Shown here in pieces: positions 1-64,000 of a stretch of 64,000 nucleotides of DNA. Both the position numbers and the translations under genes were made by a program. How positions within the stretch are numbered: position 1 is the stretch's first letter; every line of letters starts with the position of its first letter. Under the pieces are notes generated by a model. It saw nothing but the letters and a program-made list of their open reading frames with translations. It was not told the DNA's origin and ran no database searches. Origin of the DNA: Reyranella massiliensis 521 (GTDB taxonomy: Bacteria > Pseudomonadota > Alphaproteobacteria > Reyranellales > Reyranellaceae); NCBI RefSeq assembly GCF_000312425.1, contig NZ_HE997181.1:840002-904001 (forward strand). Reading direction: 5' to 3'.

Positions 1-525
1 GATCGGATCGTTGGAATGGGTCTACATGAAGATACACCCATGCTGCCGCGGATTGGAGATGCCTATCCGCTGCCTGGCTTGCGCGAGGAGCAAGTCCCCT
101 TTGTCTTTGAGCAGATTCGGGAACGCATCAGCTATGTATCATCTCGCGCCGTACGGGACCGGATCTTCCGCCGAACGGTCCTGCGGGCCTATGGAGAGCG
201 ATGCGCGATAACCGGGCTCCGGCTGATAAACGGTGGCGGTCGCGCCGAAGTCGATGCGGCGCATATCCGACCTGTCGAGAAGAATGGGCCTGATATCGTG
301 AGCAATGGTCTTGCGCTTTCCGGTACGGCACACTGGATGTTCGATAGGGGGTTAATCTCGCTCTCCGACGATCTCGAAGTTCTCGTCTCGAGGCGTGTTA
401 ACGATCAAGAGAGCGTACGGGCCCTGATCAACAAGAACGGCTACGCCCGAGCACCCCATAGGCCCCTCGAACGACCTCACCCCCATTTTCTTCAATGGCA
501 TAGAGAGCATTCCTTCAAGCAGTAA
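1..525 (+). CDS. HNH endonuclease-domain protein, 5' end outside the window
   Basis: The reading frame is open from the first base, so the true start lies upstream; a possible internal ATG is at 16. The visible C-terminal part carries an HNH nuclease module: Cys-Ala-Ile-Thr-Gly, then AAHIRPV, then an Asn in SNGLAL and a final His in AHWMFDRG. This order (His, Asn, His) is the usual metal and catalytic core of HNH proteins annotated as putative restriction endonucleases. These are commonly near 290 residues, so roughly half is probably missing. No methyltransferase or partner is visible. Function beyond DNA cleavage potential cannot be assigned. Confidence 0.75.
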   Translation, partial: DRIVGMGLHEDTPMLPRIGDAYPLPGLREEQVPFVFEQIRERISYVSSRAVRDRIFRRTVLRAYGERCAITGLRLINGGGRAEVDAAHIRPVEKNGPDIVSNGLALSGTAHWMFDRGLISLSDDLEVLVSRRVNDQESVRALINKNGYARAPHRPLERPHPHFLQWHREHSFKQ

Positions 526-579
526 CGGACGTTCGGCTGCTGCGAATACCATGGGCCAGTCTGACGGCGCTCGCCCGCA

Positions 580-1533
580 TCAAGTCAACAGTCCAAGGCT
601 CCTGAAGCTCGCGTGTCCTTTGCGACCGATTACGAGATGGTCGTGGATCGAGATGCCGAGGGCTCCGGCCGCCGCCTTGATCTCGCGCGTCATCTCGATG
701 TCGTCGCGCGAAGGCTTGGGATCGCCGCTGGGGTGGTTGTGCACCAGGATCAGCGCCGCCGCATTCAGTGCCAGCGCCCGTTTGACGACCTCACGCGGGT
801 AGACCGGCGCGTGGTCGATGGTGCCGCGCTGCTGCACCTCGTCGGCGATCAGTACGTTCTTGGAGTCGAGAAAGAGAATGCGGAACTGCTCGGTCTTCTC
901 GTGTGCAAGCGCGGCATGGCAATAGTCGATGAGCTGCTGCCAGTTGGTGAGGACGGGCATGTCCTTGACCTTGCGTTCGGCCAGCCGGCGGCCGACCTCG
1001 CGCATCGCCTTGAAGTGGATCAGCGTCCTCTGGTCGATCTCGAATTCGCGCAGCTGCTCCGGCTCGGCGGCGAAGACATCACCCAAAGTGCCGAAGCGTT
1101 CGAGCAGCCGCTTGGCCAGCGGCTTGGTGTCGATCCGTTCGATTGAGTAGAAAAGCATCAACTCCAGCAGTTCGTAGTCTGCCAACGGCTCGGTGCCGGA
1201 TTTGAGCACGCGTTCGCGGACCCGGCCGCGATGGCCGTGATAATGCGGCTTGGGCGTGTCACCGTCGCCGCTATTGTGGCCGGTCGGTGCAGGCGCGGCT
1301 TCGATCGCCGCGACAAGCTTGTCGGTCGGGTCCTCGCCGGCGAAGTCCCAGCATTGGTCGAGCCTGTTCCAGGTGCCGCCGATGTCGCGCAGCACCTGAC
1401 GATGCGCCAGGGTATTGCCGCTGACGCGCCAGAGATTTTCCGATGTCCGAAGGTGAAGGCCCGCCGCCAAGAGCGCCACGTGCGCCTTGTCGTCCGCTGC
1501 AGGTTCGAGTGCCTGGCGTTTTGCCTTCCCCAT
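580..1533 (-). CDS. radC: RadC family JAMM/MPN-domain protein with N-terminal extension
   Basis: A 317-residue RadC-type protein. Residues about 97-317 are the standard RadC body: a helix-hairpin-helix-like segment, then a JAMM metal site made of E215 and HNH at 265-267 followed by S275 and D278, matching the HxH-x7-S-x2-D pattern. RadC proteins are usually about 220-230 residues, so the first 90 residues are extra. That part contains GGTWNR and CWDFAG, resembling the short GG-W-W-F motif seen in some phage and helicase accessory domains (weak impression). RadC's role is unsettled; the old DNA-repair name is not well supported. It is separated from map by a serine hydrolase gene. Confidence 0.85.
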   Translation of the reverse strand: MGKAKRQALEPAADDKAHVALLAAGLHLRTSENLWRVSGNTLAHRQVLRDIGGTWNRLDQCWDFAGEDPTDKLVAAIEAAPAPTGHNSGDGDTPKPHYHGHRGRVRERVLKSGTEPLADYELLELMLFYSIERIDTKPLAKRLLERFGTLGDVFAAEPEQLREFEIDQRTLIHFKAMREVGRRLAERKVKDMPVLTNWQQLIDYCHAALAHEKTEQFRILFLDSKNVLIADEVQQRGTIDHAPVYPREVVKRALALNAAALILVHNHPSGDPKPSRDDIEMTREIKAAAGALGISIHDHLVIGRKGHASFRSLGLLT

Positions 1534-1616
1534 GGCGTCACGGTCCTACGCAACCGCGGCAGAAAGGAGGCAAGAACAAGCTGAAGCCGAGACGGTGCAC
1601 CTGATAGGATCGGCTG

Positions 1617-3029
1617 ATGTCAGAAACGACCTTTGCCGAGATCGACGCCGCCTGCGCGGCCTTTGCGAAACAGGAACAGATCCCCGGCCTCGTCGCCGGG
1701 ATTGTGCAGGACGGGCGGCTCGCCCATGCGACGACGGTCGGCCTGGCGGATATGGAGACGTCCCGCCCAGTCGGTCATGTCACGGCATTCCGCATCGCCT
1801 CGATGACCAAGAACATGACGGCGCTCGCCATCCTCTCCTTGCGCGATCAGGGCCGTCTCGCTCTCGATGCGCCGCTGGCGGAGTACGTGCCGCAGTTTGC
1901 GAAGGTCCCGTCGGCAACGCGCGACAGCCGTCCGGTCAGCCTGCGCGATCTGCTGACCCACGTTGCGGGCTTCGTCACCGACGACCCGTGGGGCGATCGC
2001 GTGCTCGGCATGACGCCGGCAGAGCTGGACGCGCTGATCGCGAGCGGACGGCTGTTCGCCCGCCCGCCCGGCCTGGCGTTCGAGTACAGCAACCTGGGTT
2101 ACGCGTTGCTGGGACGCGTGCTGACCAACGTCAGTGGGGAACCCTATCAAACCTTCATCCGGCGGACGATCCTCGAGCCGCTCGGCATGGCCCGGACGAC
2201 CTTCGACGCCATCGCCGCGAGCCGGGACGACTTCGCCTGGGGTTACCGTCTGGACGAAGGCAGCTGGTCGCGCGAGCGCATCGAGCCCGACGGTGAAGTG
2301 GGCGCCATGGGGGGCTTGGCGACCACAGTGCCCGACTATGCCCGCTACGTCGCCTTTCTCCTCAGTGCCTGGCCGGCGCGCAACGATCCCGAGGTCGGCC
2401 CGGTGCGTCGATCGACCGTCCGGGAGATGGGACTCTGGCATGCGCCACCCTTGCTGCCCGACCCCGTTGCCGATGGACGTCAACCGGCACCGAGCGCCTA
2501 TGGATACGGCCTCGTCCACTCGACCGACGGCCTGCTCGGTTCCCGACTGCATCATGCCGGCGGCCTGCCGGGGTATGGCTCGCATGTCCTCATGCTGCCG
2601 CAGCGCGGGTGGGGTGTCTTTGCTTTCGGCAATCGCACCTATGCGCCTATGTCGCGCCTCACGCTCCGCATCGCAGAGATATTGCATGTAGCGGCTCCAA
2701 GGCAGGAGCCATCGAAGCCATCGGCGGCTCTTAGCCGGGCCGTGCGGGCGATCATTGCCGCTTACGAGGCAGGCCGTATCGAAGCCGCCGCGCCGGTCTT
2801 TGCCGCGAACCTGCTGCTCGACATGCCGGCACGTTTTCGCAATGCCGAGCTTGCCGCCTTGAAGCGGCGCCTCGGCGATGGCCATCTGGAAGGGATCGAA
2901 CCCATCCACGCGCTGGCGGGTCGTTTCACGATGGCCTGCCTGCACGGTCGCTTGCGCGGAACAGTCACCCTCTCCCCTGACGCGGAGCCCGGGATCCAGA
3001 AGCTCAGCCTGGTGGCCGAGGACGTGTGA
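1617..3029 (+). CDS. Serine hydrolase, beta-lactamase class C/PBP4* family
   Basis: A 470-residue member of the class C beta-lactamase-like serine hydrolases. It shows the nucleophile motif S62-M-T-K65, a YSN motif in FEYSNLGYA, and an HAGG triad in place of KTG (LHHAGGLPGYGS), the usual order. There is no clear signal peptide, so it is likely cytoplasmic. Such proteins act as esterases, D-aminopeptidases or amide hydrolases more often than as true beta-lactamases. The last 110 residues form an extra C-terminal domain resembling the accessory domains of this family. It starts 83 bases from the divergent radC gene. Substrate unknown. Confidence 0.85.
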   Translation: MSETTFAEIDAACAAFAKQEQIPGLVAGIVQDGRLAHATTVGLADMETSRPVGHVTAFRIASMTKNMTALAILSLRDQGRLALDAPLAEYVPQFAKVPSATRDSRPVSLRDLLTHVAGFVTDDPWGDRVLGMTPAELDALIASGRLFARPPGLAFEYSNLGYALLGRVLTNVSGEPYQTFIRRTILEPLGMARTTFDAIAASRDDFAWGYRLDEGSWSRERIEPDGEVGAMGGLATTVPDYARYVAFLLSAWPARNDPEVGPVRRSTVREMGLWHAPPLLPDPVADGRQPAPSAYGYGLVHSTDGLLGSRLHHAGGLPGYGSHVLMLPQRGWGVFAFGNRTYAPMSRLTLRIAEILHVAAPRQEPSKPSAALSRAVRAIIAAYEAGRIEAAAPVFAANLLLDMPARFRNAELAALKRRLGDGHLEGIEPIHALAGRFTMACLHGRLRGTVTLSPDAEPGIQKLSLVAEDV

Positions 3030-3032
3030 TCC

Positions 3033-3914
3033 TCAGGCCGTGGCGGCCTGGCGCTCTTCGGCTGGTTGAGCCTGGCCGAGATCGTAGGGGGGCTTTGTGA
3101 GGCTCATCGGCGAGAGCGTGAAGAACTCGACGCCGGTCTCGGTGATGCCGACGGAGTGCTCGAACTGCGCCGAGAGCTGCTTGTCGCGCGTCACCGCCGT
3201 CCAGCCATCGCTCAAAATCTTCACCTGCCAGGTGCCGGCATTGACCATTGGCTCGACGGTGAAGAACATGCCGGGCTTCAGCACCGGGCCGCTGCCCTTC
3301 TTGCCGTAGTGCAGGATGTTCGGCGCATCGTGGAAGATGCGGCCGAGCCCATGGCCCGAGAAATCGCGCACCACGGAGAAGCGCTGCGCCTCGACATAGC
3401 TCTGAATGGCAAAGCCGATGTCGCCGACATGGGCGCCGGGCTTGGCCACGGCGATGCCGCGCATCATGGCTTCGTAGGTCACCTCGCACAGGCGTCTGGC
3501 CTTTACGCTGACATCGCCGGAATAGAACATCCGGCTGGTGTCGCCGTACCAGCCATCGAGGATGACGGTGACGTCGATATTGACGATGTCGCCGTTCTGC
3601 AGCCGCTTGTCCGATGGGATGCCATGGCAGACGACATGGTTGATCGAGGTGCAGATCGACTTGGGGAAGCCGCGATAATTGAGCGGGGCGGGGATCGCCT
3701 TGTGGTCGAGAATGTAGTCGTGGCAGAGTTTGTCGAGTTCGCCGGTGGTGACGCCGGGCTGCACGTGGGGCGTGATGAAATCGAGCGTTTCAGCGGCCAG
3801 ACGACCGGCACGGCGCATGCCTTCGAACCCTTCCGGGCCGTGAAGCTTGATGGTGCGCTCGTCGCGACGCCAATAGTCGTCGCTGTCGTCGATGAACTCT
3901 CGGGAATTACTCAT
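3033..3914 (-). CDS. map: Methionine aminopeptidase, type I
   Basis: Removes the initiator methionine from nascent proteins in the cytoplasm. The 293-residue protein has all five metal ligands in order: D114 (NIDVT), D125 (GDTSR), H188 (SGHGLG), E221 (FTVEPM) and E252 (QFEHS), plus the substrate-side H97 in VCHGIP. An N-terminal extension of about 25 residues and a C-terminal tail make it longer than the E. coli enzyme (264 residues), as in other alphaproteobacteria. It converges with the hydrolase gene, their ends 3 bases apart. This is very likely an essential housekeeping gene. Confidence 0.96.
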   Translation of the reverse strand: MSNSREFIDDSDDYWRRDERTIKLHGPEGFEGMRRAGRLAAETLDFITPHVQPGVTTGELDKLCHDYILDHKAIPAPLNYRGFPKSICTSINHVVCHGIPSDKRLQNGDIVNIDVTVILDGWYGDTSRMFYSGDVSVKARRLCEVTYEAMMRGIAVAKPGAHVGDIGFAIQSYVEAQRFSVVRDFSGHGLGRIFHDAPNILHYGKKGSGPVLKPGMFFTVEPMVNAGTWQVKILSDGWTAVTRDKQLSAQFEHSVGITETGVEFFTLSPMSLTKPPYDLGQAQPAEERQAATA

Positions 3915-4027
3915 GGGCCCTATTTGGCATGCGATACGGGCAGTAACAAGACCGTGGCGGCAGCTTGGCCCGCCCTGTCACGTCCGCTAATCTACTGAAA
4001 CCACGGGGAAAATTGCGCGAGTCCAAA

Positions 4028-4789
4028 ATGTCCGAGCCGGCAAAAGTAGTCACCGCCTGTATCCTCGTGATCGGCAACGAAATCCTGAGCGGCAGGACCC
4101 GCGACTCCAACATCCAGTATCTCGCCACAGAGCTAGGCGCACTGGGCGTGCGGGTGATGGAATGCCGCATCATTCCCGACATCGAGGAGACCGTCGTCTC
4201 CACCGTGAACGAGGTGCGGCGGAAGTTCGACTATGTCTTTACTACCGGCGGAATAGGCCCGACACACGACGACATCACGGCCGACTGCATCGCCAAGGCC
4301 TTCGGGGTGGGCATCTCCGAGCATCCCGAGGCGGTCGCACGCATGACCCGGCACTACGGCGATCCGGCGCTGTTCACGCCGGCGCGGCGGCGCATGGCGC
4401 GCGTGCCCCATGGCGGCGTGCTGGTCGACAATCCGGTGTCGGTGGCGCCCGGCTTCCAGATGGAAAACGTCTTCACCTTCGCCGGCATTCCCAAGGTTGC
4501 CGAGGCGATGTTCCAGTCGATGAAGCATCGGCTGGTCGGCGGCACGCCAGTCCTCTCGCGCACCGTGCGCACCAACCTGCCGGAGGGCATCATTGCCGAA
4601 CCGCTGGGCGCCTTGCAGAAGCGCTTCGAGGATCTCGATATCGGTTCCTATCCCGCGTTCCGCAACGGCAAGCCCAGCGTCTCGCTGGTATTGCGTGGCA
4701 CGGATGATGCAAGGCTGGTCGCCGCGTCTCTGGAGCTGATGGATACCATCCGCAAGATGAACGGAGAGGCGGAGGAGTTCGTACAGTAG
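4028..4789 (+). CDS. Molybdopterin-binding (MoaB/Mog, CinA N-terminal type) protein
   Basis: A stand-alone MoCF/CinA-N domain protein of 253 residues. It opens with CILVIGNEILSGRTRDSN and has the TTGGIGPTHDDIT motif, both hallmarks of the competence/damage-inducible CinA N-terminal domain, without the C-terminal deamidase domain. Homologues bind molybdopterin-like ligands or act as ADP-ribose pyrophosphatases. The frame is open upstream to 3965, but the ATG at 4028, directly before the conserved start of the domain, is preferred. The membrane gene starts 4 bases after its stop, preceded by GGAGGAG inside this gene, so the two are probably co-translated. Confidence 0.87.
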   Translation: MSEPAKVVTACILVIGNEILSGRTRDSNIQYLATELGALGVRVMECRIIPDIEETVVSTVNEVRRKFDYVFTTGGIGPTHDDITADCIAKAFGVGISEHPEAVARMTRHYGDPALFTPARRRMARVPHGGVLVDNPVSVAPGFQMENVFTFAGIPKVAEAMFQSMKHRLVGGTPVLSRTVRTNLPEGIIAEPLGALQKRFEDLDIGSYPAFRNGKPSVSLVLRGTDDARLVAASLELMDTIRKMNGEAEEFVQ

Positions 4790-4793
4790 CCCG

Positions 4794-5897
4794 ATGACCG
4801 AAGAGCCCGCAGACAAATCCTCCAAAGGGTTGGGCGGGCTTTCACCGGCCCTGCAATGGGTGTTGCTCGTCGCGATCTCAGCCGGCATCGCCGCGTCGCT
4901 GATCTGGCTGCGTGCGCCGGCGCCGCTCATGCTGGGGCCGCTGATCGCCGGCATCATCGTCGCATCGAACGGCGGCAAACCCCGGATGCCTCTGTCGGCC
5001 TTCGTCTTCGCCCAGGGAGTCGTCGGCTGCATGATCGCGCGCATGGTGCCGCTGTCGATCGTCGGCGACATCCTGGCCCACTGGCAGCTCTTCACCGTCG
5101 GGGTTCTGGCCGTGATCGGAGCGAGCACTTTGCTGGGCTGGCTTATGACCCGTCTGCAGATGCTGCCCGGTACGACGGCGCTCTGGGGCATCAGTCCGGG
5201 AGCGGCGTCGGTTATGACCATCATGTCCGAATCCTATGGTGCGGACGTCCGGCTTGTCGCCTTCATGCAATATCTGCGCGTCGTCATGGTGGCAGGTGTC
5301 GCGGCTCTGGTGGCCAAGATGTTCGGTGTGACCGCGCCGCACGGTGGCGATGCGATCGCCTGGTTCCCCGATGCGAACTGGCTGTCGTTCGGCGAGACGC
5401 TCGTCGTCGCCGTCGTGGGGCCTCTCATCGCGCGTGTTCTGAGGATCCCGGCCGGCGCCATGCTGGTCCCACTGGTGATCTGCATCGTGCTGGCGCATGT
5501 CGGCCTGATGACGGTCGAATTGCCGCCCTGGGCGTTGGCGGTGAGTTTTGCCTTTATCGGCTGGAACATCGGTCTCAGGTTTACGCGTCCGTTGCTGCTC
5601 TACGTCGCGCGCATGCTGCCGCGGGCCATCGCCTGCGCTGCCGTGCTGATTGCACTCTGTGGCGTGGTCGCCTGGTTGATGGTCGTCACCATCGGCGTCG
5701 ATCCGCTGACCGCCTATCTCGCGACCAGCCCCGGCGGCGTCGATTCGATTGCCATCATCGCCGCCTCGACCAACTGCGACGTTTCATTCGTGATGGCGAT
5801 GCAGACGGTTCGCCTTCTCGCCGTGCTGTTCCTGGCGCCAGTATTGACCAAATTCATTGCCGAGCGTGTAAGCTACCCCAATGACCGCCATCCATGA
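4794..5897 (+). CDS. AbrB-duplication family membrane protein
   Basis: A 367-residue, very hydrophobic protein with about 10 predicted membrane segments arranged as two repeats. Each repeat ends in a conserved Gly/Pro-rich motif: WGISPGAASVMTIMSES in the first and LATSPGGVDSIAIIAA in the second. This is the signature of the AbrB membrane-duplication family, often misnamed ammonia monooxygenase or AbrB transcriptional regulator; the true activity is unknown. A GGAGGAG ribosome site lies at 4771-4777. A paralogue is encoded at 52423-53511. Its end overlaps the amidase start by 17 bases if the first ATG there is used. Confidence 0.85.
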   Translation: MTEEPADKSSKGLGGLSPALQWVLLVAISAGIAASLIWLRAPAPLMLGPLIAGIIVASNGGKPRMPLSAFVFAQGVVGCMIARMVPLSIVGDILAHWQLFTVGVLAVIGASTLLGWLMTRLQMLPGTTALWGISPGAASVMTIMSESYGADVRLVAFMQYLRVVMVAGVAALVAKMFGVTAPHGGDAIAWFPDANWLSFGETLVVAVVGPLIARVLRIPAGAMLVPLVICIVLAHVGLMTVELPPWALAVSFAFIGWNIGLRFTRPLLLYVARMLPRAIACAAVLIALCGVVAWLMVVTIGVDPLTAYLATSPGGVDSIAIIAASTNCDVSFVMAMQTVRLLAVLFLAPVLTKFIAERVSYPNDRHP

Positions 5898-7269
5898 CAT
5901 GACCGCCGGCGAGCTGCTCGCCGCCTACAAATCGAAGAAATTGTCGCCGGTCGAAGCGACCGACGCCGTCATCGCCCGCATCGAAGCCTGGGAACCGAAG
6001 CTGAAGGCCCTCTATGCGCCGGACTTCGGAGCGGCCCGCAAGGCCGCGAAGGAAGCCGAGAAACGCTGGCAGGCCGGCAAGCCGCAGGGATCGCTCGATG
6101 GCGTGCCGATCACCATCAAGGAGAACATTGCGACCAAGGGCGTGCCAGTGCCGCTCGGAACGGCCGCGACCGAACTCGTGCCCGCCGCGGCGGACGCGCC
6201 GGCATCGGCGAGGGTACGTGAGGCGGGAGCGATCATCCTCGCCAAGACGACCATGCCGGACTACGGCATGCTGTCCTCGGGGCGCAGCTCGTTTCATCCC
6301 CTGACTCGCAATCCCTGGAACCTTGCCTGGAATCCCGGCGGCTCCAGCTCGGGGGCGGGGGCCGCAGCGGCGGCAGGCTACGGGCCGCTGCATCTCGGGA
6401 CCGATATTGGCGGCTCGGTGCGCCTGCCGGCCTGCTGGAACGGCATCTTCACCCTGAAGCCCAGCCTTGGCCGCATCCCGGTCGATCCGCCGTTCTTCGG
6501 TCGCGCCATCGGCCCCATGACGCGCACGGTCGCGGACTCGGCGCTGCTGATGGCCGAGCTCTCCAAGCCCGATCCACGTGACCATATGAGCCTGCCGCCG
6601 GCGACCATCGACTGGGCAGCTGGTCCGCGCGATCCCAAAGGCCTCAAGATCGGTCTGCATCTCGATGCAGGTTCGGGGCTGCCGGTCGATGCCGAGACCA
6701 AGGCGGCAGTCGAAGCGGCCGCCAAGCTGTTCGCCGATGCCGGTGCCCATATCGAGCCGGTGCCCCCCTTTCTGTCGCCCGACATGCTGCATCTGCAGGA
6801 CCTCTTCTGGCGGGTTCGCAGCTGGGTCGATTTCTCGGCGTTGAGTCACGAGCGCCAGGCCAAGGTGCTGCCCTTTATTGCCGACTGGTGCCGCGGCGGC
6901 GCCGATGTCTCGGGCAGCATGGTGATTCGCGGCGTCAACAACTACATGGCAATCCGCGCTGCTGCGACGCGCGCGACACAGCCTTTCGACTTCGTGTTGT
7001 CGCCGGTTTCGCCCGTGCCGACCTATCGGGCGGAATGGGAGACGCCGACCAACGACGTCAATCGTCCGCTGGAGCACATCTCCTTCACCATGCCCTACAA
7101 CATGAGCGAACAGCCGGCCGCGTCGATCAACTGCGGCTACACGCAGGAAGGCAAGCCGATTGGGCTGCAGATCGCCGGCCATCGTTTCGACGATCTCGGC
7201 GTGATGCAGCTCTCGCGCTGGTTCGAGACCGCGCGCGGCGCGCAGAAGAAATGGCCGGAGCCGAAGTAA
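5881..7269 (+). CDS. Amidase, amidase-signature family
   Basis: A 462-residue amidase-signature enzyme that hydrolyses an amide bond. The Ser-cisSer-Lys triad is visible: K80 in PITIKENIA, the cis-Ser near 155 in GGSSSGAGAA, and the nucleophile S179 in GTDIGGSVRLP. Length fits the family (about 450-500). A second ATG at 5899 would remove the overlap with the upstream gene; neither start has a strong ribosome site, so the exact start is open. The next gene starts 10 bases downstream, suggesting an operon with the Asp/Glu racemase-like protein, possibly for amide or hydantoin-like compounds. The substrate cannot be read from sequence. Confidence 0.92.
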   Translation: MTAIHDMTAGELLAAYKSKKLSPVEATDAVIARIEAWEPKLKALYAPDFGAARKAAKEAEKRWQAGKPQGSLDGVPITIKENIATKGVPVPLGTAATELVPAAADAPASARVREAGAIILAKTTMPDYGMLSSGRSSFHPLTRNPWNLAWNPGGSSSGAGAAAAAGYGPLHLGTDIGGSVRLPACWNGIFTLKPSLGRIPVDPPFFGRAIGPMTRTVADSALLMAELSKPDPRDHMSLPPATIDWAAGPRDPKGLKIGLHLDAGSGLPVDAETKAAVEAAAKLFADAGAHIEPVPPFLSPDMLHLQDLFWRVRSWVDFSALSHERQAKVLPFIADWCRGGADVSGSMVIRGVNNYMAIRAAATRATQPFDFVLSPVSPVPTYRAEWETPTNDVNRPLEHISFTMPYNMSEQPAASINCGYTQEGKPIGLQIAGHRFDDLGVMQLSRWFETARGAQKKWPEPK

Positions 7270-7279
7270 CGGCCTCGCC

Positions 7280-7966
7280 ATGAAGGCACCCCTCGGCATC
7301 CTGATGCTCGACACGCGCTTTCCGCGCATCGTCGGCGACATCGGGAATGCCGCGTCGTTCGACTATCCGGTGATCTTCCGGCGCATGGAGGGCATCGGCT
7401 CGTCCGACGCCGTGACCACGCATCCGGATAGGCCGCGTGTGCTGGCAGCGCTGAAGGCCAATGCCGAAGCGCTGGCGGCCGAGGGAGCGGTAGGCATTTC
7501 GACGAGCTGCGGCTTTCTCGCACTCTATCAGGACGATCTTGCCGCAGTGTCGCCGGTGCCCGTGGCGACGTCGGCGCTGCTTCTCATCCGGCAGCTCGGG
7601 GGAAAGCGGGTGGGGGTCATCACGGCGTCGGCAAAGAACCTGACGCCGGCACATTTCGAGGCCGTCGGAGCGCCGGGCGACACGCCTTTCGTCGGCCTGC
7701 CGGAGAACAGCTCCTTTGCCGACACCTTTCTGCGCAATGGCCTGACGCTCGATCGCGAGCAGGTCGAACGCGAGGCGGTTGCGGCCGGTCGGGCGCTGGT
7801 GGCCAGGCATCCCGAGATCGATACGGTGGTGCTCGAATGCACCAATCTGCCGCCCTACAAGGAGGCTCTCAAAGCCGACCTTGGCCTGCCAGTGTACGAC
7901 GTGCTCGACTTGTTGAACGGCTTCTATGCCAAGCTGGCCCGTCAGGACGGCAACAGACGCCGATAG
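7280..7966 (+). CDS. Aspartate/glutamate racemase superfamily protein
   Basis: A 228-residue protein of the two-cysteine, cofactor-independent Asp/Glu/hydantoin racemase and maleate isomerase superfamily. The two catalytic cysteines are in place: C77 in STSCGFL and C187 in VLECTNLPPY, about 110 residues apart as in the family. It follows the amidase by 10 bases and probably shares its message, which hints at processing a chiral acid or amide, but the substrate is not known. Its 3' end overlaps the convergent transporter gene by 25 bases. Confidence 0.85.
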   Translation: MKAPLGILMLDTRFPRIVGDIGNAASFDYPVIFRRMEGIGSSDAVTTHPDRPRVLAALKANAEALAAEGAVGISTSCGFLALYQDDLAAVSPVPVATSALLLIRQLGGKRVGVITASAKNLTPAHFEAVGAPGDTPFVGLPENSSFADTFLRNGLTLDREQVEREAVAAGRALVARHPEIDTVVLECTNLPPYKEALKADLGLPVYDVLDLLNGFYAKLARQDGNRRR

Positions 7967-8877
7967 AGCGGCTGCAACAGGGTCGGGATCAGGTAGATCG
8001 GAAACTGCACGGCAGCGATGAACAGGAAGATGTCGGGATCGGCGGTGACGGGCAGGACCGCCATCAGCAGGGCGTTGTGTCGGCCGCCCGAACAATAGCC
8101 GGCCGTGAGGGCGATGCGCCGGTCGAGGATCGGCAACATGCCGACCGCCATGACGAGGTTGCACAGCAGCATGCCGGCGAAAGCGCCGGCGATGAAGCCT
8201 CCGAGCTTTACGGGTTCGGCCACGGCGCGGGCCACGACGCCATCCATCAACGGGATGGCGAAGATCATCAGCACCACAACCGACAGTCCGTCGAGCGCTG
8301 GGCCGGCTTCGGTGACTTTGGCCCCGAGGAAGCGACGGATGACGATCGCCCCGACGAGCGCCAGCGCCACGATCAGGCCGAGCCTCAGGCTGAGGTCGAG
8401 AAGGCCGATCTTGAGATCGAGCCCCAGCAGCCAGAGCGCGAGCGGCGGCAGGGTGAAGGGCACCAGGAAGTTGGTGAACAGGGAAATGAGGAGGGCCAGC
8501 GACGAATCGAGCCTGAGGAAGGTCGCCGTCGTGGCAGCCGAAATGATGCCCGGCGCCATGGCACTGAGGCAAAGCGCGGCAACCAGGCCGGGCCACAGGC
8601 CCAGCCCCTGCCAGATCGGCCAGACGACCAGCGGCACAGCGATGAGATTGAGAAGCGACAGCGCGATGGCCAGGCCGGGGCGGCGCAGCAGGGCGCTGAG
8701 CCGGTCCCAGTCAACCCGCGCCAGGGCCAGCATCAACAGGGTGACGGCGAGCGGCATCAGAAGCGGGCGTGCTGCCGCAGCGATATCCTGGAACAGGAGC
8801 CCGAGGAGCAGGGAGAACGGCAGCAGGGTGGTGGCGCGCCTCCCCATGTGCGCCAAGACGAAGACGACGGGATTCAT
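7942..8877 (-). CDS. Bile acid:sodium symporter-like transporter
   Basis: A 311-residue membrane protein with about 9-10 hydrophobic segments. The motifs LSAMAPGIISAATTATFLR (middle) and TAGYCSGGRHNALLM (near the C-terminus) sit where the two crossover helices of the BASS/ACR3 fold lie. The frame stays open upstream, but the ATG at 8877 starts directly before the first membrane helix and is chosen; upstream codons are not membrane-like and run into the divergent gene. Family members move organic acids, bile acids or arsenite with sodium. The substrate here is unknown. Confidence 0.75.
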   Translation of the reverse strand: MNPVVFVLAHMGRRATTLLPFSLLLGLLFQDIAAAARPLLMPLAVTLLMLALARVDWDRLSALLRRPGLAIALSLLNLIAVPLVVWPIWQGLGLWPGLVAALCLSAMAPGIISAATTATFLRLDSSLALLISLFTNFLVPFTLPPLALWLLGLDLKIGLLDLSLRLGLIVALALVGAIVIRRFLGAKVTEAGPALDGLSVVVLMIFAIPLMDGVVARAVAEPVKLGGFIAGAFAGMLLCNLVMAVGMLPILDRRIALTAGYCSGGRHNALLMAVLPVTADPDIFLFIAAVQFPIYLIPTLLQPLYRRLLPS

Positions 8878-8937
8878 TAGGCAAACTCTAGCACAGGCCG
8901 ACCCGCGGCACGTTTTGCATTGGCGCAGGCCCAGCTT

Positions 8938-8974
8938 CCCGGATACGCATCCGTCGGTCGTATGCGTGTCCGGG
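8938..8974 (+). promoter_or_regulatory. Strong inverted repeat in front of the creatininase-like gene
   Basis: A 13-base arm at 8938-8950 (CCCGGATACGCAT) pairs with 8962-8974 with a single G-U-type exception, around an 11-base spacer. The right arm runs straight into the GGGAGG ribosome site of the gene starting at 8987. It lies in the 109-base divergent gap, so it could be an operator for both genes or an RNA hairpin that masks the ribosome site. Confidence 0.6.
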
Positions 8975-8986
8975 AGGCGTGTCGGA

Positions 8987-9619
8987 ATGAAGGGCGTCTG
9001 GCTGGAGGATCTCACCTGGCCCGAGGCCAAGGTTCGCTTCGATCGAGATGACGTGGTCGTCATTCCTGTGGCTGCCGCCAGCCGGGCTCATGGAAGGTAT
9101 CTGCCGCTCGGCACTGATGCCCTCATAGCTCGTGCCCTGGGGCAAAGGCTGATCGAGCGGCTACCCATCGTCGTCGCGCCGGTGGTGGGCTTCGGCGTCC
9201 AACCCGCCCACGAGTCTCATGCCGGCAGCCAGCACCTTCGGCGTGAGACGTTCAGACAAGTGCTTCGAGAGCTTGTCGGCGGATTTCGCGCTCAGGGCGT
9301 GAAGCGTATCGCCCTTCTCGATGTCGGAGCCTCGATCGAAGAACCTCCAGGTGACTGGGGCGATGCGCTGGTGCTGCGAGTAGGGAGCATGGGTGCTCCT
9401 GCCGAAGCATTGATCGAGCGTCTCGACGATGAGTCAGCCAGCGAATGTGAGACGTCCATCATCCTGGCGCTTGCCCCGCGAAGCGTTCGTCCGGTGCCAT
9501 CGGCTGGTCCCGGCGATCCCGGTCAGGCGACAGCCTTCAAGGGCGAACGTCTGATGTCGGCCTGGGTCGACGACGTGGCAATTACACTCAAAGCGAAATG
9601 GCCGAGTCTCGGAGAGTGA
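8987..9619 (+). CDS. Creatininase-family protein with missing metal ligands
   Basis: A 210-residue protein aligned by eye to creatininase amidohydrolases through HGRYLPLGTD near the N-terminus and ECETS near the C-terminus. In active enzymes the first motif reads S-T-E-Q-H-G-P-H-L-P-L-G-T-D and a central NGHGGN supplies a further ligand. Here the metal Glu before HG is replaced (S-R-A-H-G) and the central motif reads LLDVGASIEEP, so at least two ligands are gone, and the HAGE motif reads SASE. Length is also short (family about 240-260). It may be a non-catalytic relative. ATG at 8987 follows GGGAGG. Confidence 0.65.
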   Translation: MKGVWLEDLTWPEAKVRFDRDDVVVIPVAAASRAHGRYLPLGTDALIARALGQRLIERLPIVVAPVVGFGVQPAHESHAGSQHLRRETFRQVLRELVGGFRAQGVKRIALLDVGASIEEPPGDWGDALVLRVGSMGAPAEALIERLDDESASECETSIILALAPRSVRPVPSAGPGDPGQATAFKGERLMSAWVDDVAITLKAKWPSLGE

Positions 9620-9622
9620 AGA

Positions 9623-9653
9623 AATGCCGGATTCTCTGGCCTTTTACGGCATT
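9623..9653 (+). terminator. Weak hairpin after the creatininase-like gene
   Basis: A 7-base perfect inverted repeat, AATGCCG at 9623-9629 and CGGCATT at 9647-9653, lies between two plus-strand genes. There is no T run after it, so termination is only a possibility. Confidence 0.3.
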
Positions 9654-9673
9654 GGCTGTCACAAAACTTCGCC

Positions 9674-10048
9674 ATGTCTCTCCATTGGACGATCGATTCC
9701 AGGGACCATCTCGTCGTTGCTGTCGCAGATGGTGACGTGACGCGTGCGGAGATGGAGCATTACCTGCATGTGCTCGATGGCGCGCATGCAATGGGCTATC
9801 GCAAGCTGTTCGACGCCAGCAACGGTGATACGTCGATGAGTGCCGAGGATCTGCTGGCGATCGGTGCGCAGATCCGCGATCGCCATTCCAAGGGCGATGC
9901 CTTCGGTCCCTTGGCGATCGTGATATCACCCGACAAGAGCGAGCTGGTGTCTCGCGTCCTTGGCATTCTCGCGGCAGCGAAGCGTCCGATGCGCGTCTTC
10001 GAATCGATCGAGCCGGCGCGCCGCTGGATCGAGAGCTTCCCGAAATAA
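9674..10048 (+). CDS. SpoIIAA/STAS-like protein, first of a tandem pair
   Basis: A 124-residue soluble protein with no signal peptide. It resembles the small STAS/SEC14 or SpoIIAA-like proteins of alphaproteobacteria: an N-terminal strand motif (MSLHWTIDSRDHLVVAVADG), GYRKLFDAS in the middle, a Ser/Asp-rich helix start, and a C-terminal helix FESIEPARRWIES. The next gene encodes a clear paralogue (shared YRKLFD, LAIV, KxFExxxAARxWI). Such proteins are thought to act in protein-protein switching, but no partner kinase is nearby. Specific role unknown. Confidence 0.7.
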   Translation: MSLHWTIDSRDHLVVAVADGDVTRAEMEHYLHVLDGAHAMGYRKLFDASNGDTSMSAEDLLAIGAQIRDRHSKGDAFGPLAIVISPDKSELVSRVLGILAAAKRPMRVFESIEPARRWIESFPK

Positions 10049-10066
10049 AGTCGAAGGCTACTTTGC

Positions 10067-10438
10067 ATGTCCATCCGCTGGTCTGTTGATCAGTCACGAC
10101 AGATGCTTCTCGCCACGGCCGAAGGCGAGATCACATTGAAGGAGCTCGTCGAGTATCTCGATGCCGTCGTCGCGGCAGGTACGATGCCTTATCGCAAGCT
10201 GTTCGATGGCAGCCAGGCTTGGTCGGCGATGACCGACGAAGAGATGATGGTATTGAGCGTTCGGCTGCGCACCTATCACGGCCAGGGCAAGACCGGCGCA
10301 CTTGCCATCGTGGCTGCTGCGGACAAGACGCAGAGCCTTGGCCGGCTGTTCGGTGCCCTGGCGGCTGCCGATCGTCGAACCAAGATCTTCGAGACTTTCA
10401 AGGCTGCCCGCGACTGGATCGACGCTCAACCGCAGTAG
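10067..10438 (+). CDS. SpoIIAA/STAS-like protein, second of a tandem pair
   Basis: A 123-residue paralogue of the preceding protein, starting 19 bases after it. Shared blocks include MSIxWS at the start, MPYRKLFDGS, GALAIVAAADKTQSLGRLFG and a final FETFKAARDWI. Identity by eye is moderate, so the duplication is not recent. Both are soluble and of near equal length, which would allow a heterodimer or two parallel switches. No catalytic motif is visible. Confidence 0.7.
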   Translation: MSIRWSVDQSRQMLLATAEGEITLKELVEYLDAVVAAGTMPYRKLFDGSQAWSAMTDEEMMVLSVRLRTYHGQGKTGALAIVAAADKTQSLGRLFGALAAADRRTKIFETFKAARDWIDAQPQ

Positions 10439-10471
10439 GCGATCAGGTATAGTGGCGGCCAACTGACGGAG

Positions 10472-10921
10472 ATGGAAATGAAGCTGGTTGGAATAACTGC
10501 AATCCTGGTCACGACGGCGATCGTCGGTGTCGCCCACGCCGAGACCGCCATTCAGGCCGGTGAGTGGGAAGCTACGGAGAAGACCACAATGGAAGGCTTG
10601 GAACCCACGCCTGCCACATCGAAGAAGGTTTGCCTCAAAGGCGACGATGCCAAGCTCGAACGGTTGTTCTTTCCAACTCCGGCCGAGATGAAGGAACACG
10701 GCTGCACGTACCAGGAGGGCGCCAAGAAGGCAGGTGTGCTGACGGCCACGCTGACCTGCCCGCCTTCCGACGCAATTGCAGGTGTCACGGCGAAGGCGGA
10801 AGTTACCTACAGCGCCACGAGCTACGAGGGGCTGGGGCAGATCGAGGCCAAGGACAAGTCCGGCACGACGGTCAAGGGCAGCTCCGTGTTGAGCGGCAAG
10901 CGAATCGGCGACTGCCCGTAA
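10472..10921 (+). CDS. DUF3617-type periplasmic protein
   Basis: A 149-residue protein with an N-terminal signal peptide cleaved after about VAHA (residue 23). The mature part starts QAGEWEATEKTTMEG, contains VCLKGDD and GCTYQEG, and ends with a Cys close to the terminus, the pattern of DUF3617 proteins (a predicted small beta-barrel fold with paired cysteines). A second ATG two codons later is equally possible as start. The gene lies 33 bases after the STAS pair. No function is known for the family. Confidence 0.75.
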   Translation: MEMKLVGITAILVTTAIVGVAHAETAIQAGEWEATEKTTMEGLEPTPATSKKVCLKGDDAKLERLFFPTPAEMKEHGCTYQEGAKKAGVLTATLTCPPSDAIAGVTAKAEVTYSATSYEGLGQIEAKDKSGTTVKGSSVLSGKRIGDCP

Positions 10922-11053
10922 CGTTCACAAACGCCAGAGCGTTCATACGGTATCGCTCTGCAGAGTTTGTGAAATTCAGACAGGTCTTCATACTCCCGCC
11001 AACTGAATGGTGCCGTGACTTCGTTAACGCGGCCTGCGTGAGGAGGAGACTGT

Positions 11054-12643
11054 ATGAAGATAAGGGCAGGGAGTTTCGCCCTGGCCGCTGCGGCGGCCGC
11101 ATTGATTCTTGCTCCAGGTCCTGGCTGGAGCCAGAAGACGGGTGGCGTGCTGAAGATCCAGCACATGGATACGCCGCCCAGCGCGTCGATCCACGAAGAA
11201 GCGACCGTGTCTGTCGCCGTGCCGTTCATGGCACTCTACAACAATCTCGTCGTGTTCGACCAGAATGTCGCCAAGAACAGCTTCGAGTCGATCGTGCCGG
11301 ATCTTGCGACGAGCTGGTCATGGAGCGGCGACGGCAAGCAACTCGCCTTCAAACTGCGCGAAGGCGTGAAGTGGCATGACGGCAAGCCGTTCACGTCGAA
11401 GGACGTGGTTTGCACCTTCGACCTGCTGCTTGGCGAGGATAAGCTGCGTCGCAATCCGCGTTCGGCCTGGTGGGGCAACGTCGAGAAGGCGACAGCCGGC
11501 GGCGACTTCGACGTCACCCTGCACCTGAAGCAGCCGCAGCCGTCGCTGCTGGCGCTGCTCGCCTCGGGTTACTCGCCGATCTACCCTTGCCACGTTCCTG
11601 CTGCCGACATGCGCCGCAAGCCTGTCGGCACCGGGCCCTTCAAGCTGGCCGAGTTCAGGATGAACGAAGGCATCAAGCTCGTGAAGAATCCCGACTACTG
11701 GAAGAAGGGACGTCCCTATCTCGACGGTATCGAGTACTCGATCATTCCGGACCGCTCGACGCGTATGCTCTCCTTCATCGCCGGCAAGTTCGACATGACT
11801 TTCCCGGCCGATATCACGGTCCCGCTGCTGAAGAATATCAAACGCGATGCCCCGCAGGCGCAGTGCACCATGCGGGAGAGCGGCGTCAGTACCAACCTGA
11901 TCGTCAACAACGAGGTAGCGCCGTTCAACGATTCGAAGGTGCGACGGGCATTGGCCCTGGTGCTCGATCGCCAGGCCTTCATCGATATCTTGAGCGAAGG
12001 CGAAGGCAAGATGAGCGGGGCGATGCTGCCGCCGCCTGACGGCAACTGGGGTGTGCCCCCGGAGGTGCTGAAGACTTTCGTGGGCTACGGCGACGTCGAG
12101 AAGAACCGGGAGGAGGCGCGCGCCTTGATGAAGCAGGCGGGATTCGGTCCCGACAAGCGGCTGAAGCTCAAGGTCAGCACGCGCAACATCGCGACCTTCA
12201 AGGATCCCGCGGTAATCCTGATCGACCAGCTCAAGCAGATCTGGATCGACGGCGAACTCGAGATCATCGACACCACCGTCTACTACAACCGCGTCTTCAA
12301 GAAGGACTACGTGGTGGCCCTGAACCTGAGCGGCGTCGCGGTCGACGATCCCGATGTCACCTTGTTCGAGAACTATGGCTGCGGATCGCTGCGCAACTAC
12401 AACAACTACTGCAATCCGGAGATGACCAAGCTCTTCGAGGAGCAGTCGCGAGAGACCGACCAACAGAAGCGTCTCAAGATGGTTTGGGAAATCGATCGCA
12501 GGCTGCAGGAAGATATCGCCCGGCCGATCATCTCCTACGGCCGGATCGCCGGCTGTTGGCAGCCGGCCGTGAAGAACGTCACTCTTCACGTCAACAGCAT
12601 CTACAACAACTGGCGCTTCGACGATGTCTGGCTCGAGCGATAG
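11054..12643 (+). CDS. ABC transporter substrate-binding protein, family 5 (dipeptide/oligopeptide type), orphan
   Basis: A 529-residue periplasmic solute receptor. A signal peptide ends near PGPGWSQ; the mature protein has the family 5 core, including LREGVKWHDGKPFTSKDV and PVGTGPFKLAEF. An AGGAGGAG ribosome site precedes the ATG. Family members bind peptides, nickel, opines or glycosides. No permease or ATPase gene is next to it: the next gene encodes an SGNH protein after a hairpin. It may therefore serve a transporter encoded elsewhere, or the importer at 37-41 kb. The ligand is unknown. Confidence 0.92.
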   Translation: MKIRAGSFALAAAAAALILAPGPGWSQKTGGVLKIQHMDTPPSASIHEEATVSVAVPFMALYNNLVVFDQNVAKNSFESIVPDLATSWSWSGDGKQLAFKLREGVKWHDGKPFTSKDVVCTFDLLLGEDKLRRNPRSAWWGNVEKATAGGDFDVTLHLKQPQPSLLALLASGYSPIYPCHVPAADMRRKPVGTGPFKLAEFRMNEGIKLVKNPDYWKKGRPYLDGIEYSIIPDRSTRMLSFIAGKFDMTFPADITVPLLKNIKRDAPQAQCTMRESGVSTNLIVNNEVAPFNDSKVRRALALVLDRQAFIDILSEGEGKMSGAMLPPPDGNWGVPPEVLKTFVGYGDVEKNREEARALMKQAGFGPDKRLKLKVSTRNIATFKDPAVILIDQLKQIWIDGELEIIDTTVYYNRVFKKDYVVALNLSGVAVDDPDVTLFENYGCGSLRNYNNYCNPEMTKLFEEQSRETDQQKRLKMVWEIDRRLQEDIARPIISYGRIAGCWQPAVKNVTLHVNSIYNNWRFDDVWLER

Positions 12644-12689
12644 ACCGCCTGTTGGCATCGACGAAGAGACGATCTAATTTGGATCAGCG

Positions 12690-12717
12690 GCAGCCCGGAG
12701 CGTAGTTTCCGGGCTGC
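12690..12717 (+). terminator. Hairpin terminator after the orphan receptor
   Basis: GCAGCCCGGA at 12690-12699 pairs perfectly with TCCGGGCTGC at 12708-12717 across an 8-base loop. It lies 47 bases after the receptor stop codon. No T run follows, so it may act with Rho or as an RNA-stabilising hairpin. Confidence 0.6.
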
Positions 12718-12744
12718 AGGCCCACAGGACTTTTCGGAGCTGTG

Positions 12745-13950
12745 ATGTCGCTGTCTAAGTCGATCGTTTCGACGTTTGTCGTTGTTGTTCTGTCGTTGGT
12801 TGCAGCGGAGTTTGTCGCCCGCACCGTGTTTGGTTTGAAGCCACTCGTCATCCAGACGCCCTATCACCCGATCTATACGCTGGCGGAGTTCGACAATCTG
12901 TCGACGAATGCGGAGATGGCGCGTGGTCCATCGGGTCCGTTGGCCTATGGCTATGCCGAGGGATTGTTCGGCTACTACTACGATGGCGGAACGCCGACGC
13001 CTCGTTCCTCGACGAACCTCTCTGATTTCCTCTTCCGTCACACGCTGTCGCGTTACGACGCCGCCACCATCGACCGCCTGGCCTGCGAGCAACCCAATGC
13101 CGCCGCGATTTATGTGCTCGGTGGATCGGTGGCGCAGGGGCACTCTGCGCAGAGCAAGGAGGCCACCTGGCATGCTCTTCTCGAAGGCAAGCTGCGGAAG
13201 CAGCTTCATCGCGACGATCTCTATCTCTTCAATGGTGCAATGGGCGGATATCTGTCGTTGCAGGACAAGATGGCCTACTACCTCGCCGCCGTTCCGCGCG
13301 ATGCCCGTGCCGTCCTGATTTTGAATTCGCAGAACGATCTCATCGTTCCCATGAGTTCGGCGACACGGCCTGGGGATCCGTTTGTACTGGGCGTGCGATT
13401 CGGACAATTCTTCACCGACGGCTTTATCTGGTGGCTGGCCAAGCACAGCAGCATCGCGAACGCTGTGCTGCAGTCCGAGGTGAAGCAGGTCGTTCAGACC
13501 TATCGCCAGCGCCTCGAGGAAGACGACGCAGCCTTCGCCCAATACGCTACAACCGCAGTCGATATCTACTTCGAGAACATGAACGAGGTCCTGGAGGACT
13601 GTGCAACCCATGGCAGGGCCTGCCTAGTCGCCGTCCAGCCAGCCCGCAGCTTCACGGCGATCAACCGCGGTCTTCCTGCGAGCGATGTCCTGTCGGAGAA
13701 GCGCATGCGCCGCTTCTACGAATTGATGAAGCAGGGGATTGCCAGCAGCCCCTATCGTGAGCGCTTCGTCGATCTCACCGGCATCTTCGACCAGTCGGAC
13801 ATTGCGGAGATCTATACCGACGGCGCCCATTACAGTGAGCGCGGGCAGGAAGTTCTGGCCGGCGCACTGATGCAGCCGGCGCTTGGTCTGCTGAAGGACG
13901 TCGCCAGTGGCACGACGACGTCTGCCCGGTGTCGCCGCCCGTCGATCTGA
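12745..13950 (+). CDS. Membrane-anchored SGNH/GDSL hydrolase-like protein
   Basis: A 401-residue protein with one N-terminal membrane segment (about residues 6-26) and an extracytoplasmic domain. Two SGNH blocks are recognisable: YVLGGSVAQGHS (block I, with GGS for GDS) and DGAHYSERGQ near the C-terminus (block V Asp-x-x-His). This suggests an esterase or acyl/acetyl-transfer role on surface polysaccharide, by analogy with AlgJ/AlgX- and DltD-like proteins; the substrate is not known. CGGAG at 12735-12739 favours the ATG at 12745 over a GTG one codon upstream. A related protein is encoded at 18554. Confidence 0.7.
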   Translation: MSLSKSIVSTFVVVVLSLVAAEFVARTVFGLKPLVIQTPYHPIYTLAEFDNLSTNAEMARGPSGPLAYGYAEGLFGYYYDGGTPTPRSSTNLSDFLFRHTLSRYDAATIDRLACEQPNAAAIYVLGGSVAQGHSAQSKEATWHALLEGKLRKQLHRDDLYLFNGAMGGYLSLQDKMAYYLAAVPRDARAVLILNSQNDLIVPMSSATRPGDPFVLGVRFGQFFTDGFIWWLAKHSSIANAVLQSEVKQVVQTYRQRLEEDDAAFAQYATTAVDIYFENMNEVLEDCATHGRACLVAVQPARSFTAINRGLPASDVLSEKRMRRFYELMKQGIASSPYRERFVDLTGIFDQSDIAEIYTDGAHYSERGQEVLAGALMQPALGLLKDVASGTTTSARCRRPSI

Positions 13951-14035
13951 CTTGCGAAATTGACGGCGCCAGCGGGCGTGCGCCACTGCGTCGGCGGGCC
14001 TAGGCTTTCTCCCAATAAGGAAGCGGAGGAAGCGC

Positions 14036-15232
14036 ATGCGGTTTTTCAGAACGGCGGCTCTTGTCGCCGGACTTTCTGTCGTCTCACTCGGTGCGAGCTC
14101 GGCGTTCGCGCAGCCGAAATACGGTCCCGGAACTTCGGCGACCGAAATCAAGGTTGGACAGACCATCGCCTATTCCGGCCCGGCATCGGCCTACGGCCAG
14201 CTCGGCAAGGTTGAGGAAGCCTACTTCAAGTGGCTGAACGCCAAAGGCGGCATCAATGGCCGCAAGATTACCTTCATCACGCTCGACGACGGCTATTCGC
14301 CGCCTAAGGCGGTCGAGAACGTGCGCCGTCTGGTCGAGAGCGATCAGGTGGCCTTGGTGTTCAATGTGCTGGGCACGCCACTCAACATGGCGATCCGCCC
14401 CTACATGAACCAGAAGAAGGTGCCGCAGCTTTTCATCGCCGCCGGGGCCACGGCCTTCAACGATCCGGCGAAGTTCCCCTGGACGATGGGCTGGCAGCCC
14501 AACCTCCAGGCCGAGACGGCCTTCTACGCCAAGCATGTGCTTGCCAAGACGCCCAACGCCAAGATCGCCGTGCTCTACCAGAACGACGATTTCGGCAAGG
14601 ACATGCTGCATGGCCTGCAGATCGCGCTCGGCGACAAGGCCAAGACCATGATCGTCGGCACCCAGAATTTCCAGGCGACGGATCCGACGATCGACAGCCA
14701 GCTCATCGCGCTCAAGGCAACAGGCGCCGATACGCTGTTCCTCTTCACCTATGCCAAGCAGGCGGCCCAGGCGATCGGCAAGATGGACGATCTTGCTTGG
14801 AAGCCTACGACCTATCTGCACCTCGGCGCAGCCTCCGTCGGCGCCACCTTCAAGCCGGCGGGGCTGGAGAAGTCCAAGGGCATCCTGACGGCGGGCTTTA
14901 TGAAGGATGTCACCGACCCGCAATGGAAGGACGATCCCGACGTCAAGGCCTGGGTTGCCTGGATGAACGAAAACATGCCGGGCGCTGAACTCTCCGACAT
15001 CCTGAATGCCGCAGGGTACGCATATGCCCAGACGCTCGAGCAGGTGCTGCGTCAGGCCGGCGATAATCTCACGCGCGAGAACATCATGGCGCAGGCGGCT
15101 AACCTGAAGAACTTCCGCGTTGGTCTGTTGCTACCGGAGAGTCGCATCAACACCAGCCCGACTGATTATCGCGTCATCACCTATATGAAGCTGCAGCGCT
15201 TCAACGGAACGAGCTGGGATTACGTCGACTGA
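14036..15232 (+). CDS. ABC transporter substrate-binding protein, branched-chain amino acid (LivJ/Periplas_BP_6) type
   Basis: A 398-residue periplasmic binding protein. A signal peptide ends at about SSAFAQ, followed by the type I fold: TEIKVGQTIAYSGPASAYG, WLNAKGGINGRKI, and AVLYQNDDFGKDM. A GGAGGAAG-like ribosome site precedes ATG 14036. No Liv permease or ATPase genes adjoin it; instead a PhyH dioxygenase gene begins 12 bases after its stop, so receptor and enzyme are probably co-transcribed. The ligand may be an aromatic or aliphatic acid that the dioxygenase acts on, which is inference only. Confidence 0.9.
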   Translation: MRFFRTAALVAGLSVVSLGASSAFAQPKYGPGTSATEIKVGQTIAYSGPASAYGQLGKVEEAYFKWLNAKGGINGRKITFITLDDGYSPPKAVENVRRLVESDQVALVFNVLGTPLNMAIRPYMNQKKVPQLFIAAGATAFNDPAKFPWTMGWQPNLQAETAFYAKHVLAKTPNAKIAVLYQNDDFGKDMLHGLQIALGDKAKTMIVGTQNFQATDPTIDSQLIALKATGADTLFLFTYAKQAAQAIGKMDDLAWKPTTYLHLGAASVGATFKPAGLEKSKGILTAGFMKDVTDPQWKDDPDVKAWVAWMNENMPGAELSDILNAAGYAYAQTLEQVLRQAGDNLTRENIMAQAANLKNFRVGLLLPESRINTSPTDYRVITYMKLQRFNGTSWDYVD

Positions 15233-15244
15233 GGGAGGCGTGCG

Positions 15245-16405
15245 ATGGGCCAGACGGCACTCGATCACACGGCCGATTACGGGCCGGAAGAGGCCGCGAT
15301 GCAGGCCTACCTTCGTGATGGCGAGAAGCGGGCCTTTGCACTGGGCAATCGCGGTCCGATCCGCTTCACCGCCGACGGCGCTCTGCATCCGGAGATCGTC
15401 GAAGCCTACTGGCGGTGCGGCTTCTACGTCTTCGAGGATGTCCTCAAGGCGGACGAGCTGGCCGATATCGAACGCGACCTGCGCGACATTCTCGACCGGC
15501 TGCCGGTCGAGCGAGGCGCGCCGGTCGACGCCAAGGGGCGGCCTGCGCTGGCAGTCGACTGCACGGCGCCTAACCTGCTCTGGTCCAAGCCGCTCGGCGA
15601 TCCGTTCGGCGGCACGACGCTCGCCAACGGCCGCCACCAGGTGAAGATGTTCGAGCCGAAGGCCGCCGCCGATGCTCCCAAGGAGATCGTCTACCTCATC
15701 CTGGGCTCGCTGCAGTTTTCGGAAGCCGCTCTGCGTGTCTACGGTCATCCGCAACTGCTGGCCGTTGCGGCGGCCATCAACGGACCCGACTTTGCACCCT
15801 TCAACGAAGCGCTGTTCATCAAGGAACCGGGTCGTGGTGCTTCCGTCGCCTGGCATCAGGACGGTGTCACGCACTGGGACAGTCCCGATTGGGACGAAGG
15901 TGCGCATGGCTTCAATTTCATGGCGCAGCTCTATGGCTGTACGCCGGCCAACGGCGTCTGGGTCGTGCCGGGCTCGCACAAGCTGGGCAAGATCGACATC
16001 AAGTCGGTGGTCGCCAAGGCCGGCAGCGAGCGGCTGCCCGACGCCGTGCCGATGGTCTGCAAGCCGGGCGATGTCTGCATCACCAACCGCCAGACGCTGC
16101 ACGGTTCCTTTGCCAATACCAGCAAGGACTGGCGCGTGACGGTGAATTTCGGTTTCCATCGTCGCAAGTCGGTGCTGGGCGTGAAGGGCGGCGGCGTTCA
16201 CAACAAGGCAGCGGTCTACGATGCCGAGCGCATCCACGAACGTGCCAAGCTGATCGGCTACGCCATCGATGCCCGTCGCCAGCGTTTCCCGGCCGAAACG
16301 CCCTATGTCTACCGGCTGCATGCCGAAGCGGACGAAACCTATCGCTGGGACGCCGCCGCCCGGGCAAGTATCAAGGACTACAACCTCCTCGACCTGTCGA
16401 TCTAG
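15245..16405 (+). CDS. Phytanoyl-CoA dioxygenase (PhyH) family Fe(II)/2-oxoglutarate oxygenase
   Basis: A 386-residue oxygenase. The iron-binding facial triad is clear: H204 and D206 (AWHQDGVTHW) and H286 (TLHGSFANTS), with R297 positioned to bind 2-oxoglutarate. VPGSHKLGK, a motif common in PhyH proteins, lies between them. The family hydroxylates a range of small molecules, so the PhyH name does not imply phytanoyl-CoA. GGGAGG precedes the start 12 bases after the receptor gene's stop. The protein is longer than the typical 270-300 residues because of about 100 extra N-terminal residues. Confidence 0.88.
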   Translation: MGQTALDHTADYGPEEAAMQAYLRDGEKRAFALGNRGPIRFTADGALHPEIVEAYWRCGFYVFEDVLKADELADIERDLRDILDRLPVERGAPVDAKGRPALAVDCTAPNLLWSKPLGDPFGGTTLANGRHQVKMFEPKAAADAPKEIVYLILGSLQFSEAALRVYGHPQLLAVAAAINGPDFAPFNEALFIKEPGRGASVAWHQDGVTHWDSPDWDEGAHGFNFMAQLYGCTPANGVWVVPGSHKLGKIDIKSVVAKAGSERLPDAVPMVCKPGDVCITNRQTLHGSFANTSKDWRVTVNFGFHRRKSVLGVKGGGVHNKAAVYDAERIHERAKLIGYAIDARRQRFPAETPYVYRLHAEADETYRWDAAARASIKDYNLLDLSI

Positions 16406-16414
16406 GAGAGTTGG

Positions 16415-17386
16415 TTAGTACATCTTGGGAATGAAGACGCCTTCCATGCTGTCGGAGATGGCGCGGAAGACGCGGCCCATGACTTCGGGCGTGCTGTGCC
16501 CCGGCATCGGCGAGATGCGGTCGATCTCCTCGAAGACTGCCGGCGGGCAATCTTCGATGGCGACGCCTTTCAGCGCCGCCCATTTCTGCACCTGATTGAG
16601 GAAGCGCGGCGTGACGATCGGCACCGGCTCGCAGTTGAACGGATCGGTCATCGCCACTTCGAGCGAAATGAACTCGACTCCGGCCGCCTGAAAGCGGTCG
16701 AGGATCTCGCTGAGGCAGTCGGCGGCCAACGGTGTGCCGTGGATCAGCCAGATATGTGCCGGGTCCCGCCCGAACATCGCGCGCGCCGCAGCGGCCTGTA
16801 CGCGAAGCTGCTGCACGGCCGTTTCGACGAACAGGCGACGAACCAGTTTCAACCCGTCGGTGTCGCCGGCTTTCGACGCTCGCCAATGCGGCGCCAGGAA
16901 TTCTGTATCGTAGAACCAGATGCTGATCGGCGCGGGCGTGAAGCCGTGACGATCGAGGTAAGCCTTCACCCCTTCGTGCTTCTCGGGCGTGTTGCCCCAA
17001 TTATCCATGCAATAACGGAAGTACCGCGTGGGCACGCGGCTTGACCAGGGTTGGATCACGGTCTCGGTGCGCTCGATGTCGGCGAGATACTTGGGCACGG
17101 TCACCCAGTTCAGGTTCGCGTGATGATGGGTGTGATTGGCGATGTGATGCCCGGCTTCTACCCAATGATCGAAGGTACGGAGGAGGTCGGGCCGTCCTTC
17201 GGCCGGACTGGTGGCCGAAAAAGCGTAGGTGCCAGCGACCTTGTGCCGCTTCATGGCGTCGGTCATCGCCTGCGCGATGCCGAGATGCGTGTAGCCCGAC
17301 GCCAACGGCATGTCCGGCCACAGCAGAAGGTCATCCATGCTGATGGCAAGCCGGATCGGTCCGTTCGGTGAAATGGGCTCGGCCAT
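16415..17386 (-). CDS. Polysaccharide deacetylase (NodB/PuuE-type) family protein
   Basis: A 323-residue carbohydrate-esterase-4 fold protein without a signal peptide, so probably cytoplasmic. Visible motifs are SMDD (catalytic and metal Asp pair), HHIANHTHHH (the H-x3-H metal pair) and IHGTPL near the C-terminus. Cytoplasmic NodB-like proteins include PuuE-type allantoinases and other amide hydrolases, so a small-molecule substrate is as likely as a sugar polymer. A GGGAGGA ribosome site lies 8 bases before the ATG. The gene follows the luciferase-like gene by 15 bases on the same strand, forming a two-gene unit. Confidence 0.82.
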   Translation of the reverse strand: MAEPISPNGPIRLAISMDDLLLWPDMPLASGYTHLGIAQAMTDAMKRHKVAGTYAFSATSPAEGRPDLLRTFDHWVEAGHHIANHTHHHANLNWVTVPKYLADIERTETVIQPWSSRVPTRYFRYCMDNWGNTPEKHEGVKAYLDRHGFTPAPISIWFYDTEFLAPHWRASKAGDTDGLKLVRRLFVETAVQQLRVQAAAARAMFGRDPAHIWLIHGTPLAADCLSEILDRFQAAGVEFISLEVAMTDPFNCEPVPIVTPRFLNQVQKWAALKGVAIEDCPPAVFEEIDRISPMPGHSTPEVMGRVFRAISDSMEGVFIPKMY

Positions 17387-17401
17387 CGATTTTTCCTCCC
17401 G

Positions 17402-18466
17402 TTACGCGAATGCCGGCATGACCTGCTCGCCGAAGCGCCGCATCGATGCGAGGTTCTGCGCATGGTTCATGGCGCCGAAGCCGGTCTGGCAAAGCAGGTG
17501 CCGCACGCCGACATCGCGCAGTTCGGCCACCTGTTCGCGCACGCGCTTGGGGGAGCCATAGAGCGAGCCGGTGCGCAGCACGAAGGGGATCGCCTCGGAG
17601 TCCGGCACCTTGGGGTCGGTCCAGGCATTGAGGGCCGCCGGATCGGGCTCGAAATCGGCCGGATTGTGCGCTTCACGCACATGCATCATGTGCGCGCGTG
17701 TCTCGACCAGCAGGCCGGCCAGCGCATCCTCGGCTTCGGCGTCGGATTCCGCGACATAGACGTTGCGCCACAGTGCGCTCTTGGCGAGCAGCGTCGCGCG
17801 CGTCTGTTCGTCGTGACCGCCTTCGTCGATGCCGGCCGCATAAGTCGCCCAGCGCTCCTTGATGCGCTCCACCGGCAGGCGTGCCGTCAGGATCGGTACG
17901 CCGAGCTTGCCGCATTCCTTGAAAGAGCCCGGCGAGATCACGCTGCGCCACAGGGGCGGGCCGGGGAGCTGGACGGGCTTGGGCCGGATCGCCGGAACAT
18001 GCAGCTTGTGGAAGCGGCCATCGTAGTCGAGCGGCGCTTCCCGCCAGGCGCGCTGCAGGATGTCGACAGCTTCCTCCATGCGCTCGCGGCTGTCGTTGCT
18101 GCGCAGGCCGTGACCGACGAACTCGTATTCGTTGTAGGCTGTCCCCTTGCCGATTCCGACGTCGATGCGGCCTTTGCTGAGATTGTCGAGCAGGGCGAGT
18201 TGTACGGCCAGCCGCACCGGATGATGGAAGGGCGTCTGCACCACGGCGAAGCCAAGCCGGACTTTCTCTGTTTTCATCGCCAGTGCGGCGGCGAACATGA
18301 GCGAGTCGCAGTAGACGCTTTCGCCGGTGAAGTAGTGCTCGGTCAGCCAGACGTCGGAGAATCCCAGGCGTTCGGCTTCGCAGGCCTGGGCAACGATCTG
18401 ATCTATGCGGGCCCCGTCTTCGTCGGGAGAAGGGGACATGGCAAGCGTCAACCAACCAAACTGCAT
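17402..18466 (-). CDS. LLM-class flavin-dependent oxidoreductase
   Basis: A 354-residue bacterial-luciferase-like monooxygenase. Typical features are FSDVWLTEHYF near the N-terminus, VRLGFAVVQTPFHHPVRLA, and IDVGIGKGTAYNEYEF. These enzymes use reduced FMN or F420; alphaproteobacteria normally use FMN. An in-frame ATG four codons upstream (18478) exists, but GGAG six bases before the ATG at 18466 fits better. It is the first gene of a pair with the NodB/PuuE-like protein, which suggests breakdown of an organic nitrogen compound; the substrate is not known. Confidence 0.86.
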   Translation of the reverse strand: MQFGWLTLAMSPSPDEDGARIDQIVAQACEAERLGFSDVWLTEHYFTGESVYCDSLMFAAALAMKTEKVRLGFAVVQTPFHHPVRLAVQLALLDNLSKGRIDVGIGKGTAYNEYEFVGHGLRSNDSRERMEEAVDILQRAWREAPLDYDGRFHKLHVPAIRPKPVQLPGPPLWRSVISPGSFKECGKLGVPILTARLPVERIKERWATYAAGIDEGGHDEQTRATLLAKSALWRNVYVAESDAEAEDALAGLLVETRAHMMHVREAHNPADFEPDPAALNAWTDPKVPDSEAIPFVLRTGSLYGSPKRVREQVAELRDVGVRHLLCQTGFGAMNHAQNLASMRRFGEQVMPAFA

Positions 18467-18553
18467 CGAATTCTCCATGAACTCTCGGCATGGTCCGTGT
18501 TTCTATAGCATGCGGTCTGGCATCGTGAGGTAGGACGGACTAACTAGGCAGAC

Positions 18554-20038
18554 GTGCGTAACGTGCTGAAGAACTCTCTGCTGGTTATCGTCACCGTCGT
18601 GCTGTGCACGGCGGCGGCCGAGGCCATGGTGCGATGGCTGGAAGCGGGCGACGATCAGTCGGCGCGGCAGTATCTCGACAGGATTCCGTTGGCACCGGGC
18701 GTCGAGCGCGCGTGGTTCACCCAGGACCCGCCGCCGCTGCCAAACCGCCATGCCGTCCCGGCGGAGTGGCGCGCTCTCGACCGCGAGATCGACCTGAGCG
18801 GCGTTAGCGGCGCGACCCGCCGTGCCGATGCCTTCAAGGCCTGGAACAGCGTTTTCGTGGGCGATCCCTGCCAGCATCCTTATCTGAAGGAGGCTCCGGG
18901 GCGTCTCTTTGTTTACGACCCGCCGGATGGTTCGCCGCGGCCGCCTTACCGCTTCCTGCCCGACGCGACGACGCCGAATGGCCTGGTGACCAATGCCTAC
19001 GGTTTCCGCGGTCCACCTGTGCCGGTCGCGCGTCAGCCCAAGACCATTCGCATTGCTTTCGTCGGTGCCTCGACGACGGTGGCGTCGCACAATTTTCCGT
19101 ATTCCTATCCGGAGTATGTCTGGCACTGGTTGAATCAGTGGGCGGCGGCCAAGAAATTCGACGTGCGTTTCGAGGTGTTGAACGCCGGCCGCGAGAGCAT
19201 CAACTCGACCGATATTGCCGCCATCATGCGCGGCGAAGTGGCACCGCTCGCGCCCGATCTGGTCGTCTATTACGAAGGCGCCAACCAGTTCAATCTGCGC
19301 TCGCTCGTGCCGAACCTGCCGCCGCAGCCGTCCTATGCGGAGCTGATGGAAAAGAAGCAGCCGACTGCCTTCGAGCGCGCCCTGACCGACCTCGCCTACA
19401 GCTCTGCATTGGCGCGGCGGCTGCAGGCCTTGCTGGCCTCGCGCGAGGCCAAGAAGGACGGCGGCGAATGGGCCAAGCCCGAATACAAGCTCGTCTGGCC
19501 CAGCGGGCTCGACGAACGTGATCCAGACCTGTCCCGCACCGACCTGCCCGTAAACCTGCCCACCATTCTGCATGATCTCGACATCGTTCGCGGAGTGACC
19601 GCAGGACTGGGCGGCGAGCTCGCGCTCTCGTCATTCGTGTGGCTTGTGTCGGACGGCATGGTGCTCGATCCGGAGCGCCACCGGGGCATTCTCGAGTATC
19701 TGAATGTCGGATACTCGCCGTACCGTTATCGCGACTTGGAGCGGCTCGCCACTTTCCAGAATCGCGTGTTCGCCAAGTATGCCGCCGAGCACAGGCTCGC
19801 CTTTCTCGATGTCTCGAAATGGATGCCGCGGGACCCTAACCTGTTCATCGACGCGATCCACGGCACGCCTGAAGGGGTGCGCCTGCGCGGCTGGGTCATG
19901 TTCCAGCTTCTGGTCCCGCTGATCGAGCACCACCTTGCGGATGGCGCGTGGCCCAAAAAGGACTTTCCACCAGCGCCCGCGGTTCAGCCTTTCAAGCCAC
20001 GCCAGATTACATTTGACTGCAAGAAGAAGGCGGGTTGA
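18554..20038 (+). CDS. Membrane-anchored SGNH hydrolase-like protein
   Basis: A 494-residue protein starting at GTG, with an N-terminal membrane anchor (about residues 7-26) and an extracytoplasmic domain. SGNH blocks are visible: FVGASTTVASHN (block I with GAS), VYYEGANQFN (block III Gly-x-Asn) and DAIHGTPEGVRLRG (block V Asp-x-x-His). The architecture matches the protein at 12745 although overall similarity is low. No ribosome site is strong; a second GTG lies three codons on. It begins 87 bases from the divergent LLM gene and is followed directly by a strong hairpin. Confidence 0.7.
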   Translation: MRNVLKNSLLVIVTVVLCTAAAEAMVRWLEAGDDQSARQYLDRIPLAPGVERAWFTQDPPPLPNRHAVPAEWRALDREIDLSGVSGATRRADAFKAWNSVFVGDPCQHPYLKEAPGRLFVYDPPDGSPRPPYRFLPDATTPNGLVTNAYGFRGPPVPVARQPKTIRIAFVGASTTVASHNFPYSYPEYVWHWLNQWAAAKKFDVRFEVLNAGRESINSTDIAAIMRGEVAPLAPDLVVYYEGANQFNLRSLVPNLPPQPSYAELMEKKQPTAFERALTDLAYSSALARRLQALLASREAKKDGGEWAKPEYKLVWPSGLDERDPDLSRTDLPVNLPTILHDLDIVRGVTAGLGGELALSSFVWLVSDGMVLDPERHRGILEYLNVGYSPYRYRDLERLATFQNRVFAKYAAEHRLAFLDVSKWMPRDPNLFIDAIHGTPEGVRLRGWVMFQLLVPLIEHHLADGAWPKKDFPPAPAVQPFKPRQITFDCKKKAG

Positions 20039-20065
20039 GTGCCGGCGGCGAGAAGCCGCCGGCAC
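20039..20065 (+). terminator. Perfect 11-bp GC hairpin after the SGNH gene
   Basis: GTGCCGGCGGC at 20039-20049 pairs perfectly with GCCGCCGGCAC at 20055-20065 around GAGAA. It begins at the base after the TGA stop. No T run follows. Confidence 0.65.
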
Positions 20066-20311
20066 TCCACACACCCACCACAAGCCAGCGGTCGCAGTCC
20101 GAGAACTCTCCCCCGAGGTTCTGCCCAGCGCCACAACTGACGCTTGCGTCATAGTCAAGTTGCAGCATAAGCGCAAGCACTAGAGCTGCGGTCCTGTGAA
20201 CAGAAGCCAGCCAGCAGTCGTGGTTTTGCGACGCGGTGGCGTCGGCGTTGACAGGTTTTCGTGCGCCGCCCACGCTTTTTGCAACAGAAGCAAAAGCGTA
20301 GTGGAGGAAGC
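20066..20311. other. Intergenic region before the amidohydrolase
   Basis: About 245 bases without a credible gene between the hairpin and the amidohydrolase ribosome site (GGAGGAAG at about 20303-20310). It probably holds the promoter of the amidohydrolase gene. I see no convincing operator or riboswitch. Confidence 0.5.
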
Positions 20312-22009
20312 ATGGCGCGTTTCGATCGCGTAATCCGGGGAGGCATGGTCGTTGATGGCAGCCGACTGCCACGTTTCCGCGGCGACATCGGCATCAAGGA
20401 CGGCGTGATCGCCGAGATCGGCCAGATCGGCGCCGGTGAGGCCGACGAAGTGATCGACGCGGGCGGCCTGATCGTGGCGCCGGGATTCGTCGATCTGCAC
20501 ACCCACTACGACGCGCAGCTCTTCTGGGATCCCTACTGCACGCTTTCGTCGTGGCACGGCATCACCTCGGTGGTCATTGGAAACTGCGGCTTCGGCTTCG
20601 CGCCGGTGCGTCCGGCAGAGCGCGAGCGCGCCATGATGTCGATGACCCGGGTCGAGGCGATCCCGATGGCCTCAATGAAGGAAGGCATGCCGTGGAACTG
20701 GGTGACCTTCCCGGAATTCCTCGACAGCGTCGACGCCACGCCCAAGGCCGTGAACATCCTGCCCTACGTGCCGGTCTCGCCCTTGCTGATCTGGGTAATG
20801 GGCTTCGAAGCCGCCAAGGCCGGCGAGTTGCCGACGCCCGAGCAGCACGCGGAGCTGAAGCGCCTGCTGCACGAGGCCATGGATGCCGGCGCCTGCGGCT
20901 GGTCGGCCCAGCGGATGCTGCCGACCGGCCCCTCCGCGGTGCAACGCGACTATGACGGCACGCCGATGCCGACGGACGTCATGCACGACGAAACCTGCCG
21001 CGAATTCGCCCGCGTACTTGCCCAGCGCAACGAGGGCTTCATGCAGATGCTGCTGATCTCGGGCGACAACGCCCGCGATCGCACCTTCTACGAGGAACTG
21101 TCCAGCATCAGTGGGCGGCCGATGATCATGAACGTGATCCAGGCCTTCGATCACCGGCCGGAGATTCATCGCCGTCAACTGGCGTGGCTGAAGAGCTGTC
21201 GTGAGCGCGGTATCCGTGTCGTGGGGCAGGGGCTCACCACCGATGCCGGCTTCACCTTCACCTTCGAAGACTGGAACCTGTTCGACGATTCGCAGGCCTG
21301 GTGCGATGCCACGACCGGCACGCGCGCGGAGCGCCTGGCCAAGCTGGCTGATCCGGCACGCCGCCAGGCCTTGCGCGACAACCTGCCGATCACAGCGACG
21401 GGTCCGTTGCCGCAGATCGCGATCGTTGGGCCCAAGCTCGAGAAGAACAAGAAGTGGCTCGACTACACGCTGGCCCATGCCGGCGAGAGGATGGGCAAGC
21501 ATCCGGTCGACGTGATGCTCGACATGGCCGTGGAGGAGAATCTCGAAACGGAGTTCTTCGCCGCGCCGCCCAACGGCAGCATCGAGTATCTGAAGGAACT
21601 AGTCGACGACCCCTACATCCTGTTCGGCGTTTCCGACGGTGGCGCGCACACGAAGTTCCTGACGGCTGGTCGCTATCCCACGGAAACGATCTGCAAGGTC
21701 GTGCGTCAGCACGGGATGTTGAGCCTGGAGGACGTGCATTGGCGCTTGTCGGCATTGCCGGCGGAAGTGGCGGGTTTCCGCGGCCGCGGCGTTCTGAAGA
21801 AGGGCGCACCGGCCGATATCGTGATCTACGATTATGACGGGTTGAAAGTGCTGCCCGACGAGATCGCGCATGACCTGCCGGGCGGCGAATGGCGTCGCGT
21901 GCAGCGCGCCTCAGGCTACAAGTACATCCTGGTCAACGGCCAGGTGACGATGCGCGACGACAAGCCGACCAATACGCATTCGGGCCGGCTGTTGCGGCAC
22001 GGCGCCTAG
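20312..22009 (+). CDS. N-acyl-D-amino-acid deacylase/D-aminoacylase-type amidohydrolase
   Basis: A 565-residue metal-dependent amidohydrolase. It has GFVDLHTHYDAQ (metal pair H63, H65), a conserved WHGITSVVIGNCGFG, and FGVSDGGAHTKF near the C-terminus carrying the catalytic Asp, all typical of the D-aminoacylase branch. These enzymes hydrolyse N-acyl-D-amino acids or related amides in the cytoplasm. ATG 20312 is chosen because GGAGGAAG lies just before it, although the frame is open further upstream. The gene ends 3 bases from the convergent small secreted-protein gene. Confidence 0.88.
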   Translation: MARFDRVIRGGMVVDGSRLPRFRGDIGIKDGVIAEIGQIGAGEADEVIDAGGLIVAPGFVDLHTHYDAQLFWDPYCTLSSWHGITSVVIGNCGFGFAPVRPAERERAMMSMTRVEAIPMASMKEGMPWNWVTFPEFLDSVDATPKAVNILPYVPVSPLLIWVMGFEAAKAGELPTPEQHAELKRLLHEAMDAGACGWSAQRMLPTGPSAVQRDYDGTPMPTDVMHDETCREFARVLAQRNEGFMQMLLISGDNARDRTFYEELSSISGRPMIMNVIQAFDHRPEIHRRQLAWLKSCRERGIRVVGQGLTTDAGFTFTFEDWNLFDDSQAWCDATTGTRAERLAKLADPARRQALRDNLPITATGPLPQIAIVGPKLEKNKKWLDYTLAHAGERMGKHPVDVMLDMAVEENLETEFFAAPPNGSIEYLKELVDDPYILFGVSDGGAHTKFLTAGRYPTETICKVVRQHGMLSLEDVHWRLSALPAEVAGFRGRGVLKKGAPADIVIYDYDGLKVLPDEIAHDLPGGEWRRVQRASGYKYILVNGQVTMRDDKPTNTHSGRLLRHGA

Positions 22010-22012
22010 AGG

Positions 22013-22318
22013 TTACTGGCAGGGCTGGCCCTTCACCGGCACGCGCAGTTTCCAGCACAATATCTCGCCGTCGGCAGCGCGGCCGGAGTTGCAGAAGTAA
22101 ACATCCTTCTGCTTTTGCAGCCACAGGCCACCGGGAACTGCGGCCTTGATCTCGAAGCCGGTGCTGAGGAGCAGAGCCGACGAATAGGCAGGGGCTTCAG
22201 CATACTGCGACTGGCAGGAGGCGGGCTTGGATCCGGTAGACGGAGGACCACCGGGCTGCTGCGCGAAAGCAACCCCTGACGCCAGGCAGGCCAGGCCGAG
22301 AGTGCCTAGCAATTTCAT
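22013..22318 (-). CDS. Small secreted four-cysteine protein, paralogue A
   Basis: A 101-residue protein with a signal peptide cleaved after about GVAFA. The mature part has a Pro/Ser-rich start and a conserved core: a Cys before QY, IKAAVPGGLWLQK, VYFCNSGR, LCWKLR and a terminal Cys. A paralogue (22896-23204) shares the core and all four Cys positions, suggesting two disulfides in the periplasm. I do not recognise a named family. The core is one short domain, and no enzyme motif is visible. It is downstream of a cupin gene on the same strand. Confidence 0.72.
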   Translation of the reverse strand: MKLLGTLGLACLASGVAFAQQPGGPPSTGSKPASCQSQYAEAPAYSSALLLSTGFEIKAAVPGGLWLQKQKDVYFCNSGRAADGEILCWKLRVPVKGQPCQ

Positions 22319-22390
22319 GAGTTTCCCCCAAAAAAGCGCAGGGAAACTTAGGGGAATGGCGATTCCGGTGCAACGACTCCGGGGTGGTCT

Positions 22391-22843
22391 TCAGGAAGAA
22401 GCCTCGTCTTCGATCGACGTCTCGAAGTCTGCAGGCATTGTGATTTCAATCAGTTCGAGATCGTCCGAATGGTCGATCTCCTTATGCTTCACGCCCGCCG
22501 GCTGATAGACGGTCGAACCCGCAACCAGCTTATGCTGGCCGTACCCTTCGTACTCGAATATTGCCCAACCTTTCAGCACATAGACGAACTGAAATTCGAG
22601 CGCGTGGCTGTGACGGGGGGCGTCGGGGTGCTGGCCGGGAACCGCACGGATCACGTGTGCGCCGACTTTACCGCCGGTCAGTTCTTTGAGGCCGAGCGGA
22701 CGGTACTCGAAGAACGGTCGCAGTCCGTCCTTCTTGAACGAGTCCGGTCCGACGTGATTGACGATGCTCGGCCCACCCGTGGCGGCATCGTCTTTCAGTT
22801 TCTCCTGCGTGACCTCTTCGGTCGTGGGGAACAGGTCAGGCAT
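22391..22843 (-). CDS. Cupin-domain protein
   Basis: A 150-residue single-domain cupin. The first motif includes RHSHALEFQFVYVLKGWA (metal His pair and Glu) and the second is YQPAGVKHKEI. No signal peptide is seen, so it is cytoplasmic, unlike the secreted proteins on either side. Small cupins may bind metals, isomerise or oxidise small molecules, or sense ligands; nothing here decides which. Gaps of 52 bases upstream and 72 downstream allow co-transcription with both four-cysteine genes. Confidence 0.82.
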   Translation of the reverse strand: MPDLFPTTEEVTQEKLKDDAATGGPSIVNHVGPDSFKKDGLRPFFEYRPLGLKELTGGKVGAHVIRAVPGQHPDAPRHSHALEFQFVYVLKGWAIFEYEGYGQHKLVAGSTVYQPAGVKHKEIDHSDDLELIEITMPADFETSIEDEASS

Positions 22844-22895
22844 GCCATCCTCCGTCTGACGTTGGACGCGAGCATGCCCTTATTAAGTCCCCCGG

Positions 22896-23204
22896 TCAGC
22901 AGAAGTTGCCGGCGCTCGGCTCGCGCAGACGCCAGCATAGCGGTTCGGTCTCAAGCGGTCGTCCGGAGTTGCAGTAGTAGACCTCGCGATCCTTCTGCAC
23001 CCATAGACCGCCCGGCACGGCCGCCTTGATGTCATAGCCTGCTGTGATCAGCCCCGCGGCCGACTGGCCAGGCATCGGCGTGTACTGCGAGAGACAAATC
23101 TTCGAAGGCAGCTGTTGAGCAGGCGGCGGTGCCGCCGCCTGCTGGGCCCAGGCCAGTCCCGCGGCCATCGCAACCAGTAGAAGACCCACACCCAACGACT
23201 TCAT
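22896..23204 (-). CDS. Small secreted four-cysteine protein, paralogue B
   Basis: A 102-residue secreted protein, signal peptide ending near GLAWAQ. The mature protein repeats the core of paralogue A: CLSQY, IKAAVPGGLWVQK, VYYCNSGR, LCWRLR and a Cys as last residue. The frame is open upstream, but the ATG at 23204 begins the signal peptide and is chosen. Upstream (23205-23459) is a 255-base intergenic stretch with AT-rich patches that may hold divergent promoters for this group and for the sulfite dehydrogenase genes. Confidence 0.72.
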   Translation of the reverse strand: MKSLGVGLLLVAMAAGLAWAQQAAAPPPAQQLPSKICLSQYTPMPGQSAAGLITAGYDIKAAVPGGLWVQKDREVYYCNSGRPLETEPLCWRLREPSAGNFC

Positions 23205-23459
23205 CTTAGAACCCCATCGAAGCGTCCATCGGACAACAGCAACGGAGATCTCCCGCCTGACAGATGCTCCCCAAAAGCAGTCCGCCAGCAGGAGCTCCTT
23301 CCCACACACGTCATGATATATACACATTACTGCAGTGGAAACGCGAACACGATTTCGGGAGTGCAGCCGAGGCGAAACAGCGCAACTAAAAAGGTGCAGT
23401 TATATTGCGATATATCCAATTAGCTTTCGGATTGACTCCCAATCGTCCAAAAGGGCGCC
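23205..23459. promoter_or_regulatory. Divergent intergenic region, AT-rich patches
   Basis: No gene is visible. Two AT-rich patches, near 23311-23330 (ATGATATATACACATTAC) and 23398-23422 (TTATATTGCGATATATCC), stand out from the GC-rich background and are likely promoter or regulator-binding DNA for the genes on each side. Confidence 0.45.
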
Positions 23460-24695
23460 GTGAATAGCAAAACATCATCGAGACGGGCCTTTCTGGCGCA
23501 AGCCGGAACGGGCGGCCTCATGCTCGTGTCGGGCGCCACCTGGGCGCAAAGTCCGGCGACTCCGACCACGATTGCACTGCCTTTGCCGGGCGGTCCTGAC
23601 AAGCGGGTTGTCACCAAGGCCTTTCCCCAGAAGGGACCGATGATCCTGCAGCGGACCCGCCCGCCGCTGCTCGAAACACCGTTCGAAGTCTTCGACCGCG
23701 GCGTCTTTACGCCCAACGATGCCTTCTACGTGCGTTGGCACTGGGCGGTCATTCCGACCGAGATCGGCGTCGACACCTTCCGGCTCTCCGTGCAGGGCCA
23801 TGTCGACAAAGAACTGTCGCTGTCGTTGAAGGAGATCGTCGACGGCCTGCCACGCGTGGAATTGGCGGCGGTCAACCAATGCTCGGGCAATTCGCGCGGC
23901 TTTACAGAGCCGCGTGTTGCCGGCGCGCAGTGGGCCAACGGCGCCATGGGCAACGCCAAGTGGATGGGCGTGAAGCTTCGCGACGTGCTGGATCGTGCCG
24001 GCATCAAGCCCGGCGCCGTCGCCGTGCGCTTCGCTGGGCTCGACGAGCCCGTGGTGGGTGACGCGCCGAAGTTCATGAAGTCGCTCTCGCTGGATCATGC
24101 GCGCGACGGCGAAGTGATGATCGCCTACGCCATGAACGGCGAACAGCTTCCGCTGTTGAATGGCTTTCCCCTGCGCCTCGTGGTGCCGGGCTGGTACTCG
24201 ACCTATTGGGTGAAGATGCTCGACCGCATCGAAGTGCTGTCGACACCTGATGAGAACTTCTGGACCAAGAGCGCGTACCTGATCCCCGATACGCCAGCTG
24301 CGGACATGAAGCCGGGCCAGACTGGCGTTGCGATGGTGCCAATCACGAAAATGGTGCCGCGCTCCTTCATTACCAACATCAGGGCTGGCGAGCCTTTGAA
24401 GGCCGGCCTGAAGAACCTAGTGCGTGGCATCGCCTTCGGCGGTGCGACCGGGGTCAGGTCGGTCGATCTTTCGATGGATGGCGGCACCACCTGGTTGCCG
24501 ACGGTTCTCGGCCGCGACGAAGGCAAGTACAGCTTCCGGCAATGGCAGGCCGAGGTGACGCCGGCCGCCGGCGATCTCGCACTGATGGTCCGCTGCACCA
24601 ACGACGACGGGCTCGCTCAACCGCGGGCGAACAACTGGAATCCCAGCGGGTTCATGCACAATGGCATCGAGACGGTGCGCGCGAAGGTGGCCTGA
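23460..24695 (+). CDS. Sulfite dehydrogenase molybdenum subunit (SorA-like)
   Basis: A 411-residue periplasmic sulfite oxidase family protein starting at GTG. A twin-arginine signal (SSRRAFLAQAG) ends near TWAQ. The molybdenum-ligand cysteine is C141 in VNQCSGNSRG, the family signature; the dimerisation domain follows in the C-terminal third (VDLSMDGGTTW). The enzyme oxidises sulfite to sulfate and passes electrons to cytochrome c. The next gene, 3 bases on, encodes a small c-type cytochrome, matching the SorA-SorB arrangement known from Starkeya novella. Other Mo-enzymes of the fold (for example YedY-like) lack such a cytochrome partner. Confidence 0.88.
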   Translation: MNSKTSSRRAFLAQAGTGGLMLVSGATWAQSPATPTTIALPLPGGPDKRVVTKAFPQKGPMILQRTRPPLLETPFEVFDRGVFTPNDAFYVRWHWAVIPTEIGVDTFRLSVQGHVDKELSLSLKEIVDGLPRVELAAVNQCSGNSRGFTEPRVAGAQWANGAMGNAKWMGVKLRDVLDRAGIKPGAVAVRFAGLDEPVVGDAPKFMKSLSLDHARDGEVMIAYAMNGEQLPLLNGFPLRLVVPGWYSTYWVKMLDRIEVLSTPDENFWTKSAYLIPDTPAADMKPGQTGVAMVPITKMVPRSFITNIRAGEPLKAGLKNLVRGIAFGGATGVRSVDLSMDGGTTWLPTVLGRDEGKYSFRQWQAEVTPAAGDLALMVRCTNDDGLAQPRANNWNPSGFMHNGIETVRAKVA

Positions 24696-24698
24696 CCG

Positions 24699-25088
24699 AT
24701 GAAAATCTCCATGGGCGTGGTTGGCTTTGCCGTTCCGATCCTGGCGGGTCTGGTGCTTGCCTTGATCGGCCATCCCGCAGTCCAGCTTCCGCCGCCGCCT
24801 GTGGTCGCCGCCTCTACGTCGCCGGCCGCGGGCTTTGTTTTGAAGTCGGTGTCCGTAGAGCTGCCGGTCAGCGACGTGGCCTTCCCCGGCGGCGCGAAGG
24901 CGGATGCGGTTGCCGCCAACTGCCTGTCCTGCCACTCCGCCGGCATGGTGCTGACCCAGCCCGACCTCACCCGGGCCGTGTGGACGGACATCGTCGAGAA
25001 GATGATCCATGCCTACAAGGCGCCGGTAGCAGAGGCCGATGTCGCGGCCATCGTCGACTATCTGCAGGCGACCAGGGGCGCCAAGTAG
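24699..25088 (+). CDS. c-type cytochrome subunit (SorB-like) of sulfite dehydrogenase
   Basis: A 129-residue exported monohaem cytochrome. A hydrophobic N-terminus (residues about 5-25) acts as signal or anchor; the haem site is C75-L-S-C78-H79, and a Met in EKMIHAYKAP is a candidate distal ligand. It starts 3 bases after the SorA-like gene, so the pair is translationally linked and very likely forms the heterodimer in the periplasm, with electrons passed to a soluble cytochrome or oxidase. Confidence 0.86.
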   Translation: MKISMGVVGFAVPILAGLVLALIGHPAVQLPPPPVVAASTSPAAGFVLKSVSVELPVSDVAFPGGAKADAVAANCLSCHSAGMVLTQPDLTRAVWTDIVEKMIHAYKAPVAEADVAAIVDYLQATRGAK

Positions 25089-25189
25089 TTGGATTTCCCC
25101 GACTTTCCGCCCTTCCTGAGATTCTTTCCTTCGTAATCCACAGGGACTACACTGCCTCGCTTTCCCGCTCCGAGGGATCTGGAAGGCAC

Positions 25190-26425
25190 ATGGCTCATAT
25201 CAGACTGAATACCCATCCCAGCCAGGGCGGCCAGGCCGCGCCTCCGGTCGTCTGGGGCGCGCGCGATCCGGCAATTCGCGGCCCCGTCGTGGGCACGGTG
25301 GCGGATCCTGCACGGCGCAATGCCATCGGCGTGCATTCCGGCAGCTACGGCATCTATCGCGCTTTGGCGATCGCGGCGCAGGAGCTGAAGGCCGGACATC
25401 GGCCTGACTTTACCAATACGTCGCCTGCCGAGCCTATCGGCCCGTTCGAAAGCTGGTTCGACCCGAAGAAGATCGTGTCGCTCGATCCCTGGGGCCACAT
25501 GGTGGCCGAAGTATTCGCCGACAAGCTGGCGGCGGGCTGGGACATCCGCCCGACCATCGCCGTCACCAAGGCGCATGTGCACATGCCGGAAATCCGCGAT
25601 GCCATCGCGGCCGGGCGGCTGAAACCCGACAACGACATCCTGAGTTCGTCGGGCGATGTGAAGGTCACCAAGGCTGCGGTCGAGCCGGTATGGTGGCTGC
25701 CCGGGATCGCAGAGCGTTTCGGCGTCAAGGAAACCGATCTGCGCCGCACCCTGTTCGAGCAGACCGGCGGCATGTACACCGAGCTCGTCACGCGCATGGA
25801 TCTCGAACTCTTCCTGCCGCCCATCGGTGGATCTACGATCTATTTCTTCGGCGACGTGCGGAAGCTCGGCAAGCCGGAAACCAAAATCGCCTGCCGCCTC
25901 CACGACGAGTGCAACGGCTCCGACGTGTTCGGTTCCGACATCTGCACCTGCCGGCCCTACCTCGCGCATGGCATCGAGATCTGCATCGAGATGGCGCAGA
26001 AGGGCGGCGTTGGCGTGGTCATCTACAATCGCAAGGAGGGCCGGGCGCTGGGCGAGGTGACCAAGTTCCTGGTCTACAACGCGCGCAAGCGCCAGCCGGG
26101 CGGCGATTCTGCGGCGCAGTACTTCAACCGCACCGAATGCGTCGCCGGCGTACAGGACATGCGTTTTCAGGAGCTGATGCCCGACCTGTTCCATTGGCTG
26201 GGCATCGCGCGGATCGACCGCTTTGCGTCGATGAGCAACATGAAGTCCGATGCCTTGCGTGAACAGGGGATCGAGGTGGTCGAACAGGTGCCGATTCCCG
26301 ATGAACTGATTCCTGCAGACGCCCAGGTCGAAATGGATGCCAAGAAGGCCGCCGGCTACTTCACGCCGAAGAAGCCTGCCGTCGAGGAGCTGGCTAGGCC
26401 CAAGGGCAGGGGGTTGGACGAATGA
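25190..26425 (+). CDS. GTP cyclohydrolase II-like protein, URC1 type (uracil catabolism)
   Basis: A 411-residue protein whose C-terminal half is the GTP cyclohydrolase II fold: zinc cysteines C241, C252 and C254 (HDECNGSDVFGSDICTC) and the phosphate-site motif RKEGRALGE at 281-289. About 200 extra N-terminal residues and altered motifs separate it from RibA. This matches URC1 of the yeast Lachancea kluyveri uracil pathway and its bacterial homologues. The neighbours support this: DUF1688 (URC4) overlaps its stop and uracil phosphoribosyltransferase (URC6 function) follows. Expected substrate is a uracil nucleotide, not GTP. The frame is open upstream, but GGAAGG precedes ATG 25190. Confidence 0.88.
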   Translation: MAHIRLNTHPSQGGQAAPPVVWGARDPAIRGPVVGTVADPARRNAIGVHSGSYGIYRALAIAAQELKAGHRPDFTNTSPAEPIGPFESWFDPKKIVSLDPWGHMVAEVFADKLAAGWDIRPTIAVTKAHVHMPEIRDAIAAGRLKPDNDILSSSGDVKVTKAAVEPVWWLPGIAERFGVKETDLRRTLFEQTGGMYTELVTRMDLELFLPPIGGSTIYFFGDVRKLGKPETKIACRLHDECNGSDVFGSDICTCRPYLAHGIEICIEMAQKGGVGVVIYNRKEGRALGEVTKFLVYNARKRQPGGDSAAQYFNRTECVAGVQDMRFQELMPDLFHWLGIARIDRFASMSNMKSDALREQGIEVVEQVPIPDELIPADAQVEMDAKKAAGYFTPKKPAVEELARPKGRGLDE

Positions 26426-27597
26426 CGTCATTGGGGCGCACTCGTCCAACGACTGACTCGATTGCCTACCTCCGCACACCAGCGGCCATTCGCGAGCGGT
26501 CGGCCAGGGTGCTGAAGCATGTCGAGGACGGGCAGTCGCATTGGTTTTCCCTGTCGGGCGACGGGCTGGAAGCGGCGGTACAGGCGACGCTTGCCGTGAC
26601 GCGGGAGCGCTTTCCCAATCCGGCAGCCATCCCTTTCCATTCGCGCTGGCGGCATTTTGAAGTCGGCGGCCGCGATCGCTGGAGCGCGTTGGCTGAGCGA
26701 CTGAAGGGGTTGCCGCCCGAAGAGATCGCGCGTCGCCGCATCGACCTCGCGGTCGTGTCGGTGCTGCTCGACGCCGGTGCCGGCACCGCCTGGAGCTATC
26801 GCGAGCCGGGCACGGGTGAAACCTACGCGCGCTCCGAAGGGCTCGGCGTGGCGAGCCTGCACATGTTCGCCCATGGCGCTTTCAGCCGCGACGCCAAGGG
26901 CGACCCTCTGCGGGTCGATGCCGAGCGTCTCGCGGCGTTGACGCCCATGGATATCGCCATGGGCTTTCAGGTAAAGGCGCACAATCCGCTGCTCGGCCTG
27001 GAAGGTCGCGCCGAGCTGCTGCGCAAGCTGGGCGGCACGGGGCTCGAACGGCCGGGCGCGCTGTTCGATATCGTCGCGGGCAGCAGCGAGGTGAAGGCCG
27101 AATCGATTCTGGCGGCGGTCCTCGACAAGCTCTCGCCGATCTGGCCGACCAAGCTCGGTGACGTCTGGGAGCATCCAGCCGCGGGGCTGGTCCCATTCCA
27201 TAAGCTCTCGCAATGGATGAGCTATTCGCTGGTCGAGCCGATCGAAGGCGCGGGACTGCGCGTCGTCGCGCTCGATGCGTTGACCGGCCTGCCCGAGTAT
27301 CGCAACGGCGGGCTCCTGGTCGATGCCGGTGCCTTGCGCCCCAAACAGCGCGCGCTGTTGGAAAAGGCGTTCAAGCCCGGCGACGAGGCCATTGTCGAAT
27401 GGCGGGCGCTGACGGTGATGCTGCTCGACCGCATCGCCGAGCATGTGCGCGGCCATCTCGGCCTCGATGCCGCTCGTCTGCCGTTGGTCAAAGTGCTGGA
27501 GGCCGGTACCTGGTTTGCCGGACGCAGGCTCGCGGCGGAGCGTCGCCCGGGCGGGGGGCCGCCGATCGCCATAGAAAGCGACGGCACGGTGTTTTGA
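26422..27597 (+). CDS. DUF1688 / URC4 homologue, uracil catabolism
   Basis: A 391-residue DUF1688 protein with no signal peptide. Its start overlaps the URC1-like stop in ATGA, so the two are translated together. It begins IAYLRTPAAIRERS and contains HSRWRHFEVGGRDRW, GAGTAWSYREPGTG and QWMSYSLVEPIE, conserved blocks of the family. In L. kluyveri, URC4 is required for uracil degradation at a step after the cyclohydrolase-like reaction; its chemistry has not been settled to my knowledge. No standard catalytic motif is obvious. Confidence 0.88.
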   Translation: MTSLGRTRPTTDSIAYLRTPAAIRERSARVLKHVEDGQSHWFSLSGDGLEAAVQATLAVTRERFPNPAAIPFHSRWRHFEVGGRDRWSALAERLKGLPPEEIARRRIDLAVVSVLLDAGAGTAWSYREPGTGETYARSEGLGVASLHMFAHGAFSRDAKGDPLRVDAERLAALTPMDIAMGFQVKAHNPLLGLEGRAELLRKLGGTGLERPGALFDIVAGSSEVKAESILAAVLDKLSPIWPTKLGDVWEHPAAGLVPFHKLSQWMSYSLVEPIEGAGLRVVALDALTGLPEYRNGGLLVDAGALRPKQRALLEKAFKPGDEAIVEWRALTVMLLDRIAEHVRGHLGLDAARLPLVKVLEAGTWFAGRRLAAERRPGGGPPIAIESDGTVF

Positions 27598-27612
27598 GGG
27601 GAGTCTTCATCA

Positions 27613-28251
27613 ATGTCATTGCCGCATTCGATCCATGTCGTGAGCCACCCGCTGGTGCAGCACAAGCTCAGCAAGATGCGCGACAAGGAGACGTCGAGCA
27701 CGAATTTCCGCCGGCTGCTGCGCGAGATGGGCTTGCTGCTGGGCTACGACGCCACGCGTGACCTGCCCTTGGTCGAGCGCGACATCGAAACGCCGATTGA
27801 AGCGATGAAAGCGCCGCTGCTCGACGGCAAGAAGCTGGTGGTGGTGCCGATCCTGCGCGCGGGCCTCGGGCTTGCCGAGGGCATTATCGACCTCGTGCCG
27901 CTGGCACGCATGGGCCATGTCGGTCTCTATCGCGATCCACGCACGCTTCAGGCGGTCGAGTATTACTTCAAGATCCCGCAGGACATCTCGGACCGCGACG
28001 TCATTGTCTGCGATCCCATGCTCGCCACTGCGCACTCCGCGATCGCCGCCGTCGACCGCTTGAAGGAGTCAGGTGCCAAAAGGATCAAGTTCATCTGCAT
28101 TCTGGGTTCGGAGCAGGGCGCACGAGCCTTCGCCGAAGTTCATCCAGATGTGCAAGTGTTCGCGGCAGCAATCGATGCAAAACTCAACGATCACGGGTAT
28201 ATTGTTCCTGGGCTCGGCGATGCGGGCGACCGTCTCTTCGGGACCAAATAG
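27613..28251 (+). CDS. upp: Uracil phosphoribosyltransferase
   Basis: A 212-residue cytoplasmic enzyme that makes UMP from uracil and PRPP. It has the PRPP loop [14 protein letters not shown] and the uracil-binding C-terminal motif [12 protein letters not shown], plus an N-terminal block containing [14 protein letters not shown]. Length fits the family. It starts 15 bases after URC4. In the URC pathway the uracil is first converted to the nucleotide (URC6 in yeast), so this gene is likely the first committed step here as well as a salvage enzyme. Confidence 0.95.
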
Positions 28252-28275
28252 CCCAAGAAGCGCAGGAGCAACGCA

Positions 28276-28671
28276 ATGTCTCCGGACCTGAAATACCTCC
28301 TCTTCTCTACGATCCTGACGTTCGTGCAAGTGCTGGTGGCGGCAATCGGCGCCAACCAAGCGGTCGGTCTCAACACGCTCGCCGGTAACCGCGAGGGCCT
28401 TGGCGAGATTCCCGGTTGGGCGGGCCGCGCCAAGCGTGCCCACCTCAACATGATCGAGAACATGGTGCTGTTCGCGGCCCTGGTCCTGATCACAGCAGTG
28501 GCCGGCAAGGCCAGCGCCATGACGGCGATGGGCGCCATGATCTTCTTCTGGGCTCGGCTCGCTTATGCCGTGATCTATGTCGCCGGCATCGCCTGGCTGC
28601 GTACGCTCGCCTGGTTCGTGTCCGTGATCGGCATGGCCATGATCGCCTGGGAACTCCTGAAGGCGATATAG
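28276..28671 (+). CDS. MAPEG family membrane protein
   Basis: A 131-residue protein with four predicted membrane helices. The motif GRAKRAHLNMIENMVLFAA (MAPEG: R-A-x-x-x-x-N-x-x-E) is the conserved glutathione-site region of the family. Bacterial members are mostly uncharacterised; some have glutathione transferase or peroxidase activity. GGAG lies 8 bases before the ATG. It follows upp by 24 bases on the same strand, but no link to pyrimidine breakdown is evident. Confidence 0.85.
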   Translation: MSPDLKYLLFSTILTFVQVLVAAIGANQAVGLNTLAGNREGLGEIPGWAGRAKRAHLNMIENMVLFAALVLITAVAGKASAMTAMGAMIFFWARLAYAVIYVAGIAWLRTLAWFVSVIGMAMIAWELLKAI

Positions 28672-28695
28672 CTCCTCATCGTCGCGTCGCCCGCC

Positions 28696-29166
28696 TCAGT
28701 GTTTCATGGCGGGCGATGCGGCACCCATCGCGGCGACGCTCAGCTCGACATCGACCGAACCAGCTTTTTCGAAGACCAGCGTGGCCGGGATCTTGGCGTC
28801 CTTGGCGAAGGGCGCCTTCAACTCCATGAACATCAGGTGATAGCTGCCGGGCTTCAGTTCGACGGTGGCGCCGGGCGCGATCTCCAGTCCCTTTTCCAGC
28901 TCGCGCATGCGCATCACGTTGCCGTCCATCTTCATTTCGTGAATTTCGGCCTTGTTGGCAGCTGCGCTGCGCACGGCGACGAGCCGGTCGGGCGTCGTGC
29001 CCTTGTTGGTGATGGTGAGGAAGCCGCCGCCGCTCTGTGCCGAGGGCGGCGTCGCGCGTGTCCAGGGATTGACGATCTCGAGGGAGCCGACCTTGTAGTC
29101 CTGTGCGAACGCCGGCAGGGCGAAGATCGCGATGACGGTGGCAACGAGCCAGCGACGGAGAGTCAT
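28696..29166 (-). CDS. PCuAC-type periplasmic copper chaperone
   Basis: A 156-residue secreted protein, signal peptide ending at ALPAFA. The copper-binding pattern of PCuAC is present: HEMKMDGNVMRMRELEKG supplies a His and several Met ligands, and GSYHLMFMEL the distal His-Met pair. Known members deliver Cu(I) to cytochrome oxidase. It is the last gene of a minus-strand run: DUF2946-like, TonB receptor, BNR protein, TlpA-like thioredoxin, PCuAC. The gap to the thioredoxin gene is 54 bases. An AGGAA ribosome site lies 8 bases before the ATG. Confidence 0.92.
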   Translation of the reverse strand: MTLRRWLVATVIAIFALPAFAQDYKVGSLEIVNPWTRATPPSAQSGGGFLTITNKGTTPDRLVAVRSAAANKAEIHEMKMDGNVMRMRELEKGLEIAPGATVELKPGSYHLMFMELKAPFAKDAKIPATLVFEKAGSVDVELSVAAMGAASPAMKH

Positions 29167-29220
29167 GGTTTTATTCCTTTCAAGGAGTTGGGGTGGATAT
29201 GGTCGGAGCAGAAGCCAGCT

Positions 29221-29706
29221 TCAACGTTGGCGCTGTCGGTCGAGCCAGGCTTTGACCTCGGCAAGATCGGCAACGCCCAGCAGGGTCGTTACCTTGCCCT
29301 CGCGGTCGATCATCAGGGTGCGCGGCAGTTCGCCGGACCAGGAGGGATCGATCTCATAGCGCAGGCGTTCGTTGAAGCGGTCGGCGAAGCTCCAGCTTTC
29401 TGTCTCGCCGAGGCCCGTGCGGGTTAGCATTTCCTCGACGCGCGCCGGCGGCTGCGGCACGGGGTCGGCGGCCAGCAGCACCAGCCGCATGTCCGGACGC
29501 TCCTTCTGAAGTTTGGCCCAATGCGGCAGCTCGGTCAGGCAGGGCGCGCAGGTGAGCCCCCAGAGATGTACGATCGTCGGCTGGCCTTCATGGGCAGCCA
29601 TGAGCCTCGACCAGCTGCCCCGCTCGAACGGCTGCGGATCGGCGGCGTGGGCCTGGCCAAAGGGTCCCAGCGCCAGCAGCAGGGCAAGGATGGCGGTCTT
29701 TCTCAT
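29221..29706 (-). CDS. TlpA-like periplasmic thioredoxin-fold protein
   Basis: A 161-residue thiol-redox protein with a signal peptide ending near QAHA. The active site is CAPC in WGLTCAPCLTELP, and GELPRTLMIDREGKV is the cis-Pro region. TlpA/ResA-type proteins keep copper-site cysteines reduced before metal insertion into CuA or copper chaperones. The gene begins inside the stop codon of the BNR gene (ATGA overlap), so translation is coupled. Its place between a copper-type receptor and PCuAC supports a reductase role in copper delivery. Confidence 0.88.
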   Translation of the reverse strand: MRKTAILALLLALGPFGQAHAADPQPFERGSWSRLMAAHEGQPTIVHLWGLTCAPCLTELPHWAKLQKERPDMRLVLLAADPVPQPPARVEEMLTRTGLGETESWSFADRFNERLRYEIDPSWSGELPRTLMIDREGKVTTLLGVADLAEVKAWLDRQRQR

Positions 29707-30890
29707 GGCTGGTTCTCCAGCGGGATCAGCCGATAGCCCTCGACCCTGGTCAGCCACGAGAGATAGGCGTGGCCACCATGGGCGACGAGCAGCGGATGGT
29801 CCGAGGCATCGGCGGTTTCGGCAATCGTACGGGCGTCGGTCCATTGGCGGCCGCTGTCGCGGCTCACTTGCCAACGCACCACCGACTTCGTGCCGTCGAA
29901 TTCCTTCCACACCAGATGCAGGGCCTGACCGTCCGATAGAAGATAGGGCCGGGCCGGCTGGCGGTTGGGAGAGGACAGGGCACGCGGTGCGCTGAAGGGA
30001 ACGTTGCCATTATCGGCGCGGGCATAGAACAGGCCCTTGCGCGACGGCGCATCGGTAAACCAGGCGACGTGATAGGACCCGTCCGGCGCAATGGCGATGG
30101 TGGGGCCATGATGCGGGCAGGCCTCGATCTTCCAGTCGTCGGCACTGACCCGGCGCAGCGGACCGGGTGTCGTCGCGTCCGTGAAGGTGACGACGGCATG
30201 GTCGCGCACCGAACCGGGAAAGATATTGCGGAACACGATCGCAGGCCGGCCCGATCTTGCGAAGGCGACGCCCAGCCGGCAGCATTCGCAGGTGTTGTCG
30301 AGCGCGATCTCCGTCTTGCCGAAGCCGGTGTCGCCATCCTCCCAGGCATAGGCCAGGGCGGCGCCAGGATAGGGCTTGCCTGCGGCGCGCGCCCTGGGGC
30401 CGTTGCGCTTGTCGAGCCAGGCCGCGAAGACGCGACCCGACGAGGGATCGACGGCCACCGTCTCGAAACGCTGGCTGGTCTTGTCGGTAGTGATTGGCCG
30501 CGGCGGTGTGAAGCTCGCCCCGTTGTCGTTGGAGCGGGCGAAGAAGGCGCGGCCGTTGAAGTTCTTGTCCTGGAAGATGGCGAAGGTGACGATAACCCCA
30601 CCCTTTGGATCGACCGCGATACGCGCGCGCGCATCGGGACCCCAGTCGAGGTTCATCGCCTCGGGCGTCACCGCGACGGGCTCGGAGAAGGTCTTGCCGA
30701 GATCGGTCGATTTCACCACGGCGATCTTGTCGGCCGACGCGCGCACCAGCCATAGCGTACCGTCGGGACCGAAGGCCGGTGTGGCAGTGAAGGCTTCAGG
30801 CGCAGCGCCCGGCTTGCCGTGATTGTGGTGCTGGGCGGCAGCGGGGCCAGCCAGCAGAAGGGTCGCCAGGAAGGCAAGGAACAGGCGCAT
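29703..30890 (-). CDS. Secreted BNR/sialidase-superfamily repeat protein with Cys/His motifs
   Basis: A 395-residue exported protein, signal peptide ending at GPAAAQ and followed by HHNHG, a His cluster. The rest is a beta-propeller of BNR/Asp-box type: repeated blocks such as STDLGKTF, SNDNGASF, and SRDSGRQW. It is unlikely to be a sialidase since no catalytic arginine triad is evident. Two unusual motifs, TCECCRLG and CPHHGP, look like soft-metal sites. ATG overlaps the TonB receptor stop by one base, and its own stop overlaps the thioredoxin start, so it is tightly embedded in a copper operon. Inferred role: periplasmic or surface copper binding. Confidence 0.78.
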   Translation of the reverse strand: MRLFLAFLATLLLAGPAAAQHHNHGKPGAAPEAFTATPAFGPDGTLWLVRASADKIAVVKSTDLGKTFSEPVAVTPEAMNLDWGPDARARIAVDPKGGVIVTFAIFQDKNFNGRAFFARSNDNGASFTPPRPITTDKTSQRFETVAVDPSSGRVFAAWLDKRNGPRARAAGKPYPGAALAYAWEDGDTGFGKTEIALDNTCECCRLGVAFARSGRPAIVFRNIFPGSVRDHAVVTFTDATTPGPLRRVSADDWKIEACPHHGPTIAIAPDGSYHVAWFTDAPSRKGLFYARADNGNVPFSAPRALSSPNRQPARPYLLSDGQALHLVWKEFDGTKSVVRWQVSRDSGRQWTDARTIAETADASDHPLLVAHGGHAYLSWLTRVEGYRLIPLENQP

Positions 30891-33070
30891 CAGAACCTCA
30901 CTCGCAGGCCGGCGGTGGCGGTGAGCGGCATCCCCAGGGCGGGAATAGCCGAGGCGTTGACCGTCGAACCCTCGAACGAGGTCAGGGTATAGCCCGACGC
31001 GAGATACTGCACGTTCGTGAGGTTCTGCACGCTGGCGTAGATGTCGACATCCTTGACCGGCGAATAGGTCAGGCCGAGATCGATCAGGGTTGCCCCCTCG
31101 TTGAGCTGGGTGTGGCCCGTGTCGTTCCAGTAGGCGGGGAAGGACTTCAAGGACGCCGTCAGCACCAGCTCCGAAATCGGCCGCCATTCGGCGCTGGCGG
31201 TCACCATCGTGGTCGGTACCTGCCCGAGCTGTACGCCGGTCCGGATCAGGGTCGGGAAGTTGGAACTGGTGAGATAGGCCGAGGTGGCGACGAAGCTCGC
31301 GCCAAATTTCAGTTCCTTGGTCGGCTGCCAGCCGCCGATGATCTCGACGCCTCGGAAGGTGGCGTTGCCGACATTCTGGTACTGCCGCACCGTCGTGAAG
31401 GCCGGACTGAGCCCTGCCGCCGAGACGAAGGGAGCAGCGCACGCCGCACTGGCATTGCAGACCGTGACGAAGTCGATGAAGTTGTCGAGGTTGTTGTTGA
31501 AGAGGGTTCCCGACAGGTTGAACTCGCGCCACTGGAAGTCGAAGCCGATCTCCTGGCCGAAGTTGGTCATGGGCTGCAGGTTGGGATTGATGGCCGTGTA
31601 GGACGTGCCGCTGGCGAAGCTGCGGTACATCTGGTTCATGCCCGGCGCAGAGAAGTTGCGATAGATCGCGCCACGCAGCACCAGCTCGTCGGTAACATGG
31701 AATTTCAGTCCGAGCCGCGGATCGAAGCTCGAGGCGCTGGAGTTGGCGACCGGATTGTTGGTACCGGAATTGACGGTCAACACATTGGCATTCAGCGCCT
31801 GCCAGAAGTCGCCGCGTAGGCCGATCGTGACATCGAGCGGAATGCCCGGCACGCGATAGGTGCCCTGCGCGAAGATGCCCTGCAGCCGGTGCTCGCCATT
31901 GGCGACGAAGCTGGTGGGGGCGGCGGTCGCGCTGGCGTAGAGGTTGTTGTAGTCGGAGATGACGATACGGCGTGCGTCGACGCCGATCTTGACGTCGCGG
32001 ATCGGTCCGAAGTTCGCCTCGTAGAAGATCGAGCCACCCTGCTCGGAATTGGGTGCCGTCTCGATCTGGCTGACGAACTGGTTCGTGGCGCTGGTGTTGT
32101 TCAGCGTATAGGCGCCGCTCGCCACGTTGATGGTGCCGAACGAGCCGCCGCCAGCCCAGGCGTTGAAGTTGATCGAGGATTTCTCGTCGAGCCGATAGGA
32201 GCCGCCCAGCAGCAGCCGATAGGTCGACCAGTTGTTATGGGCGTAGGCCCAGGTCAGGCCATCTTCGTAGGTCTGGTTGAAGTAGGCCTTTGCGTAGAGC
32301 TTGAGACTCTCGCTGGGTGTCAGGAAGGCGGAGAAGGCGACATTGTCGGCCTTCGACGCGGTCGGGACGAGGTTGACGTTGCGATACTGGGCGGGCGTCG
32401 TGTTGTAACCCGCACTCTGGGTGTGGTTGTAGGAAAGACCGACCTTCAGCTTGTCGTTCACCGCGAGGCTGGTCGAGATCTCGGCGGTCGAGGTGTTGAA
32501 GCTGCCGTAGCTCACGTCGGCCGCCACGCCAGTCTTGGTGGGCTCGCGGGTCACGATGTTGATGACGCCGCCCATGGCCATGTTGCCCCACAGGCTGGTC
32601 GCCCCGCCGCCGCGGATGACCTCGATCCGGTCGACCGAATTCTTCGGGATCGCGCTCCAGTTGATGGTCCTGAAATAGGGGTCGTTGATCGGCACGCCGT
32701 CCACCATCACCAGCGTGTTGATGGTCGTGGTGGTGCCGAAGCCGCGAATGTTGACCGGCTGGGCCGTCGGATGAAGCTGGCCGGTCGGGATCGTCGGCAG
32801 CCAGACGCCGGGGATGCGGTTCACGATCTGGTCGACGCCGGTCTCCGGCATGGCCTCGATCTGCTCTCGCGTGACTACGGTCGTGCTGACATCGAGCTTC
32901 TCGAGGTCGGAACCGCGGCCGGCGCTGACGGTGATCGGCGGCAGATTGATGGTCGCCGCCGGTGGTGCTGCCGGAGGGTCCGCTGTCGATGAGACCTGCG
33001 CCTTGGCCAGTACAGGAGCCAGCCCCAAGGCTGTAAAGGCGGCAAACGTCGCCGCGCGAACGGAAAACAT
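30890..33070 (-). CDS. TonB-dependent outer-membrane receptor, probable copper type
   Basis: A 726-residue outer-membrane receptor. Order: signal peptide, plug domain from about residue 45 (ITVSAGRGSDLEKLD, VNIRGFGTTTTINTLVMVDG, RIEVIRGGGATSLWGNMAMGGVINI cut across 130-165), then a 22-strand barrel ending in the typical terminal aromatic (LRVRF). The ligand is not visible from the sequence. Copper is suggested by the operon: BNR Cys/His protein, TlpA-like thioredoxin and PCuAC follow, and a DUF2946-like gene precedes. A siderophore or other metallophore receptor is the alternative. Confidence 0.9.
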   Translation of the reverse strand: MFSVRAATFAAFTALGLAPVLAKAQVSSTADPPAAPPAATINLPPITVSAGRGSDLEKLDVSTTVVTREQIEAMPETGVDQIVNRIPGVWLPTIPTGQLHPTAQPVNIRGFGTTTTINTLVMVDGVPINDPYFRTINWSAIPKNSVDRIEVIRGGGATSLWGNMAMGGVINIVTREPTKTGVAADVSYGSFNTSTAEISTSLAVNDKLKVGLSYNHTQSAGYNTTPAQYRNVNLVPTASKADNVAFSAFLTPSESLKLYAKAYFNQTYEDGLTWAYAHNNWSTYRLLLGGSYRLDEKSSINFNAWAGGGSFGTINVASGAYTLNNTSATNQFVSQIETAPNSEQGGSIFYEANFGPIRDVKIGVDARRIVISDYNNLYASATAAPTSFVANGEHRLQGIFAQGTYRVPGIPLDVTIGLRGDFWQALNANVLTVNSGTNNPVANSSASSFDPRLGLKFHVTDELVLRGAIYRNFSAPGMNQMYRSFASGTSYTAINPNLQPMTNFGQEIGFDFQWREFNLSGTLFNNNLDNFIDFVTVCNASAACAAPFVSAAGLSPAFTTVRQYQNVGNATFRGVEIIGGWQPTKELKFGASFVATSAYLTSSNFPTLIRTGVQLGQVPTTMVTASAEWRPISELVLTASLKSFPAYWNDTGHTQLNEGATLIDLGLTYSPVKDVDIYASVQNLTNVQYLASGYTLTSFEGSTVNASAIPALGMPLTATAGLRVRF

Positions 33071-33131
33071 GAACTCTCCCCACGAATGACAAACGAACGC
33101 GACGCGGGTGAGCGCGTCGCGGCTTCAGGAG

Positions 33132-33521
33132 TCAGACGAGGGAAGGTGGCGCGCGGGGTTGACTGGGCCCGTCGCGAATGCCGACGGGAGAGTGTGCATC
33201 GACTGCGGCCACGACGCGGATCGTCGTGACGACAGGCTCGATACGAATGAATGCGGCGGAGGGCTCGGCCAGCACCGGCGCGTGAGCGAGGCCAAGGCAG
33301 CATTCGTGGTTCTGGGTTTCCGCCGGCGTGGACGACGGGGAGTCGTCTTGGCCTGCACTGGGTAGGCAGAAAGCGCCCCACATCTTGGCGGCAGCGAGCG
33401 GACCCGCATCGCGCAGCATGGCAGCGTGTGCCATCGGCTGCAGGAAGTTGAGCGTGATCGCAAACAACGCAACGGCAAATGCCGATGCGCGCCAACCCGA
33501 ATCGGGACGTTTGCGGATCAT
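33132..33521 (-). CDS. DUF2946-like small exported protein
   Basis: A 129-residue protein with an N-terminal hydrophobic segment (about residues 11-32) serving as signal or anchor. It has a HECCLGL motif in the middle, like the paired-Cys motif of DUF2946 proteins, which are common beside copper TonB receptors. It ends 61 bases before the TonB receptor start, so it is probably the first gene of that operon. The ATG at 33521 has no clear ribosome site; the start is uncertain. A copper-binding role is inferred from the neighbours and the His-x-Cys-Cys motif. Confidence 0.6.
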   Translation of the reverse strand: MIRKRPDSGWRASAFAVALFAITLNFLQPMAHAAMLRDAGPLAAAKMWGAFCLPSAGQDDSPSSTPAETQNHECCLGLAHAPVLAEPSAAFIRIEPVVTTIRVVAAVDAHSPVGIRDGPSQPRAPPSLV

Positions 33522-33598
33522 GGTGAATTTTTGGCAGGCCCGTCGGCCAATCACAAGCCGACGCTGTTTCTCATAGTGTCGCAGCAGGGTTGCAGGAG

Positions 33599-34204
33599 TC
33601 AGAAGCGCAAAGGGGCAAGCCGCGGGTCGCCGGTTTTCGCGGCATGGAGATGCAGCAGCCACATCGCGCCGCCCTGGAAGCCGTGCAGCGTACGTCGTCC
33701 TTCACGCAAATCGGCGATGTATTCGGCGAAGGGGACCTGGCGCGGCACCAGTACCTCGCCATCGTCGAGCTTGGGATCGGCCACCTTGCGAGCATCCAGC
33801 GCCAGGAAGCAGTGAACGCGGTTGTTGAGCCGCGGTGCATTGGCGAAGAACGTGCCCAGGGGATGCCATTCCTCGGAGGCAAAGCCCGTCTCTTCGAGAA
33901 GCTCGCGTTTCATTGCCTCGATAGTCGGCTCATCCGGCTTGTCGTGGATGCCGCTCGGCAGTTCGACGACGGTCTGCTGGCAACCGTGGCGATATTCCTC
34001 GATCAGGATGATGTTGCCGTCGTGCGTCAGAGCCAGGGCCGTCACCCAGTCGGGTTGCTCGATGACATGATAGGGCGCGAGGACGTGGCCGTTGGGCAAC
34101 TCCACCTTGTCCGACCGGAGAGCGATCCAACGGTCGCGGTAAGCGTACCGGGACTCCAGCACTTTCCAGGGAGCGACCGTGGCGCCCTGCTTCTCGTCTT
34201 TCAT
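33599..34204 (-). CDS. NUDIX hydrolase, ADP-ribose pyrophosphatase-like
   Basis: A 201-residue cytoplasmic NUDIX protein. The Nudix box is GIHDKPDEPTIEAMKRELLE followed by ETGF, one residue longer between Gly and the first Glu than the strict GX5E pattern, but with the REx2EE core intact. It most resembles the ADP-ribose/NDP-sugar pyrophosphatase branch. Start at 34204 is one base after the SDR stop codon, so the genes are co-translated. Substrate not determined. Confidence 0.87.
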   Translation of the reverse strand: MKDEKQGATVAPWKVLESRYAYRDRWIALRSDKVELPNGHVLAPYHVIEQPDWVTALALTHDGNIILIEEYRHGCQQTVVELPSGIHDKPDEPTIEAMKRELLEETGFASEEWHPLGTFFANAPRLNNRVHCFLALDARKVADPKLDDGEVLVPRQVPFAEYIADLREGRRTLHGFQGGAMWLLHLHAAKTGDPRLAPLRF

Positions 34205-34205
34205 G

Positions 34206-34964
34206 TCAGACCGCCGTCCAGCCGCCGTCGACCACCAGCTCGGCGCCGGTGACATACGAGGATTCATCGGAAGCCAGGAAGAGAATGGCATAGGCCACTT
34301 CGTCGACCTCCCCAGCGCGGCCGAGCGGCACGCCCTTCAGGGTCTTGGCCCGCTGCTCGGGATCGGCCGTACGCCCCGACGTGCGCATCGGCGGCATCAG
34401 GCCCGGATGTACCGAGTTGACCCGGATGCCTTCCTTGCCGTGTTGTGCGGCGGCTGCCTTGGTTAGGAGTCGTACGGCACCCTTGGAGGCGTTGTAGCCG
34501 ACATGGATGTAGGCTTGGCCGACGATGCCCGAGATCGAGGACAGGTTGATCACCGAGCCGTGGCGTTTACCTTTCTGCATCGCCGCGATGCCGTGCTTCA
34601 TTCCGAGGAAGACGCCGGTCGCATTGATGCCCATCAGCCGGTTCCAGGCATCCGTATCGTAGAGGTCCTGCTCGGCCGACCCGGAGATCCCGGCATTGTT
34701 CACCAGCACGTCCAGGCCACCATGGGCGGCGACAATTCCGTCGATCACCTTCTGCCACTGATCTTCGTTGGTGACGTCAAGATGGACATAATGTGCCGTG
34801 CCGCCTGCCTTCGTGATCTCGGCAGCGGCGGCCTCGCCTTCCTTGTCGAGGACATCGGCGAGCACCACGGCCTTGGCGCCTTCACGCGCCAGCAAACGGG
34901 CGGTTGCGGCACCCATGCCGCTCGCCGCACCCGTTATCAGTGCGACTTTCCCTTTCATACGCAT
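34206..34964 (-). CDS. Short-chain dehydrogenase/reductase (SDR)
   Basis: A 252-residue classical SDR. The nucleotide motif TGAASGMGAATA lies near the N-terminus, NNAG in the middle, the catalytic Tyr-x3-Lys is in YNASKGAV, and a C-terminal YVTGAELVVDGGWT is typical of 3-ketoacyl or alcohol dehydrogenases. NAD(H) is suggested by an Asp (VLADV) after the second strand. It lies between an SMR exporter gene 12 bases upstream and the NUDIX gene. Substrate unknown. Confidence 0.9.
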   Translation of the reverse strand: MRMKGKVALITGAASGMGAATARLLAREGAKAVVLADVLDKEGEAAAAEITKAGGTAHYVHLDVTNEDQWQKVIDGIVAAHGGLDVLVNNAGISGSAEQDLYDTDAWNRLMGINATGVFLGMKHGIAAMQKGKRHGSVINLSSISGIVGQAYIHVGYNASKGAVRLLTKAAAAQHGKEGIRVNSVHPGLMPPMRTSGRTADPEQRAKTLKGVPLGRAGEVDEVAYAILFLASDESSYVTGAELVVDGGWTAV

Positions 34965-34976
34965 GGGTACGCATCC

Positions 34977-35294
34977 TTACGCGAGCTTGAGGCCGATGAT
35001 GCCGGCGACGATAAGGCCAATCGAGACGATCCGCATGGTCGACACGGCATCACCGAACGCCAGGATGCCGACCGTGAAGGCGCCGACGGCACCAATGCCG
35101 GTCCAGACCGCATAGGCGGTGCCCATCGGAATGACCCGCTGTGCCCACAAAAGCAGCGCGCCACTGGCTGCCATGGCGACGATCGCGAATACGATCCACC
35201 AAGGACGGGCGCCTTCGTCGGTCCAGCCGAGCTTGAGGCCGACCGGCCAGCCGATCTCGCAAATCCCTGCCAAAACCAGATAAAGCCATGCCAT
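34977..35294 (-). CDS. SMR-family exporter, SugE/Gdx subtype
   Basis: A 105-residue four-helix membrane protein. The first helix has E13 followed by W16 and GLK (CEIGWPVGLK), the pattern of the Gdx (SugE) subtype, whose characterised members export guanidinium ion, rather than the EmrE pattern. An excellent ribosome site (GGGGGAG) lies 5 bases before ATG 35294, so the in-frame ATG ten codons upstream is not used. I found no convincing guanidine riboswitch upstream, so the ligand call is from subtype only. Confidence 0.84.
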   Translation of the reverse strand: MAWLYLVLAGICEIGWPVGLKLGWTDEGARPWWIVFAIVAMAASGALLLWAQRVIPMGTAYAVWTGIGAVGAFTVGILAFGDAVSTMRIVSIGLIVAGIIGLKLA

Positions 35295-35426
35295 GGAATC
35301 TCCCCCAAGAATTCGAGCTGTCATTGACTGCAGCGTGACAGCCTGTAACGATCAGAGAATTGCACGCATCTTGCAGCATAGCGAGGGCGGCTCGGGGACG
35401 GACATCCAAGACTTGGGAGCGTAACG

Positions 35427-37217
35427 ATGAACGAACGTGAATTGCGTGGCCTCATTGGGAAGGTGAAGGCCGGCAAGCTGTCGCGACGAGGCTTCGTCCG
35501 GAGCATGATGGCGGTTGGCATTGCCGCACCGACGGCCAGCCTGCTTCTGATGCAGTCGGGCGTTGCGATGGCGCAGAGCCCATCGACTTACAAACCGACG
35601 AAGCGCGGCGGCGGTGGCACGCTGAAGGTCCTGTGGTGGCAGGGGCCTACCCTTCTGAACCCACATTTCGCGGTCGGCACCAAGGATCAAGACGGCTCGC
35701 GCCTCTTCTATGAGCCGCTGGCTGCCTGGGATACGGAAGGCAATCTCAAGCCCAAACTGGCAGCCGAGATCCCGACCCGCGAGAATGGCGGCGTCGCCGC
35801 CGACGGCAAGTCGGTCACTTGGAAGCTGAAGCAGGGCGTCACCTGGCATGACGGCAAGCCGTTCACGGCCGACGACGTCATCTTCAATTGGGAGTACGCC
35901 AAGGACCCGGCGACGGCAGCTTACACGATCGGCTCCTATCAGGACGTCGTTGCCGAAAAGGTTGACCAGTACACCGTGGTCGTGAAGTTCAAGAAGCCGA
36001 CGCCGTTCTGGGCCGATGCGTTCGTCGGTGCGCGCGGACAGCTCATCCCCAAGCATCTGTTTGCCGACTACATCGGCGCCAAGTCGCGCGACGCTCCCAC
36101 CAATCTGAAGCCGGTCGGCACCGGCCCCTACATGTTCAAGGATTTCAAGCCGGGCGACATGGTTTCCGGCGTGATCAATCCGAACTACCACCAGGCCAAC
36201 AAGCCCTATTTCGATGCGATCGAAATGAAGGGCGGCGGCGATGCGGTGTCGGCGGCGCGTGCGGTGTTGCAGACCGGCGAATACGACTTCGCCTGGAACA
36301 TGCAGGTCGAAGACGAGATTCTGTCGCGACTGGAGAAGGGCGGCAAGGGCCGCGTCCAGGTCACGCCGGGCGGCAACATCGAGTTCTTCTTGATGAACCA
36401 GACCGATCCGTGGACCGAGGTCGACGGCGAGCGGTCGAGCCTCAAGACCAAGCACCCGACGCTCAGCGATCCGGAAGTGCGCAAGGCGATGGCGCTGTTA
36501 GTCGACAACAAGTCGATCGAGCAGCACATCTACGGGCGTACCGGCCCGGCGACCCGCGACTTCCTCTACAATCCGGAACGCTTCCGTTCCAAGAACAATC
36601 CGATCGAGTTCAATGTCGACAAGGCGAACGACATTCTCGAGAAAGCCGGCTGGAAGAAGGGGCCCGATGGCATTCGTGCCAAGGATGGCAAGAAGCTGAA
36701 GTTCGTCTACCAGACTTCGATCAACCAGCCGCGTCAGAAGACGCAGGCGATCGTGAAGCAGGCTGCCCAGAAGGCCGGCATCGATATCGAACTGAAATCG
36801 GTGACGGCATCGGTCTTCTTCTCGTCCGACGTCGCCAATCCGGACACCTACACCAAGTTCTATACAGACCTTGAGATGTACACGACGACCATGACGCAGC
36901 CGGATCCCGCGCTGCACATGCTTCAGTTCGTCCCCTGGGAGGCCGCTTCCAAGGACAACAAGTGGCAGGGCCGCAACATCACGCGCTGGCAGAGTCCGGA
37001 GTGTGAGAAGCTCTATCGGGAATCGGAGTCGGAACTCGATCCCGTCAAGCGGGCCGCGATGTTCATCAAGATGAACGACCTGGCGATTCAGAATCACATC
37101 GTGTTGGGCGTCGTGCAGCGGCCGACGGTCTCTGCGCAGGCGCTCAAACTCAAGGCACAGATCAGCGGCTGGGACAACAATACATCCGACCTGTCGGATT
37201 GGTTCAAGGAAGCCTGA
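35427..37217 (+). CDS. ABC transporter substrate-binding protein, family 5, Tat-type signal
   Basis: A 596-residue periplasmic receptor. A long N-terminal region carries LSRRGFVRSM, a twin-arginine signal, with cleavage near GVAMAQ. Core family 5 blocks are LKQGVTWHDGKPFTADDV and PVGTGPYMFKDF. It leads a complete importer: two permeases and two ATPases follow on the same strand. Ligand class is peptides or similar; Tat export suggests it may fold with its ligand or cofactor first. GGGAGCG lies before the ATG. Confidence 0.93.
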   Translation: MNERELRGLIGKVKAGKLSRRGFVRSMMAVGIAAPTASLLLMQSGVAMAQSPSTYKPTKRGGGGTLKVLWWQGPTLLNPHFAVGTKDQDGSRLFYEPLAAWDTEGNLKPKLAAEIPTRENGGVAADGKSVTWKLKQGVTWHDGKPFTADDVIFNWEYAKDPATAAYTIGSYQDVVAEKVDQYTVVVKFKKPTPFWADAFVGARGQLIPKHLFADYIGAKSRDAPTNLKPVGTGPYMFKDFKPGDMVSGVINPNYHQANKPYFDAIEMKGGGDAVSAARAVLQTGEYDFAWNMQVEDEILSRLEKGGKGRVQVTPGGNIEFFLMNQTDPWTEVDGERSSLKTKHPTLSDPEVRKAMALLVDNKSIEQHIYGRTGPATRDFLYNPERFRSKNNPIEFNVDKANDILEKAGWKKGPDGIRAKDGKKLKFVYQTSINQPRQKTQAIVKQAAQKAGIDIELKSVTASVFFSSDVANPDTYTKFYTDLEMYTTTMTQPDPALHMLQFVPWEAASKDNKWQGRNITRWQSPECEKLYRESESELDPVKRAAMFIKMNDLAIQNHIVLGVVQRPTVSAQALKLKAQISGWDNNTSDLSDWFKEA

Positions 37218-37234
37218 GACACAGCCAGTTAGGA

Positions 37235-37261
37235 CCCCTCCCTCGCTCTGTGGGGGAGGGG
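37235..37261 (+). terminator. GC hairpin between receptor and permease genes
   Basis: CCCCTCCC at 37235-37242 pairs with GGGAGGGG at 37254-37261, spacer 11 bases. It lies in the 58-base gap after the receptor gene. Such hairpins usually protect or partly terminate the upstream message so that the receptor is made in excess. Confidence 0.6.
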
Positions 37262-37275
37262 CGTAAGGCCCGCCA

Positions 37276-38238
37276 ATGTCTCGTCAGTACATTATCCGTC
37301 GCCTGCTGATCGCCATCCCTAGTCTGCTCGGGATCAGCGTCGTCCTGTTCGCCGTGCTCGCCATGGCGCCGGGCGATCCCTTCGAGGAACTTGCCACCAA
37401 CCCTGCGGTGCCGCCCGAGGTCCGCATGGCGTTGCGGGCCAAGTTCGGTCTCGATGACCCGATCTGGACGCGCTACCTGCACTGGCTCGCCGCCATGCTG
37501 CAGGGCGACTGGGGCTTTTCCTTCGCCAGCCGCATGGATGTCGACCAGCTGATCCTGCAACGTCTGCCGGTGACGCTGATCGTGATCGGCTCCTCGCAGA
37601 TTCTCGCCATCTTGGTGGCGCTGCCGGTCGGCGTGCTGGCCGCGACCCGGCCCTATTCGGTGTTCGACCAGATCGCCAATACGCTGGCCTTCATCGGCTT
37701 TTCGCTGCCGACCTTCTTCACCGGCCTGCTGCTGATCCTGGTGTTTTCGATCCAGCTCGACTGGCTGCCCTTCGTCTATCGCACCGACATAGAAGCCAAA
37801 GGCTGGCTGTTCTACTGGGAGCACATAAAACAATCGATCATGCCGGTGGCGGTGCTGGGCCTGTTCCAGGGCGCCTCGCTGGTACGCTACGTACGCTCCT
37901 CGGTGCTCGACGTCATCCGGTTGGACTATGTGACCACTGCGCGCTCCAAGGGCATCGGCGAGCGCAAGGTGATTACCAAGCATGTCGTGCGCAATGCGCT
38001 GATCCCAGTCGTGACCCTAGTGGCGCTGCAGATGCCGATCGTGTTCGGCGGCGCTATCGTCACGGAACAGATCTTCCGCGTTCCCGGCATCGGCTCGCTG
38101 CTGATCTCGGCCATGCTCGCCAACGACACGCCCGTCGTCATGGGCGTGACTTTCGTGTTCGCCTGTCTCGTTGTCCTCTTCAACCTTATCGCCGATATCC
38201 TTTATGGCTGGCTCGACCCCCGCATCGCTTTCCGCTGA
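37276..38238 (+). CDS. ABC transporter permease, DppB type
   Basis: A 320-residue inner-membrane permease with six helices. It starts MSRQYIIRRLLIAIPSLLGI, the standard DppB/OppB opening, and has the ATPase-coupling EAA-type loop around DYVTTARSKGIGERKVI. It is the first permease of the importer encoded at 35427-41125. The following permease gene overlaps its 3' end by 35 bases. Confidence 0.94.
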   Translation: MSRQYIIRRLLIAIPSLLGISVVLFAVLAMAPGDPFEELATNPAVPPEVRMALRAKFGLDDPIWTRYLHWLAAMLQGDWGFSFASRMDVDQLILQRLPVTLIVIGSSQILAILVALPVGVLAATRPYSVFDQIANTLAFIGFSLPTFFTGLLLILVFSIQLDWLPFVYRTDIEAKGWLFYWEHIKQSIMPVAVLGLFQGASLVRYVRSSVLDVIRLDYVTTARSKGIGERKVITKHVVRNALIPVVTLVALQMPIVFGGAIVTEQIFRVPGIGSLLISAMLANDTPVVMGVTFVFACLVVLFNLIADILYGWLDPRIAFR

Positions 38239-39154
38239 AGCACCGCGCGTCGCCGCGGCAGCCGCTCGCAAGAGCCGGCCCGTTACGCCGGCCCGCGAGG
38301 CATGGCGGCGTTTCCGCCGGCACAGGCTCGCCGTGGTGAGCGGCATCGTGCTGATCGTCATGTTCGCGGCCGTGGCGCTCGGGCCGGTCATCTGGCCGGT
38401 GCCGATCAACGACATCGACTTTGCCGCGAAGCTGCAGGGGCCGTCCTGGGCCCATCCGCTGGGCACGGACGATCTCGGCCAGGATCTTCTGGCGCGGCTC
38501 CTCTATGGCGGCCGCATCTCGCTGGCCGTCGGGCTGGCGGCCATGGTCGTCGCCGTCGTCGTCGGTATCCTGGTCGGTGCGCTGGCCGGCATGTCGAGCG
38601 GACGGGTCGATGCCGTGTTGATGTGGCTTACCGACCTCTTCCTGTCGCTGCCGCAGCTGCCGTTGCTGCTGCTGGTGATCTACCTCTTCCGCGACACGAT
38701 GAAAGGGATTTTCGGTGTCGAGGGCGGCGCCTTCATCCTGATCGTGGTGGTGATCGGAGGCCTGCGCTGGATGCCGGTAGCGCGTCTGGTGCGTGCGCAG
38801 TTCCTCTCCTTGCGCGAAAAAGAGTTCGTCGAGGCTGCCCGCGCGCTAGGTGCCTCCAAGACGCGTCAGGTCGTCCAGCACATCCTGCCCAACGCTCTGG
38901 GGCCGGTGATCGTGGCCGGCACCATCGACGTCGCCGCCGCCATCATCGCCGAATCCACACTGTCGTTTCTCGGCCTCGGCTTCCCGTCCGACGTGCCGAC
39001 CTGGGGCAGTGTGTTGCGCGACGCCAAGGATTATCTCGATATCGCGCCGCATTGGGCGCTGTTCCCCGGCGCCGCCATCTTCCTGGCCGTGCTTGCCATC
39101 AACTTCATCGGTGACGGCTTGCGCGATGCGCTCGACCCGCGCCGAGTCCTCTGA
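38204..39154 (+). CDS. ABC transporter permease, DppC type
   Basis: A 316-residue permease. The N-terminal cytoplasmic part has [17 protein letters not shown], typical of DppC; the coupling loop is [19 protein letters not shown] and the protein ends [12 protein letters not shown], also standard. ATG 38204 gives a 35-base overlap with the DppB-type gene. An in-frame ATG 11 codons earlier exists but would lengthen the overlap; neither has a strong ribosome site. Confidence 0.93.
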
Positions 39155-39167
39155 CGCGAGCGTATGC

Positions 39168-40135
39168 GTGGCTGAACCTCTGCTGGATATCCGCGGTCTC
39201 AAGACCTGGTTCAAGACCGATGACGGCATGGTGCGTGCCGTCGATGGCGTCGATCTCCATATCGATCGCGGCGAGACGCTGGGCGTCGTAGGCGAGTCGG
39301 GGTGCGGCAAGACGGTGACGGCACGCTCCGTGCTGAAGCTGATCGACATGCCGCCGGGCCGCTTCGAGGGCGGCGAAATTCTGTGGCGGGGCAGGAACCT
39401 GATCCCCCTCGATCAGACGGAGATGAACAAGATCCGCGCCCGGGAAATCGCGATCATCTTCCAGGAGCCGATGACCTCGCTCAACCCGGTCTACACCGTC
39501 GGCGACCAGATCGCCGAGGTGATCGAGCTGCACCAGAAACTGTCGCGCAAGCAGGCGCTGGTTGGCGCCGCGGATATGCTGCGTCTGGTCAACATCCCGC
39601 ATCCGCAGCGCCGGGTGCACGATTATCCCCACCAGTTCTCCGGCGGCATGCGCCAGCGGGTGATGATCGCCATGGCGCTTTCCTGCCAGCCCAAGCTCCT
39701 GATCGCCGACGAGCCGACGACGGCACTCGACGTCACCATCCAGGCGCAGATCCTGGAGCTGATGCAGGAGATGAAGGACAAGTTCGGTATGGCGATCATG
39801 CTGATCACCCACGCCATGGGCGTGGTGGCCGAGACCTGCCAGAGGGTGACGGTGATGTACGCCGGCAAGGTGGTCGAGGAAGCGCCGGTCGAAGCGCTGT
39901 TCGGCAATCCGCGGCATCCCTACACGCAGGGCCTGATCCGCTCGATTCCGCGCGTCGACCGGGCGGCCGAGAAGAAGCAGCGTCTGGAAGCGATCGCGGG
40001 CACGGTGCCGAGCCTGCTCGATCCGCCGCCGGGTTGTCGCTTTGCCTCGCGCTGCAAGCACGCCATGGAGGTCTGTACCCGGGCGATGCCGCCCCTCAAG
40101 GAAGTCGGGCCGGGCCACTTCGTACGGTGCGTGCT

Positions 40136-40139
<4 letters not shown>
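39168..40139 (+). CDS. ABC transporter ATP-binding protein, DppD type
   Basis: A 323-residue ATPase. Walker A is [10 protein letters not shown], the signature is [15 protein letters not shown], and Walker B is [14 protein letters not shown]. The C-terminal oligopeptide-transporter extension contains [15 protein letters not shown], a Cys pattern that in relatives binds a 4Fe-4S cluster. Start is GTG 39168, 13 bases after the DppC-type gene. The frame is open further upstream, but that part has no ATPase similarity. Confidence 0.93.
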
Positions 40140-41125
<986 letters not shown>

Positions 41126-41129
41126 AGGT

Positions 41130-41193
41130 TGGTACCCGCTACCGGACTCGAACAGGCACGGCCTTGTGGCCTCAGGATTCCAAGTCCGGCCTG
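41130..41193 (-). pseudogene. Remnant of the 3' half of a class II tRNA
   Basis: Read on the minus strand, the DNA shows a CCA end (41130-41132), a discriminator A, half an acceptor stem (AGCGGGT), a T-arm-like stem-loop with TTCGAGT (one mismatch), a short variable hairpin GGCC-ACAA-GGCC, and an anticodon-arm-like GGACTTGGAATCC. No D arm and no matching 5' acceptor strand (ACCCGCT) are present; the DNA instead meets the CCA end of the intact tRNA-Leu. It is thus a truncated tRNA, perhaps left by integration or recombination. Confidence 0.6.
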
Positions 41194-41195
41194 AA

Positions 41196-41283
41196 TGGTG
41201 TCGGGCGAGGGGCTCGAACCCTCACGTTTCAATGAAACTTGGGGTTTTAAGCCCCATGCGTCTACCAGTTCCGCCAGCCCGAC
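41196..41283 (-). tRNA. tRNA-Leu(UAA)
   Basis: Class II tRNA on the minus strand, 85 nucleotides plus encoded CCA. The acceptor stem GTCGGGC pairs with GCCCGAC; the D arm contains GGCGGAACTGGTAGACGC, typical of leucine tRNAs; the anticodon stem-loop is TGGGG-CTTAAAA-CCCCA, giving anticodon UAA; a variable arm follows (GTTTCATTGAAAC core), then T arm GGTTCGAGCC. All key parts are present, so it looks functional. It borders the atypical stretch ending near 44.5 kb. Confidence 0.9.
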
Positions 41284-41373
41284 AGTCACGTTTGGCGCGA
41301 TCTGTCACGCCTTCTATCACACAGTCGGGCACCCAATAACACACGCGGACTTAGTCCCGCATTAGGAGAACAC

Positions 41374-41714
41374 GTGGAGATCGTAAACGATCCTATGAAG
41401 CGCCAGTATGCTCTGGAGAAAGATATGATCCGGGCTAGTGCTGAGAAGCTAAAGGCAGAGATCGCCAAGGCTAAGAGCCGAGATACAGAAGACGAAGCGC
41501 CGTATTCAGCGCGTTTGATGGTGGGGAAGGTTGAGGCGGCGGCTGAGGGGGTGAGTGCATTTATGGCCCCTTCTTGGCCGGAGAGCCAACCCGCAAGGCC
41601 ATCGCTATCAAATTCCCGCACTTGCTGGAGCCTGAGGTATCGGCCGCCCTGGCTCTCAAGGGTGTTCTGGCTGGCGCGGCACTCAGACTTTCAAGAAGCG
41701 AGGGCATCCAATAG
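41374..41714 (+). pseudogene. Small gene with apparent -1 frameshift, island
   Basis: Starting at GTG 41374, about 60 codons encode a charged, helical segment (NDPMKRQYALEKDMI, AEKLKAEIAKAKSR). At a run of five G near 41547-41551 the sensible frame moves by -1 and continues as GPFLAGEPTRKAIAIKFPHL and LKGVLAGAALRLSRSEGIQ to a stop at 41712. The unshifted frame runs on to 41721 with unnatural sequence. Either a single-base loss has broken the gene, or it uses programmed slippage. I do not recognise a family. Confidence 0.5.
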
Positions 41715-41721
41715 CGATTGA

Positions 41722-41955
41722 TTGCCGCCGCTGTACGTCCGCTCGGATCACGCTGCTCTCAACGCAGTGCTGCAGTTGGCGGGCGATATCGCTATGAAGT
41801 ACGCTGTAGACATCTTGGATGAAATGCTCCTCGCCTCAGTGCCCAAGCGCATTGCGGGCAAACCGGGAACCTTGAAAGAAACCAATTCTCACGTGCCACA
41901 CCGACGAATTGGCGAGCCCGACGAGATCGCCGGAGCGGCTATATTTCTGGTTTGA
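41722..41955 (+). pseudogene. SDR C-terminal fragment, island
   Basis: The last 24 codons read RRIGEPDEIAGAAIFLV and stop, matching the conserved R-x-G-x-P-E-E-I-A-x-A-x-x-F-L motif found about 30 residues before the end of short-chain dehydrogenases. The usual downstream TG..x..DGG end and all upstream SDR motifs are missing, and the preceding codons are not SDR-like. It is a remnant, with no ribosome site. Confidence 0.5.
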
Positions 41956-41983
41956 CCAATCGCAGAGCATTTCCCAAAGCAAT

Positions 41984-42364
41984 TTATCGCTTTTGGCGCC
42001 GTGAGCGCTTCTCGGCATGTCCGCGCATATGTGCGATGTATACCCCACCCCATCGATACATCTCATCCACTAGCGGGTCGAGCGTCCGCCCGAACTCCGT
42101 TATCGAATACTCTACCTTCGGCGGTACTTGGGGATAGACCCTGCGCTTAACCACTCCATCGGCCTCAAGCTCGCGCAGTTGTGCTGTCAGCATCTGTTGC
42201 GTGACATCGGGCATTGCCCTGCGGAGTTCACTAAATCGCAAGATGCTACTCCGCAGATACCACAAGATCACGAGCTTCCACTTTCCGGCGACTACCGAAA
42301 GTGAAGCTTCGACAGGACAATTGAACGTTACCGTCTTGCCATCTGGGCGCGTGAGTTCAAGCAT
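41984..42364 (-). CDS. HxlR family transcriptional regulator
   Basis: A 126-residue winged-helix regulator of the HxlR/MarR-like family. It has the single N-terminal Cys (FNCPVEASL) often used for redox sensing, GKWKLVILWYLRS, RFSELRRAMPDVTQQMLTAQLRELEADG (recognition helix region) and EYSITEFGRTLDPL. AGAGGA lies 6 bases before ATG 42364, preferred to an ATG 8 codons upstream. It is divergent from a quinone reductase gene; HxlR-type proteins such as YodB or QorR control such genes in response to electrophiles. Confidence 0.87.
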   Translation of the reverse strand: MLELTRPDGKTVTFNCPVEASLSVVAGKWKLVILWYLRSSILRFSELRRAMPDVTQQMLTAQLRELEADGVVKRRVYPQVPPKVEYSITEFGRTLDPLVDEMYRWGGVYIAHMRGHAEKRSRRQKR

Positions 42365-42616
42365 CGCCAGTCCTCTTGGGATGATCAAGCATACTACATC
42401 GTAGAATCACTAGTACCCCGATCCGATCAAGCTTCAGAGATCAGCACCATTCTTGGGTCGAGAAATCCAAGAAGTGCCTAAGTATGAAAATACATACTAT
42501 ATCATATTATTATTAGTACTTCTATTTTTCTCGCAGATGTCTACCGTTGGGCTTCATTCAGCGCTGTGACCAGCGAGCTGGGTCGACCAAGTTGAATCAA
42601 AGGACATTGTGGCAGC
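42365..42616. promoter_or_regulatory. Divergent promoter region with two candidate HxlR operators
   Basis: The AT-rich gap holds ATACTAC-ATC-GTAGAAT at 42391-42407 (6 of 7 bases symmetric) just upstream of the regulator start, and AGTATG-AAAATA-CATACT at 42481-42498, a perfect 6-base inverted repeat. Both resemble the short symmetric boxes bound by HxlR dimers. The region 42485-42530 is far richer in A and T than the window average. Confidence 0.55.
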
Positions 42617-43498
42617 ATGAACATCCTGATCGTTTACGCTCATCCTGAACCTCGGTCTCTGAACGGTTCCCTCAAAGATGTCTCGGTTGGCGTGCTCAAG
42701 CGCGCAGGACATGAGGTCGTCGTTTCTGATCTGTATGAAATGGGATGGAAATCCATCGCCGACGGTTTTGATTTTCCTCAGCGAGATCAGGCGGAGCGTC
42801 TTGTCTATGCAGCCGCCTCGGGCGAGGCATACGCCACCGGCACACAGGCGCCTGACGTCGCCGCAGAGCAGGAAAAAATCAAGCGGGCTGACGTTGTGTT
42901 GTTTCAGTTTCCGCTATGGTGGTTTTCGGTGCCGGCCATTCTCAAAGGATGGATAGATCGCGTGTTTGCTTACGGGTTTGCGTACGGCGTCGGCGAACAT
43001 AATGAACAGCGTTATGGCGACCGTTACGGAGAGGGCATGCTGAAGGGCAAGCGGAGTATGCTGCTTGTCACGGTTGGCAGTCACGAGTCCCACTACAGCC
43101 CACGCGGGATCGACGGACCAATCGACGATCTGTTGTTCCCGATTCAGCACGGCATTCTCTATTACCCAGGTATGGATGTTCTGCCGCCGTTTGTTGTTTA
43201 CAAGGCGCACCGCACCAATGCCGAGCGCTATGCGGCTCTCACCGCGCAGCTTCAGCAACGGCTACTCACGCTGGCCACCACGGAACCCATTGCCTATCGA
43301 ACGCAAAACGGTGGCGACTATGAGCTTCCGGCGCTGACGCTAAAGCCAGGTCTCGATGATCATTCTCGGGGTTTCGCGATGCACATCCGATCAGCTCGAA
43401 CCGCTGGAGGTCGGGAGCGAGACCGCGCCGGATGCGATAGCGAATCTCGGGACAAAGGTATCGTAGACAATCGCCAAGCAGCGAGGCTCGCGGAATAG
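42617..43498 (+). CDS. NAD(P)H quinone oxidoreductase, NQO1/flavodoxin-fold family
   Basis: A 293-residue flavoprotein. It opens MNILIVYAHPEPRSLNGSL (flavin phosphate loop) and has QFPLWWFSVPAILKGWIDRVF and MLLVTVGSHESHYSPRGID, the conserved NQO1-like blocks. Such enzymes reduce quinones by two electrons, avoiding semiquinones. The last 35 or so residues (after GFAMHIRS) are Arg/Asp-rich and unlike the family, suggesting a shifted or extended end. It is divergent from the HxlR gene, which probably represses it. Confidence 0.86.
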   Translation: MNILIVYAHPEPRSLNGSLKDVSVGVLKRAGHEVVVSDLYEMGWKSIADGFDFPQRDQAERLVYAAASGEAYATGTQAPDVAAEQEKIKRADVVLFQFPLWWFSVPAILKGWIDRVFAYGFAYGVGEHNEQRYGDRYGEGMLKGKRSMLLVTVGSHESHYSPRGIDGPIDDLLFPIQHGILYYPGMDVLPPFVVYKAHRTNAERYAALTAQLQQRLLTLATTEPIAYRTQNGGDYELPALTLKPGLDDHSRGFAMHIRSARTAGGRERDRAGCDSESRDKGIVDNRQAARLAE

Positions 43499-43550
43499 TA
43501 ACGGTAGAAATAGGCGCTTTTTCGAACCAATGCGCGCTGGGAGTATCAAC

Positions 43551-44075
43551 ATGACTGCAGTCGACGCTTATCTGGTTGATCCTTCAGTCGACCTGCTGAC
43601 CAAAGTCAATATTCAGGCGCAGGTGCTGGTGCCGGTGGTACGCGCGCTTCGTACCGAGCTCGGCGAGGCTAAGGCCAACAATCTCGTGCGGAGCGCACTT
43701 CGCGCCTGGTCGGCCGGGTTGTTTTCGACGATCGGGGCTAGGATCGATGGCACGCCGCGGCAGAAATGGTCTGCTATGCATGGTGGACTTGTCGCAGCGG
43801 CGATTCCCAAGGTTGTTGCGAAAACGCTCCGCAATGATCCCGGCGGACTGGAGTTTGACGTCACGTCTTGCAAGTACGCTGAGTTTTTCCACGCACTAGG
43901 TGAGCCGGAGCTCGGTGCGTTGCTGCTTTGTTCAGCCGATATCGATGTCGCTGCGGCCGGAGCCGATGAGGTAAAATTCACGCGCACGCAGACCCTCATG
44001 CAGGGTGGGCGCTGCTGCGATTTTCGCTATCAGTTTAGCGTCGCAGATGATGAGAAAGTTACACGTGAAGAGTAG
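43551..44075 (+). CDS. L-2-amino-thiazoline-4-carboxylic acid hydrolase-like protein
   Basis: A protein of about 174-181 residues in the ATC hydrolase family, recognised by FDVTSCKYAEFFHALGEPELG and LLCSADIDVAAAG followed by TRTQTLMQGG and CDFRYQF. In Pseudomonas, ATC hydrolase opens the thiazoline ring in conversion to L-cysteine, but most homologues sit in other contexts and are of unknown substrate. The first ATG is at 43530; the one at 43551 starts nearer the conserved part. It follows the quinone reductase gene by about 50 bases. Confidence 0.75.
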   Translation: MTAVDAYLVDPSVDLLTKVNIQAQVLVPVVRALRTELGEAKANNLVRSALRAWSAGLFSTIGARIDGTPRQKWSAMHGGLVAAAIPKVVAKTLRNDPGGLEFDVTSCKYAEFFHALGEPELGALLLCSADIDVAAAGADEVKFTRTQTLMQGGRCCDFRYQFSVADDEKVTREE

Positions 44076-44138
44076 CAGCCATGGCGATCCCTGATGGAAT
44101 CGCAAGAATTCATAGCGAAATGATTACATAACGAGAAG

Positions 44139-44315
44139 ATGCTCAAGTACGCGGAGGGTATCGAAGCGATTCCCAGGAAGCCCTCCATTGAGCGCGAATG
44201 AGAAGGCGAGGCGCGTGAAAGGTATCTGAGAGAGCCTGAGGCTCAGGCCATCATTGACACGTTCCGCCACTGGCAGCTCGTCGAAGTCGTGGAACAGGCC
44301 GCAATCCGCTTGTGA
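44139..44315 (+). pseudogene. C-terminal gene fragment with in-frame stop, island
   Basis: From ATG 44139 one frame reads MLKYAEGIEAIPRKPSIERE, then a TGA at 44199, then continues in the same frame EGEARERYLREPEAQAIIDT, FRHWQLVEVVEQAAIRL to a stop at 44313. Both halves look like natural helical protein, so this seems a coding remnant broken by a nonsense change. The family is not recognised. The rest of 44316-44486 shows no gene apart from an 8-codon frame (ATG 44366, MCGSPRP) with a perfect AGGAGG five bases before it. Confidence 0.45.
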
Positions 44316-44486
44316 CCGTCGCCGGCCTTGTTGGTCGCCAAACTCCTTTCTAACAGGAGGCTATCATGTGCGGGTCTCCAAGACCGTAAGATCAGCCAGT
44401 ACTGATTGATGTTTTGAAAGGCAACGAGATCGGATCCTAAGTCCCGTATCTATCAATTCCATCAAGCGGGCATCGCGGGCGCGACC

Positions 44487-45620
44487 TTAAGCGGCGAACC
44501 TCGCGGGCGAAAGAGCCGCTTCGGTCACGCCGAGTTCGGCGACGCTGGAGGGCAGGCCCTTGCCGAGCGCCAGGCTGCCAGCGAGCTGGCCGGCGGCATA
44601 GCCGGTCTGGATGCCGTAGCCGCCCTGGCCGGCCAGCCAGAAGAAGCCTTCGACCTTGGGGTCGTAGCCGGCAACGAGATTCTTGTCGGCGACGAAGCTC
44701 CTGAGCCCCGCCCACTTGTTCTTGATGCGACGGATCTGCAGCGAGGTCGCCGTCTCGATGCGATCGACGGCGATGGCGATATCCAGCTCCTCGGGCTGCG
44801 CATCGCAAGGTTCCGACGGCGTTTCGTCGGCCGGCGAGGCAAGGAACTGTCCGACCTCGGGCTTGATGTACCAGGTCTCGTCGAAGTCGATGGCCATCGG
44901 CAGCTTCGTCAGATCGAGCCCCTGCGGCGCATCGAAGGTAAAGGCGGTGCGCCGCTTCGGTACCAAGCCGACAGGCTTCGCACCGGCAAGACCGGCGACG
45001 ACATCGGCCCAGGCGCCGGACGCGTTCACGATGTTGGCGGCGTGAATCGTCTCGCCGTCGCCGAGACGGATCGCCCAGCGTCCGTCTTTGCGCTCGAGCG
45101 CTGCGACTTCGGCATTGAGCCGCAGGACGCCGCCGGCGGCCCGGGCGCCCTTGAGGAAGCCGCCGTGGATGGCGGCGACGTCCATGTCGTCGGCCTCGGG
45201 CTCGAAGATCGCACCACCGGCGGCATGCTCGGGCTTGAACAGCGGCTGAATGCGCGTGGCTTCGGCGGGATCGAGCCAGCGCACGCTCGGCACCAGCCGT
45301 GCATAATCGGCTGCGGCCTTCTGCAAGGCTTCCGTCTGGTCGACCCGGCCGGCGATCAGCGCGCCCCGCGGCGTGAGCAGCGGATGATCCGAGAAGCCTT
45401 GCGGGGGCTGGCGATAGAAGCGGCCCGAGGCCACGGTGATGGCCCGGATTTCCACGCTGCCGTAGGTCTCCGAGTGCAGCGCCGCGGAGCGGCCGGTCGT
45501 GTGATAGGCCGCGACATGCTCGCGCTCGAGAATGATCACTTTCGCATGGGGCGCGAGATGATAGGCGGCGGAAACCCCGGCGATGCCGGCGCCGATGATG
45601 GCGAAATCGAAATCCTGCAT
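44487..45620 (-). CDS. FAD-dependent oxidoreductase, DAO family
   Basis: A 377-residue flavoprotein of the D-amino acid oxidase/glycine oxidase/sarcosine oxidase family. The FAD motif is FAIIGAGIAGVSAAYHLA at the N-terminus; YHTTGRSAALHSETYG and GQGGYGIQTGYAAG near the C-terminus are family blocks. A substrate amine cannot be named. The frame is open to a TTG at 45656, but the ATG at 45620 directly precedes the FAD motif. It is divergent from the acyl-CoA synthetase gene across 63 bases. It marks the return to normal GC-rich coding DNA after the island. Confidence 0.88.
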   Translation of the reverse strand: MQDFDFAIIGAGIAGVSAAYHLAPHAKVIILEREHVAAYHTTGRSAALHSETYGSVEIRAITVASGRFYRQPPQGFSDHPLLTPRGALIAGRVDQTEALQKAAADYARLVPSVRWLDPAEATRIQPLFKPEHAAGGAIFEPEADDMDVAAIHGGFLKGARAAGGVLRLNAEVAALERKDGRWAIRLGDGETIHAANIVNASGAWADVVAGLAGAKPVGLVPKRRTAFTFDAPQGLDLTKLPMAIDFDETWYIKPEVGQFLASPADETPSEPCDAQPEELDIAIAVDRIETATSLQIRRIKNKWAGLRSFVADKNLVAGYDPKVEGFFWLAGQGGYGIQTGYAAGQLAGSLALGKGLPSSVAELGVTEAALSPARFAA

Positions 45621-45683
45621 GAGGGGCACATTGCAAGGTTGCTGCCGTGCCTGCAATAGTCACGCGCCTGAGGATTAGTCTGC

Positions 45684-47204
45684 ATGAATATTGCCCATTT
45701 GCTGCTGGGGTCTGCGCAGGAATTCCGCGACCTGCCCGCGTTGGCGCGGGGCACGACTCCCTACCTCACGTATCGAGACCTGTGGCGGAAGGTCTCGGTG
45801 ATGAGCACGCATCTCGCCGGCCGGTTCGGGCTGAAGCGCGGCGACCGAGTGGCGTTCGCCATGGCCAATTGCGTCGAAGCGATTGAGGTCATGTACGCGG
45901 TCTGGCACGCCGGCCTTTGCGCCGTGCCCATGAACGCAAAGCTGCACGCCCGGGAATTCGCCTTCATCCTGGAGAATTCCGGCGCCAGGCTTTGCTTCGT
46001 GACCCCCGATCTGTTCGAGACGATCGCCGAGGCCGCCAAGGAGGCACCGGACCTCAAGGAGATCGTCGACGTCACCACGCGCTCCTACACTTTCATGGAA
46101 GTAGGCGATCCCAGCCCTCTGGTCTCGGCCGAGCCGACCGATCCCGCCTGGCTGTTCTATACCTCGGGCACGACGGGGCGGCCCAAGGGCGCGACGCTCA
46201 CGCATCGCAATCTTCTGGCGATGACGTTGAATTACTACGCCGATGTCGACCGGCCACCACCCGGCGGTTCGATCGTCCATGCCGCACCGATCAGCCATGG
46301 CTCCGGCCTGTGGAACTTCCCCATGGTCGGGCGTGGCTCGGTCCAGGTGTTTCCCGAGAGCGGCAAGTACGAAGTGCCAGAGACGGTCGAGCTGATGAAT
46401 CGCTGGCCCGAATGCAGTATTTTCCTCGCGCCGACGATGGTGAAGCGCCTGATCGAGCATGGCAGCGTCGCCGATCTCCAGCCGCAGGCGCTCCGGTTGA
46501 TCACCTATGGCGGCGCGCCGATGTATGTGGCGGACCTCAAGCGCGCACTCGACCTCTTGGGCAACAAGCTGATGCAGCTCTATGGCCAGGGCGAGAGCCC
46601 GATGACCATCACGCATCTCTCCAGGGAGTATCACTGGGACCGCCGGCATCCGCGCTGGGAGCAACGACTGGCATCGGCCGGCCGCGCGGATTCCTGCATG
46701 GAAGTGAGAGTGGTCGACGAGGAGGGGCGTCAGCTTCCCGTCGGTGAAGTCGGCGAGATCATCTGCAAGGGCGACCCTGTGATGGCGGGCTACTGGAACA
46801 ATCCAGAGGCGACCGCGCGGTCGCTGCGCGACGGCTGGCTGTGGACCGGCGATGTCGGCGCCTTCGACGAAGAAGGGCTGCTGACGCTGAAGGACCGTTC
46901 CAAGGACATGATCATCTCCGGCGGGTCGAACATCTATCCGCGCGAGATCGAGGATGTCTTGAACCTCCATCCCGCCGTCGCCGAGTGCTCGGTCGTCGGC
47001 CGGCCGCATCCCGAATGGGGCGAGGAGGTCGTGGCCTTCGTCGTGAAGCGTGGAGCGGAGGCGCTGGCGCCGGCCGAGCTGGACCAGCTCTGCCTCGACA
47101 ACATCGCGCGCTTCAAGCGGCCGAAGGACTACAAGTTCATTGAAGCCCTGCCGAAGAACAATTACGGCAAGATTCTCAAGACGGAACTGCGCAAGCTCCT
47201 TTAA
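45684..47204 (+). CDS. AMP-forming acyl-CoA synthetase
   Basis: A 506-residue ANL-superfamily ligase. The P-loop is YTSGTTGRPKGATLTH, followed by YGQGESPMTIT, GWLWTGDVGAFDEEG and a catalytic Lys near the end in PKNNYGKILKTELRK. It activates a carboxylic acid with ATP and joins it to CoA; medium/long-chain or aromatic substrates are possible. A dienelactone-hydrolase-like gene follows by 29 bases and a carrier after that, suggesting a small catabolic group. Confidence 0.92.
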   Translation: MNIAHLLLGSAQEFRDLPALARGTTPYLTYRDLWRKVSVMSTHLAGRFGLKRGDRVAFAMANCVEAIEVMYAVWHAGLCAVPMNAKLHAREFAFILENSGARLCFVTPDLFETIAEAAKEAPDLKEIVDVTTRSYTFMEVGDPSPLVSAEPTDPAWLFYTSGTTGRPKGATLTHRNLLAMTLNYYADVDRPPPGGSIVHAAPISHGSGLWNFPMVGRGSVQVFPESGKYEVPETVELMNRWPECSIFLAPTMVKRLIEHGSVADLQPQALRLITYGGAPMYVADLKRALDLLGNKLMQLYGQGESPMTITHLSREYHWDRRHPRWEQRLASAGRADSCMEVRVVDEEGRQLPVGEVGEIICKGDPVMAGYWNNPEATARSLRDGWLWTGDVGAFDEEGLLTLKDRSKDMIISGGSNIYPREIEDVLNLHPAVAECSVVGRPHPEWGEEVVAFVVKRGAEALAPAELDQLCLDNIARFKRPKDYKFIEALPKNNYGKILKTELRKLL

Positions 47205-47233
47205 GCTCTGCGCCTCAGCGAGGAGGAAAAGAC

Positions 47234-47890
47234 ATGGCGATGATCGACTTCAAGCGGCCCGACGGTTCGACCTGCAAGGGCTATCTGGCCGAGGCCGGTA
47301 AGGGCAAGCCCGGCATCGTCGTGATCCAGGAATGGTGGGGTCTCAACGACCAGATCTGCGGCGTCGCCGATCGTTTCGCGCGCGCAGGCTACAATGCGCT
47401 GGCGCCGGACCTCTACAAGGGCCGCGTGACGCAGAAGCCCGACGAAGCCAACCACATGATGAGCGGCCTCGATTTCGTCGGCGCCTCGGACCAGGACATC
47501 GCCGGAGCGGTCAAGCATCTGGCCGGCTTCGGCGGCAAGGTCGGTGTGATGGGGTTCTGCATGGGCGGCGCGCTTACCATTGCGGCCTGTGCCCGTATCG
47601 GCGGCATCTCTTGCGGCGTGCCGTTCTATGGCATCCCGCCGGGACAGCTCGCCGATCCCGCCAAGATCAAGGTGCCGCTGCAGGGCCACTTCGCCAACAA
47701 GGACGACTGGTGCACACCGGCCGCGGTCAACGAGCTTGAGAAGACGATGAAGGGCGCCGGCCAGAACCCGGAAATCTTCCGCTACGACGCCGCCCATGCC
47801 TTCTCCAACGAGCGCAGCGAGGCCTACGACGTGAAGTCGGCCAACGCCGCGTGGGAGCGCATGCTGGCCTTCCTGGGCAAGCATCTCTGA
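47234..47890 (+). CDS. Dienelactone hydrolase family protein
   Basis: A 218-residue alpha/beta hydrolase. The triad is visible: nucleophile C109 in GFCMGGAL, an Asp at 157-158 (ANKDDWC), and H188 (DAAHAF). The conserved QEWWGLN (E near residue 33) is also present. Family enzymes open dienelactones in chloroaromatic breakdown, though many are general carboxymethyl-ester hydrolases. GAGGAGGAAAA lies before the ATG. It is about the usual length (230). Confidence 0.92.
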   Translation: MAMIDFKRPDGSTCKGYLAEAGKGKPGIVVIQEWWGLNDQICGVADRFARAGYNALAPDLYKGRVTQKPDEANHMMSGLDFVGASDQDIAGAVKHLAGFGGKVGVMGFCMGGALTIAACARIGGISCGVPFYGIPPGQLADPAKIKVPLQGHFANKDDWCTPAAVNELEKTMKGAGQNPEIFRYDAAHAFSNERSEAYDVKSANAAWERMLAFLGKHL

Positions 47891-47909
47891 TGACGGGCGC
47901 GCGTCGAAA

Positions 47910-49289
47910 GTGACGCGCCCGCAAGTCGGCCTGGTCATCGTCGGGCTCGGTGCCTCGCTGGCGCCGCTCGACATTGCCGTCAACGTCGCGCTGCCGGCGA
48001 TCACTGGCCACTTCAAGCTCGCCTTGGGCGACGTGCAGTGGCTGGTGATCTGCTACGTGCTGGTCTACGGCTCGCTGATGCTGGTCGCCGGCAAGCTCGG
48101 CGACCTGTTCGGTCACCGGCTGCTCTTCCGTATCGGTCTCCTCATCTCCGCCGTTGGGTGCGCGGCCTGCGCCGCGGCGCCCGATTGGCCGTTGTTCCTG
48201 TGGGCGCGGGCCGGCCAGGGGATCGGCACGGCGCTGGCGCTCGCCTGCACGCCGGCGCTCGCCACCTCGCTCTTTCCCGAAAGCCAGCGCACCCAGGCTC
48301 TGGCGGGCTTCGCCAGTGCCATGGCACTGGCCGCAGCCGTTGGCCCCTTCCTGGGGGGCGTACTGGTCGAGGTCTGGGGCTGGCCGGCCGTCTACTGGGT
48401 CCGCGTGCCCATTGCGCTCGTGACGTTGGCGTTGACCGGCCTATTGCCATCGCCGAAGCTGGATGCACGTCCATTCGATGCATTGGGGGCCGTCCTGCTG
48501 GCGTCCTGCATGAGCACGCTGCTGCTGTCGCTGGTGCTCTCGCAGCGCCGCGAAGTCGCCGGGGCCTGGGCGCTCGGCCTTCTGGCGATCGCACTGATCC
48601 TGCTGGCCCTCTATGTGCGCCACGCAAGCCGCGTGCCCGAGCCGATCATCCGGCCCGCACTGTTCGCCGACGCGCGCTTTGCCGTTCCCAATGTGCTCAA
48701 TGTGCTTGCCAATCTGGCGGGCTTTTCGATCCTGCTGCTGACGCCCTACTACCTGACGAACGTGCTCAAGCTGACGGCAGTGGGCAGCGGCATCGTGCTT
48801 GCGATGGCCTTTGCCGGCAGCTTAGCCGGCGCACCCCTGTCCGCCTTCCTCGTCCGCCGCATCGGCCAGCGCCCCACCGTCTTTGCCGGCGTGGCGTTTG
48901 TGGGGCTAGGCCTATTGCCGCTGGGCTTCACCGGCATCGATACGCCCGTGCTGCTTGTGGCATCCCTGTTGGTGCTCGAAGGGATCGGGCAGGGTCTGCT
49001 CACGGTCGCCTACACGGACATCGTGACCGCAACCTTGCCGCCGCGCGACCGGGGTGTCGCCGGCAGTCTTTCGCTGCTGACGCGAACCCTGGGCGTCGTG
49101 GGCGGAGCCTCGGTGTTGACGGCGCTGCAGGCCCGTGGTGCCGAAGGATTTGCCGGTATGGCTGGCTTTCTCGCCGGCTATCGCTTCGCCTTCGTGGCGG
49201 CGGGAGGAGGGCTGCTGGTGGCGCTGTTGCTGTCCTGCCTGTGGCCACGAGTCTGGTCTAGCCGGGACGATGCGCCTCGAACCCGGTGA
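47910..49289 (+). CDS. MFS transporter, DHA2 (EmrB/QacA) type
   Basis: A 459-residue carrier with about 14 membrane segments starting at GTG. Motifs include PLDIAVNVALPAI in helix 1, MLVAGKLGDLFGHRLLFRIG (motif A) and the Gly/Pro-rich motif C region around GPFLGGVLVEVWGWPAVYW. DHA2 proteins usually export drugs or organic compounds. It follows the dienelactone hydrolase by 19 bases and overlaps the convergent methyltransferase gene by 32 bases. Confidence 0.9.
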   Translation: MTRPQVGLVIVGLGASLAPLDIAVNVALPAITGHFKLALGDVQWLVICYVLVYGSLMLVAGKLGDLFGHRLLFRIGLLISAVGCAACAAAPDWPLFLWARAGQGIGTALALACTPALATSLFPESQRTQALAGFASAMALAAAVGPFLGGVLVEVWGWPAVYWVRVPIALVTLALTGLLPSPKLDARPFDALGAVLLASCMSTLLLSLVLSQRREVAGAWALGLLAIALILLALYVRHASRVPEPIIRPALFADARFAVPNVLNVLANLAGFSILLLTPYYLTNVLKLTAVGSGIVLAMAFAGSLAGAPLSAFLVRRIGQRPTVFAGVAFVGLGLLPLGFTGIDTPVLLVASLLVLEGIGQGLLTVAYTDIVTATLPPRDRGVAGSLSLLTRTLGVVGGASVLTALQARGAEGFAGMAGFLAGYRFAFVAAGGGLLVALLLSCLWPRVWSSRDDAPRTR

Positions 49290-50007
49290 TCGGGCAATCG
49301 CGTAGGAACTCGCTCCAGTCCTCGCCCTTCGACGAGGACGCAATGGCGTCGACGAAGCGAAAGCCGGCAAGGCCCGCCTCGGCGAAGACCTCTTCGTAGG
49401 TTTGCGGCGCCAGCCAGAAATTATCGAAGCCGAAGCTCGTGCCGTCCGGCCTGAAGAAAGAGTAGCGAATTCGGGCACCTTCGCGCCGCGGTCGTTCGAT
49501 CTCGCGCAGGAAACCGTAAGCCGCGTAGGAGGTATAGCGGTCGAGCGATGTGCGCGGATTGTCGTTCACGCCGACGAGCCGCCCGCCGGGTTTCAGGTTG
49601 GCGTAGATGGCGCGGGCGAAGACCAGGAGCTGTGCTCGGGTTTGCGCATAGTTGAAGAGGTAGCTCGCCACGACGAGATCGAAGGCGCCGACGATGCCCA
49701 GACCGCCTGCGTCGCCGACCCGGTAGGAAATGCCAAGCGGAGCTTGTCGTTCGGCCGCCCTGGCTCTTTCGATCATCGCACTCGACAGGTCGATGCCAAG
49801 GATGGGGGCTGCTCCGCGACGCGCCAGGGCGCGCGAGTAGGTGCCGTCGCCGCAGGGCAGGTCGAGCACCGCGAGACCCCGCACGTCGCCCGCCAGATTG
49901 AAAAGGGTCGGTGCTTCGACGGCGGTACGAAAGGGGAGCTGCTTGGAGGCCGCATACTCGTCGGCGATATCGTCGTACTCGGCATGTTGCAGTGGCTTGG
50001 ACGGCAT
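49258..50007 (-). CDS. SAM-dependent methyltransferase
   Basis: A 249-residue class I methyltransferase. The SAM motif I is VLDLPCGDGTYSRALARRG, motif II includes FDLVVASYLFNYA, and GRLVGVNDNP follows. No target is evident; small-molecule methylation is most likely. It begins 14 bases from the stop of the Bug receptor gene upstream on the same strand (50022), so they may share a transcript, with no obvious functional link. Confidence 0.88.
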   Translation of the reverse strand: MPSKPLQHAEYDDIADEYAASKQLPFRTAVEAPTLFNLAGDVRGLAVLDLPCGDGTYSRALARRGAAPILGIDLSSAMIERARAAERQAPLGISYRVGDAGGLGIVGAFDLVVASYLFNYAQTRAQLLVFARAIYANLKPGGRLVGVNDNPRTSLDRYTSYAAYGFLREIERPRREGARIRYSFFRPDGTSFGFDNFWLAPQTYEEVFAEAGLAGFRFVDAIASSSKGEDWSEFLRDCPITGFEAHRPG

Positions 50008-50021
50008 GACAGGACCTTGGC

Positions 50022-50975
50022 TCAGGTGAGCTTGATGTTGCCCTTCTGGATGATGTTGGCGAACATCCGGCTCTCGCTGCCGATCTGCGACCGGAAATCG
50101 CTTGGATTGAGGTAGGTCACGCGCATCCCGCCCTTGTGGGTCTTCTCGACGATGTCGGGCGCTCGGAGCGCCTCGGCAATGGCCTTGTCGAGCCGAGCTA
50201 TGGCGTCGGGCGAGGTGCCGGCGGGAGCGAGGATGCCGAACCAGGAATCGCCACCTTCCTTGCCATAACCCGTTTCCCGCAAGGTCGGCACATCGGGAAA
50301 GTCGGGATGGCGCACCTCGGCGAGCATGGCCAGTGCTCTGAGCTTGCCGGCCTTGATATGCGGCAGCGTCGTCTGGTCGAACTGCGCCTGGATCTCGCCG
50401 GCCAGCAGCGCGTTGGTCGCCGGCGCACTGCCGCGATAGGGTACATGAGTCATCTTGATGCCGGCTTCGAGGCAGAGCATCTCGCCAAACAGATGGGTGA
50501 TGGTGGCAAGCCCGGCCGAACCGTAGTTGATCTTGCCGGGGTTAGCCTTGGCGTAAGCCACGAACTCCGCAACCGTGTTGGCCGGCACCGAGGGATGGAC
50601 GGCAAAGGCGCCCCACGAGGTCGTCATGCGCGACACCGGAACGATGTCCTTGTCCGGATCGAAGGGGATCGGCTGCAGGTGGCGCGTGATGCAGACCATT
50701 GCGGTCGTGGTCGTCAGGAACGTGTGATGGTCGACCGGCTGGTTCTTCACGAACTCCGCCCCGATCATGCCCGAGGCGCCGGCCTTGTTGTCGAACAGGA
50801 TCGACTGGCCGAGGATATGCGCCGCGCGTTCCATGACGATGCGGCTGGAAACGTCCGATGGGCCGCCGGGTGGGTAGGGGATGACCAGGCGGAGCGGCTT
50901 GGTCGGCCATTGCTGGGCGATTGCCGGTGTGGCCAAGGCCGCCAGGGCTGAGGCCGTGAACGCTCGACGACGCAT
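50022..50975 (-). CDS. Bug/TctC-family periplasmic receptor
   Basis: A 317-residue tripartite tricarboxylate receptor. Signal peptide ends near ATPAIAQ and the mature protein starts QWPTKPLRLVIPYPPGGPSD, the Bug signature. GSAGLATITHLFGEML and HVPYRGSAPATNALLAGEI are further family blocks. AGGAGG lies 7 bases before the ATG. No TctAB membrane genes are adjacent, as is common for the many orphan Bug proteins. Binds a carboxylate of unknown identity. Confidence 0.92.
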   Translation of the reverse strand: MRRRAFTASALAALATPAIAQQWPTKPLRLVIPYPPGGPSDVSSRIVMERAAHILGQSILFDNKAGASGMIGAEFVKNQPVDHHTFLTTTTAMVCITRHLQPIPFDPDKDIVPVSRMTTSWGAFAVHPSVPANTVAEFVAYAKANPGKINYGSAGLATITHLFGEMLCLEAGIKMTHVPYRGSAPATNALLAGEIQAQFDQTTLPHIKAGKLRALAMLAEVRHPDFPDVPTLRETGYGKEGGDSWFGILAPAGTSPDAIARLDKAIAEALRAPDIVEKTHKGGMRVTYLNPSDFRSQIGSESRMFANIIQKGNIKLT

Positions 50976-51067
50976 GAACGCTCCTCCTGATTTTTCTTTG
51001 TCTTGTCTTTCGAGCCAAGCATTCCATGCAAGCTCGCACACCGCCAGCGGCGTGTTAGGCTCAGATC

Positions 51068-51511
51068 ATGAGACGCTTCGACGACGCCAGGGTGGCGGCC
51101 GTTTTCAAGAGCTATCCCCCGACCGTGCGATCCGATCTGATGAGATTGCGCGAGTTGATGTTCGACGTCGCGGCGGCGACCCCCGGCGTCGGCAAGCTCA
51201 CAGAGACGCTGAAGTGGGGACAGCCCAGTTACCTGACGGAGGAAACCGGCAGCGGCTCCACCGTGCGCATCGACCAGGCAAAGGGCAGGGAAGACGGCTA
51301 CGCCGTCTACTTCCATTGCCAGAGCGGTCTGGTTGGTCAGTTCCGCGAACTCTATCCCGGCAAGTTCGACGTCGAAGGCGAACGTGCCTTGCATTTCGCC
51401 GCCGGTCGGCGTCTGCCGGTGCGTGAACTACGCCACTGCGTCGGCCTGGCGTTCACCCATCATTCCCGAAAGAAGAAAGCCCATCGCGGCGATCGTCCTT
51501 TAGCCGGCTGA
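51068..51511 (+). CDS. DUF1801 domain protein
   Basis: A 147-residue cytoplasmic protein with the DUF1801 core: LMRLRELMFDVAAATPGVGKL, TLKWGQPSYL, and AVYFHCQSGLVGQFRELYP. Members have a YdhG-like fold of unknown role. The first bases lie 92 bases from the divergent Bug gene. A lysine-rich tail (HHSRKKKAHRGD) may be simple charged end. No catalytic motif is visible. Confidence 0.82.
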   Translation: MRRFDDARVAAVFKSYPPTVRSDLMRLRELMFDVAAATPGVGKLTETLKWGQPSYLTEETGSGSTVRIDQAKGREDGYAVYFHCQSGLVGQFRELYPGKFDVEGERALHFAAGRRLPVRELRHCVGLAFTHHSRKKKAHRGDRPLAG

Positions 51512-51610
51512 GCTTCCGAACGTGGGTTCGTGAGGCGATATGACGAGCGCTCGGCCGGTGATGTCGAAGCCAATGCCCATGCTAGGTTGGCAACAAAGGG
51601 AGTGAATGCA

Positions 51611-52426
51611 ATGGCTGGCAGGTTGAAGGACAAGGTCGCGATCGTGGTCGGCGCAGGGTCGAGCGGGCCGGGCTGGGGCAATGGCAAGTGCACGGCCGTG
51701 ACCTTTGCACGCGAAGGTGCCAAGGTTTTCTGCGTCGATCGCAAGCGCGCTGCTGCCGAGGAGACGGTTGGTCTGATCGCCAAGGAAGGCGGCGAAGCCG
51801 TGGCCTTCGAGGCGGATGCGTCCAGCAATGCCAGCGTGAAGGCGATGGTCGATGCCTGCGTCGCCAAATGGGGCCGCATCGACGTGCTCGACAACAATGT
51901 CGGCATCGGCTCGACCGGCGGTCCGGTCGAACTGTCAGAAGATGAGTGGCAACTCGTCTTCGACGTCAACGTGAAGAGTTTCTTCCTGACGGCCAAGCAT
52001 GTGCTGCCGGTGATGGAGAAGCAGGGCAAGGGCTCGATCGTGAACGTGAGCTCGATCGCGTCGATCCGCAGCCCCAAGGGCGTGTCCTACATCGCCTACA
52101 ATGCCAGCAAGGGCGCGGTGAACTCGCTGACCCTGGCCATCGCGTCCCAGTACGCCGAGAAAGGCATCCGCTGCAACGCGATCCTGCCCGGCTTGATGCA
52201 CACGCCGATGATCGATTTCCTGGCCGAGCAGTATGCCAAAGGCGAGAAGGACCATAATCAGGCCTACGACAAGATGATCGCCATCCGCGATCGCGCGTCG
52301 CCCACCGGCAAGATGGGCACGGGATGGGATACGGCCAATGCCGCGTTGTTCCTTGCGTCCGACGAGGCGGCCTATGTCAACGGCCACCTTCTGGTCGTCG
52401 ACGGCGGGATCACCGTGCGGGCCTAA
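51611..52426 (+). CDS. Short-chain dehydrogenase/reductase (SDR)
   Basis: A 271-residue SDR. The cofactor loop is VVGAGSSGPGWGNGKCTA, longer than the usual TGxxxGxG; NNVG replaces NNAG; the catalytic Tyr-Lys pair is YNASKGAVN. CVDRKR after the second strand has Asp then Arg-Lys, leaving NAD or NADP open. The C-terminal VNGHLLVVDGGITV is typical. Its stop overlaps the convergent membrane gene by 4 bases. Substrate unknown. Confidence 0.9.
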   Translation: MAGRLKDKVAIVVGAGSSGPGWGNGKCTAVTFAREGAKVFCVDRKRAAAEETVGLIAKEGGEAVAFEADASSNASVKAMVDACVAKWGRIDVLDNNVGIGSTGGPVELSEDEWQLVFDVNVKSFFLTAKHVLPVMEKQGKGSIVNVSSIASIRSPKGVSYIAYNASKGAVNSLTLAIASQYAEKGIRCNAILPGLMHTPMIDFLAEQYAKGEKDHNQAYDKMIAIRDRASPTGKMGTGWDTANAALFLASDEAAYVNGHLLVVDGGITVRA

Positions 52427-53511
52427 TGGTCGCGCTTCAGCAACGTCCTGAAGACCAGCGGGCCGGTGAAGATGATCAGGAACAGGCGGAACAGGTGATG
52501 GGTCGCCACCATGGCGATCTCGATGCCCAGAGCCAGTCCGATCAGGCTCATTTCCGCGAAGCCGCCGGGTGCATAGCTCAGCACGGTGGCGTCGAGGTTG
52601 AGGCCGGTTAGCGCCACGGTGATCTTGGCGAAGATCACGGCGCAAGCGATCAGGATGAGGGCGGCGCCGATCGAGGCCGCCATCTCCTTGTGCAGCCGGT
52701 CCAGCGCTGCGCCGACGAAGCGGCAGCCGATGGCGGTGCCGACCACGACCTGCGCGGCGGCGACCAGGAAACCCGGCGGCTGGGAATCGGTGAGGCCGCC
52801 GAGATGGGCCAGCGCACTCACGATCATGGGGCCCATCATGAAGCTCGCCGGCAGGCGCAGCAGGCGGCCCACGGCGGCGCCCACGACACCGCAGGCGATC
52901 AGAACGGCGTAGTCCTTCCAGTCGTTGCCGCTGGGGCCGTGCACCATCGTGAGCACACTGGTTTGTGCGCCGTTCACCAGCCGATACCAGACGGGGATTG
53001 TGAGGACGACCGTCAGGATGCGGAGCGCGTGGGCGAGGGCAATGGCGCGCTCCTCGCCGCCCATGGCGCCGCCCATGATCGTCATGTCGTTGAGCCCGCC
53101 CGGCATGGCGGCGAAGTAGCAGGTCGGCTTGTCCCAGTCGGTCGTCCGGCGCAGCCACGCGTAACAGAGCGTGGCGCCTGTCATGGTCATGCCGGTGAGC
53201 ACGCAGAGGCTGACCGCCCACTCGCCCAGTCGCTGCACCAGTTCCGGTGTGAAGCCCGATCCCAGCAGAACGCCCAGGACGATGATCATGCCCTGACGCA
53301 GCCGGACCTTCATGCCGATTTGCAGGCCGAAGAAGGCTGCCATCGTCGCAAAGACGCAGGCTCCCAGCATCCAGGCGAGCGGCATCTTGAGCCAATCGAA
53401 CACGAAGCCGCCTGCTGTGCCAATGGCTATGGCCAGGACCAGCGGGCCATAGCCATCGTGGCCGATCGTCGTCTTTTTTTCCGGCTTGAAGGAAGCGTCC
53501 TTGGCACTCAA
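52423..53511 (-). CDS. AbrB-duplication family membrane protein, TTG start
   Basis: A 362-residue hydrophobic protein, paralogue of the one at 4794. Both repeats show the family motifs: [20 protein letters not shown] in the first and [19 protein letters not shown] in the second. It most likely starts at TTG 53511, inside the NAD kinase stop codon (TTGA overlap), giving [13 protein letters not shown] before the first helix; the longer open frame upstream is only the shadow of nadK. Function of the family is unknown. Confidence 0.84.
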
Positions 53512-54296
53512 GGAACGAACTGCTCCTTGAGGATGCGCTCCTCGAGGTCGTGCTCGGGATCGAACAGCAGGGTAAGACGGATGTCGGTCGCCTCTGTCAC
53601 CGTAACCTTGACGACATTGGCGATCTCGACGGAATCCGCGGCGGCGGCGACCGGCCGCTTGCGTGGGTCGAGGATGGTGAATTCGACACGGCTGGTGCGC
53701 GACAGCAACGCCCCCCGCCAGCGCCGCGGCCGGAAGGCGTTGATCGGCGTCAGCGCCAGCAGGCCCGCGCCCAGCGGCAGGATGGGGCCATGGGCGGAGA
53801 GGTTGTAGGCGGTTGAGCCCGCGGGTGTCGCTACCAGAACGCCGTCGCAATGGAGTTCCGGCAGGCGTTTCTTGCCGTCGACGGCGACCGCGATGCGAGC
53901 GGTCTGCCGGCTCGAACGGAACAACGACACTTCGTTGATTGCCGTAACCTCGGTGGCCTTGCCGCGCGTGTCGACTGCGATCATGCGCAGCGGGTTCAGC
54001 ATCACCTGCCGCGCTTTCCGCAGGCGCTCCAAGAGGCCGGTTTCCCTGAAGGTGTTGAGCAGGAAGCCGACCGTGCCGAGGTTCATGCCGTAGATCGGCT
54101 TCAACCGGCGCATGTTGTGATGCAGTGCCTGCAACATCAGGCCGTCGCCGCCCAGCGCCACGACGATATCGGCGTCGGCCGTCGTCACCTTGCCATAGCG
54201 TTTTTCCAGCCGCGCCTTGGCTTCCCGGGCGGATGGGGTGGCAGCGCTGACGAAGGCGAGACGGGGTGGGGGAGACGAAGAGGGGCGAACGGCCAT
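53508..54296 (-). CDS. nadK: NAD kinase
   Basis: A 262-residue cytoplasmic enzyme that phosphorylates NAD to NADP. The GGDG catalytic motif is at 49-52 ([14 protein letters not shown]), followed by [12 protein letters not shown] and [19 protein letters not shown], the other family signatures. The C-terminus is slightly short but complete. A membrane gene begins in its stop codon, so the two are translationally coupled. This is the usual sole NADP source and likely essential. Confidence 0.94.
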
Positions 54297-54398
54297 CGGG
54301 TGTCAGCAATGCCTAGGATGCAGAGTTCTTACTATAGCGGGGCGTTGGCGCGTTGCGATAAAATCCCTGCCAGAAAGATAACCGCGAGGAGGAACGCG

Positions 54399-55277
54399 AT
54401 GGAACTGGTTCCGCTGGGACCCGGATTCGGAGTTGAGGTGAAGGGCGTCAGCCTGCTGGATGTCGCCACCGATGCCGAAGCCTACAAGGCCGTGCGTGCG
54501 GCCTTCGAGACGCATTCCCTTCTCGTGTTTCGGAATCAGACGATCGCCGATGACATCCAGGTGGCCTACAGCCGTGCTTTCGGGCCGCTCGAACTGACCA
54601 AGGTGGCTTCGGTGGGCGCCAACAGCTTCTATTCGCGCCTGACGAATGTCGGGCCGCAGGGCGAGATCGTACCGCTCGACCATCGCCAGGTGCTGGTCGC
54701 CAAGGCGAATGCCCTCTGGCACACCGATTCGTCCTTCAAGAAGACGCCGGCGCTGGCCTCGGTTCTGACGGCACGTGTCCTGCCGGGCGAAGATGGCGAT
54801 ACCGAGTTCACCTCGACTCGGCTGGCCTGGGAGCGGCTGCCGGCGGATCTGCAGAACCGGCTCAAGGATGCCGTGGCCACGCATTCCTATGCCAACAGCC
54901 GCGACCAGATCCATCCCGACCTCGCCAATACCGAGGAGCGCAAGGCGCTGCCGCCGGTGCGCTGGCGGATGAACTGGCGCAACCCGAGCAACGACCGGCG
55001 CGCGCTCTATGTCGCCAGCCACGCCTATGCAGTCGACGGCATGGACGATCGCGATGCGCGTCAGCTCCTGGCGCAGCTCCTCGACGAAGCGACGCGGCCG
55101 GAGTTCGTCTACACCCACAAGTGGCGGACCGGCGATGCCGTGATGTGGGACAATCGCGCCATGCTTCATCGCGGCCGGCCTTGGGATTACACCAAGGAAC
55201 GCTCGATGGTGCGCACCACCATTTCCGCGACCGAGGCGGATGGCCTTGGCGAAGTGAAGCCGCCGGTCATGCACTAG
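54399..55277 (+). CDS. TauD/TfdA family Fe(II)/2-oxoglutarate dioxygenase
   Basis: A 292-residue dioxygenase. The iron triad is H108 and D110 (WHTDSSF) with H257 (MLHRGRPWDY), and R272 (RSMVRTTI) binds 2-oxoglutarate. The N-terminal LGPGFGVEVKGVSL is a family block. Family substrates include taurine, 2,4-D, alkyl sulfates and others, so none is assigned. GAGGAGGAA lies before the ATG. The frame is open well upstream, but that part is the shadow of the divergent nadK gene. Confidence 0.92.
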   Translation: MELVPLGPGFGVEVKGVSLLDVATDAEAYKAVRAAFETHSLLVFRNQTIADDIQVAYSRAFGPLELTKVASVGANSFYSRLTNVGPQGEIVPLDHRQVLVAKANALWHTDSSFKKTPALASVLTARVLPGEDGDTEFTSTRLAWERLPADLQNRLKDAVATHSYANSRDQIHPDLANTEERKALPPVRWRMNWRNPSNDRRALYVASHAYAVDGMDDRDARQLLAQLLDEATRPEFVYTHKWRTGDAVMWDNRAMLHRGRPWDYTKERSMVRTTISATEADGLGEVKPPVMH

Positions 55278-55284
55278 CGGCGGC

Positions 55285-56478
55285 TCAGTCCGGCGTGTCG
55301 CCCAGCCGATAGACCATCTGCGGCTGGTCGATATCCTTCAGCAGATGCCGCCCAAGCGGCCGAACGGCCTCGCGGGGCAGCAACTCCGCGACCGCCTGCG
55401 ACAGCACGATCGGGCAGCCTGCGACGGCTGCGATCTTTTCCAGTCTCGCGGCGTAGTTCACCGCAGGCCCGATCACCGTGAAATCGAGACGCTGGCTGGC
55501 GCCGATATTTCCGAACATCACCTCGCCGAGGTGGAGCGCCAAGCCGAACCTCAAGGCCTGCTCGCCGGCGGCGACTCGGCCGCCGTTCAGCGCTGCAATC
55601 GATTGCGCGGCCGCGGAGGCTGCATGTACCGCACGGCCCACGGTCGCTGCCCGCCCGGCAGGATCGGGGACAGGCAGCATCGCCAGCATGGCGTCGCCCA
55701 TGAACTTCAGGATCTCGCCGCCGGCCGACGTGACGGCCGCCCCCATGGCGCCGAAATAGTCGTTGAGCAGGCAGATGACGGAGTCCCGCGGCAGGACGTC
55801 GGACGTGCGCGTGAAGCCGCGCAGGTCGCAGTACCAGATGACCGCCTCCATCGTCTGACCTTCGCCGCGCTTCACCTCGCCGGCGAGGATGCGCTCGCCG
55901 GCGGCGCGGCCGACATAGGCGTCGAGCAGGTTGGTCGCCATGTCGCGCAGGGAATGCGTCTCGACGATGCGCGTGAAGGCGAAGTGCAGCAGGTACAGGC
56001 GATCGAGGTCGCTGCCGGTGAAGCCGCCCGGCCGGTCGGAAACGATGCTGAGCGCGTCGATATGGCCGCCGGTGAAGAAGAGGGGCAGCGCCACGTAGTC
56101 CGTCGCGCCCTCGCTCTTGAGCTGGCGCAGCACGGGAGCCTGCAGCTCCTCACCCTCCAGTCGGACGCGGACGATCTTGCGGTGCTGGTAGACGGCCGGC
56201 AGCGGGTTGTCGAGATAGTCGGCTCCGTCCTGGAATCCGTGCGGTACCGAACCCACCTCCACGCCACGGTCCCGTCGCCAGAAATAGCCCTTGCCCGAGA
56301 ATTCCGGATGCAACGTGCGCTGGAAGTAGGCGAGCCGGTAGAGCGGCAGTCCAGCGGCCACAATCTGCTCGCCCGTGGCGGCGATCAGTTCAGTTGTGTC
56401 GGATATCCGATAGGCTTCGGTGACGAACCAGTGAGCCAGTGGATCGTCATAGACGCGGGACAGGGTCTCTTCGTCCAT
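55285..56478 (-). CDS. Class III adenylate/guanylate cyclase with N-terminal sensor region
   Basis: A 397-residue protein. About residues 1-215 resemble a GAF-like or unassigned sensor region (VALPLFFTGGHIDALSIVSD); about 215-390 are the class III cyclase domain, with metal Asp in YCDLRGFTRTSD and a second in FMGDAMLAML. No membrane segment is seen, so it is soluble. Likely makes cAMP in response to an unknown cytoplasmic cue. It converges with the TauD-type gene. Confidence 0.88.
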   Translation of the reverse strand: MDEETLSRVYDDPLAHWFVTEAYRISDTTELIAATGEQIVAAGLPLYRLAYFQRTLHPEFSGKGYFWRRDRGVEVGSVPHGFQDGADYLDNPLPAVYQHRKIVRVRLEGEELQAPVLRQLKSEGATDYVALPLFFTGGHIDALSIVSDRPGGFTGSDLDRLYLLHFAFTRIVETHSLRDMATNLLDAYVGRAAGERILAGEVKRGEGQTMEAVIWYCDLRGFTRTSDVLPRDSVICLLNDYFGAMGAAVTSAGGEILKFMGDAMLAMLPVPDPAGRAATVGRAVHAASAAAQSIAALNGGRVAAGEQALRFGLALHLGEVMFGNIGASQRLDFTVIGPAVNYAARLEKIAAVAGCPIVLSQAVAELLPREAVRPLGRHLLKDIDQPQMVYRLGDTPD

Positions 56479-56491
56479 GGCCTATCATACA

Positions 56492-56509
56492 GCCCGCCGA
56501 AGAGCGGGC
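56492..56509 (-). terminator. Short GC hairpin between the radical SAM and cyclase genes
   Basis: GCCCGC at 56492-56497 pairs with GCGGGC at 56504-56509 around six bases, in the 56-base gap after the radical SAM stop on the minus strand. It is short, with no clear T run, so only a weak candidate. Confidence 0.35.
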
Positions 56510-56534
56510 CTACGGGCATGGCGAAGAGCCGAGT

Positions 56535-58340
56535 CTACTCCGCTGCGGCGAGGCGCTGGTTCTGCTGGGCGGCGATCTTGGCGCGAGCCAGATCCTCGCC
56601 GCGGCGCTTGTTGACGGCGGCACCGCCGCCCGCCGTCTCGGCGAACAGCGAGAGCTTGTCCATGTCGTCGTCCATGACAGGCTGCAGCGCGAGGTCGGTG
56701 TACTCGTGGCGCTTGGGGTCGTTCTTGACGCGCTGACCGATGCGCCAGCCCTGCCAGGCCAGGCGGCCATAGATCTTGAGCTTCCGCACGGTCTCGACGG
56801 CCAGCTTCCAGTGGAACACGCCGATAGGCTCGATCGGCATGCCGTAGCGGCGGTCGCGGCGGTACTTCATGCGGACCACGCCGCCTTCGAGCGGGTGGAT
56901 TCCCTCGGCCTCGAACATGATCTTGAACATGGTCATGAACTGAGCCGGCTCGGCCGGATTGCGGCCGGGGATCGAGCCATGGCGCTTGGCCACCGTCTCG
57001 ATGTGCTCGGGCGTGTAGTAGGTGCGCCAGGCGTCGCGATAAGTCTGGTCGTACTCCGCATCGCTCATCTTCGGATGATGCACGACGCGGTGGTGGAGGT
57101 CGTACTTGTTGAGGTCCGGGTCCATCCACACGCCCTGTTTCCAGAGCGTCTGGTGATCTTCGGAACCCGGCAGCGGCGTGAGCATGAACAGCTCGAGGAT
57201 GTCGAGCGGCAGCTCCTTCTTGATGATCTCCATGTCGCGCAGGATCGATTCGCGCGTATCGCCCGGGAAACCCAGGATGTAACCGGCCCAGGTCGAGGCG
57301 CCGCTGGTGTGCCAGGCCTGCAGCATCTTGCGATATTCGGTGATCTTGTTCTGGCGCTTCTTGGCAGCCAGAAGATTGTCCGGGTTGACGTTCTCGAGCC
57401 CGATGAACACACGATAGACGCCGGCCCAGCGCGCTTTGTGGATGAAGTTGGGGATGCGATGGCACTGGGTGTCGACCTGAATGATCAGCGACACGCAGAT
57501 GCCTTCGTTCTCGCGCAGCTCGATCAGCCGGTCGAAGAAGGCTTCCCAATGCTTGTTGCGGGCCATGTTGTCGTCGGTGATGAAGAACGACGTGATGCCC
57601 TGCTTGTAGTTCTCGCGAACGATCGCCTCGAGGTCGTCGGGCGTCCGGAAGCGGCTCTTGCGGCCCTGCACGTTGATGATGGTGCAGAACGAGCACTGGA
57701 ACGGGCAGCCGCGGCCGAGGTCGAAGCTCGACTTGCGGCCCTCGTTGCGCGCCAGCGCCGCCGGCGGCAGATGCGGCGTCGGCGCTGCTTCGATGCCCGG
57801 TAGATCGTCCATGTAGTTGTAGAGAGACTTCAGCGTGCCGTTCCAGGCGTCGCGCAGAACTTCGTCGAGCCGGCTTTCCTCGGCTTCGCCGGCATAGATC
57901 GAGACGCCCATGTCCATCGCCGCCTGGATCTCGGGCGGGATGACGGGGAGCATCGAAAGGCAGCCGGCGGCATGGAAGCCGCCCATGGCGACCGAGAAGC
58001 CGCCCTTGATGAACTGACGGGCGAGATCGGTTGCGCGCGGGAACTGGTTGCTCTGTACGCCGACCAGGCAGATCAGGGCCCTGTCACCGCTGCGTTCGAT
58101 ATCGCGCATGATGCGATCCGCGCGCACACGCGTGTTGGTCTCGTCGAAGGGTTTGATGACGATGTCGACATCAGGGCCCAGAACCTGGCGCCGTCGGCAG
58201 TCGTCGCCGAGACCATAGAGGGCGGCCAACGTGTTGGACGGAATATGCGACCGCAGCCACGTGATGGGATAGCCATCATCATCGTAGTGCGTCGGCTTGA
58301 TCAGGATTAGCTGAAAGGTAGTACGCTTCACGACACCGCC
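56535..58340 (-). CDS. B12-binding-domain radical SAM protein
   Basis: A 601-residue enzyme. The N-terminal 190 residues have a cobalamin-binding-like Rossmann region; the radical SAM cluster is C213-x3-C217-x2-C220 (GCPFQCSFC). The C-terminal 190 residues are an extra domain with many charged residues. GGAG lies 9 bases before ATG 58340, preferred to a GTG 14 codons upstream. Known relatives include methyltransferases and hopanoid or bacteriochlorophyll-modifying enzymes; the exact reaction is not predictable here. Confidence 0.88.
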   Translation of the reverse strand, partial: GGVVKRTTFQLILIKPTHYDDDGYPITWLRSHIPSNTLAALYGLGDDCRRRQVLGPDVDIVIKPFDETNTRVRADRIMRDIERSGDRALICLVGVQSNQFPRATDLARQFIKGGFSVAMGGFHAAGCLSMLPVIPPEIQAAMDMGVSIYAGEAEESRLDEVLRDAWNGTLKSLYNYMDDLPGIEAAPTPHLPPAALARNEGRKSSFDLGRGCPFQCSFCTIINVQGRKSRFRTPDDLEAIVRENYKQGITSFFITDDNMARNKHWEAFFDRLIELRENEGICVSLIIQVDTQCHRIPNFIHKARWAGVYRVFIGLENVNPDNLLAAKKRQNKITEYRKMLQAWHTSGASTWAGYILGFPGDTRESILRDMEIIKKELPLDILELFMLTPLPGSEDHQTLWKQGVWMDPDLNKYDLHHRVVHHPKMSDAEYDQTYRDAWRTYYTPEHIETVAKRHGSIPGRNPAEPAQFMTMFKIMFEAEGIHPLEGGVVRMKYRRDRRYGMPIEPIGVFHWKLAVETVRKLKIYGRLAWQGWRIGQRVKNDPKRHEYTDLALQPVMDDDMDKLSLFAETAGGGAAVNKRRGEDLARAKIAAQQNQRLAAAE

Positions 58341-58640
58341 CATCGCGGACTTCTCCAAGGCAAAACCCCGCGTGCGGTCCACTTTGCGCTTTTACCGCTT
58401 GACGGCATCCCGTTGCACAATGCGCTCAGCTGCTTCGTAACGCAACTGCGAGAACGCAGTTTCACACCGAGTAGTGATTCAATAGAACCACTAGCTTTAG
58501 GGTTATGAGGCCCCTGAGCCTGCCCATTAGTGCCTAAGGGGCATACCGAGGAGATTATTGCAGTCTGTGACCTGAAAGCGCAGCCTGCCCTAGCCCCGAG
58601 GCCACAAGACAAAAGCTCAGGGGAGGGGAACGAACAAGAC
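58341..58640. other. Divergent intergenic region
   Basis: About 300 bases between the radical SAM start and the carrier start. No gene is seen. It contains a GCCCCT/AGGGGC inverted repeat (around 58510-58545) and an AGTG-CACT pair near 58472-58492. A GAGGGGAA ribosome-like site lies at about 58623-58630. Likely holds both promoters. Confidence 0.4.
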
Positions 58641-59891
58641 GTGAGCCTCATCGCGCGCGTGCCGGCGTTGGCGCCTTTCCGGATCCGCAGTTTCCGCTTC
58701 CAGTGGCCTTCCGATCTCCTGGCCTCTTGGGCTTTCGAAATGGAAACCGTCATCTTGGGCTGGTTCGTCCTGGTGGCGACAGACTCGGTTCTGGCCTTGG
58801 CGGTGTTCGGCTCGCTGCAGTTCCTGGGCACGCTGATTTCGCCCCTGTTCGGCATGGCGGGCGACCGCATCGGCAATCGGTCGGTCCTGTTGCTGATGCG
58901 CTTCACCTACCTGGTGCTGGCATCGTCCCTGATGGTTCTGTTTCTGACCGACCTGGCCAGTCCGGTGCCGGTGTTCGTGCTGGCCACGATCATGGGGCTG
59001 GTGCGCCCGTCGGATATCACCCTGCGCAACCTGATCGTCGGGGAGACCATGCCGGCCGACTATCTGATGCGCGCCATGGGCGTATCCCGCACCACGGCGG
59101 ATTCGGCGCGTGTCGTGGGCGCTCTGTCCGGTGCGGCCCTGGTCGCGGCCCTGGGCTCTGGCAAGGCCTATATCGCGGTCTGCGGCGTCTATGCGCTCTG
59201 CCTTGCGCTCACCTTCGGTGTCGGCATCCGGCGTCTGCGTGTCCTCGGAGAGAACGAGGTGATGCTCTCACCGCTGCGTGCCCTGCGCGAAGGCTTCGCC
59301 TATGTCTGGTCGACGCCGGTCGTGCGGTCGGTGATGCTGCTGGCCTTCCTGGTGAACTTTGCGGCCTATCCTTTGGTTGGCTCGCTGCTGGCCTACGTCG
59401 CGAAGGACGTCTATGGCCTCGACCAGACGGGCTTGGGATGGCTGATCGCAAGCTTCGCCGGCGGCGCACTCGCCGGCTCGATCACCATCTCGATGTATGG
59501 CGCTCACGTCAGACCGGCACGCACCATGCTCGTCTGCATAGTGATCTGGCTTTCGCTCAATCTGGCCTTCTCGTGGACCACGACGCCGCTTGCCGGTGAG
59601 GCGGTTCTCTTCGTCGCAGGATTCGCGCAGAGCTTTTGCATGATCCCCATGGCGGTGATCCTGCTCAGGGTCACCAATCCCGCGTTGCGGGGCTGCGTCA
59701 TGGGCGTGCGTATGCTTGCCGTTTATGGCTTGCCGATGGGCCTGCTGCTGTCGGGGCCGATCGTCGAGCGCGCGGGCTTCGCCGTCACCGGCACGCTCTA
59801 CAGTGCGCTCGGCATCGTGTTCACCCTGGCCATCGGCTTCTACTGGCGAGCCGAACTCTGGGATCGCGCTGCGCCCGTGAACGAACGGTAG
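58641..59891 (+). CDS. MFS transporter
   Basis: A 416-residue carrier with about 12 membrane segments. Motif A-like text is FGMAGDRIGNRSVLLLMRF between helices 2 and 3, and LRALREGFAYVWSTP marks the central loop. It most resembles the enterobactin-exporter-like (EntS) branch of MFS. The start is uncertain: GTG 58641 follows GAGGGGAA by 10-12 bases; an in-frame GTG at 58530 would add 37 residues lacking similarity. Substrate unknown. Confidence 0.8.
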   Translation: MSLIARVPALAPFRIRSFRFQWPSDLLASWAFEMETVILGWFVLVATDSVLALAVFGSLQFLGTLISPLFGMAGDRIGNRSVLLLMRFTYLVLASSLMVLFLTDLASPVPVFVLATIMGLVRPSDITLRNLIVGETMPADYLMRAMGVSRTTADSARVVGALSGAALVAALGSGKAYIAVCGVYALCLALTFGVGIRRLRVLGENEVMLSPLRALREGFAYVWSTPVVRSVMLLAFLVNFAAYPLVGSLLAYVAKDVYGLDQTGLGWLIASFAGGALAGSITISMYGAHVRPARTMLVCIVIWLSLNLAFSWTTTPLAGEAVLFVAGFAQSFCMIPMAVILLRVTNPALRGCVMGVRMLAVYGLPMGLLLSGPIVERAGFAVTGTLYSALGIVFTLAIGFYWRAELWDRAAPVNER

Positions 59892-59926
59892 GGGCAACCT
59901 GCCGGATTGCGGGGCGTTTTCCCGGG

Positions 59927-61009
59927 ATGAAACGCCATTTCGTCAATGTCGCGCTGCTAATGCTGGTTGCTTTAGCTGCGACCGCGGCTCCCGCGGTTGG
60001 CCAGTCTATTCCGCCCTCCGCGACCGAAGACGAACGGCGCAGCATCTATACGATCCAGATCGAGAACGACGTCTTCAATCGCCTCTGGCCTTCCGATCGC
60101 GACTACACGAGCGGCGTACGGGTCGGCTGGCTATCTCCTGCGATCACCGAAATGTCGCCAGGCTTCGTGGCCCTCACGACCGTGCCGACTTTCCTTGGCG
60201 AGGCCAAGCCCGACTCGGTAATCCGTCGCTTCGCGCTCTCTGTCGGCCAGGCGATGTATACGCCCGAGAACGTGTTTACGTCGCAGCCGATCTACAATGA
60301 TCGGCCCTATGCCGCCTGGCTCTATGCGAGCTTTGCCCTGCAATACACCTACAAGCGGCACGATTCGAAGACGGGCGTCGACGAGCCGATCCGGCTCGAC
60401 ACCCTGCAGCTCGACGTTGGCGTGATTGGTCCCGCGGCTGGCGGAGAGTTCGTGCAGAACAACTTCCACACCCTGATCGGTGTTTCGCAGAGCTACGGCT
60501 GGGCCAATCAGCTCCACAACGAGCCGACGCTTGGGCTCACTTTCGAGCGGCGCTGGCGCACCGGCCGTGCCGTGCTGATCGAAGACCCGAAGCTCGAGGT
60601 CGATTTCATTCCGCGTATCGGCGCGTCGCTTGGCAATGTCGCTACCTACGCCGGTGTCGGGGGCACGGCGCGCATCGGCAAGAATCTGCGCGACGACTTC
60701 GGTCCGACGCGCGCCCGGCCCGCCCTGCCGGGCTCCGAAGCGTTCATCGGCGATGGCAGTTTCGGCTGGTATCTGTTTGCCGGGTTCGACGGTACGGCCG
60801 TTGCCCGGAACATCTTCCTCGACGGCAATACGGACGGGAACAGCCTGCGTGTCTCGCATCGGCCGTTCGTCGGCGAGCTGCAGTTCGGGCTCGCTATTCT
60901 CTATCGTGGGATGCGCCTGTCCTACACGCAGGTGCTGCGGACCCCGGAGTTCTTCGAACGCGACCGCTTCCAGCAGTTCGGGTCGCTCAACCTGACCTTT
61001 CGATACTGA
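59927..61009 (+). CDS. Lipid A 3'-O-deacylase family protein (LpxR/DUF2219)
   Basis: A 360-residue outer-membrane enzyme with signal peptide ending near PAVGQ. Active-site residues known from Salmonella LpxR can be matched: N47 and D48 in QIENDVF, S62 in DYTSGVR, H181 in NNFHTLIG. RPYAAWLYA and a terminal aromatic (LTFRY) fit a beta-barrel. It would remove a 3'-linked acyl chain from lipid A, altering the outer membrane surface. It lies 35 bases after the MFS gene on the same strand. Confidence 0.87.
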   Translation: MKRHFVNVALLMLVALAATAAPAVGQSIPPSATEDERRSIYTIQIENDVFNRLWPSDRDYTSGVRVGWLSPAITEMSPGFVALTTVPTFLGEAKPDSVIRRFALSVGQAMYTPENVFTSQPIYNDRPYAAWLYASFALQYTYKRHDSKTGVDEPIRLDTLQLDVGVIGPAAGGEFVQNNFHTLIGVSQSYGWANQLHNEPTLGLTFERRWRTGRAVLIEDPKLEVDFIPRIGASLGNVATYAGVGGTARIGKNLRDDFGPTRARPALPGSEAFIGDGSFGWYLFAGFDGTAVARNIFLDGNTDGNSLRVSHRPFVGELQFGLAILYRGMRLSYTQVLRTPEFFERDRFQQFGSLNLTFRY

Positions 61010-61023
61010 GATTAGAGGAATAA

Positions 61024-61059
61024 GCCCGGTCGGAGCCCCTTGCGGGTCACCGACCGGGC
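61024..61059. terminator. Bidirectional hairpin terminator between lpxR-like and sod genes
   Basis: GCCCGGTCGG at 61024-61033 pairs perfectly with CCGACCGGGC at 61050-61059. It sits between convergent genes and the minus-strand side is followed by TTATTCC, so it probably stops transcription from both. Confidence 0.75.
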
Positions 61060-61070
61060 GCTGCAGCTTG

Positions 61071-61685
61071 TTAGCCGAGGTTCTTTTCGGCGAACGACCA
61101 GTTGGCGAGCTTGTCGAGCCAAGCCTGGATGTGGTCGGGGCGACGGTTCTGGAAATCGAGGTAGTAGGCATGCTCCCAAACGTCGGCGACGAGGAGCGGC
61201 GTGCCGCCATGAGCGATCGGCGTGTCGGCATTGGCCGTCGTCTCGATCTTGAGCTTGCCGTCCTTGCCCTTCACCAACCAGGCCCAGCCGCTGCCGAACT
61301 GGCCGACGGCCGCCGCCTTGAAGGCAGCCTTGAAGGCATCGAGGCCGCCGAAGCTGTCGTCCAGCGCGGCCTTGATCTTGCCGGTGGGCTCGCCGCCCTT
61401 GGGCGCCATCGAATCCCAATAGAAGGTGTGGTTCCAGATCTGGGCGGCGTTGTTGAAAATTGCCTTGCCCTTCTCGTCCTTGGCCGACTTCTTGATGACG
61501 TCCTCAAGGGACATCTCCGCGTAGGGCGTGCCGGCTGCCAGCTCGTTCAGCTTGTCGACATAGGCCTTGTGATGCTTGCCGTAATGGAACGAAATGGTGT
61601 TGGCGGAAACGACCGGCGCCAGTGCGTCGTCAGCGTAGGGCAGCGGCGGCAAGGTGAAATTGGGCTTGGCTTTGTCGAGTGGCAT
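61071..61685 (-). CDS. sodB: Iron superoxide dismutase
   Basis: A 204-residue Fe/Mn superoxide dismutase that turns superoxide into peroxide and oxygen. Metal ligands are in FHYGKHH, NHTFYW, and DVWEHAYYLDF. A Gln just before the second ligand block (NNAAQIWNHTFYW) indicates the iron-preferring type. No signal peptide, so cytoplasmic. It is transcribed away from the bacterioferritin gene across a 312-base gap. Confidence 0.95.
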   Translation of the reverse strand: MPLDKAKPNFTLPPLPYADDALAPVVSANTISFHYGKHHKAYVDKLNELAAGTPYAEMSLEDVIKKSAKDEKGKAIFNNAAQIWNHTFYWDSMAPKGGEPTGKIKAALDDSFGGLDAFKAAFKAAAVGQFGSGWAWLVKGKDGKLKIETTANADTPIAHGGTPLLVADVWEHAYYLDFQNRRPDHIQAWLDKLANWSFAEKNLG

Positions 61686-61997
61686 GACGCGTATCCTTAC
61701 GGCTAGCCCGGAATCTCCCGGGCGGGCGGCGTTCGATATGAACGTTCTGAATCATAAGACGTCGCGGGTGGCGATGACGTTGCGGTTTTTACCGCAACCT
61801 GGGTGAAAAGGTCGCGTTTGCCATATTGCGGGTCGGGTTTTATGCGGAATTTCGCCGGGCCGGGGGCAGTCTCCGGCAGGTACATCCGCGCGCGCGCCGT
61901 TTTTCCAGCGAACGGTTATTACTTGCGCACTCTTCGGTTGCGTCGGTTGTTTTCATGAGTATCTGTAAGAACCTACTCATCAAAGAGGAGGTTCGCC
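61686..61997. promoter_or_regulatory. Divergent region between sodB and bfr with several inverted repeats
   Basis: No gene is seen. GTTC-GATAT-GAAC at 61731-61743, followed by GTTC to 61747, gives overlapping symmetric boxes upstream of sodB. GTTGCGGT-TTTT-ACCGCAAC at 61779-61798 is a perfect 8-base stem. ATGAGTA at 61955-61961 and TACTCAT at 61974-61980 form a perfect 7-base repeat just before the bfr ribosome site (AGAGGAGG). An Irr/Fur-type box was not recognised with confidence. Confidence 0.5.
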
Positions 61998-62483
61998 GTG
62001 AAGGGCAATCCACAGATCATCGCCGAACTGAACAAGCTCCTGAAGAACGAGCTGACGGCGATCAATCAGTACTTCCTCCACGCCCGTATGATGAAGCACT
62101 GGGGCTTCGAGCGTCTCGGCAAGAAGATCTACGAAGAGTCGATCGGCGAGATGAAGCACGCCGACAAGCTGATCCAGCGCATTCTCCTGCTCGACGGCCT
62201 GCCCAATCTGCAGGACCTCGGAAAGCTGGCGGTCGGCGAGACGGTGCCCGAGTGCCTGCAGGCCGATCTCAAGCTCGAGACCGCGGCGCGCACGGCACTG
62301 GTCGCGGCGGTAACTCATTGCGAGACGGCCAAGGACTATGTCAGCCGCGAGATCGTGGTCGACATCCTCGAGGATGCCGAGGAGCATATCGACTTTCTGG
62401 AAACGGAAATCGGCCTGCTCGAGAAGGTGGGCGAGCAGAATTATCTGCAGACGCAGATCGGCGAAGGCAAGGATCCGGACTGA
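61998..62483 (+). CDS. bfr: Bacterioferritin
   Basis: A 161-residue haem-containing ferritin subunit starting at GTG after AGAGGAGG. It stores iron as a 24-mer. Ferroxidase residues E18, E51, H54 and E94 and the haem ligand M52 are in place. H130 is present, but by length alignment to E. coli the residue at 127 is Ala, not Glu (Glu at 125, 128 and 129), so the dinuclear site may differ. The convergent gene encodes Bfd, its reductant. Confidence 0.94.
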   Translation: MKGNPQIIAELNKLLKNELTAINQYFLHARMMKHWGFERLGKKIYEESIGEMKHADKLIQRILLLDGLPNLQDLGKLAVGETVPECLQADLKLETAARTALVAAVTHCETAKDYVSREIVVDILEDAEEHIDFLETEIGLLEKVGEQNYLQTQIGEGKDPD

Positions 62484-62496
62484 CGAGCCGCGCTCG

Positions 62497-62697
62497 TCAG
62501 TCTGCAGCCAAGAGAGTCTGGGTCGTCCGTTCGTGGGCGATCGTGTGGGCAATACGCTCGCGCATGTCGCAGGCGCAGGTCCCGCATTGGGGGCTCTTGC
62601 CGCAGGCACGGAAGACATCGGAGGGGCGACGGGCTCCCGCCCGGACAGCAGCGTCGACTTCGCGTTCCCGAATGGCCTTGCAGATGCAGATGTACAT
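62497..62697 (-). CDS. bfd: Bacterioferritin-associated ferredoxin
   Basis: A 66-residue 2Fe-2S protein. Cluster cysteines follow the Bfd pattern: C4-x-C6 (YICICKAI) and C38-x2-C41 (QCGTC), 31 residues apart; two further Cys (32, 43) are nearby. Bfd passes electrons into bacterioferritin to release iron. The frame is open upstream of 62697, but Bfd proteins start at MYICIC. It converges with bfr, with 13 bases between stops. Confidence 0.92.
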   Translation of the reverse strand: MYICICKAIREREVDAAVRAGARRPSDVFRACGKSPQCGTCACDMRERIAHTIAHERTTQTLLAAD

Positions 62698-62789
62698 GCC
62701 TGGCGGCGTTCCCATGCTCTTGCGACTTACTCGCAGGCGCAAAGATAGGGTGCCGCCCCGGGCCGGTCAAGCCCGCCCGGAAAGGCCGC

Positions 62790-63224
62790 CTAAAAGCCCT
62801 TTAGGCGGTACTTTTCCAGCTTTTCCCGCAAGGCATCCTCGATCGGATGGGGGGTCTTGCCCTTGAGTCGGACCATCGTCATCTCGGCCGCGACGATGCA
62901 CAGATCGTCCTTGAAGGCGGCAGAGGCGACCGTGACGGAGCTGGTGCCGACTTTCAGGACACCTGTTCCCAGCGCGATCTGGCCCGGCCAATGCGATTCC
63001 GCCAGGAAGCTCACCGTCATGCCGGCCGAGATGCCGCGCACGCCGTCTTCGCCGCGCTGCATCATGCCCATGTCGCGGCTGAAGGTGAGTCTGGCCGTTT
63101 CGAGATAGGCACAGAGCGCCACATTGTTGATGTGGCCGGCGGCATCCTGGTCGGAGAAGCGAACGGTGTCGCTGCACCAGTGCGGATAGATCGATCGATC
63201 CTGCAAACGTTTGTCGCGTGACAT
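62790..63224 (-). CDS. Acyl-CoA thioesterase, 4HBT/hotdog type
   Basis: A 144-residue hotdog-fold thioesterase. The catalytic region FSDQDAAGHINNVALCAYLE has the Asp of the 4-hydroxybenzoyl-CoA thioesterase type (Asp followed by GHINN). It lies 25 bases from the divergent acyl-CoA dehydrogenase gene, which supports a role in acyl-CoA turnover. The open frame upstream of 63224 is shadow sequence of that gene. Substrate chain unknown. Confidence 0.85.
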   Translation of the reverse strand: MSRDKRLQDRSIYPHWCSDTVRFSDQDAAGHINNVALCAYLETARLTFSRDMGMMQRGEDGVRGISAGMTVSFLAESHWPGQIALGTGVLKVGTSSVTVASAAFKDDLCIVAAEMTMVRLKGKTPHPIEDALREKLEKYRLKGF

Positions 63225-63249
63225 AGGCGAAGTGTAGCATTTCACCGCC

Positions 63250-64000
63250 ATGGCACACCCGATCTTCACCGAAGAGCACGACCTCATCCGCGCCCAGCTG
63301 CGGCGCTTCGTCGACGAGCGGGTGAAGCCGCACGGGCCCCAGTGGGAAGAGGCGGGGTTCGTGCCGCGCGACGTGTTGGCGCAAATGGGCGAGCTTGGCT
63401 TCTTCGGCCTGCGCGTCCCCGAGGCGCTGGGCGGAGCGGGCCTCGATGCGCGGGCATCGGTGGTGCTGGCCGAGGAGGTCGGACGATCGACCCATGGCGG
63501 CTTCGCCATCACCGTGCTGGTGCACACCGACATGGCGAGCCCGCACCTCGTCCGCTTCGGCACCAAGAGGCAGCTCGAAAAGTACCTGCCTGGCATCATC
63601 GCCGGGAAGACGATTACCGCCGTCGGCGTCACCGAACCCGGCGCCGGATCGGACGTCGCCGGCATCCGCACCCGCGCCGTGCGCGACGGCAACCATTACG
63701 TCCTGAACGGCGCCAAGATGTTCATCACCAACGGCGTCCATGGCGATCTCTACTTCATCGCCGCCAAGACCGATCCCGAGGCCAAGGGCTCGCGCGCCAT
63801 CACCATCTTCATCGTCGAGAAAGGCATGCCGGGCTTCAAGGTCGGTCGCGCGCTCGACAAGACCGGCTGGCGCAGCTCCGATACGGCAGAGCTGATTTTC
63901 GAGGATTGCCGTGTACCGGCAGAGAACGTGCTGGGCGAGGAGAATCGCGGCTTCTATTCGATCATGGCCAACTTCCAGACCGAGCGGCTGGTGATCGGCG
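63250..64000 (+). CDS. Acyl-CoA dehydrogenase, 3' end outside the window
   Basis: The first 250 codons of a flavoprotein that oxidises acyl-CoA to enoyl-CoA. Visible family blocks are GFFGLRVPEALGGAGLDA, ITAVGVTEPGAGSDVAGIRT (FAD and substrate binding) and NGAKMFITNGVHGDL. The catalytic Glu normally near residue 370 is past the window edge. Full length is expected near 380-390 residues. It is divergent from a thioesterase gene, consistent with fatty-acid breakdown. Confidence 0.93.
   Translation, partial: MAHPIFTEEHDLIRAQLRRFVDERVKPHGPQWEEAGFVPRDVLAQMGELGFFGLRVPEALGGAGLDARASVVLAEEVGRSTHGGFAITVLVHTDMASPHLVRFGTKRQLEKYLPGIIAGKTITAVGVTEPGAGSDVAGIRTRAVRDGNHYVLNGAKMFITNGVHGDLYFIAAKTDPEAKGSRAITIFIVEKGMPGFKVGRALDKTGWRSSDTAELIFEDCRVPAENVLGEENRGFYSIMANFQTERLVIG

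Follow-up and report, generated by a model that had tools for sequence, protein, structure and literature searches.

Bacterial copper acquisition is poorly characterised (PMC12914433). Among the closest known systems is the cruR-bfrG(crtA)-bp2921 operon of Bordetella pertussis (PMC9426467, PMC12914433), in which a DUF2946 leader with RAPP heads an operon for a TonB-dependent transporter (TBDT), PCuAC and Sco genes occur in some related operons, and the TBDT is linked to heme-copper oxidases. Copper relieves stalling on the CruR leader, whose CxxC motif is described as invariant, and termination is Rho-dependent (PMC9426467). In cutFOG of Rhodobacter capsulatus (PMC9973294) a leader peptide with a C-terminal proline-rich motif precedes a stem-loop close to the ribosome-binding site of the next gene. 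CutF carries a CxxxC motif and raises expression in the presence of copper, its target being a multicopper oxidase. Periplasmic TlpA reportedly reduces the cysteines of the copper chaperone ScoI and of its target CoxB before metallation (Abicht 2014, as cited in PMC13038864).

The window (the whole 64,000-nucleotide stretch of Reyranella DNA analysed) holds a compact operon of five genes on the minus strand, running from a DUF2946 leader ORF through a TBDT, a BNR propeller and a TlpA-like thioredoxin to PCuAC (Table 1). The pcuABCDE operon of Bradyrhizobium japonicum is reportedly a copper-starvation operon for cytochrome oxidase. By such accounts (Serventi 2012, as cited in PMC9426467 and PMC8424229) it resembles the present operon in its purpose, DUF2946 leader, PCuAC and YcnI-like PcuD; here a propeller and TlpA are placed between the TBDT and PCuAC. 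Unlike the B. pertussis operon, the window has the propeller and TlpA genes and no PepSY-type (PepSY_TM) gene among its five, its leader has HxCC rather than CxxC, its leader-to-TBDT intergenic region measures 61 nt rather than 162 nt, and it carries a covarying hairpin. The CrtA family is defined by clustering with BfrG and by a PepSY_TM partner, and no CrtA-named chain was present among the 18 PDB matches of the window TBDT at E 1e-5.

Table 1. Positions of the operon genes, protein motifs and leader RNA elements in the window.
Feature	Position	Strand	Evidence or remark
PCu(A)C copper chaperone, 156 aa	28696..29166	-	PF04314 135.8 bits, cut-off 29.4
TlpA-like thioredoxin, 161 aa, WGLTCAPC, export signal by eye	29221..29706	-	Pfam below cut-off; PDB matches ResA, TlpA
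CxCC/CP propeller (BNR), 395 aa, export signal by eye	29703..30890	-	AlphaFold2; propeller fold matches
Propeller C258-P-H-H-G-P263, between strands 241-247 and 264-267	30102..30119	-	C258, P259, G262 invariant 44/44
Propeller C201-E-C203-C204, between strands 194-200 and 207-212	30279..30290	-	invariant 44/44
HHNHG, N-terminal tail of mature propeller	30816..30830	-	not conserved family-wide
TonB-dependent transporter (TBDT), 726 aa	30890..33070	-	Pfam Plug 82 bits, TonB_dep_Rec_b-barrel 146 bits, both over cut-off
Leader RNA structure, three stacked helices	33078..33143	-	24 pairs
Helix 1, touches TBDT ribosome-binding site	33143-33137 with 33084-33078	-	
Helix 2, includes part of leader stop codon	33133-33124 with 33097-33088	-	
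Helix 3, terminator-like hairpin	33120-33112 with 33107-33099	-	
DUF2946 (CruR/CutF-like) leader ORF, 129 aa	33132..33521	-	PF11162 29.6 bits, cut-off 23.7
RAPP arrest-type motif codons	33144..33155	-	C-terminus QPRAPPSLV*; function from PMC9426467
Codons of H72-E-C-C75, probable copper-sensing motif	33297..33308	-	metal binding inferred

The initial annotation had read these genes as a probable copper uptake and delivery operon in which overlaps lock the propeller between receptor and reductase. All five genes were recovered close together or overlapping on the one strand, with Pfam scores for each, and the TBDT/BNR (1 nt, TGATG) and BNR/TlpA (4 nt, ATGA) overlaps are present. Gene content and leader ORF together support the copper reading well. 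A NUDIX gene on the same strand stops 77 nt upstream of the leader ORF, so transcription could start further up; the sigma-70 promoter scan found no promoter (0.6 expected). The PCuAC ligands follow the pattern H76-x10-M87-x22-H110-x-M112, one residue longer than the HX10MX21HXM motif of PCuAC-type proteins, and solved structures exist among relatives of this chaperone. The TBDT matched models of heme and siderophore receptors; neither OprC-type TIGR01778 nor any other copper-receptor model was among the best 25 of 26 families at E<=1.

Matches to the propeller were found at 79 loci, of which 11 failed the motif rule and were counted apart; L001 and L002, from the same genome, were excluded from the context set. 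At least two classes of Pseudomonadota have relatives with both the CxCC and the CP motif, most often in the order TBDT-propeller-TlpA. In a first set, 33 of 35 relatives passed the motif rule, 30 of them belonging to a single Reyranella-type group; L037 failed because it is in pieces and L022 only because a cysteine follows CECC. Of the 33, 29 had the TBDT immediately upstream, 32 had TlpA immediately downstream and 27 had PCuAC near. The second set gave 35 motif-bearing loci (TBDT directly upstream in 28, TlpA next in 31, PCuAC near in 10) and 9 motif-failing ones (TBDT in 3, TlpA in 2). The recurrence of this gene order goes beyond chance, with the reservation that one group dominates the first set. 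Two of the ten PCuAC-bearing loci were from Reyranella (L056, L126) and five from one other genus (L057-L060, L125); outside these genera PCuAC was near in only 3 of 28 loci by the rule used, and most of the 28 had no recognisable R[AG]PP leader. Five loci (L035, L036, L063, L108, L110) had the propeller-TlpA pair and no TBDT upstream on its strand.

Sco was found in L033, and YcnI and CopCD follow PCuAC in L059, L060 and L125, an order that recalls the reported content of pcuABCDE. Homologs of the redox regulators RegB and RegA both lie beside L067, L070, L100, L101, L103 and L113. The links to copper through DUF2946, PCuAC, Sco, YcnI and CopCD apply to subsets of the loci. No propeller was matched on plasmids by tblastn at 1e-15.

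The association with thioredoxin was close. Propeller and TlpA share a 4-nt overlap in most loci, CxxC was present in all 67 separate TlpA-like neighbours of propellers, and in L099 the two form one fused protein, whose thioredoxin part has CPPC. The window copy, with CAPC, stayed below every Pfam cut-off (AhpC-TSA 19 bits, cut-off 26), and its PDB matches were thioredoxin (E 8.7e-5), ResA (E 0.0006) and TlpA (E 0.0018); the L059 copy exceeded the Thioredoxin cut-off (25.1 vs 23.5). Compared with TlpA and its reported clients ScoI and CoxB, the presumed client here is the propeller, which is co-encoded and once fused.

The three motifs in which the initial annotation saw soft-metal sites (HHNHG, TCECC and CPHHGP) are all present in the propeller, and family-wide conservation was confined to CxCC and to the CP..G of CPHHGP. 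In an alignment of 44 sequences, made up of the window protein and its relatives from 43 of the 79 loci (31-83% identical to it), C201, C203, C204 and C258 were invariant, the first histidine of CPHHGP was conserved in >90% and the second varied. The four cysteines lend support to the soft-metal proposal; the second histidine and the HHNHG tail do not. The segment equivalent to HHNHG had at least two histidines in 26 of 43 dereplicated relatives, with 75 histidines in the 1428 residues of the segment and 507 in the 15642 residues elsewhere; this count left out L009, L016, L030, L032, L037, L070 and L119, and of the Reyranella-type sequences and those from one other genus it kept three each. 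HHNHG was rejected as the key metal site, being absent from L035, L036, L108, L110 and many others. Also invariant were R88, D160, R221 and R229, with D230 at >90%; no tyrosine or glutamate was invariant in the 44 sequences, though Y289 reached >90%.

AlphaFold2 models the protein as a propeller with high confidence (pLDDT 91, pTM 0.88), its strands fitting seven blades. From the strand order in the model and the topology customary in propellers, the four cysteines are expected on loops of one face. Among the 50 fold matches listed (6-13% identity) lectins and sialidase-type propellers came closest, and the nearest folds also included lyases, glycoside hydrolases and CylK, an alkylating enzyme. 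PLL/PHL lectins and CylK, among these, aligned over 306-330 residues with Z 28.4-30.4 and rmsd 2.8-3.5, but at 10-13% identity, and a common fold indicates no function. None of the 50 was recognised as a copper protein, which excludes nothing. A PDB sequence search gave weak matches only (best E 0.019), including several sialidases. The window copy scored 23.2 bits against BNR_2, below the cut-off of 31.4 that its relative L108 passed (33.4). Sialidases require a nucleophilic tyrosine and a glutamate. Membership of GH33 or BNR_2 was rejected on the sub-threshold score and on the lack of an invariant tyrosine or glutamate, and a sialidase-like function was kept as a rival.

By eye, the signal peptide of the window propeller is ordinary, which leaves the proposed surface location unsupported for this copy; some relatives have lipoprotein-like signals (by eye and by a crude pattern). 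The claim that such a protein had not been described before was borne out within the literature searched on BNR/sialidase-like propellers and copper uptake, where no description of a CxCC/CP propeller was found. The words sialidase, BNR and propeller are absent from the main text, figures and tables aside, of the CruR paper (PMC9426467).

The leader ORF is the first gene of a copper-related operon, as for CruR. Its product has a signal-peptide-like N-terminus, HxCC at residues 72-75 and RAPP at residues 123-126. HxCC was present in all 30 Reyranella-type copies and CxxC in none; 18 ended in RAPP and 12 in RGPP, itself a named arrest-type motif in PMC12992588. The spacing from CC to R[AG]PP was 47-48 residues, compared with about 45 for CruR. 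Among 33 Reyranella-type loci, 30 have such a leader ahead of the operon, and contig ends truncate two of the three exceptions; another 10 loci have one as well, and L061 has DUF2946 too, by Pfam. We class the window leader as a DUF2946 relative whose mode of action may resemble that of CruR, and keep it apart from CruR because HxCC replaces CXXC.

The RNA at the leader end was aligned for the window and 27 loci, omitting L003 (a near copy), L056, L126 and L026, in which the leader frame continues into the TBDT. Twelve pairs of the structure were changed on both sides, compared with 4.9 +/- 1.4 in shuffled alignments, a count reached in none of 500 shuffles. Helix 3 alone had 7 such pairs (1.6 +/- 1.0 shuffled, 0/500). 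The hairpin coincides with a terminator-like site at 33121-33098; since the scan found 2 terminators with 3.4 expected, the terminator score alone means nothing. Single-sequence folding of the window leader was not exceptional (z -1.32), and Rfam gave one sub-threshold match, on the opposite strand, and no known RNA family.

For regulation, we consider it only slightly short of an even prospect that the Rho-dependent route of CruR operates, with the hairpin as a polymerase pause signal or incidental rather than a translation lock. The C > G bias at the leader 3' end, which ranks in the highest 0.5% of 78-nt segments on the minus strand of the 64 kb, is of the kind described for the CruR rut site, and the CruR model includes polymerase pausing between genes (PMC9426467). 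A CutF-type leader would carry a stem-loop that shields the downstream ribosome-binding site. Here the TBDT ribosome-binding site is predicted to be mostly paired (mean unpaired probability 0.16 in 25 leaders), and a simulated stalled ribosome raised this to just 0.27 (up in 20 leaders, down in one, above 0.5 in one) while the hairpin persisted (0.77 to 0.80). The simulation skipped three of 28 leaders (window, L030, L031), whose PP codons were not in frame in the stretch given; in a masked fold of the window leader its pairing partner is instead the start of the TBDT coding sequence, at the first codons. Helix 1 alone did not beat shuffles in pairs changed on both sides (4 vs 3.0 +/- 0.7, reached in 98/500), yet its covariation score and its cells changed on both sides exceeded all shuffles and all slid versions. 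Also favouring a translation lock, leaders folded more strongly than the mean of their synonymous-codon versions (drawn assuming 85% G or C at third positions) in 27 of 28 cases, although in the lowest 5% in only 6, and the leader stop region is predicted, by eye and without statistics, to pair with the ribosome-binding site in 7 of 10 other loci (L057-L060, L064, L071 and L125, and not L033, L068 or L118). As the simulated ribosome barely frees the site and leaves the hairpin standing, the helix 1 lock was dropped as the main mechanism, and hiding of the ribosome-binding site by the hairpin is kept as a possibility.

We place about even confidence in a copper-acquisition operon that would be switched on in copper shortage and supply respiratory heme-copper oxidases, with the propeller as a TlpA-reduced periplasmic copper handler between TBDT and PCuAC. 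By analogy with CruR, at low copper the ribosome would stall at RAPP and the operon would be expressed; copper on the nascent HxCC site would release the ribosome and turn it off. The hairpin would most likely make RNA polymerase pause or terminate, and might also hide the TBDT ribosome-binding site. The TBDT would import a copper chelate into the periplasm, the propeller would take over the copper through a thiolate site formed by the conserved CxCC and CP motifs on one face, and the thioredoxin, whose gene is paired with that of the propeller, would keep its cysteines reduced. Copper would then pass to PCuAC (and, in loci that have it, to Sco) and on to the CuA site of cytochrome oxidase. 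Gene content and order, the R[AG]PP leaders, PCuAC, Sco, YcnI and CopCD, the RegB/RegA neighbours, the invariant cysteines and the L099 fusion all support the copper operon; the scarcity of PCuAC outside two genera, the pairs lacking a TBDT, the leader without CxxC and the heme and siderophore matches of the TBDT count against it.

The cysteines are where the readings of the propeller diverge. Their invariance and the pairing, once fusion, with thioredoxin lend support to a soft-metal protein rather than establish one, and they could instead be disulfides, which counts against a copper-thiolate site. Were they structural, the propeller would be an exported sugar-binding or sialidase-like protein of a glycan- or siderophore-uptake operon, and TlpA only a folding aid. 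The nearest folds among the matches listed, the receptor models matched by the TBDT and the missing PCuAC near most loci outside two genera would agree with this, but the copper genes of the subsets, the lack of an invariant tyrosine or glutamate and the sub-threshold BNR_2 score of the window copy make it quite improbable. The dedicated thioredoxin would also suit a thiol-redox enzyme, in this case a chalkophore lyase or reductase that works on the organic moiety of the copper chelate after import, with catalytic or redox-active cysteines and copper freed chemically rather than carried. The conserved arginines and aspartates probably share the loop set of the cysteines, and lyases, glycoside hydrolases and CylK are among the closest folds listed; however, this likeness comes at the low identities given above, and we think such an enzyme unlikely.

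More tentatively, and with some doubt, TBDT, CxCC/CP propeller and TlpA may together be a copper-uptake module of Pseudomonadota that has gone unrecognised so far, in which thioredoxin-reduced thiolates would strip copper from imported chelates and pass it to PCuAC or Sco, and which in Reyranella would be governed by an arrest peptide sensing copper with HxCC in place of CxxC. For the periplasmic step on the copper route from the outer membrane to the chaperones, the conserved propeller, with its four cysteines and its ties to TBDT and thioredoxin, offers a concrete candidate, and it suggests that BNR/sialidase-like proteins in such clusters merit re-annotation. The natural fusion in L099 joins propeller and thioredoxin in one protein for testing, and the HxCC variant a way to probe metal binding by copper-sensing arrest peptides.

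The five genes of the operon were found in the order given by the initial annotation, DUF2946-TBDT-BNR-TlpA-PCuAC (TBDT, TonB-dependent transporter), on one strand of a 5.79 Mb single-contig genome, and this order was conserved in relatives. The overlaps said to lock the propeller between receptor and reductase were also recovered, at 1 nt for TBDT/propeller (TGATG) and 4 nt for propeller/TlpA (ATGA). A same-strand NUDIX gene has its end at 33599, leaving 77 nt before the leader ORF, and the operon was taken to end at the downstream MAPEG gene, since this gene has the opposite orientation. We filed the operon with the leader-peptide-controlled copper TBDT operons, from which its propeller family distinguishes it. 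No description of the CxCC/CP propeller family was found in our literature search.

Features of the probable copper operon and of a second DUF2946-TBDT region in the same genome
Feature	Position	Strand	Remark
DUF2946 leader ORF	33521-33132	minus	operon gene 1
TBDT	33070-30890	minus	operon gene 2
BNR propeller	30890-29703	minus	operon gene 3
TlpA-like thioredoxin	29706-29221	minus	operon gene 4
PCuAC	29166-28696	minus	operon gene 5
MAPEG gene	28276-28671	opposite to operon	downstream of PCuAC
Second DUF2946 ORF	L131 7158-7538 (G000:C1:3828500-3841000)	minus	DCCLVGC, RAPPQTV; Pfam 22.8 bits, cut-off 23.7
Second TBDT gene	L131 4846-7161	minus	adjoins second DUF2946 ORF, frames overlap

Of the TCECC and CPHHGP motifs claimed for the propeller, CxCC and CP..G proved to be conserved. 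C201, C203, C204 and C258, the only cysteines of the window copy, were invariant in 19 sequences and in 44 (31-83% identity to the window copy), and each was present in 77 or 78 members of a loose set of 79 that included fragments. Other residues invariant in the 44 sequences included R88, D160, R205, R221, R229, W253, P259, G262, H274 and W277, and D230 and H260 were conserved in more than 90%. The AlphaFold2 model reached pLDDT 83 with 19 sequences and pLDDT 91 (pTM 0.88) with 44, residues 16-30 remaining below 50. It predicts a propeller fold with a strand order that agrees with seven blades. VIA-align ranked CylK and the PLL and PHL lectins best (306-330 residues aligned, rmsd 2.8-3.5, Z 28.4-30.4), and Foldseek matched the propeller to ulvan-type lyases, lectins and sialidases. 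In the model, C201-204 lie between strands 194-200 and 207-212, C258 between strands 241-247 and 264-267 (block pLDDT 80), and D160-R162 and R221-D230 at turns after inner strands. Propeller topology usually puts such loops on one face, and the cysteine, Asp and Arg loops are thus predicted to share a face. Propeller and TlpA were fused in one locus, L099, as a single 567-residue protein with a signal peptide, a propeller (CQCC, CPHHGA) and a thioredoxin domain (CPPC), both Pfam matches being slightly below cut-off (BNR_2 28.7 bits, AhpC-TSA 24.1 bits). Many non-Reyranella propellers carry an extra N-terminal Cys pair before the first blade, absent from the window copy, which possibly forms a disulfide.

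The closest named propeller relatives were from an alphaproteobacterial assembly (94% identity) and a Reyranella sp. (93%). The relative search yielded 35 related loci, and a tblastn survey showed all five genes in this order in almost every Reyranella-type locus of sufficient length; PCuAC was absent from L032 within the 11 kb examined. Locus L033, from an uncultured bacterium (52% identity), had a DUF2946 ORF with CNMC, TBDT, propeller, TlpA, a Sco protein named by eye, and PCuAC. Only propeller-TlpA was kept in the Methylobacter assemblies (L035, L036). Of the Methylolobus aquaticus propeller (L037, about 5947-6440) only fragments that include a stop were seen, close to a TlpA-like ORF and to heavy-metal-efflux-like genes identified by eye.

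In the phylum, whole-genome searching with the family alignment (E<=1e-10) detected the propeller in 17 of 398 genomes, which belong to 11 of 212 genera. At E<=1e-15 it was detected in 5 of 385 genomes from the window's class (3 of 276 genera) and in 25 of 369 from the class of genome G292 (24 of 272 genera). These samples overlap, and some of the matches are weak. The class search (E<=1e-15) gave no match in another Reyranella genome (G718) or in a genome of the same family (G560).

A motif rule (C.CCR and CP[HDEM][HQ]G) was passed by 68 of the 79 loci with a propeller match, namely 33 relatives (set A, 30 of them Reyranella-type) and 35 other loci (set B). A TBDT gene lay directly upstream (<300 bp, same strand) in 29 loci of set A and 28 of set B (32 with room for it), and TlpA directly downstream in 32 and 31 (34 with room in set B), with genes called by a custom script and TBDT and TlpA models iterated from these same loci. 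Among the nine rule-failing loci that came from outside the relative search, TBDT was found in three and TlpA in two. PCuAC was near in 27 of the 33 set A loci and in 10 of the 35 set B loci; set B includes two from Reyranella and five from one other genus, and PCuAC was near in 3 of the 28 outside these seven (L061, L062, L068). In L118 a PCuAC gene lay farther upstream. The set B loci without TlpA directly downstream were L099 (fused), L109 (TlpA ~5 kb upstream of the propeller), L114 (contig end) and L115, where no TlpA was found near the propeller. TBDT was not directly upstream in seven: L063, L104 (573 bp away), L108, L110, L112 (divergent), L114 and L115. In L108 (7674-8798), a Phenol_MetA_deg protein (PF13557), with a homolog in L110, occupied the TBDT's usual place before a lipoprotein-like propeller and TlpA.

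The window leader peptide ends in QPRAPPSLV. HxCC occurred in all 30 Reyranella-type leaders and CxxC in none; 47 or 48 residues separated the Cys motif from RAPP (18) or RGPP (12). The account of CruR, from Bordetella pertussis, calls CXXC invariant and required for copper control, and RAPP required for expression (PMC9426467). It also places PCuAC, Sco, YcnI, CopC and AhpC_TSA genes in the company of CruR genes (PMC9426467), and this AhpC_TSA may be the TlpA of the present loci. Ten other loci had CxxC with 45 to 50 residues to an arrest-type motif, one of them (L071) with HxCC too. The DUF2946-type leaders of L061 and L062 had CPYC and a C-terminal SAAPP in place of RAPP, and the arrest motif would therefore differ. 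Region L131 is a possible second copper TBDT locus of the window genome.

In an alignment of 28 leaders, the end of the leader ORF and the 61-nt spacer before the TBDT gene folded into a stack of three helices, with 24 pairs in all and 93.9% of the cells paired. Twelve pairs were changed on both sides, against 4.9 +/- 1.4 in shuffled versions (0/500) and 4 to 7 in slid versions; helix 3, a terminator-like hairpin, by itself gave 7 against 1.6 +/- 1.0 (0/500). Helix 1 pairs the last leader codons with the TBDT ribosome-binding site. Its covariation score and both-side-changed cells exceeded all shuffles and slid versions, and its number of changed pairs was not above shuffles (4 vs 3.0, 98/500); coding and ribosome binding also constrain its arms. 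Compared with synonymous-codon versions, folds were stronger than the mean in 27 of 28 leaders, and only six lay in the lowest 5%. With a ribosome simulated at RAPP in 25 leaders, the unpaired probability of the ribosome-binding site rose only from 0.16 to 0.27 (it increased in 20 leaders, fell in one and exceeded 0.5 in one), and helix 3 stayed. In masked folds of the window leader, helix 1 was lost and the opening TBDT codons took over pairing with the site. The leader hairpin is thus real, and a role in pausing or termination is more likely than a simple lock. In seven of ten other loci (L057-L060, L064, L071, L125), base pairing over a long intergenic distance was predicted by eye between the leader stop region (e.g. 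TTTCCTGAC) and the TBDT ribosome-binding site (e.g. GTCAGGAA). Shielding of a ribosome-binding site is described for CutF of Rhodobacter capsulatus, with a copper sign opposite to that proposed for the window leader (PMC9973294).

YcnI and CopCD followed PCuAC in L059 (by Pfam), L060 and L125. Homologs of both RegB and RegA lay beside L067, L070 (where the propeller is a fragment), L100, L101, L103 and L113, and RegB alone beside L117; the best models for the L101 pair were ActS/PrrB (238 bits, cut-off 350) and ActR/PrrA (221 bits, cut-off 250). RegBA controls terminal oxidases. Two Sco homologs and a second PCuAC are encoded elsewhere in the window genome. The TBDT encoded with CruR in B. pertussis, CrtA, is described as importing copper, apparently for heme-copper oxidases (PMC12914433). 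In the window operon, copper would be the ligand of the propeller, TlpA would reduce its cysteines, and copper would then pass to PCuAC; the direction of the operon's copper regulation is likewise one that we infer.

Elsewhere in the window (23460-25088, plus strand), a short ORF comes after a molybdopterin sulfite-oxidase-like gene (Pfam); this ORF contains CLSCH, looks like a cytochrome c by eye and has no Pfam match. At 24542-28251 (plus), consecutive GTP cyclohydrolase II-like, DUF1688 and uracil phosphoribosyltransferase genes resemble a URC-type uracil degradation set.
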